Source: Trametopsis cervina (Eukaryota > Basidiomycota > Agaricomycetes > Polyporales > Irpicaceae). From it: a stretch of DNA of 64,000 bases. This document shows, in pieces, positions 1-64,000 of the stretch; the stretch's first letter is position 1, and each line of letters begins with the position of its first letter. The translations under genes and the position numbers were made by a program. The stretch lies in the NCBI GenBank assembly GCA_022385755.1, contig MU278373.1, positions 248,001-312,000 on the forward strand, given 5' to 3'. A model generated the notes under the pieces. It was not told the DNA's origin and did no database searches. It saw only the letters and a program-made list of their open reading frames with translations.

Positions 1-358
1 TTGTTGATATGGTTTGTCAACTTACTTTCCCAGGCTGTGCCGGCTTTTGTTAGGCGGATGCCGTCTACAGCTGAACCTCAGCTAAACCCCCTATTTCCTT
101 GCTATAAATCTGTTCTGTGGCAATATGTGCTGAGTTTCGTTCGTTGTGAAGCACAGTCTACTACCAGGTATGCTACAACCCCTATGCTGCTCGCAGCACG
201 TGCCTAAAGAGCGGCCGATCGCGAGTCGCAGAAGGTGGTATGACGTCCTACACAGTGTGGCCCACTTATAACCTTCAACCAGTTCGACGACTTCCCTTCG
301 TCCCAACCACCACTGCTCGAACTCTACTACTCACGCATTCAGCACTTCAGGTCACAGC
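1..358. other. Left-edge non-coding stretch
   Basis: I see no convincing exon here. Open frames are short, lack splice-consistent partners and resemble no family I know. The right part should hold the promoter and 5' leader of the TUDOR-domain gene that starts at 359. A gene ending to the left of the window could have its 3' UTR here. Confidence 0.4.
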
Positions 359-752
359 ATGGCAGATAAATTGAAGGAAGGACAGGAGGTTTCGTCAGTA
401 CATTTCCAGTATATCACATCCCTTAAGTTGACATATTCGATCCAGTTGGGCATGGGGCGGCGGCAATGCTCACGGAACGGTCGATGAAATTGTGGAAGAG
501 GGCAAAGCTCAGGTCACATCCAACAAGGTAAGCACCATTCCCATCAAGAGGAAGCATGTAGCTTAACCAAACCCTCCAGGGCAACACAATTACTCGTATC
601 CCGAAGGAAGGAGATCCCGCCGTCAAGATTGCAGGAAACAAGGCACGTATTTCGGTTCTGTACTACACCATACACTAGTCCTTATACTATCAACACACTA
701 GAATCCCGTTGTTAAGCTGGCCCATGAGTTGAATGAGGTTAAGGAGTCCTAA
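359..752 (+). CDS. Small TUDOR-like (DUF2945, hypervirulence-associated) protein
   Basis: Four exons (359-393, 446-527, 580-642, 702-752) join in frame to a 76-aa protein, the usual size for this family. The product keeps the family's opening pattern of charged residues followed by VSWAWGGGNAHGTV and the later GNTITRI stretch, typical of the small DUF2945/TUDOR fold. Function is poorly known; the name comes from a virulence-associated fungal homologue, and nucleic-acid or peptide binding is only inferred from the fold. Introns 1 and 2 have GT donors (gtcagt, gtaagc). The third (643-701) needs a GC donor (gcacgt): the nearest GT four bases on would bring a stop soon after the join. The gene is convergent with the GNAT gene; the stop codons lie 6 nt apart, so the 3' UTRs probably overlap. 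Confidence 0.8.
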
Positions 753-758
753 TTACGT

Positions 759-1578
759 CTAGCGAGTGTTTGTGCCATCACTGTCTTTCGTGTCAGGAAC
801 CTGTCTGTCTACATTTTTCTTTACAACGTCGCGGACGCCGTTTTCCCAATCGTCCCAGCAAGTAGCGAGAATCACGGTACCCCTGCCGTACCTGTCCGGG
901 AATTTGTCTCCCTCCCTTGGCTTGTCTCCGTCCTTTGCTAGCGCAGGGTCTACCGCCCAGTGCCACCTCATCATCCCTTCCCGCCGGAACCCCATCCTCT
1001 CTGCCAAGCGAGCCGATCCCAGATTCTTCGCATGCGCTTTCCATTCCACTCGTCTCAGCCCAAGCCCAGGAGGGTTCGCGGTAGGCAAGTCGAGGCAGTG
1101 CCTCATAAGCACGCCTACCGCATTGGTGGCAACATGTGTGCGCTGGAACTCCGGAAAGGAAGACGACCACTATCGCCATTTCAGCCGTAAGATTCGGCGC
1201 GGACGCGCTCACGAAGCCGATGGTGCCCGCGAGACTGCCACCGTGTGCAGGGTTCGGCTTTGTCTTATCGATGATGGCGAGCAAGACATTGGCGGGGTCT
1301 CTGCGTATGAAGTGCTCAATGAAGGTGAGAAAGTTGGGTTTGGTGTCCCAGAGGAACGGGTAGTAGCGTAATAGGTCTGGACTTGTTGATACCTGAGCCC
1401 AGTAGTCCTCCATGTGCAGACGCGGGACGAATGGCACGACCTTGACTCGTTCCGTTTCGAGGCTGGGGAAATGTAGATCAAAGACGAAGTTGATATCATA
1501 CGGATCCGGGCCATATGCTTCGTCTCCAGTGAGAGTACTCGGTGGTGGTGAGGGCTTGTACGAGTTCGTGTAAGACAT
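759..1578 (-). pseudogene. GNAT-family N-acetyltransferase, reading frame broken
   Basis: The N-terminal part (1578 down to about 1165) reads as a RimJ/RimL-type GNAT acetyltransferase: substrate-side segment around LETERVKVVPFVPRLH, then the AGTIGF strand and AEMAIVVV. The family continuation FPEFQRTHVATNAVG and the acetyl-CoA/C-terminal part (RRVEWKAHAKNLGSARLAERMGF) lie in another frame that runs to a stop at 759. The two parts abut near 1150-1168 with no room for an intron, so there is a frame change of 1 nt (or +4) in the CTTCCTTTCC tract. Such enzymes acetylate amino groups of proteins or small molecules with acetyl-CoA. All other blocks are intact, so a sequencing or assembly error, or a recent mutation, fits better than old decay. 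Without the indel the product would be about 270 aa. Confidence 0.7.
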
Positions 1579-1961
1579 GTTTACTGGTCACTGTTGAACA
1601 GTGGGGATGAAGATCGACGTCGAGCAGCAAGAGTCATATTATACATGGCTAAGGCGTCGGCGGTTCCGCTCGGGTACAGTAACGCAGCCATCAGGCTGGG
1701 CTGTCATGTATGAATTAAGAACAACGGCATCTGCGACGCGCCTCGGGATGTCGGGTACAAATCCATCTTGCGGCATAACAAGAGCGTAATACGTGCGATA
1801 AAAATACGCGTAAGAGGAGAAACGTTTGTGCATGCAGACACTTGTAGGCGCTAGTGACACCGAGCAGCGAATCTGAGTTTCCAGAATATGATCTAAACAA
1901 ACAAGCAGTGCGTATCGATGTGAGGACAAGGGGGTGCAAGATGCGCGATCTGTAGTGTAGT
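1579..1961. other. Spacer between two minus-strand genes
   Basis: No coding exon is recognisable. Short minus-strand frames here are shadows or chance. The left half should contain the promoter of the acetyltransferase gene, the right end the 3' UTR of MDP1. Confidence 0.4.
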
Positions 1962-2904
1962 TTAGGACCCGTTGTCTGCATCCTCTACCACCTCCGTCGC
2001 GTGGCGCTTGCGCCATTCGGCCAGTCCACGCTCGAACGTCCGATCGTCCATACCCTTCTGAACTAGACAGAATGTAACCCCGAGAGACTCAACCTCAATA
2101 TTCCGTCGTTCATCATCGAAGAACAACTAGCGGGATTGGTTCACTGGTCAGCTCCAGCCGTGGTTTCAGGATGTAAATCAAGGAGGGCGCACCATCTCGG
2201 AGTAGGGCAAACCGGTCTTCTCGTGCAGCTTCTTGAAGTGCGGGATCTTCGAGCCTGATTATATTATTAGTCACGGATAATTACGTTGTTTGGCAGTTGC
2301 AACTCACCAGGGTAGATCTCGAGTTGGTCGAAATACTCAATAGCAGGTTTGGGGGCAGCGTCTTTGTCGCCCACTGGGGGAGGCATGAGTAGCAGCGACA
2401 GTGCTTGGCGGGCACTATGCATACATGGAGCACACTCGTAAGAACTGTGGCCGTAGTTCCGTGGTTCATAGGTAACTCACAGTCGTGTTGCAGAGGTTCG
2501 TGAGCATGCAGCCACAACGACACCAGCTGTACGAAGGCGGTGCAGGATCATTGGTACGTCGCGGTAAAACTCGATTGATTCCCCATGTCTACCATGCCAT
2601 CCTCACGAATCAACGCTAGTCAAAGTGCACAGTCTATCTGAGCGACTCACTTGTCACAGACTTCGTTCACTCTGTTGCCAATCCGTTTGAGTGGTGCTGT
2701 GCAAAAGACATAAAAATAGCTTTAGTCCCATGCATCGATGGTTGCATATGAGGGGGTGTGCGCACGAGTGACATGAGTATCTATCCAAAGATCCCAAAGA
2801 GTATAACTGTGCTAGACAGAAGTTGAGCTATCGCGTCGCCGTGTAAAGATAGATGATACCGACTCAAGGTCAAATGCAACGAGTTTCGGTAGTCTGGTCG
2901 ACAT
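1962..2904 (-). CDS. MDP1: Magnesium-dependent phosphatase 1 (HAD superfamily)
   Basis: A multi-exon gene whose joined product of roughly 190 aa matches MDP-1, a small cytosolic HAD phosphatase for protein-tyrosine or sugar phosphates. The first exon (2904-2864) ends in the catalytic loop, which is completed across the intron as FDLDYTLWDLW: the first Asp is the nucleophile and the second the acid/base. Later exons give a cap-like segment ending HGESIEFYRDVP, the motif II stretch AACSRTSATRLARQAL, the lysine region EIYPGSKIPHFKKLHEKTG, and motif IV FFDDERRNIEVESLGV. The C-terminal tail ends ADNGS. Introns are short with normal GT donors (gtcggt, gtgcgc, gtgagt). The start Met lies eight residues before the catalytic strand, as in homologues. 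The promoter faces the RING gene across 251 bp. Confidence 0.85.
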
Positions 2905-3155
2905 GTGGTGGGTTGTCAACAAAGTGCAGTGTAATGGCACGCAGCAGATTGAGCCGACTTAGATACGTCAGTGAGATTGCTTCAGCGCCCATTACGGTAG
3001 CGGTAAGCCGCCCAATAGTTGTGCCGCCGCCTCCCTTGCATCTACGACCACGGTCAAGTCGGTCGTGCTATAGATTACACCCCGCCGCCTCAATACCGAC
3101 TTTCCTTGTCATTATATGAAGCCCTCTGATCCCTAACAACCACACACTTTGCAAG
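2905..3155. promoter_or_regulatory. Shared divergent promoter region, MDP1 / RING gene
   Basis: 251 bp separate the two divergent start codons, so both promoters must lie here or overlap the genes. I see no clear TATA box and define no specific factor site. Confidence 0.45.
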
Positions 3156-5778
3156 ATGACGGTAGAAACCTCGAATAATACGCAAGGCGCCACCACGGTG
3201 ATCGACCTGGAGGACATTGAAGCGTACAAGCCAGAGCCCCCACCGGTAGTCCCCCAAGATACAGACGACTCGGACGAGGAGCACTGTAGCATATGTCTCC
3301 AACCACTCTCTGACCGGACCATTATACCCGCGTGCTCGCACGAATTTTGTTTCGAGTGTCTTCTCGTATGGACGGGTTCGTGTCAGTATCTAATTTCGTT
3401 TCTTACAAGGTTCCAATGATGATCCATCCTTTTGTCCTCAGAGCAGTCGCGCAGGTGTCCGCTGTGCTCCGGACAAATTGGGGAGTACCTCATCCACGAT
3501 ATACGGTCCAAACATGATTTCTCGAAGCACTACCTGACTCCATTACGGACCTCGCCCCGTCCAGCCCCTGCGGCTGTCCGCGCTGTTGCCTTGCGGAGGC
3601 AGGCTCAGAGGAGAGATCTGCGCTGGGGAAGAAACGAGCGGACGGAGAGGGAACGTCAACGTAAGGCCGCCGATGAATTAGAGAGGGCAATTGAGAAGAG
3701 GAAATGGATTTATCGCCATGGTCTATACGCCAAGGTTTGCTCCTGTTCTTTGACAATGCTGCAATCACTCATGCTTATTGTCCTGCTCAGCACGTTGCTT
3801 CCAACCCATACACCCGTTACAAACCATTTCCCACACCGGCACAGTTCGCATCCAACCCCGACCTTGTTAGTCGAGCGACTATATTCATCAGGCGAGAGCT
3901 ACGAGTGTGGGATGCTTTGGACGTAGAGGTATGGTGTGATGCTTCTTTCTCACCATATGGAGGCTAGATGAATTCCATTTACGCAGTTCTTGACAACCTT
4001 TACTATATCCCTCATGAAATCCATTGACATCCGCTCCGAATCTGCTGTCAAGCTCCTCGCAGAATTTTTGGACATGGACACCGGTGAGCGGGTAAACGCT
4101 GAACACTTTGCGCACGGTAAGCTTATGTGACTGTGGCCCTGGTCTTCTTTGCTCCTGTCAGCTGATGATGCTGCGACCACTGATTTCAGAACTTTATTGT
4201 TATCTGCGCTCACCCTATCGAGACGTCGCGCGATACGATGCAGCTGTCCAGGTATGTTTTTTGACTGTATTTGGCTAGTAAGATGCTGGACACTGGGCTC
4301 ATGGCGTCTGTTGAGCTTAGTACGATACCCCAGAAGATATTCCCGCGATTCAATACCGACAGCGCAGTAACCGCTGGATGGAGGAAGATGGCCCTCCGTC
4401 GCCCATAATCTCATCTCCGGGCGTGTCTCGCTCACCCTCCCACTCGCGCTCCGGACGGGGAACTCGGGATACTCATTTGGAACGCAAGGAATACACGGAG
4501 ACCCACAAACGTCCGCGACTTCGGAGCCAGGATCCTGACGATCGCCATACCTTATTTCTGGACGAGCAACGCCCGCAGACGAACGGCAACTCCGGACAGG
4601 TCGATATCTACGGAGATGTGAAGGGTAAGGGCCGCGCAATCGATATTGATCACATTGAGCCTCGCCCTTTGGACAGTGTCAACGACCGCGTAAGCGACGT
4701 CGATGGTGTCAGGACATCTACCCCACCCAGGAGTACCGCCAGGGACGATATGATGCCCAGTACTTCAGCGGTAGCAGCCACGGGCGGTACTGAAGTGCAT
4801 GCCGCCGTACAACGGGAGAAACCCAAAATTCGTCCAGGGTGGCAAGCAATGCACGCCCACTTACTTGATCCATCTCGCAGGCGGGAAGTTAAGAGGACAG
4901 CGACCGAACATGAGGCCGAACCTTTCGTTACACCTGCCGGAAATGCGTCACCGTCCGTAACGGGGTTTTCAATTCGGGGTGCTGCTGCAAGAACAATAGT
5001 GACGGAATCGTCAACTCCTTCAACTTCCTTCATTGAGCCTCCTCCTAAACATGTGGCCGGCGACACCACTCAACCCTTTGAGCCTCCGCAGTCTATGTCT
5101 TCTCGCGACATTATGGCTCGTACTCGTGCCAAATTGGAGAAACTAAAGCAAGATTCGAGTTTTCCGGTCGCGACCACCCCCGAAAGCGGCGAACATGACG
5201 TGGCTAGCCTTAATGCGTCTTCCTCCGTAATCAATACCCTTCCTACCATCGTCGATGGCAACCACACCGTAACCTTGCCTTCGCATGCTGCATCTACCTC
5301 CATTCCCTCCCAATTGTCTGACGTCTTGCCCGCTCAATCGTCGCACCCACATTCACTCGCGCACGCTTCTCATGAAACAGGCGCCGCCGACGCCCTACGC
5401 CTGAAGGTTCTGAATAAGCTGGAGAACGAGAAACGCGCCCACATCGACGGAAAACGCATCCCTCATCACGATGGTGACTCTCCGATGTTCGTTGCCGTGA
5501 ATGGCAGCTCAGTCGAGGCCCTCGCTTCGCCCGATAATTTCGGTGATCCTAAACAACAGCAAACGGGAGAAGAAATGTCACTCGCTCGTCGTCAAGATGC
5601 TGAGATGCTGGAGCAGAGGCTCCGCGTGCAGGCCCAGTTACGCATTAAGGGAGCAGCTCACAAACAACCGATGCCAGGGACAGCTTCCGACAATACATCT
5701 GGTCAGAGTGCTGACCTCAACTCTCAATCCAGAGAGGAGTACCTGCGGTCAAGACTGAAGCGAATGGCGTCGCGTTAG
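3156..5778 (+). CDS. Topors-like RING-finger E3 ubiquitin ligase
   Basis: Five or six exons give a protein of about 730 aa. An acidic leader is followed at residues about 47-90 by a C3HC4 RING split by an intron: CSICLQPL, CSHEFCFEC, then CPLC after the join. Next come RSKHDFSKHYL, a basic heptad-like helix (RNERTERERQRKAADELERAIEKRK) and a conserved helical block ending in ELYCYLRSPYRDVARYDAAVQY, as in fungal proteins related to human TOPORS. The rest, from about 4380, is one long disordered, Ser/Thr/Pro-rich exon with RS-like patches, ending RSRLKRMASR. The role is inferred as a nuclear E3 ligase for ubiquitin or SUMO; the substrate is unknown. The intron before ELYC (4119-4191 region) uses the later of two possible AG acceptors. 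Start is the first ATG in frame. Confidence 0.82.
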
Positions 5779-6337
5779 ACAGACCTGCTTACGTAGTATA
5801 GTGCTCTATCCATATCTCGCTCGTTGTTGCTCATGTCCAGGAGGTCAGTGTGCAAAGCGGAAGTGCTACATTGATAATTAATCACTGAATACGTGAGGTA
5901 CGACTAAAATGATACAATACGGTAAGGCTTGGGTGTAATCCGGCAGTATGTGAGGAAACTGATAACTAGTGGTGCTCTACTACTATGGTGAGGGAGTGTG
6001 TATGTTGGATGACAAAAGACAGATTAGGATGGTGGTACGGAATTGTAGTGATACGAAATTGCAGGTGAGGAAAGCGTAGATGTAACGAATGCGAAGACGA
6101 ATGCGATGACAGCATGTTAGGTATTATACGGGCGCTGATGTAGACAGAAGAGAATATATGACCTGTATGATAGAAGGGATGTTAAAGGATCGTAAGAGAG
6201 ACGTAGCGAGTCGCAATAGCGTGTATATGGGAGCCGCGGTTCCGTGCAGTGATTAGGCCAGTAAACGAAGGTAGGTCGTACACTTTGTTATACAACAAAT
6301 GTGCCTGATGAACAAAGTCGTTGATGATCGCGCACTT
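5779..6337. other. Convergent 3' spacer
   Basis: AT-richer spacer between the 3' ends of the RING gene and the homeodomain gene. It lacks credible exons and should hold both 3' UTRs and polyadenylation sites. No repeat or RNA gene was noticed. Confidence 0.45.
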
Positions 6338-8055
6338 TTAACGTGGGACATCGTGATCGCGTGGGGATTTGTCGTCGTCGGGTCGGCGAATGCGCCAAGG
6401 TAGAGACGGGCCAGGAAGCGATGCCGTGGGGGATGTGGGTTGGTACATATGTGGTGCCACAAGAGGGGAGCCAGGAGACAGGGGGATTCTCGGGAGCTGC
6501 GCTGGAGGAAGGGTAAGATCACCATCGTGGCCAGACGGCGGTGTCAAAACAATTCGCTCGCCGGATGATATGCTATGTTCGGCCCCCGTGTGCGGAGGGG
6601 GGCGACTAAAGGGAGAGAATGATGGGTCATCCCACTGAGGCTGGGGCTGGAGAGTGAAGGGGGGCGGTATGCGCAATGGTGCCTCGAATGCGAAAGGTGA
6701 GTCGGGTTGCAGTGGTGGCAAGCGGGTCGGGGATCTTGGGGACAAAATATGGGCAGATGAAGGGGCCCCTCTGGACGCACCAGATTCAGCAAAGGTCCGA
6801 CTGCGAGGACGAGTAAGTCGCAATGGTGGGAGTCTGACTGCGAAATCAGCAGAACGCCGGTGGCTTGATGACCTTGTTGGACGAGGTATGGTGTACAAAG
6901 GCTCGTTTTGTTCGGTTGTCCAAGGTCGTGCGACAGTCGGACTACGGTGTCCGCTCGTCACGGGGTAACCTGTGCGCGGTCTTACGGGATCTGCAGTTGG
7001 AGCACGCGTGGTATCAGGCGAAGACGGGCCGGTGCTACCACCCGGTATTCCAGGGCCTGATAATTGTGCTGAAAATCCCGCTGGGCCTTGATACGCCTCG
7101 GAACTCCGTAGCTCGTGCCAAGCCGGGTCCAATTCAGTAGGCGAGGTGAATGAAGCCGCTCGCAAGCGTGAAGTCTGAGTAGACCCCGCGAAGCTAGAGT
7201 CAGGGGCCATGCTAAGCTCTCCATGGGAAGAGCCAGATGTGGTGCTGGGAAAGGGGCCATACTGAGGAGGACGGGTCAATGGAGGTACGTTTTGACCCCT
7301 AGGCCGCCGTGCCTTCTGACGTTGATTCTAAGAGATACGAAGTTGTCAGCTTTCCGTGAATATGAAACACCCGAGGCGTAGCTTGCCTGAAACCAAATCT
7401 AAAGGATAAAACCCGTCAATGAAGGTACGAGATGAGATTTCCTGGCTACTCGCCTGAACTTTCCGCGCACTGAGCCCTATGGCACGCCCGACCTCCTCGC
7501 GCATTGCGGTAGTAGGGAATCGCGACTGGGGCAATCATGAGTTGGGTGAAAGGTGGCGGAGGGGCTGCTAATGCCACTTACTTGGGCGAGAAGCGCGTGA
7601 AGCACGGCAGCTTGATGGGGCGTTGTCAAGGTTCGCGTACGCTTCTTCTTGGGCGGCGGAGGCTGCTCCGTCTGTTCGCTAGGGCCAGCAGCTCCTGCCT
7701 CCATCTCGGTATCCGCCATATCCCCCTGTGAGGACGACCCCGAGGGCGATACATTCCTGCTAGAGGCTCTACCCTTTCCCTTATCTTTGCTATTATCCTC
7801 CCGGCGTTCCTCTGCCATTGGTGAGCTGTGTAGCGGCTCCCCGGCTGTTTGCGTTCCGCAGTCACTGTCGCTGTCAGAGGGACTGGTACCCTCTGTGTGC
7901 GTCGGAGTGGATGATGGTGGCGAGTTTGGGCCAAAAGACGCGTGCTTTATTGTTTGCTGTAGCCCAAGATAGGCTGTGAGGTCAGCAGACGCGGGTCGAA
8001 GGTGAAGATTATATGGCGAATTAGGAGATGAAGTCAAAGTAGGCGAATATGTCAT
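6338..8055 (-). CDS. Homeodomain transcription factor
   Basis: Four phase-0 exons (8055-7582, 7525-7454, 7398-7387, 7327-6338) give 515 aa. The N-terminal 135 residues are Ser/Pro-rich with acidic and KDKGKGR patches. A classical homeodomain follows, from KKKRTRTLTTPHQ through SRFPTTAMREEVGRAIGLSARKVQ to IWFQNQRQKARR, with W48, F49, N51 and R53 kept. The C-terminal 320 residues are disordered and rich in Pro/Ser/Arg, probably for activation or partner binding. Exon 3 is only 12 nt and codes exactly IWFQ, the core of the recognition helix. Both introns around it (7399-7453, 7328-7386) begin with GC (gcgagt, gcaagc). It is a typical 60-residue homeodomain, so I see no reason to call it an HD1/HD2 mating-type gene; no partner homeodomain gene or MIP gene lies nearby. 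Target genes are unknown. Confidence 0.85.
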
Positions 8056-10665
8056 TGAAGGGAAATTATGTCCTCGAAAAGACAGTGATACAGAACAAAC
8101 CTAGAGGTTCAGAACATAGATGGAGGAGGCCGTTCACCTAACTGCAAGGAGAGTAAGTGCACGCAAGTGCGCGAAGGAGTTGGTAAGAGGAGAAATGAAA
8201 ACTGGAAAGTGACGGACGTGAAAGCAATAGCTTGTTGGAGGAGATCTCAAACTCTGAGCGGATCTTCATATAGAGCAGCTTGCCGACAAATCGTTTTTCC
8301 ATTGAGGACCGGAAGGAAGGTGCTGCAGTTCCTCAGGCTCGGTTGCCACACAGTCTGCATACTAGCCGCTTTCGTCAGACGCTGACATCTGAATCCGAGA
8401 GCTGGTTTGAATCGGTCGGCGCGTAATGGCAAGCTCGTCGCCATGCAATTACAGCCGCGAGTGTTACCATCGATACCGTATGTAAATTGCGCAAGAGACA
8501 AATAATCCCAGGCGTCCCTGCTTGATCACTGCGCGGTTTATTGCATCGATGCTATTGAAGCAGTGTCATGTTTTATTGCGGCATACGCGAGAGGGCAACT
8601 TCACGCAGATTGGTGACATCGCGTAGTGGCAGGACGTGCCTACATCTTCTCTCAGACTCCATCCAGTACCTGATCGGAACGTCCTTGACAATCTACGGTT
8701 CCGAAATTCGGCGCCCGAGACCAATGCGGCCTCCGTGTTTGAGAGTGTCGATCGCTCGGCGGCTGACTCCTTTCATGATGCTATAGATTCGAATCTCGTA
8801 GAGGCGTTGTCGACCCGGGGAGAGAGCTGCAAATCATCGAGCCAAACGTCCTGACGTGGCAAGGCCGGCTGAGCTCTCACCGTCCTACCGCAGTCTGTGA
8901 AAGTCATCTTCGCCCTAAACCCTTCTCGGTCGTCAGGCAGCACGCGTGAGAGTAATGATCACTAACAGGCGTCACCGCCATTATACAGCCGTTTGTGCGG
9001 CAGTCACCGATGCTGGCAGGAATGTGATAGAGGTTCCAAGCCTAGTCTGCGAGAAAGCGCAAGTGATTATCGCCGGACATACGCACCGCCCAAGCAGGTA
9101 AGTAGTATCCTGTTGTGATGCTAGTGAGGTATGACAACGCGTGACAGCAATCCCGCCCGGCGGATAACGCTTTATGAGATCACCGTTGGCCTCTGAAGGC
9201 GCCACCGATGCGGCACGAGCTATGGCATTTTGTAGTCATAAAGCGAAGGGTTCTGCAAGCAAATGAATGATTTATTGAGCGAGGAGTAACACGGTCGGGT
9301 TGGCAGGTGTTGCGCGTTGGTTGCACTGCGCTGCCGAGCAATGTTTTACGCAGCTCAGAAGGTTGTGCAGAGGGCAAGATTTGAATTCGGGAGTAGACCA
9401 GCGGAGTCCGCAGCCAACAAGGTTACCTTCACACTTGATGAGCAGCCTTAATCTGTCAACGATACATGTGGGCCGATGGAAATTGCGCCCCGAAATCACC
9501 TTCATTTTGTTCAATGAATAGTCCTATCAGGCGGAGGTCGTTGCCCAACGAGATTGAAGACGGCCATAGCCAAGATGATAAAATTCAGCGCATATGCAGA
9601 AGATGGAAGTGATTATCTCACTACTCCTGAGTTTTGAGAATCATCTGGATCTTCTCGCTCTCGCGGCGGTCCTCTTCGCAGATATCAGAGTGTTATAGGG
9701 TTGGCCTATTGTGATAGACCTGGCGCAATTGGTCTCTTCACAAGATGCAAAGCCACCGAGACCCTGCACGGGAGTAATATCAAATACTACGCCTACCACG
9801 CGACTGTAGAGCATATGAATCCACTCATGCGAGTAGCTTGGTCTGCGGGTGTGATTCAGATAGCAGTAACCAGGCACGAGAGAAGCTCTCAACAATTGAC
9901 CATCTGGACAAGATTCCAGCGGCCCGTTCAGTTCAGAGCGCGATGAGCGTTTCGTTAGAACGTCCTGTAGTCTGAACTCAAAAACTGAACTGACATGAGA
10001 GAGGGCGGGATGCACATTACGTCTAGCACAAGCGTTCTGGGGTTGAAGGGTCGCACGCGCGGGCGACAACCGCAGCCGGGGAGCTCGGTCACTGGACACG
10101 TCCTCCGCAATGCCGCCCCGTCACGGCAGACGTTTGCAGAGCCGTTCTAGGTCTTGTGGAGTTCTCGTCAACGTCGTCGTTGCTGTGCGGGAATAGGCCG
10201 GTGCGACAATAACGGCCTAACGGACTTTGTACGTACCATAATGTAATCCTCCGACATCTATGTACCATTCAATTGTGTTATCTTCAGCTCAGATGGGCAG
10301 ATTATGTTGCTAAGCAAAGGACAGATGAGGGCAAAGAAGAGGAAGCGGCGTTGTCGGTGTACGTGATAAGTGACATCTCGCGTATGTCACTGTGACGTTT
10401 CGCGTCTGTGACGCCCAGATGGAGCTTGACCGTGACCGACCTCGCGTACACTGGTACCCGCACATCGCGGAAGTCGAAGGTGAGTACTTCGACCGAAGGA
10501 AAACACTATTACACTTATCCATTTGGAACTTTTTTGCTTCGTAGAGTTAACCAGCTGGATCGCTGAACCTGTGTTGGAATTGGTCAGCGAGCTTTCATAT
10601 GTGTTTCTTTGTAACATTAACCGTTCGGCTACAGCACTGAAGTACTACTGGAACATATACGTTCA
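8056..10665. other. 2.6-kb stretch without a recognised gene
   Basis: This is an unusually long gap for this genome. Frames on both strands are short and unlinked, with no transposase, reverse transcriptase or repeat units that I could see. The left end should carry the homeodomain gene promoter and the right end that of SLD3. A small open frame from the ATG at 10419, with a good GT-AG intron, overlaps the SLD3 leader but matches nothing known (see rejected items). Decayed mobile DNA or a non-coding RNA cannot be excluded. Confidence 0.4.
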
Positions 10666-12437
10666 ATGCTCTACACTCTCAATGCCGACTGTCCTGTAAA
10701 GTGGACAGCGACTCAGGAGAAGTCAATCTCCCGAGAGCTGCATAATTCAGAAATGTTCTCGCAGTCAGCGGATCATATATCACGCATCTACCAGCAAGTC
10801 TTATGGTTCCCAGAAGTACAGTATTACTATTTTATACACGATATCACGTCCTAACTCTCGCATTGTTGCAGTCGATAATGCCCATAGACCGCATTGTTCC
10901 TGCCCTACTACAGGCATCAAATCTACCGAGTCATCCCTCGTCCTCTTCGTCTCCCAACATCCACCCTCTGCACGAGCTCTTGAGGCCTCATCTTCTAACG
11001 CCGCGACTGATAACAGACAAATACTACAAACGTGTGTCCAACCTTCTAGACGCTACAGACGCGGCGGAAGGCGACCCTGGAGACGAACTGATGTGGTATG
11101 TGATAAAGTACGAGAAAGGGATTGCAGAGGACGAACAAACATCAGAGGAACATCAGGCAGCAGCGGAAGAGCAATGGAGGAAGGTTTGGTTGAGTAGGAT
11201 GGAGCAGCGCGAGTACGTGTGCACTATAGTGAGCGAGCACGGGCTGACCAAAGCCAATCAGGATCATGATACAGATACTCCTTCACTGTCTTCTCCTGAC
11301 ATTGCCTGGTATTCAAGAGGTGCCGAAGTCGCACTCGGCGAGTATAGCAGCGCCGACCACGTCCCCTAAGAAACGCAAGAGGTCGCCCCCGGTTGATGAG
11401 ACTATTCTATCCGTGCATACTCTTGAACAGCGCCTGGAATTGCTTATGGATAGGCTGGCGATGTGGCAGCTCATGCGTTCTATTGACCTATCTGCGGGAG
11501 GGGATCAGAGTACACAGCAACCTCATCAGCTCAATCCCACCAACAAGGGAAAACAAAAGACTGCGGACGATAGAGACTGGATGCAAATCTTTTGCGAAGA
11601 CATCGTCGAACCTCTGTACGTTGCTTCTGTATCTGCTCGTGTACACCTTACCTAAGATGTGATAGGTTCCGGGCACAGCTACCGACTCAATGCGCGCTTC
11701 TGCGAAGCAAGGTTTTTCAAACATCCCCATTCGACGAGGACAGCGACGAAGCGCTCGAGCTGCAGGATTCACCTCCCACATCCCCACGCCTGCGACAGGA
11801 GACTGTGAAGCAGGAAGCTCGGCCCGAGAGAGGTAGCACTCGAGAGCGCGACCTCGCCAGAACATCATCACTGTCCATCACACTCGAGGAAGAGCGCGTG
11901 CGAGAGCGTTCAAGGTCGTTGAGTATCGGCCCGAAGAATATACAGAAGCGCGCACTCGCGCGAGAAGTCAGTATGTCGACTATGTTCAAGGGCAAGGGCA
12001 AGGAGAAGCAGAGGCCTCAAGGACAGCTCGGCCGACGTGATTCCATGAACAAGTCCAAGAGTAGTCTTCTCAGTGCCGACGAGACAAAATCTCGAGCGGT
12101 GTCTCGCATGGGTACCACTCTGGTGGCCGCAACCCCCGTCAAATCCAAGCCAAAAGTGGGACGCACATTCTCGTCTGCACTCCAGGACGAACGCGATGTG
12201 TTGCCAATGATCATCGATGATCCTCGGGTCCAAGGAGGTGCTGGCTCTCAGCGCGCAATAGAAGGAGGAGATGACGACGACGATTGGATGCTGCAGAGTT
12301 CCCCGGACGTGCTGCTCTTGACAAATGAACATCGGTCCGCTTCACCAGACTTGGAAGAAACATCAGGTGCACACTTTTACAGCAGGAGCCAGATCCTGGC
12401 ACAGGCTACGCCCACAAAGCCGCGGGGGAAGTCCTGA
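10666..12437 (+). CDS. SLD3: DNA replication regulator SLD3 (Sld3/Treslin family)
   Basis: Four exons (10666-10815, 10872-11218, 11262-11615, 11666-12437) close exactly in frame to 540 aa. The N-terminus has YTLNADCPVKWTATQEKSIS and YQQVLWFPESIMPID. The central Sld3-type helical region includes EEQWRKVWLSRMEQREYV, IMIQILLHCLLL, TLEQRLELLMDRLAMWQL and DRDWMQIFCEDIVEPLFRAQLP, ending CALLRSKVF. The C-terminal half is disordered, rich in Ser/Arg with SP/TP sites, fitting regulation by cyclin-dependent kinase. In yeast, Sld3 loads Cdc45 onto the licensed MCM helicase and binds Dpb11 when phosphorylated; that role is inferred here. I chose the Met at 10666 because the next intron (10816-10871) has an ideal branch site (cctaac) and the join gives the family's FPES motif. 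A slightly earlier in-frame start through an upstream exon is possible. Confidence 0.78.
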
Positions 12438-12922
12438 TAATCAGCGTTGTGAAGGAGAGCTCTTAATGAACCTTTGTTGAAGTTCTGCTCTGGCTGATTT
12501 CATTATTGGAATTTGTAAATATGCACTGCAGTGGGTCTGTTCATCATCATAAGCTCTCACAGTATATCGCAATAGTAGCTCACGCAGAGCTGAAGTGATG
12601 GTAACTACATATTACCTGTGAGTGGACGAAGGCTAATTACGGCGTTTGCATTAAAGTTCGTACTCATGGAGCGTATGCTGTACTTACACCGGGATAAGAT
12701 GACTAAGCTCGTTCAGCCGCCTGATCCACTGCATCGCGCGAATCCTGGTCTCGTTTGGTACGTGATACAACGGCCCTCTACTAGCAACAACAATAGCGGG
12801 GAATAATGGTCTGTAGATCATGAGCAGCTACAAGTAGCAATACTGAAAGTGGGGGTTGGCCGCAGGCGACTCCAAACGGAGCAGATGTCGGCACTGGCGC
12901 GCCACAGGGTCTCACACCTGAA
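12438..12922. other. Spacer and uncertain 5' end of ankyrin gene
   Basis: The left part is the SLD3 3' UTR. From about 12828 the frame is open into the ankyrin gene (TSSNTESGGWPQATPNG and on), but no upstream ATG joins it cleanly. A short first exon may lie here. Confidence 0.35.
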
Positions 12923-13403
12923 ATGATACAATTCGCGCATCGCATGTTCAACGCGGCACGAAACGGGGATGCACCACTATTGCTACAAGCCGTTGATGTA
13001 GGATTGCCAGTCAACATGACTAACGATGAAGGTTTGCCATGTTCGAAATCTCGCCGCAGTAACATCAATTGAACTCCAAGCAGGTAACACATTGCTCATG
13101 CTTGCGGCATACAACGGACATCTAGACTTGACAAAGGGCCTAGTCGACAGAGGGGCAGATGTGAACCGAGTTAACGACCGCGGACAGTCACCTCTGGCGG
13201 GAGTAGTATTCAAAGGTTACGATGAGATTGCAACTTTCCTAGCGGAGAAAGGGGCGGACCCTAGGTTCGGCACGCCAACCGCCATCCAAACAGCCAGGAT
13301 GTTTAACAAGACCCACTTGCTGCAGCTGATGGGTGCCACAGACGAGGACATGAAAGAAGTAGTTCCATTGCCTCCTGGTCCACCGCCCAGTAATGTATCA
13401 TAG
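12923..13403 (+). CDS. Small ankyrin-repeat protein
   Basis: Two exons give about 145 aa. The first reads MIQFAHRMFNAARNGDAPLLLQAVDVGLPVNMTNDEG; after an intron (donor gtttgc, acceptor caagcag) come NTLLMLAAYNGHLDLTKGLVDRGADVNRVNDRGQSPL and a third repeat, YDEIATFLAEKGADP. These are three consecutive ankyrin helix-turn-helix repeats, a protein-binding scaffold without catalytic residues. The tail is Pro-rich (VPLPPGPPPSNVS). Such single-domain ankyrin proteins are common in agaricomycetes and their partners are unknown. The coordinates begin at the first in-frame Met. The frame is open further upstream to 12828, so the true start may be earlier. The gene is convergent with MON2; 52 bp separate the stop codons. 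Confidence 0.72.
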
Positions 13404-13455
13404 TTCCATTAGCATGTACAACAACCAGAACCCCTGTATCATATCATCTAACATC

Positions 13456-16400
13456 TCAACGCCCAAGACCCATCTCGACCGCGAGCTCCTTTAGGCAATC
13501 TTTAGCCAGTTGCCGTGCATCTAGTTCCACTACCTTTCCTTCAGTCGCATCTATCGCGAGGGTTGGATCCCATCGTTCAATGCGGGACGAATCTCCAAGA
13601 GAGTTTTCGTTCTGTGAATCGGACGTTGGAGACATAATCCACGCCGAAGGCGTTTTCCGTGGGATAGCCACAATTTCACAGAATAGGGTGTAGAAATGGA
13701 AAAGATGCGCTTTGGTTGATCTCTTCACAGCATCGGCAATGAGCTCTGATGGACTCAATGAAGAGTCTATAGCTGTTGAGGCGTGTCAATAGAGTAATCC
13801 TGCGGGATTGGCATTAATTACTTACGAGGTTGCTCTGAGCTATATTCTGACGGGGAAGAAGAGAGCGCAGCCCATAGAGAGCCCGCCCATATACGAAGTC
13901 GCAGAAGACTCCTGAGCACATAAAGCAGTTCTTCCTCGCGTGCTCTGCTCAACACTTGAATATCATTTCCAAGTATGATTACTGCTGCACTGACCTTGGG
14001 AATGGTAGACTACCACGAAGGGACTCATCGGCGATGAAGCTTATGAGTGTTGCTTTGCACCGCTTGAGTAATGCCGGTAAGCTGAGTGCTGCTACCCGCT
14101 TCCTTCCAGGTATTTGTTCTGTTAAGGATAGTCAGCATTCACTCTTGCGGTGAGCAAGAAGAAGACCAGTACCCTGTGCCACACTCGAACATATCAAGAA
14201 CAACAGATCGAAACACCAGTACGCAAACCGTTCACGCGGGAGGAAGCGACCAGGTTCCGTTGTGCCTTCACCCGCAGTGTGATCACCAAAGGATTCCAGT
14301 GCATGAGATTCAGTCGATGCTCGCGCAGGTGTTGATTCCAGGGAGGCAGGTGAGGGAGGTCTATATTCAGCATCATCACGAATTTGACTACCTTGCTGTA
14401 GAACTTTGGCCAGCTGCGCAATGATGTAGTCCGGGACTCTCGGATCGCTCAGGTGAGGTACAACGTCGATCTCGAGGGAAGCGATTAACGATAGATCAAA
14501 GCTCTCTTCCTGTTGTTGGACCTCCAGGGGGAAACTGTCGGCCACTGAGCTGTGAAAGCCGAGTTGATCGCATGCTCTCATACTACAAATTGTTTCGTGG
14601 CTTACCAATCTGCCAATATTGCCCCTCGGAATGTCTCGATCACTTGTCTCCATATGCCTTCGACCCGCTCTGGTAAAATGGCTGGGGCGAGAATATCGTC
14701 AGCCAAGCGAATCACGAGAATCTGCTCCCTTACTTTCTTGAAGCTGCTGAATCTGACTGCCGCACTCCCTCACAATCCGTAAGAAATTGGTTGTCGCGGT
14801 CTTCCACAAGGGCTCGTCTTTTGTGAACTTGGAAGGTGCTGGACAATCGTATTTCAACTTCATAGGAATAGCATACGCCTATATCATCGTAAGTTCAGTG
14901 CTCTTCGGATGTCATACCACACATACCGACAAGACAGATTCCACCGTGCCATCATTGTAGATCGCTACGTTGTCCTTGAAACTCAAGAACAGTTCCACTA
15001 AATGGGGCATAGTCTTTTTTGATAATGCAATATATGTGACTCGCTTCTGGGGCAGACGACTTTGCCTGCCTGACTGCGTTGTTGAGGGGGGTTCTGGAGC
15101 ATCAAAAGCAGCTAAGAAGGGAAGGGTAGAATATTCAGACATATCCCGAAGTACCAAAGACGGTACGCCTGGTCCGGACAGGTCGATATCGCTAACTGCC
15201 TCTCTGACCACAGTCTACGGAGGGAGCAAACAATGAGCATTTCTCGAGTACTCCTTGACGAGACGTACCTGTACAGGACTCAGAGAGTCTATATCAGGGC
15301 GGAAGTCCGGCGAGCTGGGATATGTCAATGCGCCTACAATCAGAGTGAGTGCTTGGAATAAGGTGTGAACATTTGTGCGATTGACCTTTTAGTATTGTCA
15401 TCAGCGTGGTCAGCCTATCTAGGTCCCATTCACGATTCTCAACCTTTCGAGACGCTACCCGAACGCTGCGAATTACTTCCACGAGGGCGACCAAACTCTC
15501 CTGAGTGAAGGGCCGTTCAAGAGCTTCCATGCTTTCGGATTTCTGAAGGATTGCTTGCCCCATACCACTGCATGACGTCCAAGCGACTTCTAATGACTGA
15601 GAGACAGTGGCCGAGAATTGAGAATCCACGTCATGGAATGCAATTATTGCTTTGTCCATGCATCGAAGGGCCGGTGCGCTAATCGTGCGACTGTCGTGTA
15701 GCCATGAATCCTGCACATGTTGGACGAACGTCTCCCAGGCCTTCGGGAACGAAGAAAGGTGGATAATCTTGCTAGCGAGGAAGTCGTTCAGAATTGTGCC
15801 GATGAACTGCAGAGCAAGGATCTTCGACTCGTCCCACTGATCTTCCGCATTCGGCTGCGCATCGACTGGTGGCACAGAAGCCTGCCGTATGGACGTTGTG
15901 ATGGACTCCAAGAGCGGGAAGGTGACTTTCCAAATGCATTCGTCCCACGTCTCCAAACTCAGCGTCGCCCCATACAATTGTAGCGTTCTGAATAGAGTCT
16001 GGATGGCACCCACACGGACCTCTGGACGCCCATCCGTACAGAGACCAAGGATCTCGAGGAGCAGGAACATCCAGAGGGCGCTATACTCGGGTTCCCTCTC
16101 CACGTCCTTCCGCTTCATTTGTATTGAGTCTGATACTCCCCAGAGCAGGCTCTCTGCAGCAGTCAACGCGATGTTTGTGTCAGCCTGCCGTCCGAATTGA
16201 CCCAGCGTGGAGATGCACAGGCGCAAGTGTTCTGGGCTCAACTCGGAAAGAGAGTCGCAGACCAAGGTGAGGGACTGGAACGCGATCTTCACGAGCGAAG
16301 TGTAGTTCTTTTCATTGACGGTCCCGAGCGGAGGAGGTCTTCGAGGGGTAGAGGGCGAAGGTGCAGTAGGCGAAGTAACCGGTAACGATGAGGCGGACTT

Positions 16401-19400
16401 GCATACGCTTCCCAACATTTCGAATATAATCTCCCAGCCGACCACAAGTGTATGTCCAGAGGCCTGCAGTATCTGATGGAGAGTTTCCAAGCCCATCCGT
16501 CGTATCTCCACAGCGGTGGTACTCCCCAAGAAGCTGGACTCAGTCATGACCTGCTGCGACAAAACGTCCAGAACGCGGTGTTGCACTTTGGGCTGGAGCT
16601 CACCCGTTGCACTCAGGTTTCGGGGAACGACGACTAGCGTATCGTCTAATATGCGAGCAGCCTGAATACGTATCATTTGGGGTGCAGGAGAATGCTTGAT
16701 GACTGCCAGCAGGTGAACGGTGATGATGTTCCACGCGACTTCGGGGTCGCGGTAGATAAGTCGATGGATGTTCAATTTCGCAACCCCTCCAAGTTTATTG
16801 ATGCCGAAATCCCCAGAACGCTGAGAAGAACATATGAGAACACTAATAGCCTCAACCGTGACAAAAACGCACCAAGGTTCGCAGCAGATGAATACCACTA
16901 ACTCTCCGTCGATTAGACGTCGTGTCTGTCAAGAGAGTCATGCTAGAGCTACTGGCTATCTCCTCCATAGATTCACTCCTCGACAACGACTCCGCATCAT
17001 CGGATTGCATGCCAACCATTAACGCACTCAACTTGCAGAGCGCGGCCACGAAGTCATGGAACGCATGGTCGTCGAGATTCTTCGAAGCGTCGAACAATCG
17101 TTGTATCGATGCTTCGAGGCTGTCCGAGTCGAGATCGGTTAGCATGGGGTGTCTGGAGTGCGAAGTGCCTGAGTGGGAGGAAGAACCGAGTTGGGATAAG
17201 GGTCGACCAGAACTTGAGACACTGCGACCGGCCTGCAAACTACCAGGTCCTAAGGAATTTCGTTTGTTCGCAGCCTGCGAATGGCCTTTGACACCCTTAT
17301 TGGTCAGAACATAGTCCGCGTTTTGCAGAGCCTCAAGAATGCTGAACCAGCTATCGCCAAGACTCCCAGCCAAGAAAAGCGCAGAGGTGATGAAGGCCTT
17401 CAAGCACGCCATGTTGCGCTCAGAAAGTCCAGGGGACTGAGCAGGGGCCGTCAGACCAAGATTTTCTGTGATGTTCAGCGGCGTGCGTGGCGTAGGTGTC
17501 TCGATATAGGATTCGAGGCTGGAGACAACTCGAGCGGGTATCGCGTATTTCGCAAGGCTGTTGAAGAAGGCATCGCGAGGAGTGACCAAGCCTAGCATGC
17601 CCGATACGTTCGTCACCGCTTGATAGCTCGTCAAAACATCCACGAACAGCTCATCAGAGAGGTTGGTCGATATGACGAAAGACAGCGCCGCCAGTAGGGC
17701 GGGCCATCCGTTGTCGATCATATCGTACACGGTGCGCAGCTGCTTCGTGCTTAGCTCGTCTTGGGGCAAGGCGGAGAGATCTAGGGCTGGAGGGGCGCGG
17801 ACGACGGGCTCTCCGGCTGATCGCGGTTTCTGCACCATGATGGAGTTGTAAAGAGGGGCGACGAAGGATGCGAATCCTTCGCAAAGGGAGATCAAGCACT
17901 GGACGCCTAGAAGGTAAATGTAAGGATCGGGTATGGGTGGCGAATCTGCCTTGTCCAGCTGATCGATGCTACCAAGGAGTCAATGGTTGCGCGGGGTGGT
18001 TGAGGAGGGCTCAAGTGGCGTACCATTGCAATTTCATAGCTGACCCCTGCGCACTCAAACCATGCTCCGAGCCCATCATACCCACCATCCCAGACACTGT
18101 AGCACTCGCCGCGCTAGCGACCATTCCTGCAACGCCGCCAACATCCAGAACCGAATTGCCATCCGGGGAGGTCGGTAGGGCGGGCACACCAATGCCCGAC
18201 ATTTGGGAGCTGATACCTAGTAGTGCTGGTTTCTCGGATACGAGCCGGTTGAGGGCTGTGACGAGCGAAGTGAAGACTTTGGAGCCTGTGTCTTCTGCAT
18301 CGTACCGAGCCCAGACGTTGCGCATGAGTTCGGCGTCGCTGCACAGGCTGTGGATCGTAGTAAGCAAGCGTTAGCTAGCTATAATAGATGTTTCAGAAAT
18401 GTGTAACCTACCCTCGCATGATCTCCATCGCCAACACTCGCATCCACTGCGGACGTGCAACATGGTGAGTTGAGATACTCTCCGTGGACTGAGACGGCGT
18501 GGCCAGCTCCGCGCTTTCTGTGCCGACGATTTTGATCAGCAGCACTAAGAAGACCTCAGCTTCTGTGCTTAGTTCCGCCGAGAACTGTTTGAGCAGTAAA
18601 AATACAACACGTGTTGACCTCAGGGTCAACGGGAAGCTCGGTCGGTCGGACAGAGCTTTGAGCACCAGCGGGCAGAGATGATGCTGGAGGAGAAGCAGAA
18701 GTTCTCCGTGCTACGAGTCTATGTAAGTAGATGTAGCAGAGGGCGTTTTGATATCGTAATCATGCTTACTTTGCGGAAGAGGTCATGATAATTAGTCAAC
18801 ACACTTTCGATCAACTCAAGTGCGAACGTCTTGCGCAGCGACTCCAGTTTCAGGAAATGAGGTCTTTCAGAATTGGCCAACAAGCACAGATCTTCGAATA
18901 TAGCAAAGGCGTCTTGCGCGGACGGACCCATCGCCTTGGTGTGGCCGTTTGGAAGAGTGATTTCCAACAATTGGTCGGGCGTGAGTTCATCGCGGCGATC
19001 TTCTTCTACGACCTTGTCGACTACGAACATGACGAGCTGTCGTAGGGTTGCCGCGGCTGTGGAGGATACGACTGCGATTCGGGATTCCTGGAGCTTGAAG
19101 CACAGCAATAGTGCCTGCAAAACGGTAAATCCTCAGCAGGTTATATCTCGAAATGTGTGCACGCACCTCTCCAAGCAAATCCCCATGCACAGCCGGAAAG
19201 TTCGTGATCAACGAGAGCAACGTCTGTAGAATACGCAGCTGGATATCGACACCTTGGTTCATACAATCCGTCATAGTAGATATGATAACCGGTACAGCCG
19301 ATTGCGGTACCGCCTTCAGAGCGATGAGACGTTGCAGAGACCCTAGCGAGATGGCGACAACTTTTGCATTTCTCGTTGCACATCCCATGAACACAGGTCG

Positions 19401-19753
19401 GAGGAGATCATCAGACTGAGGTCCATCTGCGTACATGCATACGTCAAAGTTTGTCGTCACGAATACGGCGTTGGGGACTGACCAGATGCCAAAGAAGCAG
19501 TCGCCTGCTCCGGCGACGCCCTCAATATAGCCAGTGACTTCTCAGCCGCCTATAAACTGCGTCGTATCCAAAGCCGTCATGTCAGAAGCATACAACCACA
19601 CACCTCTCGCACATCAGGATGTTTGCGCCTCGTCTCGCTGGCCAGGGACTACGAGTACAGTGCATGGTGCATGAGCAGCAGGCCGGATTGGAAGAGCAGG
19701 CAGGACAGGACGCGCACTTGCAATTCGGTGACCAAAAACGCGAGTGAACTCAT
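13456..19753 (-). CDS. MON2: MON2-like Golgi/endosome trafficking scaffold
   Basis: This is the largest gene in the window, with ten or more introns and an expected product of roughly 1,600 aa. It starts MSSLAFLVTELQ and continues after short introns with SLASETRRKHPDVRE and AAEKSLAILRASPEQ, the DCB (dimerisation) domain that MON2 shares with large Arf-GEFs. Then come LLRPVFMGCATRNAKVVAISLGSLQRLI and further armadillo-like helices. The long exons at 17895-16852 and 16898-15294 carry the HUS-like and Mon2 C-terminal helical regions. The last exon holds RSTKAHLFHFYTLFCEIVA, typical of the family's end. There is no Sec7 catalytic domain, which separates MON2 from Arf-GEFs. In yeast, Mon2 works with Dop1 and the flippase Neo1 in endosome-to-Golgi recycling; that role is inferred. 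It is divergent from NUP84. Confidence 0.85.
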
Positions 19754-20218
19754 TTGTTACACAATTCCGGTTCCGCAGGTCGAAGGGATGGAGTTGTGGG
19801 ATGTGTGCTGCGCACTCAGAACGAGGCCTAAACGCGTCGGATCGTAAGCCGGGCACAAGTGCAGCTTCGGATGTGGCGCAAGGATTACAGAGACCAGAAC
19901 TTGAGGCGGCCGGTACAATGGGTGGCCAAAATTCTGTTAGTCTTCTCGCCGTTCAATTCTGGTGAAGACTAACAAGCGTACGAGGGGAAGAGTACGGTCG
20001 CCGCCAGTCGCCGCAGTTAGCAGGGGTAGGGGTTTGAGTGACAGTGCATGCATACGTGACGAGGATGTGACGCCCGCGCGCTGCTCGATCACGCGCTTTT
20101 GTCGCGCTTGGTCGCGTCCTTCCATCCTGCTTCCACCATCGACGCGCTGCCGTCCACACCCACACTCACCCGTCTCCACATACTTTCTCATCTTCTCTCT
20201 CTTTGATTGGCACAGCTC
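19754..20218. promoter_or_regulatory. Divergent promoter region, MON2 / NUP84
   Basis: 465 bp between two divergent start codons with no coding exon of their own. The right part has a pyrimidine-rich leader (ctttctcatcttctctctct) just before the NUP84 ATG, common at fungal transcription starts. No TATA box is evident, as expected for housekeeping genes. Confidence 0.45.
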
Positions 20219-23200
20219 ATGTCCAACTCGCTATACAGCCTCTGCGCCGAGGTCCTCTCGCTCTCCCAATCGCGAAAAGAGGACCTCGCGTTCCTCCTAG
20301 ACCCAGACGCAGGTTTCGCACCGAAGCTGCGCCAGATATGTCAAGAACAGCTCGAGGAGGCCGAGTCCGACGAGAGCCGGTACTCAGCAGAAGAACTCGA
20401 GGCATTGCGTATGGAGAGCGACACATGGGGCCTCCTACAGGCCATAATGCCGTGAGCACCCATCTCCCCGCGTAACTCACAATCGGCCAAGTAAGCTCAC
20501 CTCCACAGCCTCCGAAAGACCCAACCCCCGCGGTTCCCGCGCGCCAGCACGCTCCTCGCCTCAAACCCCTACACCCCCACCACCACGCTCGCCCAAGCAG
20601 TGATGCACGCCTCGCGGCTCCTCACCGAACTGGTCGTGGTTAGAGAATGGCTGCACGAGACTGCGCCGAACCCGCCGCACGCTGAGGTTACGGGTGCGTA
20701 TTGGCGGTTCACGAAGCATCAGACTATGCAGAATCTGAGGACGGGGAAGCGGGATGCGTTGGGCGGGATGGACCCTGATGCTGTTAATCGTGGGGATGGT
20801 GGCATGCTTGCGCCTGATGATGTGGTACGTAGCAAACAGTGGCGTGGGCGATTACCATTGACGCGATGGTGTAGAGCCACGAAAAAGCACTTGTAGCGGC
20901 GCTGTATGCGTACGTCCGAGCTGGAAGATTAGACGATGCGGTCGAACTGTGCAAGAAAGTGCACCAACCGTGGCGTGCAGCGAGTATAATGGGATCCTTG
21001 CTTTTCCAGTGGCGTGCCGTTGGTACGTTACACCACTCCGTCTTTGCGACTGATGTTTATTGTATCGAGCAGACAGTCACGCACAAGAAGAGGAGGATGC
21101 TATGGAAGGTACCGACGACGCAGACGCATGGCGGGGGAACCGCCGTCGCAAACTCTGGAAGAACGCCTGCACACATGCCGCTCTCAACGTACGTCCTCCC
21201 CTGACCCCCACTCTGCTAACTCTAAACTCACGCCATTACAGACGCATCTCACCAGCGCCGAACGCGCCCTCTACGCCGCCCTCGCCCCATCCCCGCAAAC
21301 CTCCATCCAACTAAAAGCAGCATGCCACACCTGGGAAGACCACCTCTGGGCGCAGATAAGCGTCGTATGCGAGGAGAAGGAGAGTGCGGAGATGAGTCGG
21401 CTCGTCGCGAGCTTTTGGGAGGGACGGCCGAGTGGGGGTGGCGCGAGTGGGGAAGAGAATATGAATATGGTGCGGGAGGAGGAGGAGGAGGGGGAAGAGG
21501 AGGAGTGGGAGAAGGAGGTCGTGGGCGCGTTGGAGTCGTTAGCGAATATCGTTGTTGATGAGGGGTGCGTGCTTTGCTTCATTCCAAGTGAGAAAATTCA
21601 CGTAGTTTGAACCGTGATTTTCGGCAGGGCACCCGCGGATAATCCGTACCACATCTCGCAACTACACATCATACTGGACAGAACAGACTCGCTACTCGAA
21701 GCGTTCGCAGAGGGCCTGAGCGATGGTTCGTACGACCGGCATTCCCCAGAGTACGTCCTCATTCACATCCGTATCTACTACTCGTGCTCGAAAGAAACTG
21801 ATAGAAGGCAAACATAGCTACCCGACCATGACGCGTTTCTTCGCGCACCTCTGTCTCTACCTCCAAATGATAGACGTCTCATCTCCCCCTCTCGCCACCC
21901 AAGTGATACTGGAGGCCTACCTCCAAGTTCTCGAGGTGCGTCTCCCCTCCCCCTCTTTATGTTCATACTGCTAACAGAAATGAATTCAACGCAGGCAGCA
22001 GGCCAACGCTCCCTAATAGCCCTCTACGCCGGCGCACTAGGCGACAACGCCGTCGAGCGCTACGCGATGTTCCTCACCTCCCTCGAGCTCTCTGCCGACG
22101 TCACCGAGCGGCGGCTCGCGCTCACCCGCGCAAGGGAGCACGGGCTCGATATGGAGCGCGTCGCGGTCGCTACGGCCGAGCGCACGATCGAAAAAGCATT
22201 CGCCGTACGTCCTCCTCCCTCCCCCTCCTCCCTTTCTTTCTTTCCCTTTAATGATGAACGGTGTGCTAATGCTAACGATGGATGGTGGTAGACGCTACCG
22301 GTGTCGCGCGGCCCGCTCCCGCTCGTGCTCTCGCAGCAGGCGCCGCCGTCGGAGACGGAACAGCTGCTCGTAAGGTCTATAGAATGGACGACGTTCATGG
22401 ATGCGACGTACGATACCGCGTTGGAGCAGGCGAACGTGATCTTGCGGTACTTCCTCAGTGCGTCTCATCCCTTCCCCTCCCCTCCTCCATCTCCCGTCGC
22501 TGTTCCCTATGACAGTCGCTAACGAATGGGAACCCTGACAGGCTGCGGCCGCCTCGCCCTCGCCAAATCCGTCATCGACCTGCTCCCGCCCTCGCTCGCC
22601 TCGCTGCGCGCCCCCGAAGAGCGCGCGGTGGAGTACATGCACTACCGGCAGTTCTTCAGCGTGTGGGAGGCGCTGGAGCGCGTGGGCGAGACGCTGCGGT
22701 TGGAGGTGCCGCAGATGAGCAAGGATACGCGGGTCGCTTGGTTGGGCGATTATAAGGTTCGGCTTCTCCTTCCATCCCTCCTCTTCTTCATGCTCCCTCC
22801 TACGGAGCGAGTGTGTGCTGATAGGGAATAAACAGACGCTGGTCCAGCAAGCAAGAGAACAAGTGACAAAACTGCTCACGACCGACTGGCTCCTCACCGA
22901 GCTCGAACGGAGCGAGAGCGGGATCGGGGGCATCGGGGGCGCGGGGACGGGCACGGGCACGGGCACGGACAGACGGGCGAGGGATCTGGGGAGGATACGC
23001 CAGATATTCGTGCCGGAGCTTGTGATGCGGCTGCATGGGATGTTGTATGAGTCGAGGACGCGGATTCCCGAGTGCGTCCCCTTTCCTCTCCTTTCCCTTC
23101 TTCTCTCTTTGTCCCTCTGTGCGAGGGAACAAGTGCTAATTGATGGCGTACAGGAACCTAAAACAAGCACTCTCCCTCGCAAACACCGTCGCAGACTCGC

Positions 23201-23334
23201 GCTACCGGCTCTACGACGACTTCGCGGACACCCCGGGTAGGCGACTGAGCGATTATCTGCAGGCGGTACGGATGGCGGTCCTTGGTGGACTGGAGGGGGG
23301 CGGGGCGGATCCGTTCCGGGTGTTGAGCGTTTGA
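20219..23334 (+). CDS. NUP84: Nuclear pore protein NUP84/NUP107
   Basis: About ten exons separated by short introns give a mostly alpha-helical protein of about 800 aa. It begins MSNSLYSLCAEVLSLSQSRK; later blocks include VMHASRLLTELVVVREWLHE, TGAYWRFTKHQTMQNL, LVAALYAYVRAGRLDDAVELCKKVHQPWRAASI, and near the end FVPELVMRLHGMLYESR and NLKQALSLANTVADSRYRLYDDF. These are the alpha-solenoid blocks of Nup84/Nup107, a stem component of the Y-shaped outer-ring complex of the nuclear pore, needed for pore assembly and mRNA export. Odd features are a very acidic insert (Glu runs near 21470-21510) and a Gly/Thr run (GTGTGTGTD) near 22940-22970. The ATG at 20219 precedes the conserved N-terminal helix. 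I am sure of the family, less so of every splice site. Confidence 0.85.
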
Positions 23335-23574
23335 TTCGCGTCGCCTATTCTCAGCCTCTAATCCGTTTGATCTCTGTCGATGTTGTACGTTTGGTGCGTG
23401 TGTGCTATTCATTATTTTTTCTTGAGACGGGGACGCAAGGGGGAGACCGAGAAAGGGCGCTCGGGAGGGTCCTGTTGTATGAGACCAGAAAAAGGTGCGA
23501 GGTGTAGGAGTGAGATCTACCGGAAAAGGGGTGGAGAGGCCGTTGTGGCGCGGGTATCGTGCGCAGGGCGATTG

Positions 23575-24900
23575 AATTGAATTGAGGCTGATTTATGAGA
23601 TCATCGGAGGTCACGAGGGTGTTGAGGCTTCGTGGCGTCGGCTTTGTGGCTGACGACGTGCTGCAACGTGCATCTCTGGCAGACCAGTTGAACGGCTATT
23701 GACCCCCCAGTGTGAGTATATGCTGTAAGGACTACTGCGGCGATTATAACGTGTAGTGCTACCGCTCCACTGCTCTTTTCTTCTGTTAGGAGGTTTAGCA
23801 TAGACCAGCGGAAGGGTTGCTTGTGAGTGTATACTTTGTCATGCGATACAATACACCGTGTAGTGCTACCGCTCCACCGTTGTCTTCTTCCATGGTCCTT
23901 CCAGTGTTCTTCCTATGTTTCGTGTTCTTCCAGTGTTCTTTTTGGGGACACCTCGGGTTCGTCAACTCAACTCACGAAGACGTACGTACATTTATAGACT
24001 ATACACCTCGAAGACAACGATTGTGGAGACGTAAGAATTACCCCAGCACTGGTGGTACTTCTCCGCGGGGGGTTTAGCTATGTTGTTCGACGTGGATGGG
24101 ATCTACAGTACAACGCTCCACCGTTGTCTTCTTACAGTGTTCTTTGAGTGTTCTTTGAGTGTTCTTTCAGGGTTGCGTTGCAGCACTCACAGGACATTTC
24201 GGATTCGTCAACTCAACTCACGAAGGCGTCCATTTATACTACTCGAAGACGATGTGAGTGTGTGTGCGAGTGAACGCGGGTGGAAACGAACACACCCTAC
24301 TGTAGTACTTCCGCAGTCTGCGAGCTACTGCTACTGTACGTATCGTGGTTCGGCGTGGGTGGGATCTGCAGCTGGATTGAATTGTGAGATCATCGGTTTC
24401 GTAAATTAGGTCATGATTGCGCTGAGGCTTCGTGGCGTGTGCTTTGTGGCTGACGATGTGCTGCACAGTGCATCGATTGGGGTTGGCAACTCTGGTTTCG
24501 ACCATTGCTTGTGAGTACTATATATGCTGTATCACACGACTACAACGCTCCACCTCTGTATATCTTCCGGAGTTCTTTCAGGATTCTTTCAGTCAAAGAG
24601 TTGCTTGTGAGTATATGTGCTGGAAAGAGTGCAACGTGTAGTGCTACCGCTCCACAGCTGTGTTCTTCCAGTGTTCGTTTTCTTTCAGTATCAGTGTTCT
24701 TTGAATGTTCTTTTGAGGGACACCTCGGATTCGTCAAGTCAAGTCACCAAGACGTACATTCATAGACTAAAAATCCCTGCAGAAGGACGATTGTGGAGAC
24801 GAACAACCCCCAGACCCGTACTTCTTCTCCAGGAGTCGCTTACATACGCAAGCTGCTGCGGTTCGGCGTGGGTGGGATCTCCAGCTCATTGACGACATGT
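23575..24900. repeat. Degenerate interspersed/tandem repeat array
   Basis: Several motifs recur. The block aggcttcgtggcgt..ctttgtggctgacga is at 23624 and again at 24424, an offset of 800 bp. The motif gtgctaccgctccac or its variant caacgctccacc occurs at about 23751, 23859, 24112, 24541 and 24637. The block ttcgtcaactcaactcacg, or a close variant, occurs at about 23958, 24203 and 24732. The motif cgattgtggagacg is at 24018 and 24787, and ttcggcgtgggtgggatct at 24351 and 24857. Copies differ by substitutions and small indels, so the array is old. No long frame or terminal inverted repeat is visible. It looks like a decayed tandem duplication of non-coding or former mobile DNA. Confidence 0.7.
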
Positions 24901-24921
24901 TATGTTACGAGAACATTCCTC

Positions 24922-25043
24922 ATAAATCGAGGGGTACGAAAGGTATACCGTATTCTGTGGAATGTGGGGACAGTAGTATCGTTGGAAAGCGCTGCCATAA
25001 ATCGAGGGGTAGAGCATATTTTGTGGAATATGGAGACAGTAGC
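24922..25043. repeat. Two-copy direct repeat of about 50 bp
   Basis: The segment starting ataaatcgaggggta and ending gtggaatgtggggacagtag at 24922-24976 returns at 24997-25043 with substitutions and a shorter middle. It lies just after the larger repeat array and may be part of the same decayed element. Confidence 0.65.
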
Positions 25044-25232
25044 TCATGACATGACATGAAGCCACTACGCACCAACACCAACATCATTTGTTGTAAACTG
25101 TAGCGTTGCAGCGCTGCGTCGCTGCAAGCTTGTCCACATCCTCTCATTTTTCAATTTTCATTATCCAGGCACCTCGAACTCGATCTCTGATCACAGTCAG
25201 AGTTGTCCGATGATCTCATAGCGTTGCAGGAC

Positions 25233-25254
25233 AGAGAGAGAGAGAGAGAGAGAG
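25233..25254. repeat. (AG)11 microsatellite
   Basis: Eleven uninterrupted AG dinucleotides in non-coding DNA. Likely length-polymorphic; no function is implied. Confidence 0.9.
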
Positions 25255-26768
25255 CGTCATAGCCAAACTCCCGGGCTTCGAAAAGCCTAACCGCTAACCG
25301 CGGGCTGGCTATTTTCGCGTCATTTCAACCGTCGGCAGCGTCGCACGGCAAACAAAGGACGCGCCACCCACCCACGTTGGAGTTCAGATAGATTGAGAGT
25401 GGGACTGGGACTGGGATTTGGGGGGTTCGTTGAGGGTGCCGAGAGTGGATAACAGAAGCTGCGCACAGGCTGCCGAGTGTGGATACAGTGGATATGTTTG
25501 TTGCATTCGGCTTCGTATGGCTTCATCTGCCACCGACGGGGCACCAATAGCAGAAAACCAGAAGAGGGACGTCAGCTAAAATTGCACCGAAGCGCGGTTA
25601 TGCTCAGGGATCTCTCTCTCGCAGCGGGCAGCCGAGCCGGTGTTGGAGCTTGTCGGAGAAATTAAGCGCAGTTTAGACGCGTAGGAGCGTGGCGTGGCGT
25701 GGATGCGATGCCGCAGTTCGGAAATCGTCGGCTTGGCTTCGTGCGTGAAATCTTCACCAACCTCGCAGCGGTTTCGCCGAGCGCGTTTTCTGCGTATCTA
25801 TCTGCTGTATCATGAAACAGACAATTAGAGGTGAGGCGGGCGAGACCGCAAAAATTTCATGATGCAGCTCACGCGTTTTCGTTTGGCAGGCGAGGAAGAG
25901 AGACAGATAGGGCGGGCGCTGTAGTCACTCGGACCGACCGACGCTCGCTCGGTGGACAACGATTGCGATGGATGGATGCATCTCTCTCATCTCCGCCCTT
26001 GACGTCAACGGTACGAACGAGCCACCCACCGCTCACTCGGCCACCACGCGCCGTGCTCCCGCCTCTCCACTCCCAGAACCCGATGCCGAGCCATGCCTTC
26101 TTCCAGCCGTCTACCGAGGCTATTTGCATCCGCTGTCCACCCATTGTACCCACCCACCCACTCACTCGAAGCCGGTGGTGGATTAATGGCTGGCTGGCGG
26201 AGGAGCTGGGATATCATATCCATACGCTGCCCACATATCGTTTGTTTGTTTGTCGCCATTACGTATCCGGACCCTCTTGCCAAACCGAAACAGAAACCGG
26301 ACGGAGCCAACCAACCAACCAACCACTCGCGAGCCTATTCCTATCTGTGCGTTCTGTGCGTTCTGTTCTTTTATACTTTATAGGACCCGCCCGGCTTTTG
26401 GTCCTAGCTAACGCGACGAAATTTTGCAGAACGCAGAACAGAACGCTGTACTGTACGACACACCGCGGTTCTCGCCCGCACCCGCAAATCATCGTCTCGT
26501 ACGGTACCTTACCTAGAGCTCTAGACTCGCCAGTCTAAACTGGGTCCGCCCGGTTCTGTCCTGCTCAGGTTGTGCCATTCACCCATTCAGCGCGCCGTGC
26601 ATATCAGTCTTGAACTCGTACGTCCGTCGTTTCGATCATGTTTTGTTTTGTCTCCCCTCCCTCCCATCCTATCCTCTTCCACCCATCCCTCCCTTTCCCT
26701 GCTCTCGTTCCTCTTCGTCTTCGTGCCTCCGCACGCGCATTGTTGTACAGTAACCGAGAACGAGAACG

Positions 26769-29700
26769 ATGAGTGCACCGGACGCTGACCCCCCTCCCTC
26801 CTCTCCCCCTTCTCTCACAGACTCTCCTACCCTCGTCTCCTCTTCTCCCACCTCTCCTTCCTCTCCTACCACCTCTTCCTCTTCTCCCACCTCTTCTCCC
26901 CTCACTACACACCCCAACTCAAACCCCACCCTCAAGCCAAAGATGTCCGACACCTCCGACACAGACCTCCCCCCCTCCTCCTCCCACATCCACACCCACC
27001 CACACTCCGACCGTGACAGACCCCCAGGCGGGACCCGTCGGCCTGGTAACAAGACGCCGCGGAAGGTGCAGTGGGTCGGCGAGGGCGGGGATGAAGAGGG
27101 GGAGGGAGAGGGAGAGGGGGAGAGGGTGACGAGGGCGTTGGATGAGCATGGGTTGGATGTACGTTCCTCCTTCATTCCTCTGTTCTCTTTCTCTTTGTTG
27201 AGTGCAAACCGAGTGCTGATGTGGATTTGTGTACAGTTGGAACCACTCGAAACCCTAACAGACGCACTAGAGAAACACCGTTCGCGCTCCCCCCCTTCCT
27301 CCTCTTCCCTCCCCATCCCTCCCATTCCGCTCCCCCTCCTATTCCCCGTAACCTCGCGCACCGCCCAACTCGCCCAGAATCAGAATGAGGACAGGAAGCC
27401 GACCCGCGACGTAGCAGGCGAGACGTGGATCGGCGCAGACGAGACAGCTGGTTTACCGCGCGTCTCGTCTCCCTCTGCCTCCTCTCCCACCTCTTCTACT
27501 TCCCAACCACAAACCCAACAAGAGGGGAAGAAGAAAGGATTCTGGGCCCGCCTCTTCCCCCCCTCCTCCTCCTCCACCTCAGACCAAGATGAGGATATAG
27601 AGCACATAGCAGAATCACACCACGCGCCCCGTCTAGGCCGCGGCGTCCTCTCGACCCTCTTGACGTTATACGACGCAGCAGGGGGTAGTAGCACCCCCGG
27701 GACGTTGACGCCTGCGTCTGCGAGCGGGAGGAGTGCTAGGAGTTCGTTTGATGATCTTTCGTCGGGAGGGAGACAGGGACAGGGACGGGGAGGGAGGGGA
27801 CAGGGGAGGTTGAGGAGGGCTGCGTCAAGCGTGAGCTCGTTCTCCACCACCAATTCCTCCGACCCTCCAAACGCGAAGCAGGGGAGTTGGCGCAAAGGGT
27901 TCCCATTCCAAAACACCACCACAGCCACAGCCACATCCACAGGCGTCGGAGCAGGAGGCGGAAGCGCAGACAGAACAGGAGGCAAAGGAGCAAACGGAGC
28001 AGGAGTGTTCGGCGCGCTCGTGGCGGGGACAGCTGGGTTGTCGGGGGTGGCTGCGCCTGCTGCGAGCGGGCTTGCGCCGAGTTTGGGGAGGGGGTTTCGG
28101 TTGTCTAGGTGAGTTTTCTACGCGTTTTCTGTGCGGGTTTGGGTTTTTTTGGGTTGGCGAGAGGGTTTAGAGTAGAAGGCGGGGAAGAGGGGGGAGGGGG
28201 AGGGGGGGATTTTGATTTTGATTTTGATTTTGATTTTGCGAGAGAGGGATGGAAGTGGACGCGTTTCGATTTTGATTTCGCTGCGCGAGCATGGGCGATG
28301 ATGTTACCATGAGAGCGATAGAAGCATCGCTCGTCTTCTCTCCTTTCTTTCGCTTGGCTTGGCTTCGTTCCATTTCTTTCTCGCCCCGCCCCGCCCTAAG
28401 CGACCGAAGCTGATCTCCCCGCCCTCCCTCCAGATACTCACTCGACGTCGACACAGACCTCCCTACCACCCTCACCGCGCCCACCCGCCCACTAAGCGTA
28501 CACTTCGACTCCCCCTCCTCCTCCCACGCCCACGAGCACCAAACGCACGACCATACGCGTTCGCCCTCGTCCTCCCGCTCGCCCTCGCGTTCGTCTACCT
28601 CTTCGACTCCTTCGCCCTCCACGCCCTCGCCGTCGTCGATCCCCGGTACGCCGATGGGCACAGGGACGCCGATGGTGATGCTCGACCGCACGGGCACAGG
28701 TACGCCGATGGTGATGCTCGACCGCACGGGCACAGGGACGCCGATGCTCAACCGCGGCACGACGCGCAAACCCTGGACCGGCGTTTTGAAACTCAAGGAC
28801 TTGCCGAAGAGGGGCTGGAGCAGGACGCCGGCGAGTACCCCCGGGACGCCTACTGATTTCGAGGATTGGGTGTCGGAGAAGGAGAAGGATGAGATGAGGC
28901 GCGAAGAGGATGTTAAGAAGAAGGAGAAGAGGAGGCGGAGGAAGAAGGTCGAGGTCTTCGTGCGTTTCCCCTCTTTTCATCCGTTCGCTGCTGCGCAGCT
29001 CACGCTCACGCCCCGCCCACAGATAACACGACACGTCGCCGAGATCCTCGCGCGTCACGAATTCATCTGCAAGCTCGCGCGGGCCATCATGATGTTCGGC
29101 GGGCCGTCGCACCGGCTGCAAGCGCAAGTGCAGGCGACCGCGCGCGTGCTCGACGTCGAGCTCTCGTGCATGTACCTGCCGGATATGATGTTGATATCGT
29201 TTGATGATAGTAGCACGGGGACGAGCAATATTAAGTTGGTCAGGCAGGGAGGCGCGTTTAATATCGCGAAGTTGCAGGAGGTGCATAAGGTTTATTGGAA
29301 GGTGCGTTCCGAGCGTAGCGAGGTCCTTCCTCGTGCGATGCGATGTGAAGTGTGTGCTGATGAGAATTTGGGGGGAACAGGTGATACACGACGACGTATC
29401 GGTGAAAGACGCGTCGTCGACGCTGGACACGCTGATGCGCAACCCGTCGCTGTACAACAAATGGCAGCTGATCTTCTTCGGCGGGATGTGCAGCGCGACG
29501 ATCTGCAGCGTGTCGTTCAACGGGTCGTTCATCGACTCGCTCGTCTCGTTCCCGCTTGGGTGTTTGTTGATCGTGATTCAGCTGTTCGCGAACACGCATG
29601 AGCTGTATTCGAACGTGTTTGAGATCACGGTGGCGACCCTGTTTAGCTTTATTGCGGCTGCGCTCGGCGAGTCGAGGTATTTTTGTTATTCGGCGATTGC

Positions 29701-30747
29701 TTCGTCGTCGGTGGTGCTTATCCTCCCCGTGAGCACTATTCTTTCACACTCCCGCTCACGATCCTGATATTTTTCAATCGCGCCAGGGCTACATCATCCT
29801 CTGCGGCAGCCTCGAGCTCTCCTCACACAACATCGTCTCCGGCGCAGTGCGCGTCTGCTTCTCCGTCATCTACTCCCTCTTCCTCGGTTCGTCTCCCCTC
29901 CCTCCCCTTCCCCTCTCTCCCGCTAACAAAAAATTTGCACGCAGGCTTCGGACTAGCGATCGGCTCCTCAGCCTTCTCCAAGATCTCAAACCACCCGCTC
30001 CAGAACTCGGACGACCTCACGTGTGCGCTGAGCCATCCACCTGGGGCACCGTGGTATCAGCAGACGCCGTCGTTGTGGTGGGGTGAGTCTATTCATATTT
30101 CGTGTGCACTGGAGCAGGGTGTGCTGATTGTGTTGTGGGGTCGATAGCGTTCTTGACGGTCCCGATGTATTCGCTGTGGCTTAGTTTGCGGTTCTATGCG
30201 CCGTATAACAGGAAAGAACTGGTGAGTCCTCCCCACGTTTTTACGACGTCGAGCTGTTATTGATGTGGTATTGGAACGGTTAGCCGCTGCTGGTGGGGAT
30301 CTCGTGTATAGGATGGGCGTGCAACCACTTCACGGGGCTCAAGTTCCGCAACCAGAGCGATATCTCGGCGGCCGTGGGCGCGCTCGCCGTCGGGTTCGTC
30401 TCGAACTTGTACGCGCGGTTCTTCCACGGGAACGCGTTCGTCATCATGGTTTGTCTCCCCATCCTCTCTAATTTCCCTACCGAGCGCTGAACTGACGTTC
30501 CTCGCGCGCGCAGATAACAGGCATCCTCTTCCAACTGCCCTCAGGCGTAGCGAACGGCGGACTCTTCACCTTCGTCTCAAAACAGGACGCAGGCCAGTCC
30601 TCGTCCGACGTGTACCTCTCCGGGTTCCAGACCGCGCTGCAGCTCGTGTCTGTCGCGATTGGCCTGACGGTGGGCCTGGGGATCTCGCTTGTGCTGGTGT
30701 TTCCGATTCAGTCGAGGAGGAGGGCTGCGGGGATCTTTAGTTTGTGA
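26769..30747 (+). CDS. PRM10/ThrE-type multispanning membrane protein
   Basis: About eight exons give a protein of roughly 1,000 aa. The first ~560 residues are disordered (Ser/Pro/Thr), starting MSAPDADPPP, with the motif RRPGNKTPRKVQWV and a 12-residue tandem repeat. A basic helix (DEMRREEDVKKKEKRRRR) leads into the conserved domain: HEFICKLARAIMMFGGPSHRLQ, LSCMYLPDMMLISF, then about ten hydrophobic segments (SFIDSLVSFPLGCLLIVIQLFA to LGISLVLVFPIQ). This is the ThrE family, two modules with an N-terminal hydrolase-like half, which includes yeast pheromone-regulated Prm10 and bacterial threonine exporters. Transport of small amino acids is inferred only. Intron 2 (about 28110-28433) is over 300 nt, far longer than its neighbours, and holds a TTTTGA repeat. 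The N-terminal start is the first ATG after a pyrimidine-rich leader. Confidence 0.8.
28209..28238. repeat. (TTTTGA)n hexanucleotide repeat inside an intron
   Basis: About five TTTTGA units in the long second intron of the ThrE-family gene, followed by the same motif again near 28267. It follows a G-rich run. Probably a simple-repeat expansion that lengthened the intron. Confidence 0.85.
28657..28749 (+). repeat. 36-nt in-frame tandem repeat in a CDS
   Basis: Two full 36-nt units (28657-28692, 28693-28728) and a partial third encode GTGTPMVMLDRT repeated within the disordered N-terminal half of the ThrE-family protein. The units differ by one base. The number of copies can change without breaking the frame. 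Confidence 0.9.
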
Positions 30748-31253
30748 AAACCCCACGCCGCCGTTGTTTTTTGTTTTTGTTTTCTGTTTTTCTGCTTTAG
30801 TGCTTCATATCTTGGACAGTCCTCGCTCGCTCGCTCGCATTCACTCACTCACTCACATAGACGTCCGCATCACGCATACTTACAACCATAGAGATCTCCC
30901 ATCCATCCATCCATACATCCATACTTGCATCCGGGGCGAACGAAAAACCGCACACCCTCCCCTTCTCTCTTTCCTCTTGTTCGTGTTCTCGCCCCGTCGT
31001 TTTCCCTCCCAAACATCCAGCTAGTATTTTGTAGAATAAAATCGGACTTTGCACATTTGTACATGCAGCATCTTTCTTTTCCTTTTTCCTTTCGTGGTAA
31101 TTCTGTAGAAGTGTAATTCGTACGGTTCGAACCAATAGAAGTGTCCAGTGGTGCTCGATGTCTTACAACGAATATTCGCATGCTTGTGCTACAATTACAA
31201 TGAGCTCGGATGCAAGGCCGAGGCCGTGCATCGCCGCCACCGTAAGTTCTGGT
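30748..31253. other. Convergent 3' spacer
   Basis: Spacer between the 3' ends of the ThrE-family and ATL1 genes. It has a T-rich run after 30760, a ctcgctcgctcgctcg / actcactcactcac simple repeat near 30825-30857 and no exon. A perfect B-box-like ggttcgaacc occurs at 31126 but lacks an A box. Confidence 0.5.
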
Positions 31254-31868
31254 TCACTCATCCTGCGCCGGCTCCTCATCCTCATCCACCTCGCTAGGTG
31301 CAGCCGGTACATCAACCTCGACAGTGCCCGGGTCAGGAAACCAGCCCCACGTCCCAAGATCCACGCGGAACTCGCCCGTCCGGCCAACAGTCACCTCAAC
31401 GCCCTCGGCCTCCAGCGCCTCCTTCTGGCGTTCTGCCCCGTTCGTACCGGGGCCGCGCGAGGATATCGTACCGTTGGATCCTAGGACGCGCTGCCATGGG
31501 ACGGGCGGGACTAGGCCTGGGGTGAGGAATTTGAGGGCTGTAGCATGTCCGAGTCAGCCACTCTGAAGAAAAAAAAGGAGGATGACGAGGGGACGGGCGT
31601 ACCCTGTCCGACGTGGCGCGAGTGCCTCGGCATGCCGATTAACCGTGCGATGTGGCCTGCAGAATGCACTTGCCGTCAGCCGCTGCTGTAGGGGTTTGTG
31701 GCCCCCGTTCTGCTTTGGGACGTACCGTAGCTGGTCACTTTTTGCGGAGGGATCTGCCGGACGACATTATACACCTGCAGGAAACTCGCTATCAGATATT
31801 ATTTTTAAACTTGCGATGTATTGCTGGATGTTGCACCGTACAGCAGCATGGAATTCTGCACTGTCCAT
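31254..31868 (-). CDS. ATL1: Alkyltransferase-like protein (ATL, MGMT-related)
   Basis: Four short exons give a protein of about 140 aa: MDSAEFHAA, then VYNVVRQIPPQKVTSYG, then HIARLIGMPRHSRHVGQ, then ALKFLTPGLVPPVPWQRVLGSNGTISSRGPGTNGAERQKEALEAEGVEV. This is the DNA-binding fold of O6-alkylguanine-DNA alkyltransferase with helix-turn-helix and arginine finger (PRHSR). The reactive Cys motif PCHR is replaced by PWQR (Trp codon at 31494-31496), so it cannot take over alkyl groups. In S. pombe, Atl1 binds alkylated guanine without repairing it and hands it to nucleotide excision repair; I infer the same role. The C-terminus has an acidic extension (EVDEDEEPAQDE). Introns are short with gtacgg, gtacgt and gtacgc donors. 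The likely promoter lies between 31868 and 32092, shared with the oxidoreductase gene. Confidence 0.88.
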
Positions 31869-32091
31869 CGCAGGACGAATCTGTGTGAACTTGTGAACAG
31901 GGAGGAACAGGTGGCTTAGTCAGCCGCTGTGATGCTCGTGCCGGGTAATTGGATAAAGCCAAATTCTTAGATCATGGGGCCGTGGGTTATCAGATAGCCA
32001 CGGGCGGCAATAAACATTTAACGGTTGGGGTCGGGATTTACACACCAGCTCGTCCCCCGTCTCTCTCATCGTCGTTGGACGCAGTCAAAGC

Positions 32092-33762
32092 ATGGTCGCT
32101 CCCCGGACTGTCGTGGTGTTGGGCGCGTCGTATGGCGGCGAGTCTCAATAATTAGTGAAAGTGTTTACAGAGCTCAGACAAGTTGTTTTCCTCAGGCGTA
32201 CGTGCGGCGCAGATACTCGCCCAGGGCCTGCCGGAAGGATGGAGAGTGGTTCTTATAGACAGGAACACGCATATGAACCACCTATACGTCCTTCCACGCG
32301 TAGCTTCCCTCCCTCAGCACGCGCACAAAGCGTTCATTCCCTACACACACATCCTCGGAAAGCCATCTGACACTGCGGACGCTGGAGAGACGACGGAGAG
32401 GCACATCTCCCTTCACGCAGAAGTCACTTCGATATCGCTGCACTCTTTGACTCTATCGAAAGCTTTCCCGGAGCACGGAATCAGCGGCGAGCAACCGACG
32501 TTGCAGTTCGACTATATGGTGTACGCTCTTGGCAGCCACTTACCTGCGCCGATCAACCTGTGGGGTCCTGCGCACGAAGATGAGAGCGGGTTCTCGCATG
32601 ATGGCTCCAAGAGCAACGGTATTCATTGGCTAGAGAGGTTCCGCTCGAGACTGGAGGTGTCACGGAGTGTCGTGATTGTCGGTGGAGGTGCACTTGGAAT
32701 ACGTATGTAACATCTCTATCTTCGCGCATGAGCAGCATCTGACAATTGACTCATTACCCAGAATTTGCTTCGGACATTGTGGATATCTTCCCTGGCACGA
32801 GAGTGACTTTACTGCACTCTCGTTCACAACTGCTTCCACGGTTCGATATCGCGATGCATGATGAAAGTGCGTGCTATATTATACGAGCGGCGGGTGTCTA
32901 ACTCACCGATCTTTGCTTAGTACTATCCACTCTCACTGGTATGGGAGTGAAGGTTGTGCTTGGCGAACGGCTCGACTTGAGTTCACCTCCGAAAGTCACC
33001 ACGAACGCTGAGGGGCAACCAGAACGCGTCGTCCGCACGCAAAGCGGTAAAGAGCTTCAGGCAGGGCTTGTGGTATGTCACATCATACGGACGGGTCGTA
33101 GTTGGCTCTTACTGAAGTATCATAGTTGCTTTGCACAGGCCAGACACCAAACACCGGCATGATGCGGGAGATGCTGCCTGACAGCATCGTGCCGGACGGA
33201 CCGTCGAAGAGCATGGTTGGGGTAAAACGGACGATGCAGGTGGCTGTTCCTGTATTAGACTCTAGTGATCTCCTGGAGGATTCCGTCGAGAATGAAGACG
33301 AGGACGAAGACGAAGACGATGATGCGGACCTTCGCGCAGTGCACCCGCATATATTCGCAGTAGGCGATGCGGCGGACGCATTCGGCGCGATCAAGGCTGG
33401 CCATACTGCATACTACCAGGTTAGTCGTGTGCCGAATACGATATGGGGTAGAAGGCTCACACTGTGTAGGCCGAGGTAGCGGCACGCAACATCCTCAAAC
33501 TTATCTCGCAGGCGTCGCCCGACATCGAGCTTGAGCGGTACTTCCCTGGCGAACCCGCTATCAAGGTTTCATTAGGACTGGTAAGCAGTATTCGGAATGC
33601 TCAATGCGTCCTCGGTCATATTTAACCTTGGAATAGCACAAAGCCGTGTATCAGGTGCAGGGTGCCGTCGGGACGAAGACAGACGTGGCTGAGGACTTGG
33701 ATGCTCCACTTATGTGGAAGATGTGTGGTATAGAACCAACGGAGGAGGCGATGCGACTTTAA
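32092..33762 (+). CDS. AIF/FSP1-like FAD-dependent NAD(P)H oxidoreductase
   Basis: About seven exons give roughly 420 aa. The N-terminus, MVAPRTVVVLGASYGGVRAAQ, is the FAD-binding Rossmann motif (GxxxGG type). A second dinucleotide motif, VVIVGGGALGI, at about residue 190 binds NAD(P)H, and HPHIFAVGDAADAFGAIKAGHTAY is the C-terminal FAD-contact block. This order is that of AMID/FSP1 (AIFM2) proteins, which pass electrons from NAD(P)H to quinones; the quinone role is inferred. There is no mitochondrial leader or membrane anchor. An acidic insert (ENEDEDEDEDDDADL) precedes the last FAD motif. The first intron (32138-32195) begins with GC (gcgagt): the downstream GT would lose the GGVRAAQ frame. 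It is divergent from ATL1 over 223 bp. Confidence 0.85.
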
Positions 33763-34872
33763 TAGGCTTCTTGCACCGCTGAATCCCGAGTAACGGTCTG
33801 GACTGGTATGTATTTGGGGCTGTGGTACGGGCACACGAGACGTAATTTATCGCATAGAAGTTTCCAAATTCTCACCGACTGTTTGTTTTAGTATAGCGAC
33901 ATGCCTGAAGTGCCTCCAATGGGGTTCAGCGGCGTATGAACGACCTGAATTGTTTGTATTGCGAGTGGGGACGAGCTCCGGAACGCGAGTGCACAAGACT
34001 CCCTGACCGCTGGTAGTAAACCAAGCGAACCATGGTGACTATATGCTGCGCTGCTCAGCATCCTTCTTCCACCTATTGTAGGAGCAAATTTAGCTGAACG
34101 TCTGAAGCTAATATCGGCGGAATACGAGCACGACAACTGAACTCTGGCCCGTCGTAGCTCTTCCGTTTCTCTTGATCTGCACTGAACTATGTCCAGCTGT
34201 CGTTTTGGTACGGATGCACCCGCCTCTGAAGAGGCCTAATGTCCTGCCCGGTCATCCGGAGAAGGAGGATTGTAACAACTCTTCCGGTTGAAGGTTCCGG
34301 GAGCACGATAGCCTTACGTGTGCAACGGTACCAGTTATAGACATAGCGAAGATGTTCGTCGAAGAATCGCTGAAAAGGCTTCTTGCGAAGTTGTGCCGAC
34401 ATCGTGTGAGCTAGCTATGCTAGTGGTTGCACTCTGAAGTTGGAAAACACCGCGGATCTTGAACCTATTCCTATTCCGTCCATCCTCTAGAGGCTCTTTC
34501 GTGTCCCGAAAGCCTCCCTGCGGGTGAGAAATCTGGAAAAAATCACAGAATCGTAGACAGACACTTGCTATGATTTGAATGCTAAAATACCTTGCACAAT
34601 TGAAGTACACACACTAATCCATGCAGGGCGCAAGTGTTCGCGGGGATTCGTGCCGCTGTCGAACGCAGAACTGCGATCCGCGCACGCCGCACAAAGCAGT
34701 ATTCATTCTCGACGACAGATCGCTATAATTGCTCAAGCAAGTGAAACAATATAGGGTGTGCTAGAAGGGTATATAAAGCTCACCTCGAGAGGCAGGGAAA
34801 GGGCATTCAGCAACTCGCTTCAGCAGCACCCCTCAAACTCACACAACCTCTCTCATCTTACCAACAAACAGA
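33763..34872. other. 1.1-kb stretch without a recognised gene
   Basis: No exon with family resemblance was found on either strand. The right end is the promoter and 5' leader of the SMP-domain gene, with a TATA box at 34772 and a CT-rich leader ending accaacaaacag before its ATG. The rest shows no repeat structure. Confidence 0.45.
34772..34777 (+). promoter_or_regulatory. TATA box of the SMP-domain gene
   Basis: The sequence gggtatataaagctcacc lies about 100 bp before the ATG at 34873. A clear TATA box is rare in this window and suggests regulated, possibly high, expression of the small stress-type protein. Confidence 0.6.
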
Positions 34873-35193
34873 ATGCCAGTCAAGGGAACTCGTGCTAGTG
34901 AGTACCAGCAACCCTGAGTGGTTCAACCATTGATCCTGACACTCTTGCGATCTCAGCTGGTGGTGCTGCTAAGACGCAGACTACGCCTGCCGATGCCGCT
35001 CGCATCCAGTCCACCCAGGTCAGTACCCTGTCGGATCACCTCCCCACCGTGCTAAGCGATGTGTGTTTCATAGGCTAAGGCGGGCAAGGACACCGGCAAG
35101 GACAGCTTTCCTGCGCGAGTCCAGGCTGGCGCCCAGAGGAACGCGAACGCCGCTACGGGCCCGACCCCCAAGGCTCCTAAGGGCAGCAAATAG
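34873..35193 (+). CDS. Small SMP-domain (seed maturation protein-like) protein
   Basis: Three exons give about 76 aa: MPVKGTRA, then TGGAAKTQTTPADAARIQSTQ, then AKAGKDTGKDSFPARVQAGAQRNA and a basic Pro/Lys tail. The block from AARIQSTQAKAG to SFPARVQAGAQRN matches the SMP (seed maturation protein, LEA-like) motif found in small fungal proteins. It is highly hydrophilic, rich in Ala/Lys/Gln/Thr, lacks Cys, Trp, a signal peptide and membrane segments, and is probably disordered. A role in desiccation or stress protection is inferred from the plant name-giver only. Both introns have good sites (gtgagt, gtcagt; acceptors tctcag, catag). The TATA box and CT-rich leader point to inducible or strong expression. 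Confidence 0.75.
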
Positions 35194-35863
35194 TTCAGCA
35201 GCGATGGAATATCTGGTGGGAGTAGCAGGCTGACGTACCGGGTAGTGGGCCTGCCTAGTATCTGGCAAAAGAATTGTACAATAAATAGACGAACCAAACA
35301 TCATCGTATTCAGCACGCCGTACTAGGTCATTCTAATGTCCAAAGCCCGCGAATTGCCATGCGGCTCGCCACTCGCAAATCTATCCACGATAGCAGGTAT
35401 GATTTGAATTCGCCTCCACAGTACCCTCGCTGCTGTTGGGTTCGGAAATGCATGACAACTACACGAGTCGTTCGCGCCGTAGACGACCATTGAAAAGCTA
35501 TCTGCGAAGAGGTAGACGGCGCGGAAGAGGCTGTTCACAGATAATGTAAAGCTGCTGGCTTTCCAATGCTCTTCTGAATTGGAGGTTTATGATTGTTATC
35601 TGAGGCTGTTCACTACTGTCAGCGATGAACAGTTGAGTGCTGCGGCGAGATCCTTGTAACGGGCTCGGACTTCGGTTTTCGGAGTCCCGCGCCGCAGGAC
35701 CCCGGTCACGCGTATTCCCTCACTGCTGTGTCCCTGGCTCCTTTCTCCACAACGTCTATAGAGCAGCGCAGCAGAGCGCGTGTATCATATCTTCTTATTC
35801 GCTCTCTTGTCCTCTTCTTCCTGCTTATATACCCCTCTCCTCCGATATCTCTCGCCGTACACT
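35194..35863. other. Spacer with promoter of the TMEM184-like gene
   Basis: No exon is supported. The left half is the SMP gene 3' UTR. The right end has a pyrimidine-rich leader (tcttcttcctgcttatatacccctctcc) with a TATA-like tatata shortly before the ATG at 35864. Confidence 0.45.
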
Positions 35864-38022
35864 ATGGCGAGCTCATCCTCTTGTCCGTCCGACAATTCCG
35901 TAGCGGTCGATCAAAGTAGCTTCTGGGATGAGAATGGCATCAACTGGGATGCACATCGAATAGGATGGGTCATAGCGGGTGCTTGTGCTGCAGCGGTGCG
36001 TGGTTTGCGCATCACAGACTTGACAGTGGCTCATGATTTCAACTATTTGACAGACCGTGCTCATCTCGTCCATTACTGTTTTGCAGCATTGCCTGTGAGC
36101 AGCTCATCATCAACTCGTACATTTCATAGCTCACGGTCTTTCAAGGCACTATACGAACCGCCCCCAGCAACGCCAAATGTGAGTATTGTGCCCGGACCCG
36201 TCATTCTACAGCACCTCACACCCGTATATAGTTTGCGTGTGTTGTACATGCCCCCGGTGTACGCCGTCATATCCTTCTTCTCCTTCCGTTTCTTCAGAGA
36301 CTACACCTACTACGACCTCATCGAGACCGGTAAGTCGAACCTCCACAATTTCTCGGCCCGAGCGCTTTGCTGATCATGTCACCCAGCATACGAGGTGAGC
36401 ACCGGGCACATGTCGGCCTCATGTGTGAACTTGTACTGACCAACCCCGCGCCGACTTCTGCCAGTCCGTGACACTCAGCGCATTCCTGTAAGCGAACACA
36501 GCCTCCGTGGTATTTTGCACCCTGACCAACAGGACCGCAGTCTGCTTCTGATTGAGTTCGTGGCCTCAACGGCCGCCGAGGGGGACGTGAAGAATGCCAT
36601 GGCTCGGAAAGACAAAAAGAGCATGCCGATACCTGTGAGTTGCAGGTACTCCGCGGATGAACTATTCGCTTATGCGGTGACAGTTTTCCTGCTGGAGATA
36701 TAGACCGACGAAGGCCTATTTTATGTATGCCGTCAAATGGTCTGTCCTGCAATACGTCATCATCAGGCCGCGTGAGTATTTTCAAAATGTGCGTTACAAG
36801 AGTTATTAACATGCATTATAGTTCTATCCATTGTCGGTATCGTCGCACAAGCAAAGGGCGTACTCTGTGAGTCTGGATCATGGAGCTTCCACACCGCCAA
36901 GGCGTATATCACGCTATTTGACGCTATCAGCATAACGTAGGAGTTTGCTTCATTAGGAATCTCAACGCCGCGTGTTTATCACCCTTTCCACAGGATTGCC
37001 TTGTACGGTTTGCTCGTGTTCTACGGCCTGACTAAGGAAGAACTGGCCGGCAAGCGACCGCTGGCGAAGTTTCTGTCCATCAAGCTTATCGTCATGTTCA
37101 CCTTCTACCAGTCTTTCGTCGTAAGTCTCCCGCATCAGAGCGATTGAAGCCTCGTTGCTCATATGTCTGCAAAGTTCTCGTTCCTCGAAGGGCGTGTTAT
37201 CAAAGGTAAGTGCACCACGGATAATTGCCCAGCGCCAGCTAATAAATTCTCCGTAGCTACCCAGTACTGGACGGAAGCGAATATCGCTGATGGTCTTAAT
37301 GCTCTCGCCATCTGTATAGAGGTACAGTACACTGCTGGTCTCTCAATGGACGATCACTCAAGTCTTTCTGCCAGATGGTGTTCTTCTCTGCGTTCATGAT
37401 GTGGGCATACTCATGGTCAGAGTACAAAGTTCCCGGTCAACCCAGGACGTGGAATATCTTCCGACCTCTATGGGATAGGTATGTTCCGTTTCCTTTAGCA
37501 GCCTGCTATGCTCAAGCTGACCTTGTGTCTCTATAGCATCAACTACAGTATGTTGTCATCCTACACGAAGTACGCTATGTTACTGACGATCTTTCTCCAG
37601 CCGACTTTGCCATCGAAATCTTCGGCTCCTTGACCTACTTCCTCGGATGTCGCAGAAAGTCGAGCGGTCCGCCGCGCGTGCCCGTCACGGACGAGTACGG
37701 CAGAACGCGCGGGAAGATGAACTTCGAAGAAGCGTTCCAGTTCGGCGGGAAATACGATACCAAGTACGGCGCCATGGACGAGGAAGCCGGGAGGCGTTTG
37801 CGCGGTACGTACAGCGAGGAGAATATACAGTTGGGGACGTACTCACCGGCATACGGTGGCGGCGTCAAGGGTCTCGCTAGCAGGCAACCGCGGAACAGCG
37901 ACGACGGGAGGGGGAGCCCAACGGTATCGTCGGCTAGTGGCGGTACTGGTGGGCTGGAGGCCCCGCGTAGCATGCACGGTCGAGACAGGAGTTCTGGAGG
38001 GCCCGTAGGGCTCGCTATCTAG
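35864..38022 (+). CDS. TMEM184/OST-alpha family seven-transmembrane protein
   Basis: About ten exons give a protein of about 440 aa. After an N-terminal tail (MASSSSCPSDNSVAVD) comes the first membrane segment (RIGWVIAGACAAA), then LRVLYMPPVYAVISFFSFRFFRDYTYYDLIET, LSAFLLLLIEFVASTAAEGDVKNAM, the DKKSMPIPFCCWR-type loop, FMYAVKWSVLQYVIIRPLLSIVGIVAQ, ITIALYGLLVFYGLTKEEL, LSIKLIVMFTFYQSF and MVFFSAFMMWAYSW. This order, including YMPPVYA and YFMYAVKW, is that of the OST-alpha/DUF300 family (TMEM184C, lazarus1). It is a vacuolar or endomembrane seven-helix protein in fungi; the substrate is not known. The cytosolic tail is hydrophilic, with GGKYDTKYGAMDEEAGRR. Several exons are only 30-90 nt, so individual splice sites are less certain than the family call. 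Confidence 0.85.
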
Positions 38023-38902
38023 TTGTATTTCTTGCGAATTATCGGACGCTAGTACCGCATGATACCTTCCTTTACCCCTGTCGTATGAGCTAATGACGTC
38101 TCGCTGTGTAACGGATACTTGCGCTATCTTACGTTCTATATGCCGTTTTTATTTATCGTATTCTGTAAAAGTATCCTCATCACGAATAGATAGATGATTA
38201 CGAGACCTTCGGCGTGACGTTGCAACGCGCTCGTTCATTGGCTTCTCACCGCTAGCCAATTTGTGGACTCGGGAATCTAACAACGGACCATCTCACTTCA
38301 TGTTGGTGAAAAGACTCTCAAAATCCAACATCGGCCCTCCACTTGCAGCCAATGACAAGAAAGTTGTAACAAGGAGCACTCGCTAGCTAATATAGATAAC
38401 ACAAGAACGCCGGTACCGATACTAACACAAGTTCAACAAGAGTGAGCCAAACAAAGGGTGGCCATCGTCGACGATGGCGAATGTCAAGAACTAGGTGTAG
38501 AATGCACGAGGTTTTCACACAAGGAGACGGCGCGGTTTTTCCGCATCAGGGGTATAAAGGTAGTATCCGGACGACGCGGTCGTGGAACGCAGCAATCCCG
38601 GGTGAAGGAAGGTATGGGGGAGAGCCTAAATAAAGAGAGGAGTCAAGGAGCAGGAGAAGCGAGATATAGAAGCACTTTAAAGGGTTAAAAGATCTGTCAT
38701 ACTTCAATACGGGAGGACAAGGGCTGTAGAAGGAAATAACGCCCGAGCCCTCAGAGCCAAGTACAGTGGGCCATAGAGTATGGAAAATGTGTAACAAAAA
38801 TATGGAATAAATCATACAGCCTCAGAGTCGTATCATCTTGAGGTTCGGGGACACATAAAGCCCGATAGAAGAAAGGTGTCGCCAGGAAACGATTTGACCC
38901 GC
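38023..38902. other. Convergent 3' spacer, 0.9 kb
   Basis: Between the 3' ends of the TMEM184-like gene and the single-pass membrane gene. The left part is AT-rich (3' UTR, several AATAAA-like motifs near 38630-38810). I see no exon, repeat or RNA gene. Confidence 0.45.
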
Positions 38903-40589
38903 TTACTGGACGTAAGCAGCGTCGTTCTCGTCATCATATCTGCTGTACTCGCTGGCAGCGGCACTGGCACGGTTATCGAAGTGCGCGTTGGGAGTCATCA
39001 GCATTGCGCTGGAGTTGGGGGTGGTAGGAGAGTATAGGGTGCGCATTCCGTTGCTGTCGTAGTGAGCGGCGGGAGCGGGAAGAGCGGGGCTGCCCATGGG
39101 AGGAGGGCTCGCGATGGCGCGGCGCTCAGCGTAGGCGCGAAGCATCTCATCGGGAGACATCACGTTGGCAGGCATGGGCTGCATTGGCATGATGCCAGCC
39201 ATGGTCGACTTGGGAATCTGGTAGGCAGCGGGAGGGGAAGACGGGAGAGGTGGAGGAGTTACAGCTTTGGGAGGAAGGAGCAGATCATCAGTGCTCTTGT
39301 TGGTGCGCATCACTGTACATAAATGTTATTAAGATGAACGGATGATAGATGTGAAAAAAAAGATGACGTACTGGACAAAGCGGGCATGACTTCATCGACA
39401 CTCGGACGCGGCGGTGCATCAAGACCAGAGATGCGAGCGTTGATGTCCGCGGCGGTGAGAGTCAAAGGACCAGCGGTTTGAGTCGGTGACATCTCTCCAG
39501 ATTCCTGGATAGTAGGCACGGGAGGGACGGGAGTATGTCCAACATGGAATGCACGGCTAGTGGCATGACTGGCACGAGTATTGTACGCGCTGCGACGGGC
39601 TTCACCTGATGGGCGGGTGTCTACGGCAAACGATACGCGAGACACGCGGTCACCGGATGCGAGGGCAGGACGAGGACCTGAGCGTAATTCAGACATCTGA
39701 GGTGTTGTGGTATCAATACCGCCCTTAGAGGCGACGCCGCGAGCACCGATTCCAGCCTGGCCTCCTTCGAGTGCGACGGTGCTGTCCGGACGAATGTTTC
39801 CGAAAGAGAAGGATGACATGCGGTTGCCAGTCTCTCCCACCGCCATGCTCTGGCGAATTGCAGCCTGAGCACCAGCAGGTGAGACGGAACTCCACTCTGG
39901 AGCGATAACCGACATGCGCTTGTCGATCGCTGTGCTCCAGCGCGAACGGGCCTCCTTGCCCTTCTGGCGATTGATCTTGATGTATGCTGCGACACACAAA
40001 CCAATGATAAACAGCAGCGGGATTAAAACCGCAGCTGCGAGCTTGCCCCCAGATAATCCATGATGCGATGGTAGGTTGTTGACTACCTGAATACCACTTT
40101 CGGGGATCGAAGTGTCAGCCTCGACTGGAACGGGTCCGTCGGGAGCCGTGTAAGTCGCTGAGAAAACCGGTCCAGCAGGCAGGGAAGCGAGGAACGTCGG
40201 CGTGCCCGCCTCGACAATCGCAAGCTGGAGGTTGACAGAGCTCGTCGCATTCCACCATTTTGGTTTGAAGGTAGCTTGGTAGCCACCAGAGGCGAAATCG
40301 ACAGTTTCCCACAGGTGAATGCGAGGGGTATCTGTACCAGGTGCATACAGGTAGATGTCTACAGCCTTGGTAGACATACAGCTCGTGTCCCAGGTAATGT
40401 TGACCGGATCAGAAGAGGAGACGACCTGACCCGTAGTGGGGGATTTGTAGAAACCACCAGAGGTACATGCTGACATAAATTAAGTCAACATAGGAATTGA
40501 AAGATAGCAGACGACATACATCCGTCTCGCTTCTGGTGGTGGTGAGAGGCGACGCCATGACCCAGGCGAATCTTCTTGAACTGTGACAT
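38903..40589 (-). CDS. Single-pass membrane protein with fungal Ig-like/cell-surface region
   Basis: Three exons give about 550 aa. The short first exon (MSQFKKIRLGHGVASHHHQKRDG) joins through a gtatgt/tgtcag intron to SCTSGGFYKSPTTGQVVSSSDPVNITWDTSC, a beta-sandwich-like extracellular region with VDIYLYAPGTDTPRIHLWE, as in Ser/Thr-rich wall-anchored fungal proteins. The membrane segment at about residue 165 is LAAAVLIPLLFIIGLCVAAYI, followed by a basic KINRQKGKEAR and a long, disordered Ser/Pro-rich cytosolic tail ending DENDAAYVQ. The layout resembles a sensor or wall-stress receptor, but there is no cleavable signal peptide: the N-terminus is basic, with a dibasic KR. Insertion by the internal segment alone would be needed for an outside N-terminus. 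The function is not recognised. It is divergent from the histidine kinase gene. Confidence 0.7.
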
Positions 40590-41257
40590 TGTTATGGGGT
40601 TATGGGGTGTTGTACGTGTTCTTCTGGGCAAAGCGACAGTAACTGAGAGAGAAAGGCTTTGCTTAAAGAGCGTGAGGGAAATGTAAAGGACAGGAAGGGA
40701 GAAAAGAAGGCGGGGAGAGCGTTGGAGACAACGTCGAGCTCGTCGTCGGGGACAACAGTGACAACAGGCGCCTATCAAAGACTGACTAGAGTCAAACACA
40801 TCCCAATTAAGGCAAATCTGCTCACGTGACAATCTACAACATCAAACTTAAACAAGTAAACAAGTACGACGCTTCTCGCTCTTGAATCAGTGCACTTACA
40901 GCACTATCTAACCGCTCTTCGGACCTTTACTGTATGGTGCAGTATTGAGGCTTGTTGTACCCGTGTGACCGGCTCTGTACAGCCGGGTAGAACGTGTTCT
41001 GCGCGTTTTTCTTTGGAGCATGTCGTAATAGGTCTTGTGTTTTGCTTACTCATACAGTAGTCTTATGGCTTAACTTATCAGTAAGTAACACTTCGTAGTC
41101 GTAATGGTAGAGTGCATACAATTAACTTCAGAAACGACCCCGGACACCGCGGCCTGATCAGTCTCCGAGGTCCCACCTAAGTACCACCGCTCGTTTTGGG
41201 CTCAAGCCTGTTCCTTGCGACGACCACCTAGCTGTACTCGACGACGACGACGCCAAT
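40590..41257. promoter_or_regulatory. Divergent promoter region, membrane protein / histidine kinase
   Basis: 668 bp between the two start codons, without a supported exon. Each gene should have its own promoter here. A CT-rich tract on the minus strand precedes the membrane gene's ATG; no defined factor site is claimed. Confidence 0.45.
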
Positions 41258-44200
41258 ATGGCGTCTACAGCAGGTTATCAAGCGCACCCTTTCTTCAATC
41301 ATCTGGTTGCTCTACTCTCTGTCTACGAACTAGGGCCATCTTCGACTCCGATTCCAAGATACGATGGACCTTCAGATTGGTACACGACTAGCATCTCGCG
41401 CTCTCTGGAGGCGATCGCAAGGCGCATGTTCACAGCTGAAGACGCCTTGAAGGCTGTCCAAGCTTCGCAGAACTGTGGTCCCGAGACCAAGAAGAGGCGC
41501 AGCGTCGGCGACAGCCCACCACTCTCGGTCGGCAGCGCGAGCTCAAGCTCCTCGACAGATCTCACCAATCTGACCAACACGACGTCGAAGAGCCACATCT
41601 CGACAGGGGAGTCGCCATTCTTTACACCGAGTAGCTCCGCCGCCAGCGTCGCTGCAGAGGAGGACATTGCGATGGCGAGTACGGAGAACGACCCGACTCC
41701 GTCTCATCGCGGCGGCGTACGTACGCCTTCGCCTATGACGATATCGTTGGACGGGCTTGTTAACCCTCTAGAGAAGACCAACAAGGTCTTCAACCACATG
41801 ATGGGTTCCGGCCCTGCGTCCGCACCACCGTCGTCGCACGTCGACCACGTTGCGTGCCCCAGCTGCGGTAAAACAATCACGGATAGCAACATTCTTGGAA
41901 GAATTGCAACGCTTCAAGGTCCCCCCGTCAGTTCGCCTATGGTCATCCCGCCTGGTCCCCTCGCCGCCGCCGCTTTCGAATCTGGTATGAGTGCCGTTGA
42001 GGAACTCCGTCTTCTCAAGGCGCAGGTCCAAGATGTCGCGAAAGTTTGTAATGCCGTCGCTCGCGGTGATTTGTCGCAGAAGATCACCGTCCCGGTTCAA
42101 GGTCCCGTCATGGTTCAACTCAAGGAAGTCATCAACGCAATGGTGGAAAAATTGGGTCAATTCGCTAAGGAAGTTACTCGTGTCAGTCTCGAAGTCGGAA
42201 CGGAAGGGTACGTTCATGTCTATTTTTAAAATTACGCATCACTCAGAGTCAACGTGCAGTAAATTGGGCGGACAGGCTTTGGTCCTTGACGTCGAAGGTA
42301 CTTGGAGAGAACTCACGAACGTTGTCAACAACTTGGCCGGCAATTTGACGAGTCAGGTACGGTCTATCGCAAAGGTTACAAAGGCGGTCGCATTGGGAGA
42401 TTTGTCCAAGCAAATTGAAGTCGATGCACGGGGTGAAATACTGGAACTTAAGAATACTGTCAACGCCATGGTGGTTCGTCTACGAGCATTAGCAGCTGAA
42501 GTCACTCGCGTCACTCTAGAAGTCGGTTCACAAGGTACATTGGGAGGTCAGGCTCACGTTCCGGATGTCGAGGGGGTTTGGTTAGAGTTGACAAGAAACG
42601 TAAGATGATCTCATCAGCTCACGTCTTAATCTTAATCATGCGGGGTATCAGGTAAATCGGATGTGTTCAAGTTTGACAGATCAAGTGCGCTCTATCGCCA
42701 AGGTCACCACTGCCGTCGCCAGAGGCGATTTGACTCAGAAGATCGACATCGAGGTCGAGGGAGAAATGCTCACTTTGAAGGAGACGGTGAATCGCATGGT
42801 GGAACAATTGAGCGGATTCGCAGCCGAAGTCACACGTGTCGCACAAGAGGTCGGAACACAGGGAATCTTGGGTGGTCAGGCAGTCGTTCAAGGCGCCGAA
42901 GGTACATGGGAGTCTTTGACGCGCAATGTCAACGTAAGTTTAGCAGTGGACTTTCATGCAGATGTGAATGACATATCGTGCGGATCACCATGCATAGCGT
43001 ATGGCTCGCAATCTGACGGATCAAGTGCGGTCCATCTCGGAAGTCACGAAGGCTGTCGCGGAGGGCGACCTCACCAAGACTGTCAACGTTGACGTTCAAG
43101 GAGAAATGCTTGAATTGAAGACGACTGTCAACCAGATGGTGTTCCGTTTATCCACATTGGCAAAAGAGGTCACGCGTGTGTCATTGGAAGTCGGAACCGA
43201 AGGTATCATGGGTGGTCAAGCTTACGTCCCAGACATCTCGGGCATGTGGAAGGTCAGCGTCCATGACATTACACGCTGACAGACGTGTTTCTAATCTTTC
43301 GATTTTGTATTCTAGGATTTGCTGGACAATGTGAACCTGATGGCCATGAATTTGACGAACCAGGTGCGATCTATAGCAGAAGTCACGAAGGCCGTCGCAA
43401 GTGGTGATTTGACAAAACGTATTACCGTCGACGTGCGTGGAGAAATGTCAGATTTGAAGGAAACTGTGAACGGAATGACATCAAGTTTGAGTGTGTTCGC
43501 CGATGAAGTCACACGTGTCGCCAAGGAAGTCGGTACAGACGGTAAATTGGGTGGTCAAGCTCGTGTCATGAACGTCAGCGGTACCTGGAAGGTGAGTATC
43601 AGGCACCCACATGTTTACTGGCTTAGACTCATCAACGGCGTATAGGATTTGACGGACAATGTCAACGTCATGGCTGCAAATGTAAGTCTCCATGGGCTGA
43701 CGAAGTATTCAATATCTCACCACTCTTGGTGCAGTTGACCGTACAAGTGCGGACCATCGCTATCGCTACTGTGAGTCTCGCGTTTTCCTGCAAGATGGGT
43801 ACATCCATATTAACGTTGTACACAGACCGCTGTCGCCAGAGGAGACTTGACACAAAAGGTCACGGGCGTGACTGTATCCGGAGAGATGCAGGACTTAGTC
43901 GAAACGATCAACGGCATGATTGACCAGTTGGCCATCTTCGCTCAGGAGGTGAAGAAGGTCGCCCGTGAAGTCGGTACAGAAGGTAAACTCGGTGGTCAAG
44001 CCGAACCCGGTAGATTAGAGGGCATGTGGGAGGAAATTACGTGAGTGCAGCAAGCCTTGAATATCTTGGTTCTATCGTTGAGCATCCTAAAGCGTTGCTG
44101 TCAATACCATGGCGAACAACTTGACAACACAAGTGCGTGGTTTCGCGCAGATATCTGCAGCAGCCATGGACGGAGACTTCAGTCGCTTCATCACCGTCGA

Positions 44201-46448
44201 GGCCAGTGGAGAAATGGACTCTTTGAAGACCCAAATCAATCAAATGGTATTCAACTTGCGAGACAGTATTCAGAAGAACACAGCTGCTAGGGAGGCTGCC
44301 GAATTGGCGAACAGATCCAAGTCTGAGTTCTTGGCTAACATGTCACACGAGATTAGGTGCGTAGGATCGTGAACAACACGAGAATCTCATTTTAACTGGT
44401 GCTCTTGTAGGACACCAATGAACGGTATCATCGGAATGACAGAGTTGACACTGGATAGCGACTTGAACAGATCGCAGCGTGAGAGTTTGACATTAGTCCG
44501 CAACCTGGCTCGATCATTATTATTGATCATCGACGACATCTTGGATATTTCAAAGAGTATGTTTATCAGACATCATCATCCGGCTACTGTCTGACGCAAA
44601 TCCTTATAGTCGAGGCCGGTCGCATGACGATCGAACAAGTTTCCTACTCCCTCCGTCAGACCGTCTTTGGGATCCTCAAGACATTAGTCGTTCGTGCATC
44701 ACAAAACCAATTGGAACTCACGTATGATGTCGAGCCTGACATTCCCGACCAACTCATCGGTGACCCGTTGCGTCTCCGACAAGTCATCACCAACTTAGTC
44801 GGAAACGCCATCAAGTTCACCCCTACCAAGAACAGCGTCAAGGGACATGTTGCCCTCAGCTGCCGACTGCTCGCCATGGACGACCAAAACGTCATTCTTG
44901 AATTCTGCGTTTCCGATACCGGTATTGGTATCGCTATAGACAAGCTGACGATGATCTTCGACACATTCGCTCAAGCTGATGGTTCGACAACTCGAGTGAG
45001 TATCATATGCACAAATTAGCATCCCTCATACTAATGCGAGCTTTCAGGAATACGGTGGTACGGGTCTTGGATTATCGATCTCGAAGCGACTAGTCGCCCT
45101 CATGCAAGGAAACATGTGGGTCGAGTCGGAAGTCAGCCAGGGTTCCCGCTTCTTCTTCACTATCGCCTCCCAACTCTGCCCTATGTCGATGGAGACTATG
45201 ATCACGAAGATGCAGCCCTTCGCAAACAGGACTGTGTTGTACATGGACACCATGAACCACGACTGGAGCGTGCTAGAGCGCATTCGTGAGCTTGGTCTCA
45301 AGCCTATCACAATCCGCGATGTCAGGGACGTTGCTGATAAGGCTACCTGCCCGCATATCGATACCATCGTCGTGGACTCGCATACTATAGTAAGTCGGGC
45401 GTCGTACTTCTAATGCACATCTCTAATGACATGCCGTAGACCGAGCAATTGCGAGAACACGAACATCTGCGTTATATTCCCATCGTCCTGCTATCACCAG
45501 TGAGTACGAGCAATGCTTTATTTCAACGGCTGCTGATGCTCTGAGCCCTAGCAAACATCATCCAAACTCAATCGTAAGCTCTCTTTGGATGGTGACCGAG
45601 CGAGTTCTCATTCGTGCCCTCCAGTCAAATGGTGCTTAGACAACAGTATATCCTCGCAAGTCACAGTCCCTGTCTCCGCGCGCGATCTCGCATCGGCCCT
45701 CGTTGCCGCCTTAGAGTCGAACACGGTCACTCCCGCCGTCGCCGAGAACAATGTTGTGTACCGCATCCTGATTGCCGAGGACAACATGGTCAACCAGAAG
45801 TTAGCTATGAAGATACTCGAGAAGTACGGACACGTTATCGAGGTGGCCGAAAACGGTCAACTTGCCGTCGACTGCTTCATCGCGAGATGCGAACGCAACG
45901 AGCCATATGATATCATTCTCGTGAGTTGGAAGTTGTCATGATGTGTGCATCCGTCTCTAATGCATCGATCTTTGCAGATGGATGTGTCCATGCCGTTCAT
46001 GGGTGGTATGGAGGCTACCGAGCACATTCGTCGATACGAGACCGCTCGTGGGCTGGAGCACGTGCCCATCATTGCTCTCACCGCTCATGCCAGTAAGTGC
46101 TTCGATGTTCTTCTCGAGGGCATCTCTCAATTCTGTTGTAACATAGTGATTGGTGATCGTGAGCGTTGTTTGCAAGCGGGAATGGTGAGTCCACTTTAAC
46201 CTACGTCCTGATACATGCTGATTCATCTTCCTCCAGGACGACCACATTACAAGTGAGCATAGTCGCTCCTGTTGGTCCTTGCCTTGACAATATCTAACCT
46301 AATTCTCGCAGAACCCTTAAGGCGCAATGACTTGATGAACTCAATCAACAAGCTCGCGGGCGAACGCAAAGCCCACCTCGGCCGTGGCAACGTGAAGACG
46401 ACCCGCCCGGCGATTACACAAGGCTACGACCCGGTTCACTACAGATAG
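41258..46448 (+). CDS. NIK1: Group III hybrid histidine kinase with seven HAMP units (Nik1/Os-1 type)
   Basis: More than a dozen exons encode a soluble hybrid histidine kinase of about 1,300 aa. A disordered N-terminal region contains a CPSCGKTI motif. Seven HAMP-linker units of about 90 aa follow, each with AVxxGDLxxxI and most with EVTRVxxEVGTxGxLGGQA, at about 42040-44250. The H-box is [18 protein letters not shown] (phospho-acceptor His), with N-box [21 protein letters not shown]1 SDTGIGI and G2 [13 protein letters not shown]. The receiver starts [19 protein letters not shown], with phospho-acceptor Asp in [19 protein letters not shown], reached over an intron after PYDIIL. In fungi this kinase signals hyperosmotic stress to the Hog1 MAP kinase pathway and is the target through which phenylpyrrole fungicides act; this is family knowledge. 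There are no membrane helices. The end is GYDPVHYR. Some small exon limits in 45380-46330 are approximate. Confidence 0.92.
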
Positions 46449-47323
46449 TAGTCTCCGGGCTCCCCTTCAGCCTTCGTCCGTGCTCTTCTGTTCTCACCTC
46501 TTCCCTGCCACACTGCACGCGCGCCCTCTGCTTCGCCGCGTTCGCCTTCCTGCCCCGCTCAGGTGTATCACTAGCTGTTCTAATCATCATTGTCCGCGCC
46601 CGCATGTAATACCAAACTAGCGTCCGTTCGAGTCGCGTAATCGTCTCTGTCGCATCTACGTTCTGGTTTTGTTCTGTACCGTGTATCTTGCCCCATGTTA
46701 TGTGTTTGTCTGTTTTCTGTTTATTTCATTTTTCTTTCTTCGTTCGGTTCGGAACTGGCTGGTGTGTATTTGTGTGAATGTGAGTTCGGTGGAGCGTACA
46801 TTGAAGGGCAAGGTTGCTCGTCCGCGCGAGAGGGTACGCGCCCCGCCAGTCGTGTCTGCCAATCTGTACTCAGACACAAAATGACTAGTATCCAAAACAA
46901 ATAACATAATACGGCTGGAAGCCGGGGAGAGTCTATAGCGAGGATCGCGGAGGTAAGATAATAGTAGGTAGTGGCTACATAGGGGTTAACAAAGCACTGT
47001 TCACATAATCAGTAATCACAAGTCATATAATATACGTATACGAGTCATTCAAGCAAGCAGGGAGACAAATAGACGAGGAGAGCGGACTGATTAGACGGTG
47101 TACGATAAAGCAAGCAAAGCGAGAAAGCTAGTTAGAGGCGAGATAGGATTCTATGGATGGAGATATGGGGCACTGGTGTCGTTGGCCGTTAGAACGATAG
47201 GGAAAAAAGAGGGTGTGCGGACGAACCTAGATGGGAAATACGAGCGGATGGACGGACGTACGCCGCCGTCCTTTTGGTGTTGGTCTTGTTGTTATTCTTA
47301 GTTTGTCCTTGGGTTGTTCTGTC
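46449..47323. other. Convergent 3' spacer, 0.9 kb
   Basis: 3' UTRs of the histidine kinase and G-alpha genes. It is T-rich after 46660 and A/G-rich from 46890 on, fitting two convergent transcripts. No exon, repeat or RNA gene is seen. Confidence 0.5.
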
Positions 47324-50300
47324 TCAGATGACGTTGACGCTCTGGAGGTGCGCGCGGAGTATGCCTTCCCGTACTGCACGATACATCGCGGTCAGTACCC
47401 GCTGCAACATACAAACTCAAAAAGAACAGGCCAGGTACGCACCTCCGACGAGAATAACGGCCGTAGCACGCGTATCCTGTTCAAGAAGATTATGGAAAGA
47501 ACGCACGACCACAGAAGAAAAGCTCACGTACGATGACGGACGTTTCGTGGCAGTAAAACGGACGGGGCTTCGGCGACAGGCGTTTCTATAGAGGAACACA
47601 GGCGACAAGCAAAATAAATAACAGGTCAGCAAGATCCCACTTCCTACCCTCGGATGGGAGAGAAAAAGGAAAACACGTACATGGTACCCGCGGAACTTGT
47701 CCCTGAAATCTGTTTCACCCCATCAACCGTCAGCATACTCCCGCAAAAGGCACTAATAAATCAAGACGATAGAAAGGGAGGAAGACTCACATTTGACGAC
47801 GTGCGGGACGTCATTCGGCTGGTCGCCGTAGCTCGGCACGTACTTCTGTACGCGGATCCCCGACGCGAGCGTCGCCTGCAGGATATCCATCTGTACGGCA
47901 GTGACGCGTTAGCAAAGCCGCGAGAAACATCGGCGAAGCGAGGAAGCCGATAGTGGGGTAGACGATGCAAGAAGGGTAAGGAGCGGTTACCAAAAGCCAA
48001 ATGAGAGATGAGAGGGAGAAAAAGAGAAAAGACATACCTTGTTAAAGAACAAAATGAGCGTCGCACCGCCGAGCAGCTGGTTCCCGCAGATCTCGCGCCA
48101 CAGCGTGATCGAATCCTCCTATCGACGTCAACACAAAAACAAATACGTCAGCACGTCAGCGGTCGTTGGATTGATTGACCGCGAGATGTGGGTAGGGAAG
48201 AAAGGAATTGCAGAGGAAGAGGGGAGGGGAAGGGAGGGAGAGAAGGAAGAGGGAAAGAGGGAGAGGGGAAGAGGAGGGGTACGCACGAGCCGGTTGACCT
48301 TGGAGTCTTCCTCGAGCATGAGGTTGAAGGCAAGCGGGGCGAGGAAGATGATCGCTTGGACGTCGTCGAAGTAGGGGATCCAGTGGGGGCGCTGTGGGTG
48401 AGATGCGAGATGCGGAGCATCGAGCGAGAGACGAGCGCGGGGGTTGGGAGAATGAGATGAAGGAGTGAGATGGGTATGGAAGAATGAGGACAGGACGGGA
48501 TAGGACGCACCATACTACGGCTCCCGCCGACATCATAGATGTACCACTCGGATCCCGACGCGCCTGTTCATCGGTCCACCGACAGATGAGCAAACAGACG
48601 TCGAAGTCAGAGAAGCAGGAACGAGAAACGAAGAAAAGCAAAGTCAGTAAACGCAGGACGAAGGGGATGAGGAATGAAGATATAGAAGAGAAGGTACCGA
48701 CCTGACTCCATTGTGAAGCGATGCTCCTCGACGCCGAGTGTGCGTAGGCGTGCGCGCACGATGTCGTCTAACAAGTAAAAATAAAACAGAAATAGTCAAC
48801 ACGCATATACTAACTATTCCTCGTCTAATGGGGGACTCACCGTCGGTAGGCTCGTACGCCCGGCTCGCGACACGCGCCGCGTCGTTCAAGAAGCTGTCGG
48901 CGCGTCAGCATCTGCACCACCATCCCGTCTCACCCAGAAAACACTCCCATAAAATCCTCACAGAAAACTCCGGTAGAGGAACAAGCAAGCAAACTCCAAA
49001 GCAGAATAAAACAACGAGGAAGGAAGAAGGAGACTCACAACCCCGGCATATCCTCAACCCTCACCGCCCTCCTCCTCAGAACAGCCCTAACCGCCGCATC
49101 CTCCCACAGCCCAACGACGTCCTCCCTACACGCCTCCAACAGCGCCGCCAGCTCCTCCGTCCCCGCCCCATCTCCTTTCTCCCCATTCCCTCCTCCATTC
49201 CCTCCACCTCCGCGGCTAGACTTCCCCTTAGACGTAGCAGACGCCTGATGCAACTGCACAAGCACATCCTTCCACCCATTCCCCGCGCGTACGCATACCT
49301 CCTTTCCCAACCCCGCTCCCACCCCCGCTCCCAACCCTGCCCCTCCTCCTGCTCCTTTCCCTCCTCCTTTCCCCTTCCCCTTGCCCTCTTCTTCCCCGTC
49401 TAAACCCAACTCAGCGGAAGACACGGGAGGCGCAACAGGCAGCGCGAGCTCCGGGAACAGCCTCCTAGTCAATTCGGCCTCGACGGCGAGGAGCGGCATG
49501 AGCCGCGTGCGCGCGCGGGCGTGCACGTCTGTGAGGGAGGCGGAGGCGTGTGGTTGGGCGCTGAACCTGATCGAGCGCGTCCCTGCTCTTCCTTTGCCTT
49601 TACCGCTGCCTTTGTCGTTGCCTGTGCCGTTGGTGGGGGAGGGGGTGGTGGGGGAGGCGGGGGCAGAGGCGCGGTTCGCTCTGTTTGTGCTTCCGTTTGT
49701 GCTACTGCCATTGGTGCTGGCACCACTACCGTTTACGGATGAAGACGTGGGCAGGGGAGGGAGAGGAGCACCGGCGGGGAGCTTCCCGCGGGCTTTCTCT
49801 GAGAGCTGGGGTACCGGGGGAGAGGGAAGGGGGGCAGGAGAGGTTTCGGTCGGGTGCGTCCATTCGTCTTGGATCACGTCGAGCAGGGTTTTCACGGATC
49901 TGTGTAGGCGATGTTAGTGGGTTTTAAGGTTGTATGCGGTGAGAGGGGAAGGGTGGGAGGGCTGTTGTAGGGAGGAAGAAAGGCGTCGCAAATACGCGCC
50001 ACCTCATACGGCGCAGATCATGCAGATAGCATCGTAACATACGTGCATATGCGCATAATATTTGCGTAGGGTGAGACGGGGAAAGGTAGGCCTGCGGCGG
50101 AGGCGATGGGTGATTGGATGGCGGCGGCGTCGCCATCCGATACTCGTGAATCGCTATCGTTGACGCGCACGAAGCGGCGACAAGGAGCTGCGTGATGGGT
50201 GACGCACCCCCATCCACACCCCCGCGCGCATATACCCTCATGCACATAGGCATCCAACGGGACGAGCGGACAAAGTACGAGAGAGGGGCTGTGTGGAAGA

Positions 50301-50848
50301 GATGGACGCACCTGACGAGGTTGAGCTGGACGATCGTGCGCCATGCGAGCCGCTCGTTCCTGAAGTGCGAGGGCGAGAAGGCGAGCTGGAAGTCTTCGTG
50401 TTCGTAATGGTGATGGTGATGGTCGTGTGTGTGGTTGATTCGCGCACGCGAGCATAGAAGGAAATAAAGAGAACCATAAATTCCCAGAGAGGGTGCGAGA
50501 GGGAGGGAAGGGGGGACGTACTCTTGAGCGTGGTGCTCTTGCCGGACTCTGCCTGGCCTGCGTACGCGGTCGGCGTCAGCGAGCGCCGTCAATGCGCAAC
50601 GACAATGAGGAGCAATGAGGAGGGTGCTCACCGAGGAGGAGGATCTTGACGGCCTTCTTGCGCCGATCGTACGCCTTCTTGGCCTCCTGGATGCCCTGGT
50701 CGATCTCGAGCGACACGCGGGTGGCCTCGCGTTGCTGCTGCTCACGGCGGGCGCGCTGCTCGGGGGATTCGTCGGGCGGCGGTTGGAGCGCGGCTGCGAG
50801 CGGGTCGTCGGCGCGGTCGTCGGACGGGCTTTGGGGCCCCTTTGCCAT
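47324..50848 (-). CDS. Large G-protein alpha subunit with low-complexity insert
   Basis: About twelve exons encode a G-alpha of roughly 620 aa, against 350 for a canonical one. It starts MAKGPQSPSDD and soon shows a helix ending RRKKAVKILLLG, which continues as GQAESGKST (P-loop). Other GTPase parts are in order: HFRNERLAWRTIVQLNLVR, RARLRTLGVEEHRF (switch I), YIYDVGGSRSMRPHWIPYFDDVQAIIFLAPLAFN (switch II), LFFNKMDIL (NKxD) and KYFRDKFRGYH. The usual TCAT box reads CHETSVI and the C-terminus is REGILRAHLQSVNVI, unlike canonical IANNLRDSGLM ends. The exon 49895-49035 places about 190 extra residues (Ser/Gly/Thr/Lys-rich) in the helical domain. Similar large G-alphas occur in basidiomycetes. 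The N-terminus lacks the MGxxxS myristoylation signal. Its receptor and effector are unknown. Confidence 0.85.
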
Positions 50849-52425
50849 TCGTCCTTAGTCTGTGGTGTGTGTGGTATGAGTGGGGGGAGGGAGCAAAGAG
50901 GAGGACGGGGAGAGAGGGAGATAAGAATGAAGAGTGAGAAGCAGGAAGACGGTGGCTATGCGCGTCCCGACTGTGCGTTTAGCGGCGCGCACAGGTAGGC
51001 CTGTGATCTGTTGTGGATGATTGTCACTGGCGGACGCAGAGGGAGACGCGGTGGTGGTTGCTGCTCGCTGTGGTGGTGGTTGCTTGCTGGGCTGGTGGCT
51101 GGGCGGGAAGTGGATGGTTGCGTTGGCCAGGATGGGAGAACAGTGCGCAGGATCTACTGAGGACGACACGGAAGCCGCGCCTGCAGATCTTGCGCACGTT
51201 CCACTGCCATTCTGCCTCTCAGCCGTGTGAGCTGTCCATCACCACCCGTCCGCGGACGTCCCCAGCGGCTCCGAACCGACCGGCCATCTCCCCCGCGAGC
51301 ATCACACCAACATTGATCCAGCGGCGGCGGCGGATCCCGTGCCTCGTCACAGGCGTCACGTGGTCGCGACGAACTCAGTCCCGTGCGACGCGGACGAGTC
51401 GCGGACTGCCTGCTGACGAAAAACACACTCAAGTACGTCCTTCACGGCCCTCCCCTCGTCCGCCTTGGATTTGATTCTCAATCGACAGCTGAAACGTGCT
51501 GCACCTCAATCGCGACAGTGACGGCACCGTGACATCCGTGATATCCTGCGCGCTGTACGAGTACAATACAACTTCCATCTGCCAAGCCTCGAAGCAGCGC
51601 GTTACGTACGTCTTCGATCTGACCATAACTTGATTTTTCCCCTCTACAGCTGCTCATCACAGCTACCCAACCGTGGCCCTGCCACTTATAAAGACAAACG
51701 TCTGGAAGGGGTGGTCTGAGCCTCACTCGCGACAGAAGTCTATGACAGCGGCTCTGACGCTGCACCACCGACGCCTATCTATTTTGCAGCAATAGCTCAC
51801 TTTTCATCTGAGAGGTGCAGAGCAAGCTATTGCTGCCTGTAGTTAAATGTTTGTGGGTGATTCTTCCTCTCGAGCATATCGGATACACTTCCACCGACTT
51901 TGTCCATGTCTTCCGACAATCAACGATCCACTGATCCGTAAGCAGCACTCATCGTTCATGCAGCTCACGCTTGGGAGCCAGCTGACCCACCCCGCACTAT
52001 GCGGCTTCATCGCATACCACTCCCTACTCACCCGCCTGGAGTCTCAAACCGACAGCTTAGCACTTCACAGCATCTACTGCGCTGATTTCGTGCTGCCTGA
52101 TTTCCCAGCAGCCTCCATCGTAAACGCCAAGGCTAAACTCGACATCATGCGAGTTCCCTTTCTCACCTTCCCTTTCGCCTCGATGTCCTAGACTGGAGAA
52201 AACCATCTATGGCTGTGGTCGCAGGTGCGTGTGTCATTCCCTGTCTTGCCCCCACCCTTCTACAGTCATCCTACTGGATGCCCTTGCGCCGTCGTCGTTA
52301 TTCCTCTCTTGATGGCCCACTAGCAGACCGCCCTTCGCTGGCAGAGACCGTTTGTCAAGGCATTTACGTCACTGTTCTCAATGGTTTTGCGGGGCCAACG
52401 ACTTCGAGGACAGGTTTCGCCATTC

Positions 52426-52470
52426 AGTTTACGGCACTCTAGTTTATGGCACTTCAGCTTACAGCACTCA
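52426..52470. repeat. Three tandem 15-nt units
   Basis: The units agtttacggcactct, agtttatggcacttc and agcttacagcactca follow each other without gaps, about 150 bp before the EF-hand gene start. They could be binding sites in its promoter or a chance minisatellite. Confidence 0.75.
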
Positions 52471-52581
52471 TCTCGGTTCTCAGCCGTTTTAACTCCGTGA
52501 ACACACAGTGCCCACCGATGTGCTTCCTAATCGCCCACAGCTCACTGCTGTCTGCTAAAAGATCACACAAACACACCCGTA

Positions 52582-52587
52582 TATAAG
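52582..52587 (+). promoter_or_regulatory. TATA box before the EF-hand gene
   Basis: The sequence cgtatataagtac lies 40 bp upstream of the ATG at 52622. Together with the 15-nt triplet repeat it suggests a regulated promoter. Confidence 0.55.
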
Positions 52588-52621
52588 TACCCGGACGGCG
52601 CCCTCGTCTTTCTGACCCGCC

Positions 52622-55600
52622 ATGACGCACCCCGCGACGCAAGTCCAACAACTGACGTCCACCGTCGACCTCCAGCACATCGACGCAGACATCAACGCCC
52701 AGCAGGGCACCGCAGGATTCGCGATCCATGAGCACTCCTTCCACCGATCGCTCTCGCGAGCGACAGCTGACCCGCTCCGCCCCTGCCTCTGCCTCGGCCG
52801 ACAGGCGACCTCATCGCGAGCGCACAGGGCAAGCTCGACACCGCAAACACCGCCCTCGTCAAGACCGGAGCGCGTGAGTCAAGTCGTCCCGTCCCCGTCC
52901 CCACCCCTTTTTTTTTCTGCGCCCCGTCTGACGCATGCGCCCGTAGTCGCTGAGCTGTGGAAGGCGAGCAAGAAGCTCGTCAGCGACCTCCTCGCGCCCG
53001 TGCGCGACATCGTCGCGCTCATCGACGCCTTCGCGGACATTCATCCCACGCTCAAGGTGCGACCCCTCCCTTCTCATTCGCTCTACATCCCCTCTGCTGA
53101 ACACACTGCAGGTCGTCGCTGGAGTAGCGAAGGTACGCCTCTGCCAAAATCCGAGTATGCGCGCTCCCTTCCCCGACCTTGTATGATGCAGGTGGTAGTC
53201 CAGATGGAGCTGCAGTGGCACGACAACGAGAAGCAAATCGCTGTTGTCTACTTCACGATGGTATGGTGCGCTCTTCTTGTGCCTCTCCTCGTCTTACCGC
53301 CCGCGAATCAGGGGGTTATATATATAAATGTCAGAGCGCGATGCTGTTCCTGCTGGCGGACATCGACCCGCTCTTTGCGGAGGAGCAGGAGCTGCACCCC
53401 GAGCTGAACACACGACTGCAGGCCGTCTGCGACACAATCAACGACTTTGGTGAGTGCCGAGCTGCAGTGCGGGTATGGGCTGTTACTCATCTGTCGTAAC
53501 GGCCTGAATGGTAGGGCATACAGGCAATTTTTGTGAGTAAGTGTTGAAAATATAGCGCGTGTTTCATCCGCACGTACTGAGTGTGTATGCCGCAGTGTGT
53601 ACTACTGCACGAAATCGTTTAGTACGTCCTCCTCACCCACTCCACTCAGCACACTCATTTCGCTCAGCACACTCACTCACACTCCCACTCACCTCTCAGT
53701 CAAGACGCTCAAGTCAGGCATATACAAAGACAAGCTCGCGGGATACGCATCGGGCTTCACGGCGCGCAAAAACGAGCTGCATCTCCTGCTCACGTCACAG
53801 TCCGCCCTGAAAGTCGCAGACGTCCAGACGGACGTGCCTCGCGTGCTTGCGCTGCTCGAGACGAAGTCGGCGAAGGAGAACAAGGCGGATGGGCTCGTAC
53901 AGGCAGCGGGCGGGCTGAAGGTTGTGCTCAAGGTGCCGTACCACCTTTTCTGTGTGCGTGCAGATGAGTGACGGTTGTTGATGTGATGCTACGCATAGAG
54001 TGACAAGACTATGGACGACCTCGCGCAGAACCTTGGCGAGCGCATCGACGCGAGTACGTGCCGCATGGCGCGCGGGGACCTCGACGAGGCTCTTAAAGCC
54101 AATTTGTGAGCATCAGCCTCTTCTTCACCCTCTTTCTAGTGTTGTTAGCGACGAACCGGTGCTGACGGCACCTTGGCAGCGATGTGTTCATCATGAAGGT
54201 TCGTCGAGATCCTGTTCATCGGAGTCTACCTCATTGTCACCGGGCTCTAGGTCGACTACCTCTCGCAGCAGATCAACGACGCGGTCGACACGTCCACGCG
54301 GACCATCCTCCTGAAGGTGCGCCATCCGTGCTGACTGTCGTACTGCTGTATGCAGCTCGACGCTGGGCCGCATGGATACATCGAAGATCCCGATATCAGG
54401 CTTGTGTGGCAAGGCAAGCATGATGGGTACTTTCTGGAGAGACGACGGCTGACACGGGGTGTGATGCAGAGATGGGATCTCGGACGAGCGTGAAGGCGCG
54501 CGTGCTCCTCGACGGTGCGTGCCCTGTCTTTCTCGTACGGCGTAGTGTGCTTACATCCCTCGAGCGATCAACACACACTTCCGCCGCGAATACCTCCGCC
54601 ACCAGATCGAGACGGGCACGCCGCATCCCGACGCATGGACGCTGTATTTTCTGTCCAAGATCATCTGTGCGCCCGTCCCGTTGTCCCTTGAGACGTTCTG
54701 TATTCTGACTTCATGCGTCTGCCAGCAGTCTACCCGAGCATCGCGGAGGGAATCGACCAAGACTCGAGCGGCTTCGTCTCGGTTCATGAGGTGAGCACAA
54801 GCTGATGATGTTTTGATATTTCGGTGGGTTCCCTCAGCTCGTATAGGTCAACGAGTTCATCAAATCCCGGCCGAGCAAGCTCAACTGCAGCGTCGCGGCG
54901 TGGTTCGCGTTGTATGTCTCTTGTCCCTACCTTCCCTTCCCCCCGCCTGCTCACGTGTGTATCAAAGATACAGTTGGGCCGCAGGCCCATACAAGACAGA
55001 CATTGAGTGAGTGATCATACCGGGCTCCCCCTCACGCAGCCCCACCTCACCACCCACCCCGCGCACGCAGACACCAAGGCAAGATCGACAAAATGCTCAG
55101 CACGCTCGAGGACACCCCTACGCGTGTTCAGCCCGCGAACGTGAAGCGTGTGCGGTACTTCACCGCGATCCACAGGCAGCCCGGTCTCGTCGAAGTGTAC
55201 TCGGACGTGCTGGGCTACTTTGGCGAGGCAGAGAGCGGGAACGCTGCGTACGGCGCACTGGAGCGGCTCCGCGTCGTCTGGCGCAACCTCGAGCTGCAGC
55301 GTGTTCATAAGAACCTAGAGAAGACGCAGTACAGGCTCAAGGGCATCGAGTCCGTCGCCGTCGTCACCGACGGCCGCCGCCGCCTCGAGCACGTACGTCC
55401 CTCCCCTTGCCATTCACCTGTGGGGCACTATGGTCATATTCACTGACGCGGTTTCTCCCTGTCCAGTCAGTCATGGCACTGATATATCTACTACTCCGCC
55501 ACCATCTGAAGATTGTGAAGCTGGCGGAGACACAGGCAGTGGCCGTCGCGGAGTTTGGCGATATGCGCGAGAGCTGGGAGTACCTGTTCGATGCCCTTGA

Positions 55601-56137
55601 TCGGCGCCTCGACAACCTCTTAGAGATATGGAAGCAACATTGGCTGGATATTGAGATCCAGGTCAAGTAATATGCCGGAGGGCTGTTTGAGGACTGGCAC
55701 CACCGCGTGGGTTGCTCTCGCCGTTTCCTGCGACGAACTTCTCACTCACCGGGTCCGTGCAGAACGAGGCGCTCGCAGAAGAAAACGGCAGCAGCGATGA
55801 CGGCGACAGTGACTATGACTATTCGTCGGATGACGAAGGTGGTGAGGGCGGGGCTGACGACGGCGAGGACATAGAAGCAGACGGGACGGCGTCGGAAGTG
55901 TCGAAACGCGAGCCTGGACGGAAGAAGGACACGCGCCGGAGACTCTCCTCCTCATCGCTGCATGGCTTCCCACCAGAGACGATGCCGATGCAGATGATCC
56001 GCACACCAGCGACCGAAGGCAGAATAAGTTCAATTTGGGGTGCTGTATACATTGTACCGTACACTGTTAATTCTCAGCATCAATCTGTATACATATCAGG
56101 AAAACAAGTGCAATGCTGGCAGGTCGTGATGTGGTAG
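52622..56137 (+). CDS. EF-hand protein with STAND-like helical N-terminal region
   Basis: Many short exons encode a cytosolic helical protein of about 800 aa, of a type I associate with agaricomycetes. The N-terminal part (GDLIASAQGKLDTANTALVKTGA, AELWKASKKLVSDLLAPVRDIVALIDAFADIHPTL, VVVQMELQWHDNEKQIAVVYF, MLFLLADIDPLF) resembles helical headers of basidiomycete NLR/STAND proteins, but no NTPase follows. Then come YLSQQINDAVDTSTRTILLKLDAGPH, RTSVKARVLLDAINTHFRREYLRHQIETGTPHPDAWTLYFLSKIIY, and one EF-hand whose loop DQDSSGFVSVHE has the calcium-ligand spacing. Later helical blocks end in SVMALIYLLLRHHLKIVKLAE and EIWKQHWLDIEIQV. The C-terminal exon is acidic. The exon joining MTHPATQ to GDLIAS is uncertain. 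At 55667 the frame meets TAA just before a family-like stretch, YAGGLFEDWHHRV; splicing gtcaag to gtgcag would skip it. The end after 56017 may be altered by an insertion. Confidence 0.65.
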
Positions 56138-56369
56138 CAGTAAAGGAAATATGAAAAGGTCATTCAGAGAGCGGATTTTTATATGCGGAGAGATGCGTGC
56201 CTCAAAGGGACACCTTCCATGCCTTGACTAACTTGGATGCTGAGGGTTTAGCTCATATACATAGGTTGTATTGACTGTACCGTACAGAGAACGCATGTGT
56301 CACATTGTGACAGGTCGCAGCTTGACCCATTTCTGGAAACGCCGGTTGAGCATCTTAGCAGCCACCATC

Positions 56370-57662
56370 ATGGCCACCACAGACAGCGTAGACCTTCTGG
56401 TGCTCCCTCTCACAATGCCGCCGACACCACCATTTCATGTCAGACTTCACCTAGATAACTACGTCACAGAAATTGCCCGGCTTGTCTCTGAGAGGCGGCC
56501 GAAACTAGGCAGCGTTACTGAATATGAGCTATACAAGGCGAGTGAAGAGCAGCGGCGGCAGGGGTCTCTACATTGACTAGCATACATCGATAGTGTCCGG
56601 GGTTCACAATCGAGCCTGATGACACGTTGTACGGTCGTGCGCAACAGGCAAACGCTGATGGCAAGTTTATACTCTTGAGTCGCATCGAAAGAGTCCGCGA
56701 CCACTTCCCCTTCGTTGCCGACACCGAGATCCATGTATTTGTTGTACCTAGTGAGTTGAGTCGGTGTGTGTGTGTCATATATATCTCATCAACCACCATC
56801 ATGGCCACCACAGACAGCGTAGACCTTATGGTGCTCCCTCTCACAACCCCACCGACACCACCATTTCAGGTCAGGCTTCACTTAGATGACTACGTCACAG
56901 AAGTCGCCCGGCTTGTCTCTGAGAGGCGGCCGAAACTAGGCAGCGTTACTCAATACGACCTATACAAGGTGAGTGCAGAGCAGCAGCGGCAGTGATCTCT
57001 ATATTGACTAGCATGCATCGATAGTGTCCGGGGTTCACGGCCAGGCCTGGTGACACTTTGTACGGTCGTGCGCAACAGGCAAACGCTGATGGCAAGTTTA
57101 TACTCCTGGATCGCATCGAAAGAGTCCGCGACCAGTTCCCCTCCGTTGCCGACACCGAGATCCATGTGTTTGTTGTACCTAGTGAGTTGAGTCGGTGTGT
57201 GTGTGTCGTGCATATCTCATCAACGACCATATGGCCACTACAGACAGCGTAGACCTTATGGTGCTCCCTCTCACAACCCCACCGACACCGCCATTTTATA
57301 TCACGGCGCATCTAGATCATCACATTATGGACGTCGCCCGCCTTGTCTCTGAGAGGCGGCCAATGCTAGGCAGCGTTACTCAATATGAGCTATACAAGGT
57401 GAGTGAGAAGAGCAGCAGCGGCAGTGGTCTCTATATTGACTAGCATACATCGATAGTGTCCGGGGTTCACGGCAAGGCCTGGTGACACTTTGTACGGTCG
57501 TGCGCAACAGGCAAACGCTGATGGCAAGTTTATACTCTTGAGTCGCACGAAAAGAGTCCGCGACCACTTCCCCTCCGTTGCCGACACCGAGATCCATGTA
57601 TTTGTTGTACCTGGTGAGTTGAGTCGGTGTATCATCTGTAATTCCGCTTACTATCGTGGTAG
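56370..57662 (+). repeat. Three tandem 430-bp units, each a Crinkler header module
   Basis: Units start with near-identical ATG exons at 56370, 56801 and 57231 (spacing 431 and 430). Each holds exon 1 (MATTDSVDL, then LVSERRP), a 56-58-nt intron, exon 2 (DTLYGRAQQANADGKFILL, then VADTEIHVFVVP) and a gtgagttgagtcggtgt donor region. Introns are as similar as exons, so the DNA was duplicated recently. Unit 1's intron starts GC (gcgagt) while units 2 and 3 have GT (gtgagt). Exon 2 of unit 1 reads through in frame to exon 1 of unit 2. Unit 3 lacks one base before its ATG, so unit 2 does not read into it. Unit 3 has a diverged patch (FYITAHLDHHIMD). Confidence 0.88.
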
Positions 57663-59265
57663 ACCGTGCACAACCGGAGGAGGAGTACGGAGATGTTCTT
57701 TCAGAGCTTACCCCACTAAAGCGTAAGCTCATTATGACTATGTTCTCTACTATTCCTGATGTTATGGTAGGTCGTCACAATGCTCTTGTCATGCTCAAAG
57801 AGAAGATGGGCATTGACACTGCCGAAGGTGTCCATGACACGCACAGTAAGATCTTTACAGGCAAAATAGATGATAGATACGGACATCCTGTAGCCCTCTT
57901 TCATCCGGCATTGGCCTTGCTCCAATGGCGCCTCCAGACGCTTGATGCTCAAGTCGAGACTGGCCGGGATTGGGATAGAGCGAGAACCACAGAGGGGCGC
58001 CCGGACAAACTAGCGGAGCTCGAGAATGCCCGCTGTTATTTCGACAAGTTTCGCGGTTCCTATACTTCGGAAGCAGAGCTATGCACAGCAACGCAAGGGT
58101 TTTGGGATGGAATCTTTGGTACAATTGACCGAAAGTTCGAGAGGCGTAGTGATGGTGTCACAGGTGGGTCCAGGCAGTCAGAGGAGGGGGTCGGTCAGGC
58201 GGGTGTTGGCTGGGGAAACTACGCCATTTTGGAGCAGAAGCATGTATCTGGATTGCGTGGCGATGCGAGCTTGCAGGCTGCGCTCTGGTATGCCAAGTTG
58301 TGCAACTCTATGAAGGTTCGTACTATTGCCTTGTTTTTGTTAAAGCTAATGCGGAATGCGGGTTGAAGACATACTCGCATAGCAATTTCCCCATTATTCT
58401 TATTGGGAATATGGGAAATGTGCTCGAGGTTTCCATAGCGGTATGCCTTGAGGAAGTCATGGTGGACAAGATCCTTCACTTCGAGATCCTCAGTAGCGTC
58501 CATTATAACAAGACCGTCGTCAAACTCGCCCTGATTGCCTCAGCATTGAAGGACTGCGCCAACGAGCTTCGAGAAGAATACGAATCTCTTACGCCGACAC
58601 TTGGAGATCGGAGACGGATTTGGTTTCCGCCCTCTCCCTCGACGGTTGACCCCTCCCCAAATGCACCGGTTTCAGATGTCAAGTTTACGGGGAAATTGGA
58701 TCGAACGAATCAGCCACTCACCAAGCTCGAGGGTGACAATATCGAAATGCGATCGCTGTACCTTGCAACTTACCATGATCAAGAGGTGGTAGTGAAGTTT
58801 TCAGCCAAGTACGGTACGGACGCGCACCATGCAGTAGCAGATGGGACATATGCACCGAAACTACACTTCTGTGAGAAAGTGATTGGTGGCCAGCAAATGG
58901 TTGTGATGGATCGTGTGAATGGCCAGCGGATGTGTGGCTTTCCCTTGAAAAGTTTACCGCGCAGCGTCTTTGAAGATGTGCAGAAAGCCTTGAAGATCCT
59001 TCACAGCAAAGACATCGTATTTGGCGATCTCCGTGATACAAACGTGATGATCACGACCAGCGGTGACGGCAAGAAGGGGGCCATGCTTCTGGACTTTGAC
59101 TGGGCTGATGCCGAGGGGAAAGGGAGGTATCCGGCTCTGATCAACACAGAGCTCATTGGGCAGGAGTTGGCACCCGATATCAGTGATGGCGGGCTCATGC
59201 ATAAGAAGCACGATGAGTATGCACTGAGGAGACTCGTTTCGCAGTATTGTATGGATACTGTATAG
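57231..59265 (+). CDS. Crinkler-like protein: ubiquitin-like header, REase-like domain, kinase
   Basis: From the third ATG unit, exons 57231-57398, 57457-57613, 57663-58315 and 58369-59265 join exactly in frame to 624 aa. The first ~110 residues form a ubiquitin-like header ending TEIHVFVVP. The middle part has YAILEQKH, GDASLQAALWYAKL and FPIILIGNMGNVLEVSIAV, resembling the PD-(D/E)xK nuclease-type domain of Crinkler (CRN) proteins. The last third is kinase-like: VVVKFSAKYG (Lys), MVVMDRVNGQ hinge, FGDLRDTNVM in place of HRDxxxxN, and LLDFDWADAEGKG in place of DFG. CRN proteins act in host or own nuclei, or in conflict between genotypes; the target here is unknown. There is no signal peptide. 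Two more header units lie upstream and could serve as alternative first exons. The gene lies inside what looks like the 3' part of the EF-hand gene. Confidence 0.78.
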
Positions 59266-59560
59266 AAGAGCATGTTATTAAACTGAATGTGCCCCCTGTG
59301 ATGCTCTAAGTCTGTGATGTTTATGGAATAGGTTATCAAAACAGGCTATGTAGCTGTTCTCTTCTCCTTCTCCCTTTGAATATGCCGTCATGTCTTACCA
59401 TAAACATAAAGCAGTAGCAGGGCCATACAGGGTTTAACAGCTATGGAACATTTAGGCCCATGGCCCAGTAGCTATAATTTGAGCTGAGGACAGTTTTGAG
59501 CTGGTTGTCATGGTTGTAGTATAAGTGCACATTTTATTTGGATTTTTCCTTATATTTTAG
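59266..59560. other. 3' flank of the Crinkler-like gene
   Basis: AT-rich spacer with no exon. It ends in a T-rich tract and tattttag just before the acidic open frame at 59561. Confidence 0.45.
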
Positions 59561-59702
59561 CCCCGGTGCTGAGGTGAAGATTCCTGGAACCACCGAGAAA
59601 GGCGATGCGAGTCCTGCTGTTAGTAGTGTTAGCACCGCCACGAGCGAACTAGCTAGCGAAGACGAAGCCGTCAGCGAAGAAGAGGACGTCGAAAGTGATT
59701 GA
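59561..59702 (+). pseudogene. Orphan acidic 3' exon, perhaps cut off from the EF-hand gene
   Basis: A 47-codon frame (PGAEVKIPGTTEKGDASPAV, then SELASEDEAVSEEEDVESD and a stop) has clear coding character but no start codon or gene of its own upstream. It follows a good acceptor (ttatattttag). Its phase and acidic make-up fit the interrupted C-terminus of the EF-hand gene: ATEG at 56015 followed by PGAEVK would restore a smooth tail. It could instead be a distal exon of the Crinkler-like gene. I infer, but cannot show, the former. Confidence 0.4.
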
Positions 59703-59790
59703 TTGACATTCTACTATTGTACAGCAGTACCGTCTGAATCTTACAAATAAACATTCAAGTCACAAACTTGTCTACGTGTTTGTCCGCCTA

Positions 59791-62700
59791 CTAAATATAG
59801 ATGGGTAGCGTCGGGTTCAGCCCCGCCCACTCCGGGCCCTCGACAAAGTCCTTCTGGTCGATAAGGAAGTCCTGTGGGTGATGAGAGGTTATTGATACGC
59901 TCCACAGCAATGTCAATCCCAGGGAAGATACGCACCAGCGGACACTCGACGAGCGCGCCGCGCACTTGCGACAGGCGGTCCTTCACGCGTGCAAGGGGAA
60001 TGCCGGGGACCACATGCCCCGTCTTGGTCTTGGGGACATAGTTCTGGGCCGCAGCAAAATCACCGTCAGCACTTCACAGAACAAAAGCACGAGACGTAAG
60101 GATGTGCACGTACGTCGTACGCATCCCACGAACGTATGAGATTCGTCGGCACGGGCCTGAAGATCTCGGTGAAGATCTCGCGATTGCGTTTAGCAGTGTC
60201 GTTCCAGAGCGCATCGGTGGCTGGCGAGAGCGGGTCCGCAACCGCCGCGTCCTCGGCGTCGTACATCTCGTCCACGTTCGGCTGAGGCGCCGCGCGCATG
60301 AAGGAGTCAACGCGCTCGTTCGGGCCTGCGCAGAATTGCGGGGCGACGAGGCCCAGGTGCTCTGTGTGTCGTGTCGTGTGTTAGTGGCTCGTAGGAAGAT
60401 ATATAGGCAAAGGATAACAAGTACCGCGGTAGAGTTTCCGGCGAAGCGAGGCAGCGAATCGACTCGCCATGTACTTCTGCCCATCCATCTCGCATTCTAC
60501 GAGGTCATCGTCCTCAACGATAAGTGCGATCTCGGAGTCCCCGTCGCCCTGTCAAAACCACAACGTCAGACCGGACGCAACAGACCGGGGAGCCGTGCGT
60601 ACCTTCTGACTACGATCATTGATGTTCGCAGATCCCATCTGTAGCCACATAAATTAACTACAACGTCATCCAGACATAAACAAAAACTCACGATAACACG
60701 GCGATCGTCGACGATCATGACCTTCGAATGAATATACAACAGCTCCGATACATAACACCCCAGCTCCTCCTCCTCAGTGCCCAGCCACTTCTCATCCAAC
60801 AAGCTTGTCTTATCATGCAACATATGCTGCACGACGTTGTCCGCAACCTCTTCGTCCGACCGAAGGCCGTCCGCGCCCTGCTCGAACCTTGCGATAACAT
60901 CGCGCGCCTCGTCGACCGTGCGCGGGAGCGGGTACGTCTCCGTCTTGAGCCTGTTCTTCGTTCCCGCGAGCGTCGCCGTTGTGTCGTTCTCGTCCGGCAC
61001 GACAATTGTCACCGACGTCTGCGCAGCGTCGCCGTCCGGCGCGTGTCCGACCCACTGCCGCGAGAGCGCGACGAGGGCCTGCTGGAACTTGACACCGCTG
61101 TTCTCCTCCATCTTCGCGATGAAGGATGCTGGGGAGGAAGGAGGGGTGTCAGAGACGTCCATGTTTTATTGGGAACGCAGGATGCAACATACGGAAGGGC
61201 GCATTGATACGGTCGTAGGCGCGCAGGTGGTAGAATCGGATGTACTCCATGCTGCGATATATTCTCACCGTCAGGAAAATAAATCTCTGAGCGCGGCGCG
61301 GCGCACGTACGGATCGTAGCCTGCCTTACGGATCTCCTCATATATGCTGTGGCCGCCACGGTTGATGGTCCTGTACTGGCCCGCCATAATAATCTTTACC
61401 GACGACTCATCCTTGATGTTACCCGCAAACCCGGGCACCTCCGGTATGACAACGACGACCTTATTCATAGCCGTTAGTTATCGGTCACTGCCCCTGTGAA
61501 TGCAGCTGCTTACCTTGAACTTTGTCCCTTCCTGAGCGGCGCGGATGATACGCTGCACGAGAGCCTGTGCGATCGTGTTTTTCACGGGCCCGTCGTTAGT
61601 CGTATTGGAGATACTACATGTTCCACATGATCATCTGTCAGCCATAACATCATACAATCACACAAACGCACAAGAACTGGTTTTCTATACCGCATATATC
61701 AGCCTCATGACTAGAAAGGAATTCACGGCAGACGTACCGATATAGATATAATGGTTCGCCTCCAAGATCAGCTGGATATCTATCATAGTCACAACGCGTC
61801 ACTCCAATCGTCCACTCGCACACGACGCCGAAGAACCACTCACACGCGTTCTGGACGCTACGTTCCGTCAGGACACCATGGCTCCAGTCCGACACGCTCC
61901 TTACCACCTGCACGCGACATGTCCCGTGCGGCGGGCGCGCATACGACACCGGGTCCTCGTCCTCCTCGGGGAAGTACGCCTCGCGGCTGCGGTGGAAGCG
62001 CTGCTTGAACCGCCGGCCCATCTGCATCCAGTGCTCGCGGTGCGGGTGCCGCAGGACAGCCTCGTTCGGCGCCGCTTCGACGTCGTGCGGGAGTGCGAGC
62101 CAATCGTACCGTCTATCGCCGCGCCGTCAGTCTGTTAGTGAGGGCGTGTGTTTAGCGGTAGATGGTATGCACGCACGCGTCGCTCCTGTATTTGCGCTTC
62201 TTGATCTCGTTCCATCGCTCGACAAAGTGTTGGACGATGTCGAGCACGACCGGGCCGCAGAGCGTCATATGCACCTACAACGCGCAACATCGTTGAGAGG
62301 GAGAGTTATATCCGACAATGGGAAACGCCGACTCACGTCATGCCAAGGCATGCGAGGCGTGTCAAGCACACTAATGCCGTTGTTCGCGAACTGGCTGACC
62401 TCCTGGAAGTCGAGCACACGCGCGTTGTTGTAGTCCTGGCCAGGGAAGAGCGTCTCCGCGAAGCGCGTCGCGTGTGCGTCCGCGAGCGGGTGGTTGTGCG
62501 TGTCCCAGCGGCCAAAGCATAGGTCAAGCCCGCCGATGCACGCGCGATGCTGGTCGACGACGACGACTTTCTCGTGGTGCGACCAGAACTCGACGTCATC
62601 TGCCGCGACCCCATCGTTAGCAACATAGCTCGCACAACAAAAGCAAGAAGACAAGGATGTTGGAGCGCGCACCTTTGCTGCCGATGTGGTCTGGGTGGCG

Positions 62701-63319
62701 CATGCACGCGATGTTCGGGTGGAGGTCCTCGAGCGCGTGCTTCGTGTGGCTCGAGCTCATCGACATCGTCTGTGTCACCTCCTTATACACGACGACATAG
62801 ATCTTCACGCCCTGCTCCGCCTTGCGTTGCAGCACTCGGTCCAACCGCCACTTCTCGTTGTACGCCGCCGGCCGCCGCAGATACACCTCCGGCGTGAGCC
62901 ACCAGTCCTACAGCGCAGTGAGCACAGAACGCTCTCACGTTTGGGAATGAGCAGTTCACGTACGAGTATGAAGATGACCTCGCGCGCACTCTCGAGCATC
63001 TCGGATAGCGCGTAAAAATAGTCGTGCCCGTCGACATGCCATTTCACAAAGTTCTGGCTGCGCTCGCCCGCAAACGAGTGGAATCGGTGGCCCGCATTGA
63101 TCTCTGCCCGAATCATGTCGTTCTGCTTCTCCTCCGGGTCGTCGTGCCGCCTGTTCGGGTTCAGCAGCCCTGTCAGAGTTTTCAGGGTCCCAGGTCGCCA
63201 GTCAACTCGTCAGCGTTGCGGGACACAGTAGCGAGAAGATGCAGCGCACCGATAGCCGTGTTCCGGGCATGCTGCAGCCCTTCCTCCGTACGCTCTGCGA
63301 GTTTGTGCAGAAACGACAT
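59791..63319 (-). CDS. Phospholipase D without PX/PH domains
   Basis: About twelve exons encode roughly 850 aa. The start MSFLHKLAERTEEGLQHARNTAIG joins by a gtgcgc/ctgacag intron to LLNPNRRHDDPEEKQND. Next are RSQNFVKWHVDGHDYFYAL and LESAREVIFI, then the first HKD motif HHEKVVVVD with ACIGGLDLCFGRWDTHNH. Middle blocks are TPRMPWHDVHMTLCGPVV, QVVRSVSDWSHG, NQFFISNT and GHSIYEEIRKAGYDP. The second HKD motif, HSKVMIVD, is followed over an intron by MGSANINDRSQ. The C-terminus has EIFRPVPTNLIRSWDAYD and ends PTLPIYI. The enzyme hydrolyses phosphatidylcholine-type lipids to phosphatidic acid through a phospho-His intermediate. The N-terminus is too short for the PX and PH domains of yeast Spo14, so membrane targeting must differ. 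Both catalytic triplets are complete. Confidence 0.9.
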
Positions 63320-63703
63320 CGTCCTTGTCGTCTTCGGTTGACTTCGTTCAAGGATAGTTCAAGTTCGTCGTCGTCGCCCGTAAAGAATAGCGTAATCAGG
63401 AGCGCTGCGTTGCGAGGTGCGACGATGCATGGTAAGCTTAAGTACCGCTGATGGGCGAGCGATGGCCGATTTTAAACGCCTCCATCATCTTGGCGTACCT
63501 CATCTCTCTCCATGATCATGATCAGTGCACAGCGTTATCAGTCGGCCGGCAAGGGACGTCCATCTATTCGAGATAACAAGAAGCTCATTCTCGTCATTCA
63601 TGGCTTCTCAGCGCATCGGGCGAACTTGCTCTCTTATGGTACAACAAACTACGTGTACAATCTGTTACAGTACGACTATCATTACATTACTCCTATCAAC
63701 CTC
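63320..63703. other. Spacer between PLD promoter and ADH 3' end
   Basis: 384 bp without a supported exon. The left part is the PLD promoter and leader, the right part the 3' UTR of the alcohol dehydrogenase gene. Confidence 0.45.
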
Positions 63704-64000
63704 TTACTTCGTCCAATCATCCACTCTCGACAGCGTCGGACACCCACGCGCAGGCGGGCCCGAGAACTTTGTCTCGACAAACACCTTCATCACCCCCGCC
63801 TCGCGTTTGTCGAACGCAGCGTACAGCTTCGGGAAGTCCTCTAGCGGCACACGATGCGAGATCATGCTGTAGATCCATCAGTATGAGTCACTCAATACAC
63901 CACGGACACCACTCACAACGTCGGATCGAGCTTGCCCGTGAGGATATAGTCGTGCAAGATCTCTTTCCACCATTTATGCACCGGCGCCTGCCCGTTTCCA
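63704..64000 (-). CDS. Zinc-type alcohol dehydrogenase, 3' end only (partial)
   Basis: Two exons are visible before the window edge. The upstream one reads GNGQAPVHKWWKEILHDYILTGKLDPTL, then a gtgag intron, then MISHRVPLEDFPKLYAAFDKREAGVMKVFVETKFSGPPARGCPTLSRVDDWTK and stop. HRVPLEDFPKLYAAF and the final block are the C-terminal part of the catalytic/GroES-like fold in fungal medium-chain zinc dehydrogenases related to glutathione-dependent formaldehyde dehydrogenase. The zinc and NAD(P) binding parts lie outside the window, so substrate and completeness cannot be judged. Confidence 0.82.

Follow-up and report, generated by a model that had tools for sequence, protein, structure and literature searches.

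Organization of the header array

Examination of a 64,000-nucleotide stretch of the Trametopsis cervina genome (Polyporales; assembly GCA_022385755.1, 29.4 Mb in 59 contigs), here called the window (contig MU278373.1, positions 248,001 to 312,000 of the forward strand), reveals a predicted Crinkler-type gene in which three header units of 430-431 bp each stand in tandem upstream of one shared body (Table 1, in positions of the window). TRF delimits the array at 56362-57630 with a period of 431, 2.9 copies, 90% matches and a score of 2082, and in a repeat search the copies were spaced 431/432 and 431/430 apart and were 86-95% identical to the reference copies. Every unit possesses its own ATG and is made up of a header exon 1 of 168 nt ending in phase 0 and a header exon 2 of 157 nt ending in phase 1, the latter being directly followed by GTGAGT in all three units. 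All six header exons are open and free of indels; the duplicated segment reaches to about 18 bp upstream of the ATG, and the leader of unit 3 has a 1-bp deletion. A triplication of the header before one Crinkler-type body, as proposed in a preliminary description of this DNA, is supported, and the three units and the shared body exon at 57663 are confirmed, but the first intron of unit 1 has a GC donor and not a GT.

Table 1. Features of the header array, its upstream region and the shared body
Feature	Position	Strand	Evidence or remark
Promoter-like region upstream of unit 1; partner at C26:37875-38106, same contig	56040-56318	+	77% over 56040-56215, 93% over 56290-56318
Short leader preceding the unit 1 ATG, where the duplicated segment begins	56352-56369	+	Resembles leaders of dispersed header paralogs
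Unit 1 header exon 1 (ATG at 56370)	56370-56537	+
Unit 1 intron 1, 56 nt, GC-AG, weak donor	56538-56593	+	Splice-site scores
Unit 1 header exon 2, phase 1 end	56594-56750	+
Candidate linker intron 1-2, 63 nt, phase 1, GTGAGT...ACCACAG; contains unit 2 ATG	56751-56813	+	Donor 42nd, acceptor 51st percentile
Unit 2 header exon 1 (ATG at 56801; from 56814 if linker intron spliced)	56801-56968	+
Unit 2 intron 1, 56 nt, GT-AG	56969-57024	+
Unit 2 header exon 2, phase 1 end	57025-57181	+
Candidate linker intron 2-3, 62 nt, phase 1, GTGAGT...ACTACAG	57182-57243	+	Donor 42nd, acceptor 77th percentile
Unit 3 header exon 1 (ATG at 57231; from 57244 if linker intron spliced); divergent patch at about nt 59-110 of the exon	57231-57398	+
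Unit 3 intron 1, 58 nt, GT-AG	57399-57456	+
Unit 3 header exon 2, phase 1 end	57457-57613	+
Unit 3-to-body intron, 49 nt, weak acceptor	57614-57662	+	Acceptor 3rd percentile
Body exon 3, no Pfam match, proposed REase region	57663-58315	+	Alignment with bodies of basidiomycete kinase-type Crinklers
Body intron, 53 nt, with AAG acceptor; position set by reading frame	58316-58368	+	Acceptor score lower than in any training intron
Body exon 4, kinase-like C-terminus, stop at 59263	58369-59265	+	Pkinase E=1e-5, under Pfam's curated cut-off

Affinities of the body and the headers

Searches with body exon 4 recovered 94 proteins at E<=1e-5, many of them without an organism name; those organisms that are named are presumably basidiomycetes. 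Exon 4 aligns with the PF20147-bearing P0016 at 37% identity (E=1e-51) and with P0027 at E=3.5e-44, and the database listing assigns PF20147 to the exon 4 relatives P0016, P0027, P0084 and P0089, the first three of which were above the cut-off on rescanning. The closest named bodies are those of P0002, P0003 and P0004 from Sanghuangporus (Hymenochaetales), which are 59-62% identical to exon 4 but differ from the present gene in that their annotated sequences begin within the body and lack any PF20147 match at E<=1. Exon 3 is 45-47% identical to these Sanghuangporus proteins and 21-22% identical to P0016 and P0027; its fold model is of low confidence (pLDDT 63), and the REase region is putative. 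The excerpted text of the CRN/CR review (PMC5289972) gives an REase coupled to a kinase in about one sixth of CR C-termini, and by homology the body described here appears to be of this known CR type. Regarding the Sanghuangporus proteins annotated from inside the body, the headers of P0002 and P0004 may be missing or unannotated; P0050 and P0051, more distant kinases of this genus, have a header by the local profile described below (5e-12). The T. cervina genome contains six further kinase-body relatives (on C29, C31, C23 and C4) with 30-41% identity, among which one on C31 has one stop and one near the start of C4 has three.

For the headers, direct searches were negative: 1) the header exons of units 1 and 3, each taken apart, and the 125-aa stretch extending from exon 2 of unit 1 into exon 1 of unit 2 matched 0 Pfam families at E<=10; 2) a homologue search with the 133-aa frame that runs from unit 1 into unit 2 gave 38 candidates, none at E<=10; 3) PF20147 had no match anywhere in the genome, in a search whose controls were likewise silent; 4) hmmsearch of the 94 relatives with header-exon profiles, built from the three units plus a paralog on C4 (C32 being added for exon 1), did not produce a convincing match to a header (lowest E 0.0034 and 0.0053, across 14-16 residues). 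Profile-profile comparison with the headers of 12 relatives aligned exon 2 with their second half (P=1.1e-4, probability 57%) and, weakly, exon 1 with their first half (P=0.083, probability 0.7%), the two alignments being colinear, with the best of 11 body windows used as decoys at 0.12 for exon 2 and 0.19 for exon 1. A comparison with 5 relatives was weaker, at 0.012 for exon 2 and 0.15 for exon 1 (best of 5 decoys 0.09 and 0.47). The headers end in IHVFVVP in all three units and in VHVLVRP in the C4 paralog, which is near the HVLVxxP-like motif said to close the Crinkler header, though one residue shorter than the motif as quoted; in the same excerpted text the CRN/CR header is described as a Ubl and its end is called a recombination hotspot (PMC5289972). 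Given that the header exons alone have no Pfam match and that exon 2 is aligned only by profile comparison, the designation Crinkler-type is, at the level of sequence, well supported for the body and moderately supported for the header.

Relatives of the header are also dispersed in the genome. The one at C4:22972-22599 (minus strand) has two exons, the intron occupying the same position, and its header closes, by eye, with a GTGAG donor in phase 1. It differs from the array in having one header only, followed by an 87-aa open frame without a Pfam match, and body exon 3 has no match at this locus. Relatives of header exon 1 lie at C32:191351-191479, C18:555267-555431 and C18:504783-504866, one of the C18 copies being weak (E 0.1); they carry a similar short leader, and no exon-2 match was found at these C32 and C18 loci. 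The copy at C18:555267 has an in-frame stop and AAG in place of the ATG.

Candidate linker introns and reading frames

The donor that follows exon 2 of units 1 and 2 can be paired with an AG within the first codons of the next header, i.e. in ACCACAG (codons 3-5) of unit 2 and in ACTACAG of unit 3, to give the two candidate linker introns of Table 1. In both cases the AG spans codons 4-5 of the next header and both sides of the intron are in phase 1, so that the header units can be chained in frame like symmetric exons. The donors score 7.4 bits and the acceptors 5.9 and 7.5 bits; the corresponding percentiles refer to 71 ab initio introns of 45-80 nt from the same genome, in a small splice model trained on frame-compatible pairs, by which two other introns of the same gene score poorly (acceptors at the 3rd and 0th percentile). 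These 71 were drawn from a set of 105 introns (median 64 nt, sought only up to 120 nt) obtained with looser criteria, stricter ones having yielded one intron. The linker acceptors are the best of the 5 and 3 AGs listed from 40 to about 125 nt downstream, and an equally good in-frame acceptor 50-75 nt away is found at 3.7% of 17,600 random positions. As the same AG is present as coding sequence in the C32, C18b and C4 header paralogs (not in C18), it did not arise for splicing.

Retention of the first linker leaves exon 2 of unit 1 open into unit 2 (ORF 56594-56995), in agreement with the in-frame passage that had been noted earlier; between units 2 and 3, however, a retained linker ends the frame at a TAG at 57250, which follows the 1-bp deletion in the leader of unit 3, and this passage therefore requires splicing. 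The tandem double header postulated from the first passage was on the right track but too small, the candidate linker introns being able to chain all three units in frame. The GC donor of unit 1 lies at the 4th percentile, and if intron 1 of this unit is retained, translation from unit 1 stops at a TGA at 56574. With all units chained from unit 1, the product would measure 2499 nt, or 832 codons plus stop, in frame throughout; the chained product from the ATG of unit 2 has 728 codons and that of unit 3 plus body 624 codons. Every isoform length that we computed is a multiple of 3, including that of unit 1 joined directly to the body.

Divergence among the units and the upstream region

Over the 324 nt of header exon sequence, units 1 and 2 differ at 26 positions, units 1 and 3 at 41 and units 2 and 3 at 34, and the term recent, formerly applied to the triplication, holds only in a relative sense. 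Per 56 positions of intron 1 there are 7, 6 and 6 differences in the same order of pairs, or 7, 4 and 3 by eye with another gap placement, and this intron is not clearly more diverged than the exons. Amino-acid changes over both exons fall below a neutral simulation (one-sided P 0.029, 0.0064 and 0.0038, the pairs not being independent), while neutrality was not rejected for exon 2 alone (P 0.07, 0.12 and 0.10) or for exon 1 of units 1 and 2 (P 0.22). Between units 2 and 3, 18 of the 34 differences fall within 50 nt of exon 1 (2 of 20,000 shuffles), and those between units 1 and 3 are likewise clustered (19 of 41; 0 of 20,000 shuffles), in contrast to those between units 1 and 2 (9 of 26; 4,851 of 20,000 shuffles). 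This suggests either homogenisation of the remaining sequence or a foreign patch in exon 1 of unit 3. The paralogs favour neither version of the patch clearly: over 16 columns, unit 3 against units 1/2 stands at 8 to 7 for C32, 9 to 6 for C18 and 4 to 7 for C4.

The promoter-like region upstream of unit 1 includes a 15-bp palindrome, TGTCACATTGTGACA, at 56298-56312, whose exact sequence occurs twice in the genome, at this site and in the C26 partner. A search with 56040-56318 found no copy of this region before unit 2 or unit 3. Presumably this region acts as the promoter. Since promoter-like DNA precedes unit 1 alone, a single transcript beginning at unit 1 is favoured over separate promoters. 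A bacterial-type promoter scan was set aside as irrelevant to a fungus.

Relatives with more than one header

We scanned 119 collected proteins with a local header profile built from 12 of them, a header being called at iE<1e-5. It was found in 19 of the 119, with two headers in P0104 and a partly duplicated one in P0100; the two profile stretches of P0019 represent one split header. P0104 (Coprinopsis marcescibilis FA15DRAFT_648623, 697 aa) resembles the array in having two complete headers before a related kinase-like body, and Pfam finds two PF20147 stretches in it (protein E=9.2e-25). Its second header, whose joint lies at the corresponding place, lacks a Met and follows directly upon the end of the first, which is the kind of joint expected from the linker introns described here. 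In its structural model (mean pLDDT 85, with header 1 as the least certain long stretch, in blocks of 43-67), two successive strand-strand-helix-strand units are predicted, the last strand of the first being separated by two residues from the first strand of the next; the 50 matches shown from a fold search with this model are kinase entries and uninformative on the header. P0104, itself a predicted protein, differs from the array in having two headers rather than three, and these are 16% identical (BLASTP), pointing to an old or heterologous pair; it is thus a parallel and not the same event. In P0100 (Psilocybe cyanescens) the second half of the header is duplicated with 73% identity over 45 aa, and Pfam finds one PF20147 stretch, slightly under the cut-off. 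From P0104 and P0100 it would seem that headers have been duplicated in other genomes as well.

The basidiomycete Crinkler kinases P0016, P0027, P0097, P0099 and P0109 share with the present gene a header followed by a kinase-type body, but have one header by the local profile, the PF20147 score of P0099 being under Pfam's cut-off. The excerpted text of the CRN/CR review describes no tandem header array, the word 'tandem' has 0 occurrences in the whole review (PMC5289972), and among the literature matches listed, judged by titles and abstract openings, there were no papers on multi-header Crinklers. A different arrangement is seen in P0105 (Hebeloma cylindrosporum), where half a header (residues 271-327) precedes a Crinkler-type kinase body, and about 270 residues without a Pfam match at E<=1 lie ahead of it; perhaps another N-terminus has been joined there.

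Proposed origin and expression of the array

In light of its sequence organization, we lean towards the view that the array is spliced into multi-header products, of the form header-header-header-body or header-header-body. The ancestor would have been a single-header Crinkler-type gene, with header exons 1 and 2, a phase-1 intron and a body of the REase/kinase type, whose header underwent an intragenic tandem duplication. The breakpoints would have fused the 5' portion of the header-body intron to the short leader that immediately precedes the ATG. The new linkers could then serve as introns, running from the old GTGAGT donor to the AG that spans codons 4-5 of the following header and removing the internal ATG. 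One promoter upstream of unit 1 would then yield the transcript for the 832-codon form; where the GC donor of unit 1 fails, translation could begin at the ATG of unit 2 and give the 728-codon form. We infer that the linker introns are used and that a multi-header protein is made, in which the extra Ubl-type headers would presumably change delivery or partner binding (avidity).

A more far-reaching version of this scenario, which we advance with reserve, is that a triple-header Crinkler arose from self-chaining cassettes, each further copy being spliced in frame with removal of its start codon, so that header number would be freely evolvable and linker retention along with the internal ATGs would give 3-, 2- and 1-header isoforms. 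The arrangement seems better suited to chaining than to a choice among headers. Modular shuffling in progress, as which the locus had been portrayed, fits loosely: the C4 header paralog does precede an open frame other than this body, but the array itself is an intragenic tandem duplication and not an exchange between bodies. The route is a simple one, in which a start codon region can turn into an intron and domain number can grow with the frame kept. The role of the Crinkler header is still described as unclear in the excerpted review (PMC5289972), and a gene able to place one, two or three like headers before one body would offer a natural test of header dosage. If self-chaining is true, header number would set an evolvable dose of a Ubl-like module for delivery or docking.

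Counting against multi-header splicing is the intact ATG of unit 3, which would suffice for a single-header protein. The locus could accordingly be a single-header gene in which only unit 3 plus the body makes protein, units 1 and 2 being decaying duplicates, a 5' leader or a source of non-productive transcripts. This needs just GT-AG introns, and agrees with the change of the unit 1 donor to GC, with the neutrality tests on exon 2 and with introns not clearly more diverged than exons, but we consider it rather unlikely, as decay sits poorly with six open, indel-free header exons and with the deficit of amino-acid changes over both exons, and as a transcript of this kind would have to arise from a promoter within unit 2 or be translated despite two ATGs further upstream. 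It seems still less probable that the units are alternative first modules, with unit 1, 2 or 3 joined directly to 57663 via separate starts or skipping. The three GTGAGT second donors, which are all phase 1 and share the frame of the body, would permit this; however, introns of 912 or 481 nt would be needed, far above the median of an ab initio set that was sampled only to 120 nt, and an intron of 912 nt is unusual for basidiomycetes. Moreover, nearer and better-scoring acceptors exist, and no promoter-like DNA was duplicated, the duplication starting so close to the ATG that the earlier suggestion of a separate promoter for each unit is not supported.

An assembly or copy-number artefact, with a different unit number at the true locus, is conceivable, since tandem 431-bp repeats can collapse or expand in assembly, but we regard it as highly improbable: the units differ from one another at the exon positions counted above and at small indels outside the exons, so that the array cannot be a single copy multiplied unchanged by the assembler, and it lies inside a 427-kb contig. 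The whole gene may conceivably have been inserted as a mobile element into a neighbouring gene. A 7-bp direct repeat, GGTGCTG (56039-56045 and 59565-59571), brackets the Crinkler gene, and joining the flanks continues the frame of the upstream gene for 43 codons with an acidic tail; against this, no terminal inverted repeat is seen by eye in 60 end bases, one other 7-bp repeat occurs in the stretch examined, and a similar segment at C26:37757-38106 crosses the left site, with an interruption. The partner of the promoter-like region within that segment, C26:37875-38106, precedes open frames that by eye are F-box/LRR-like.
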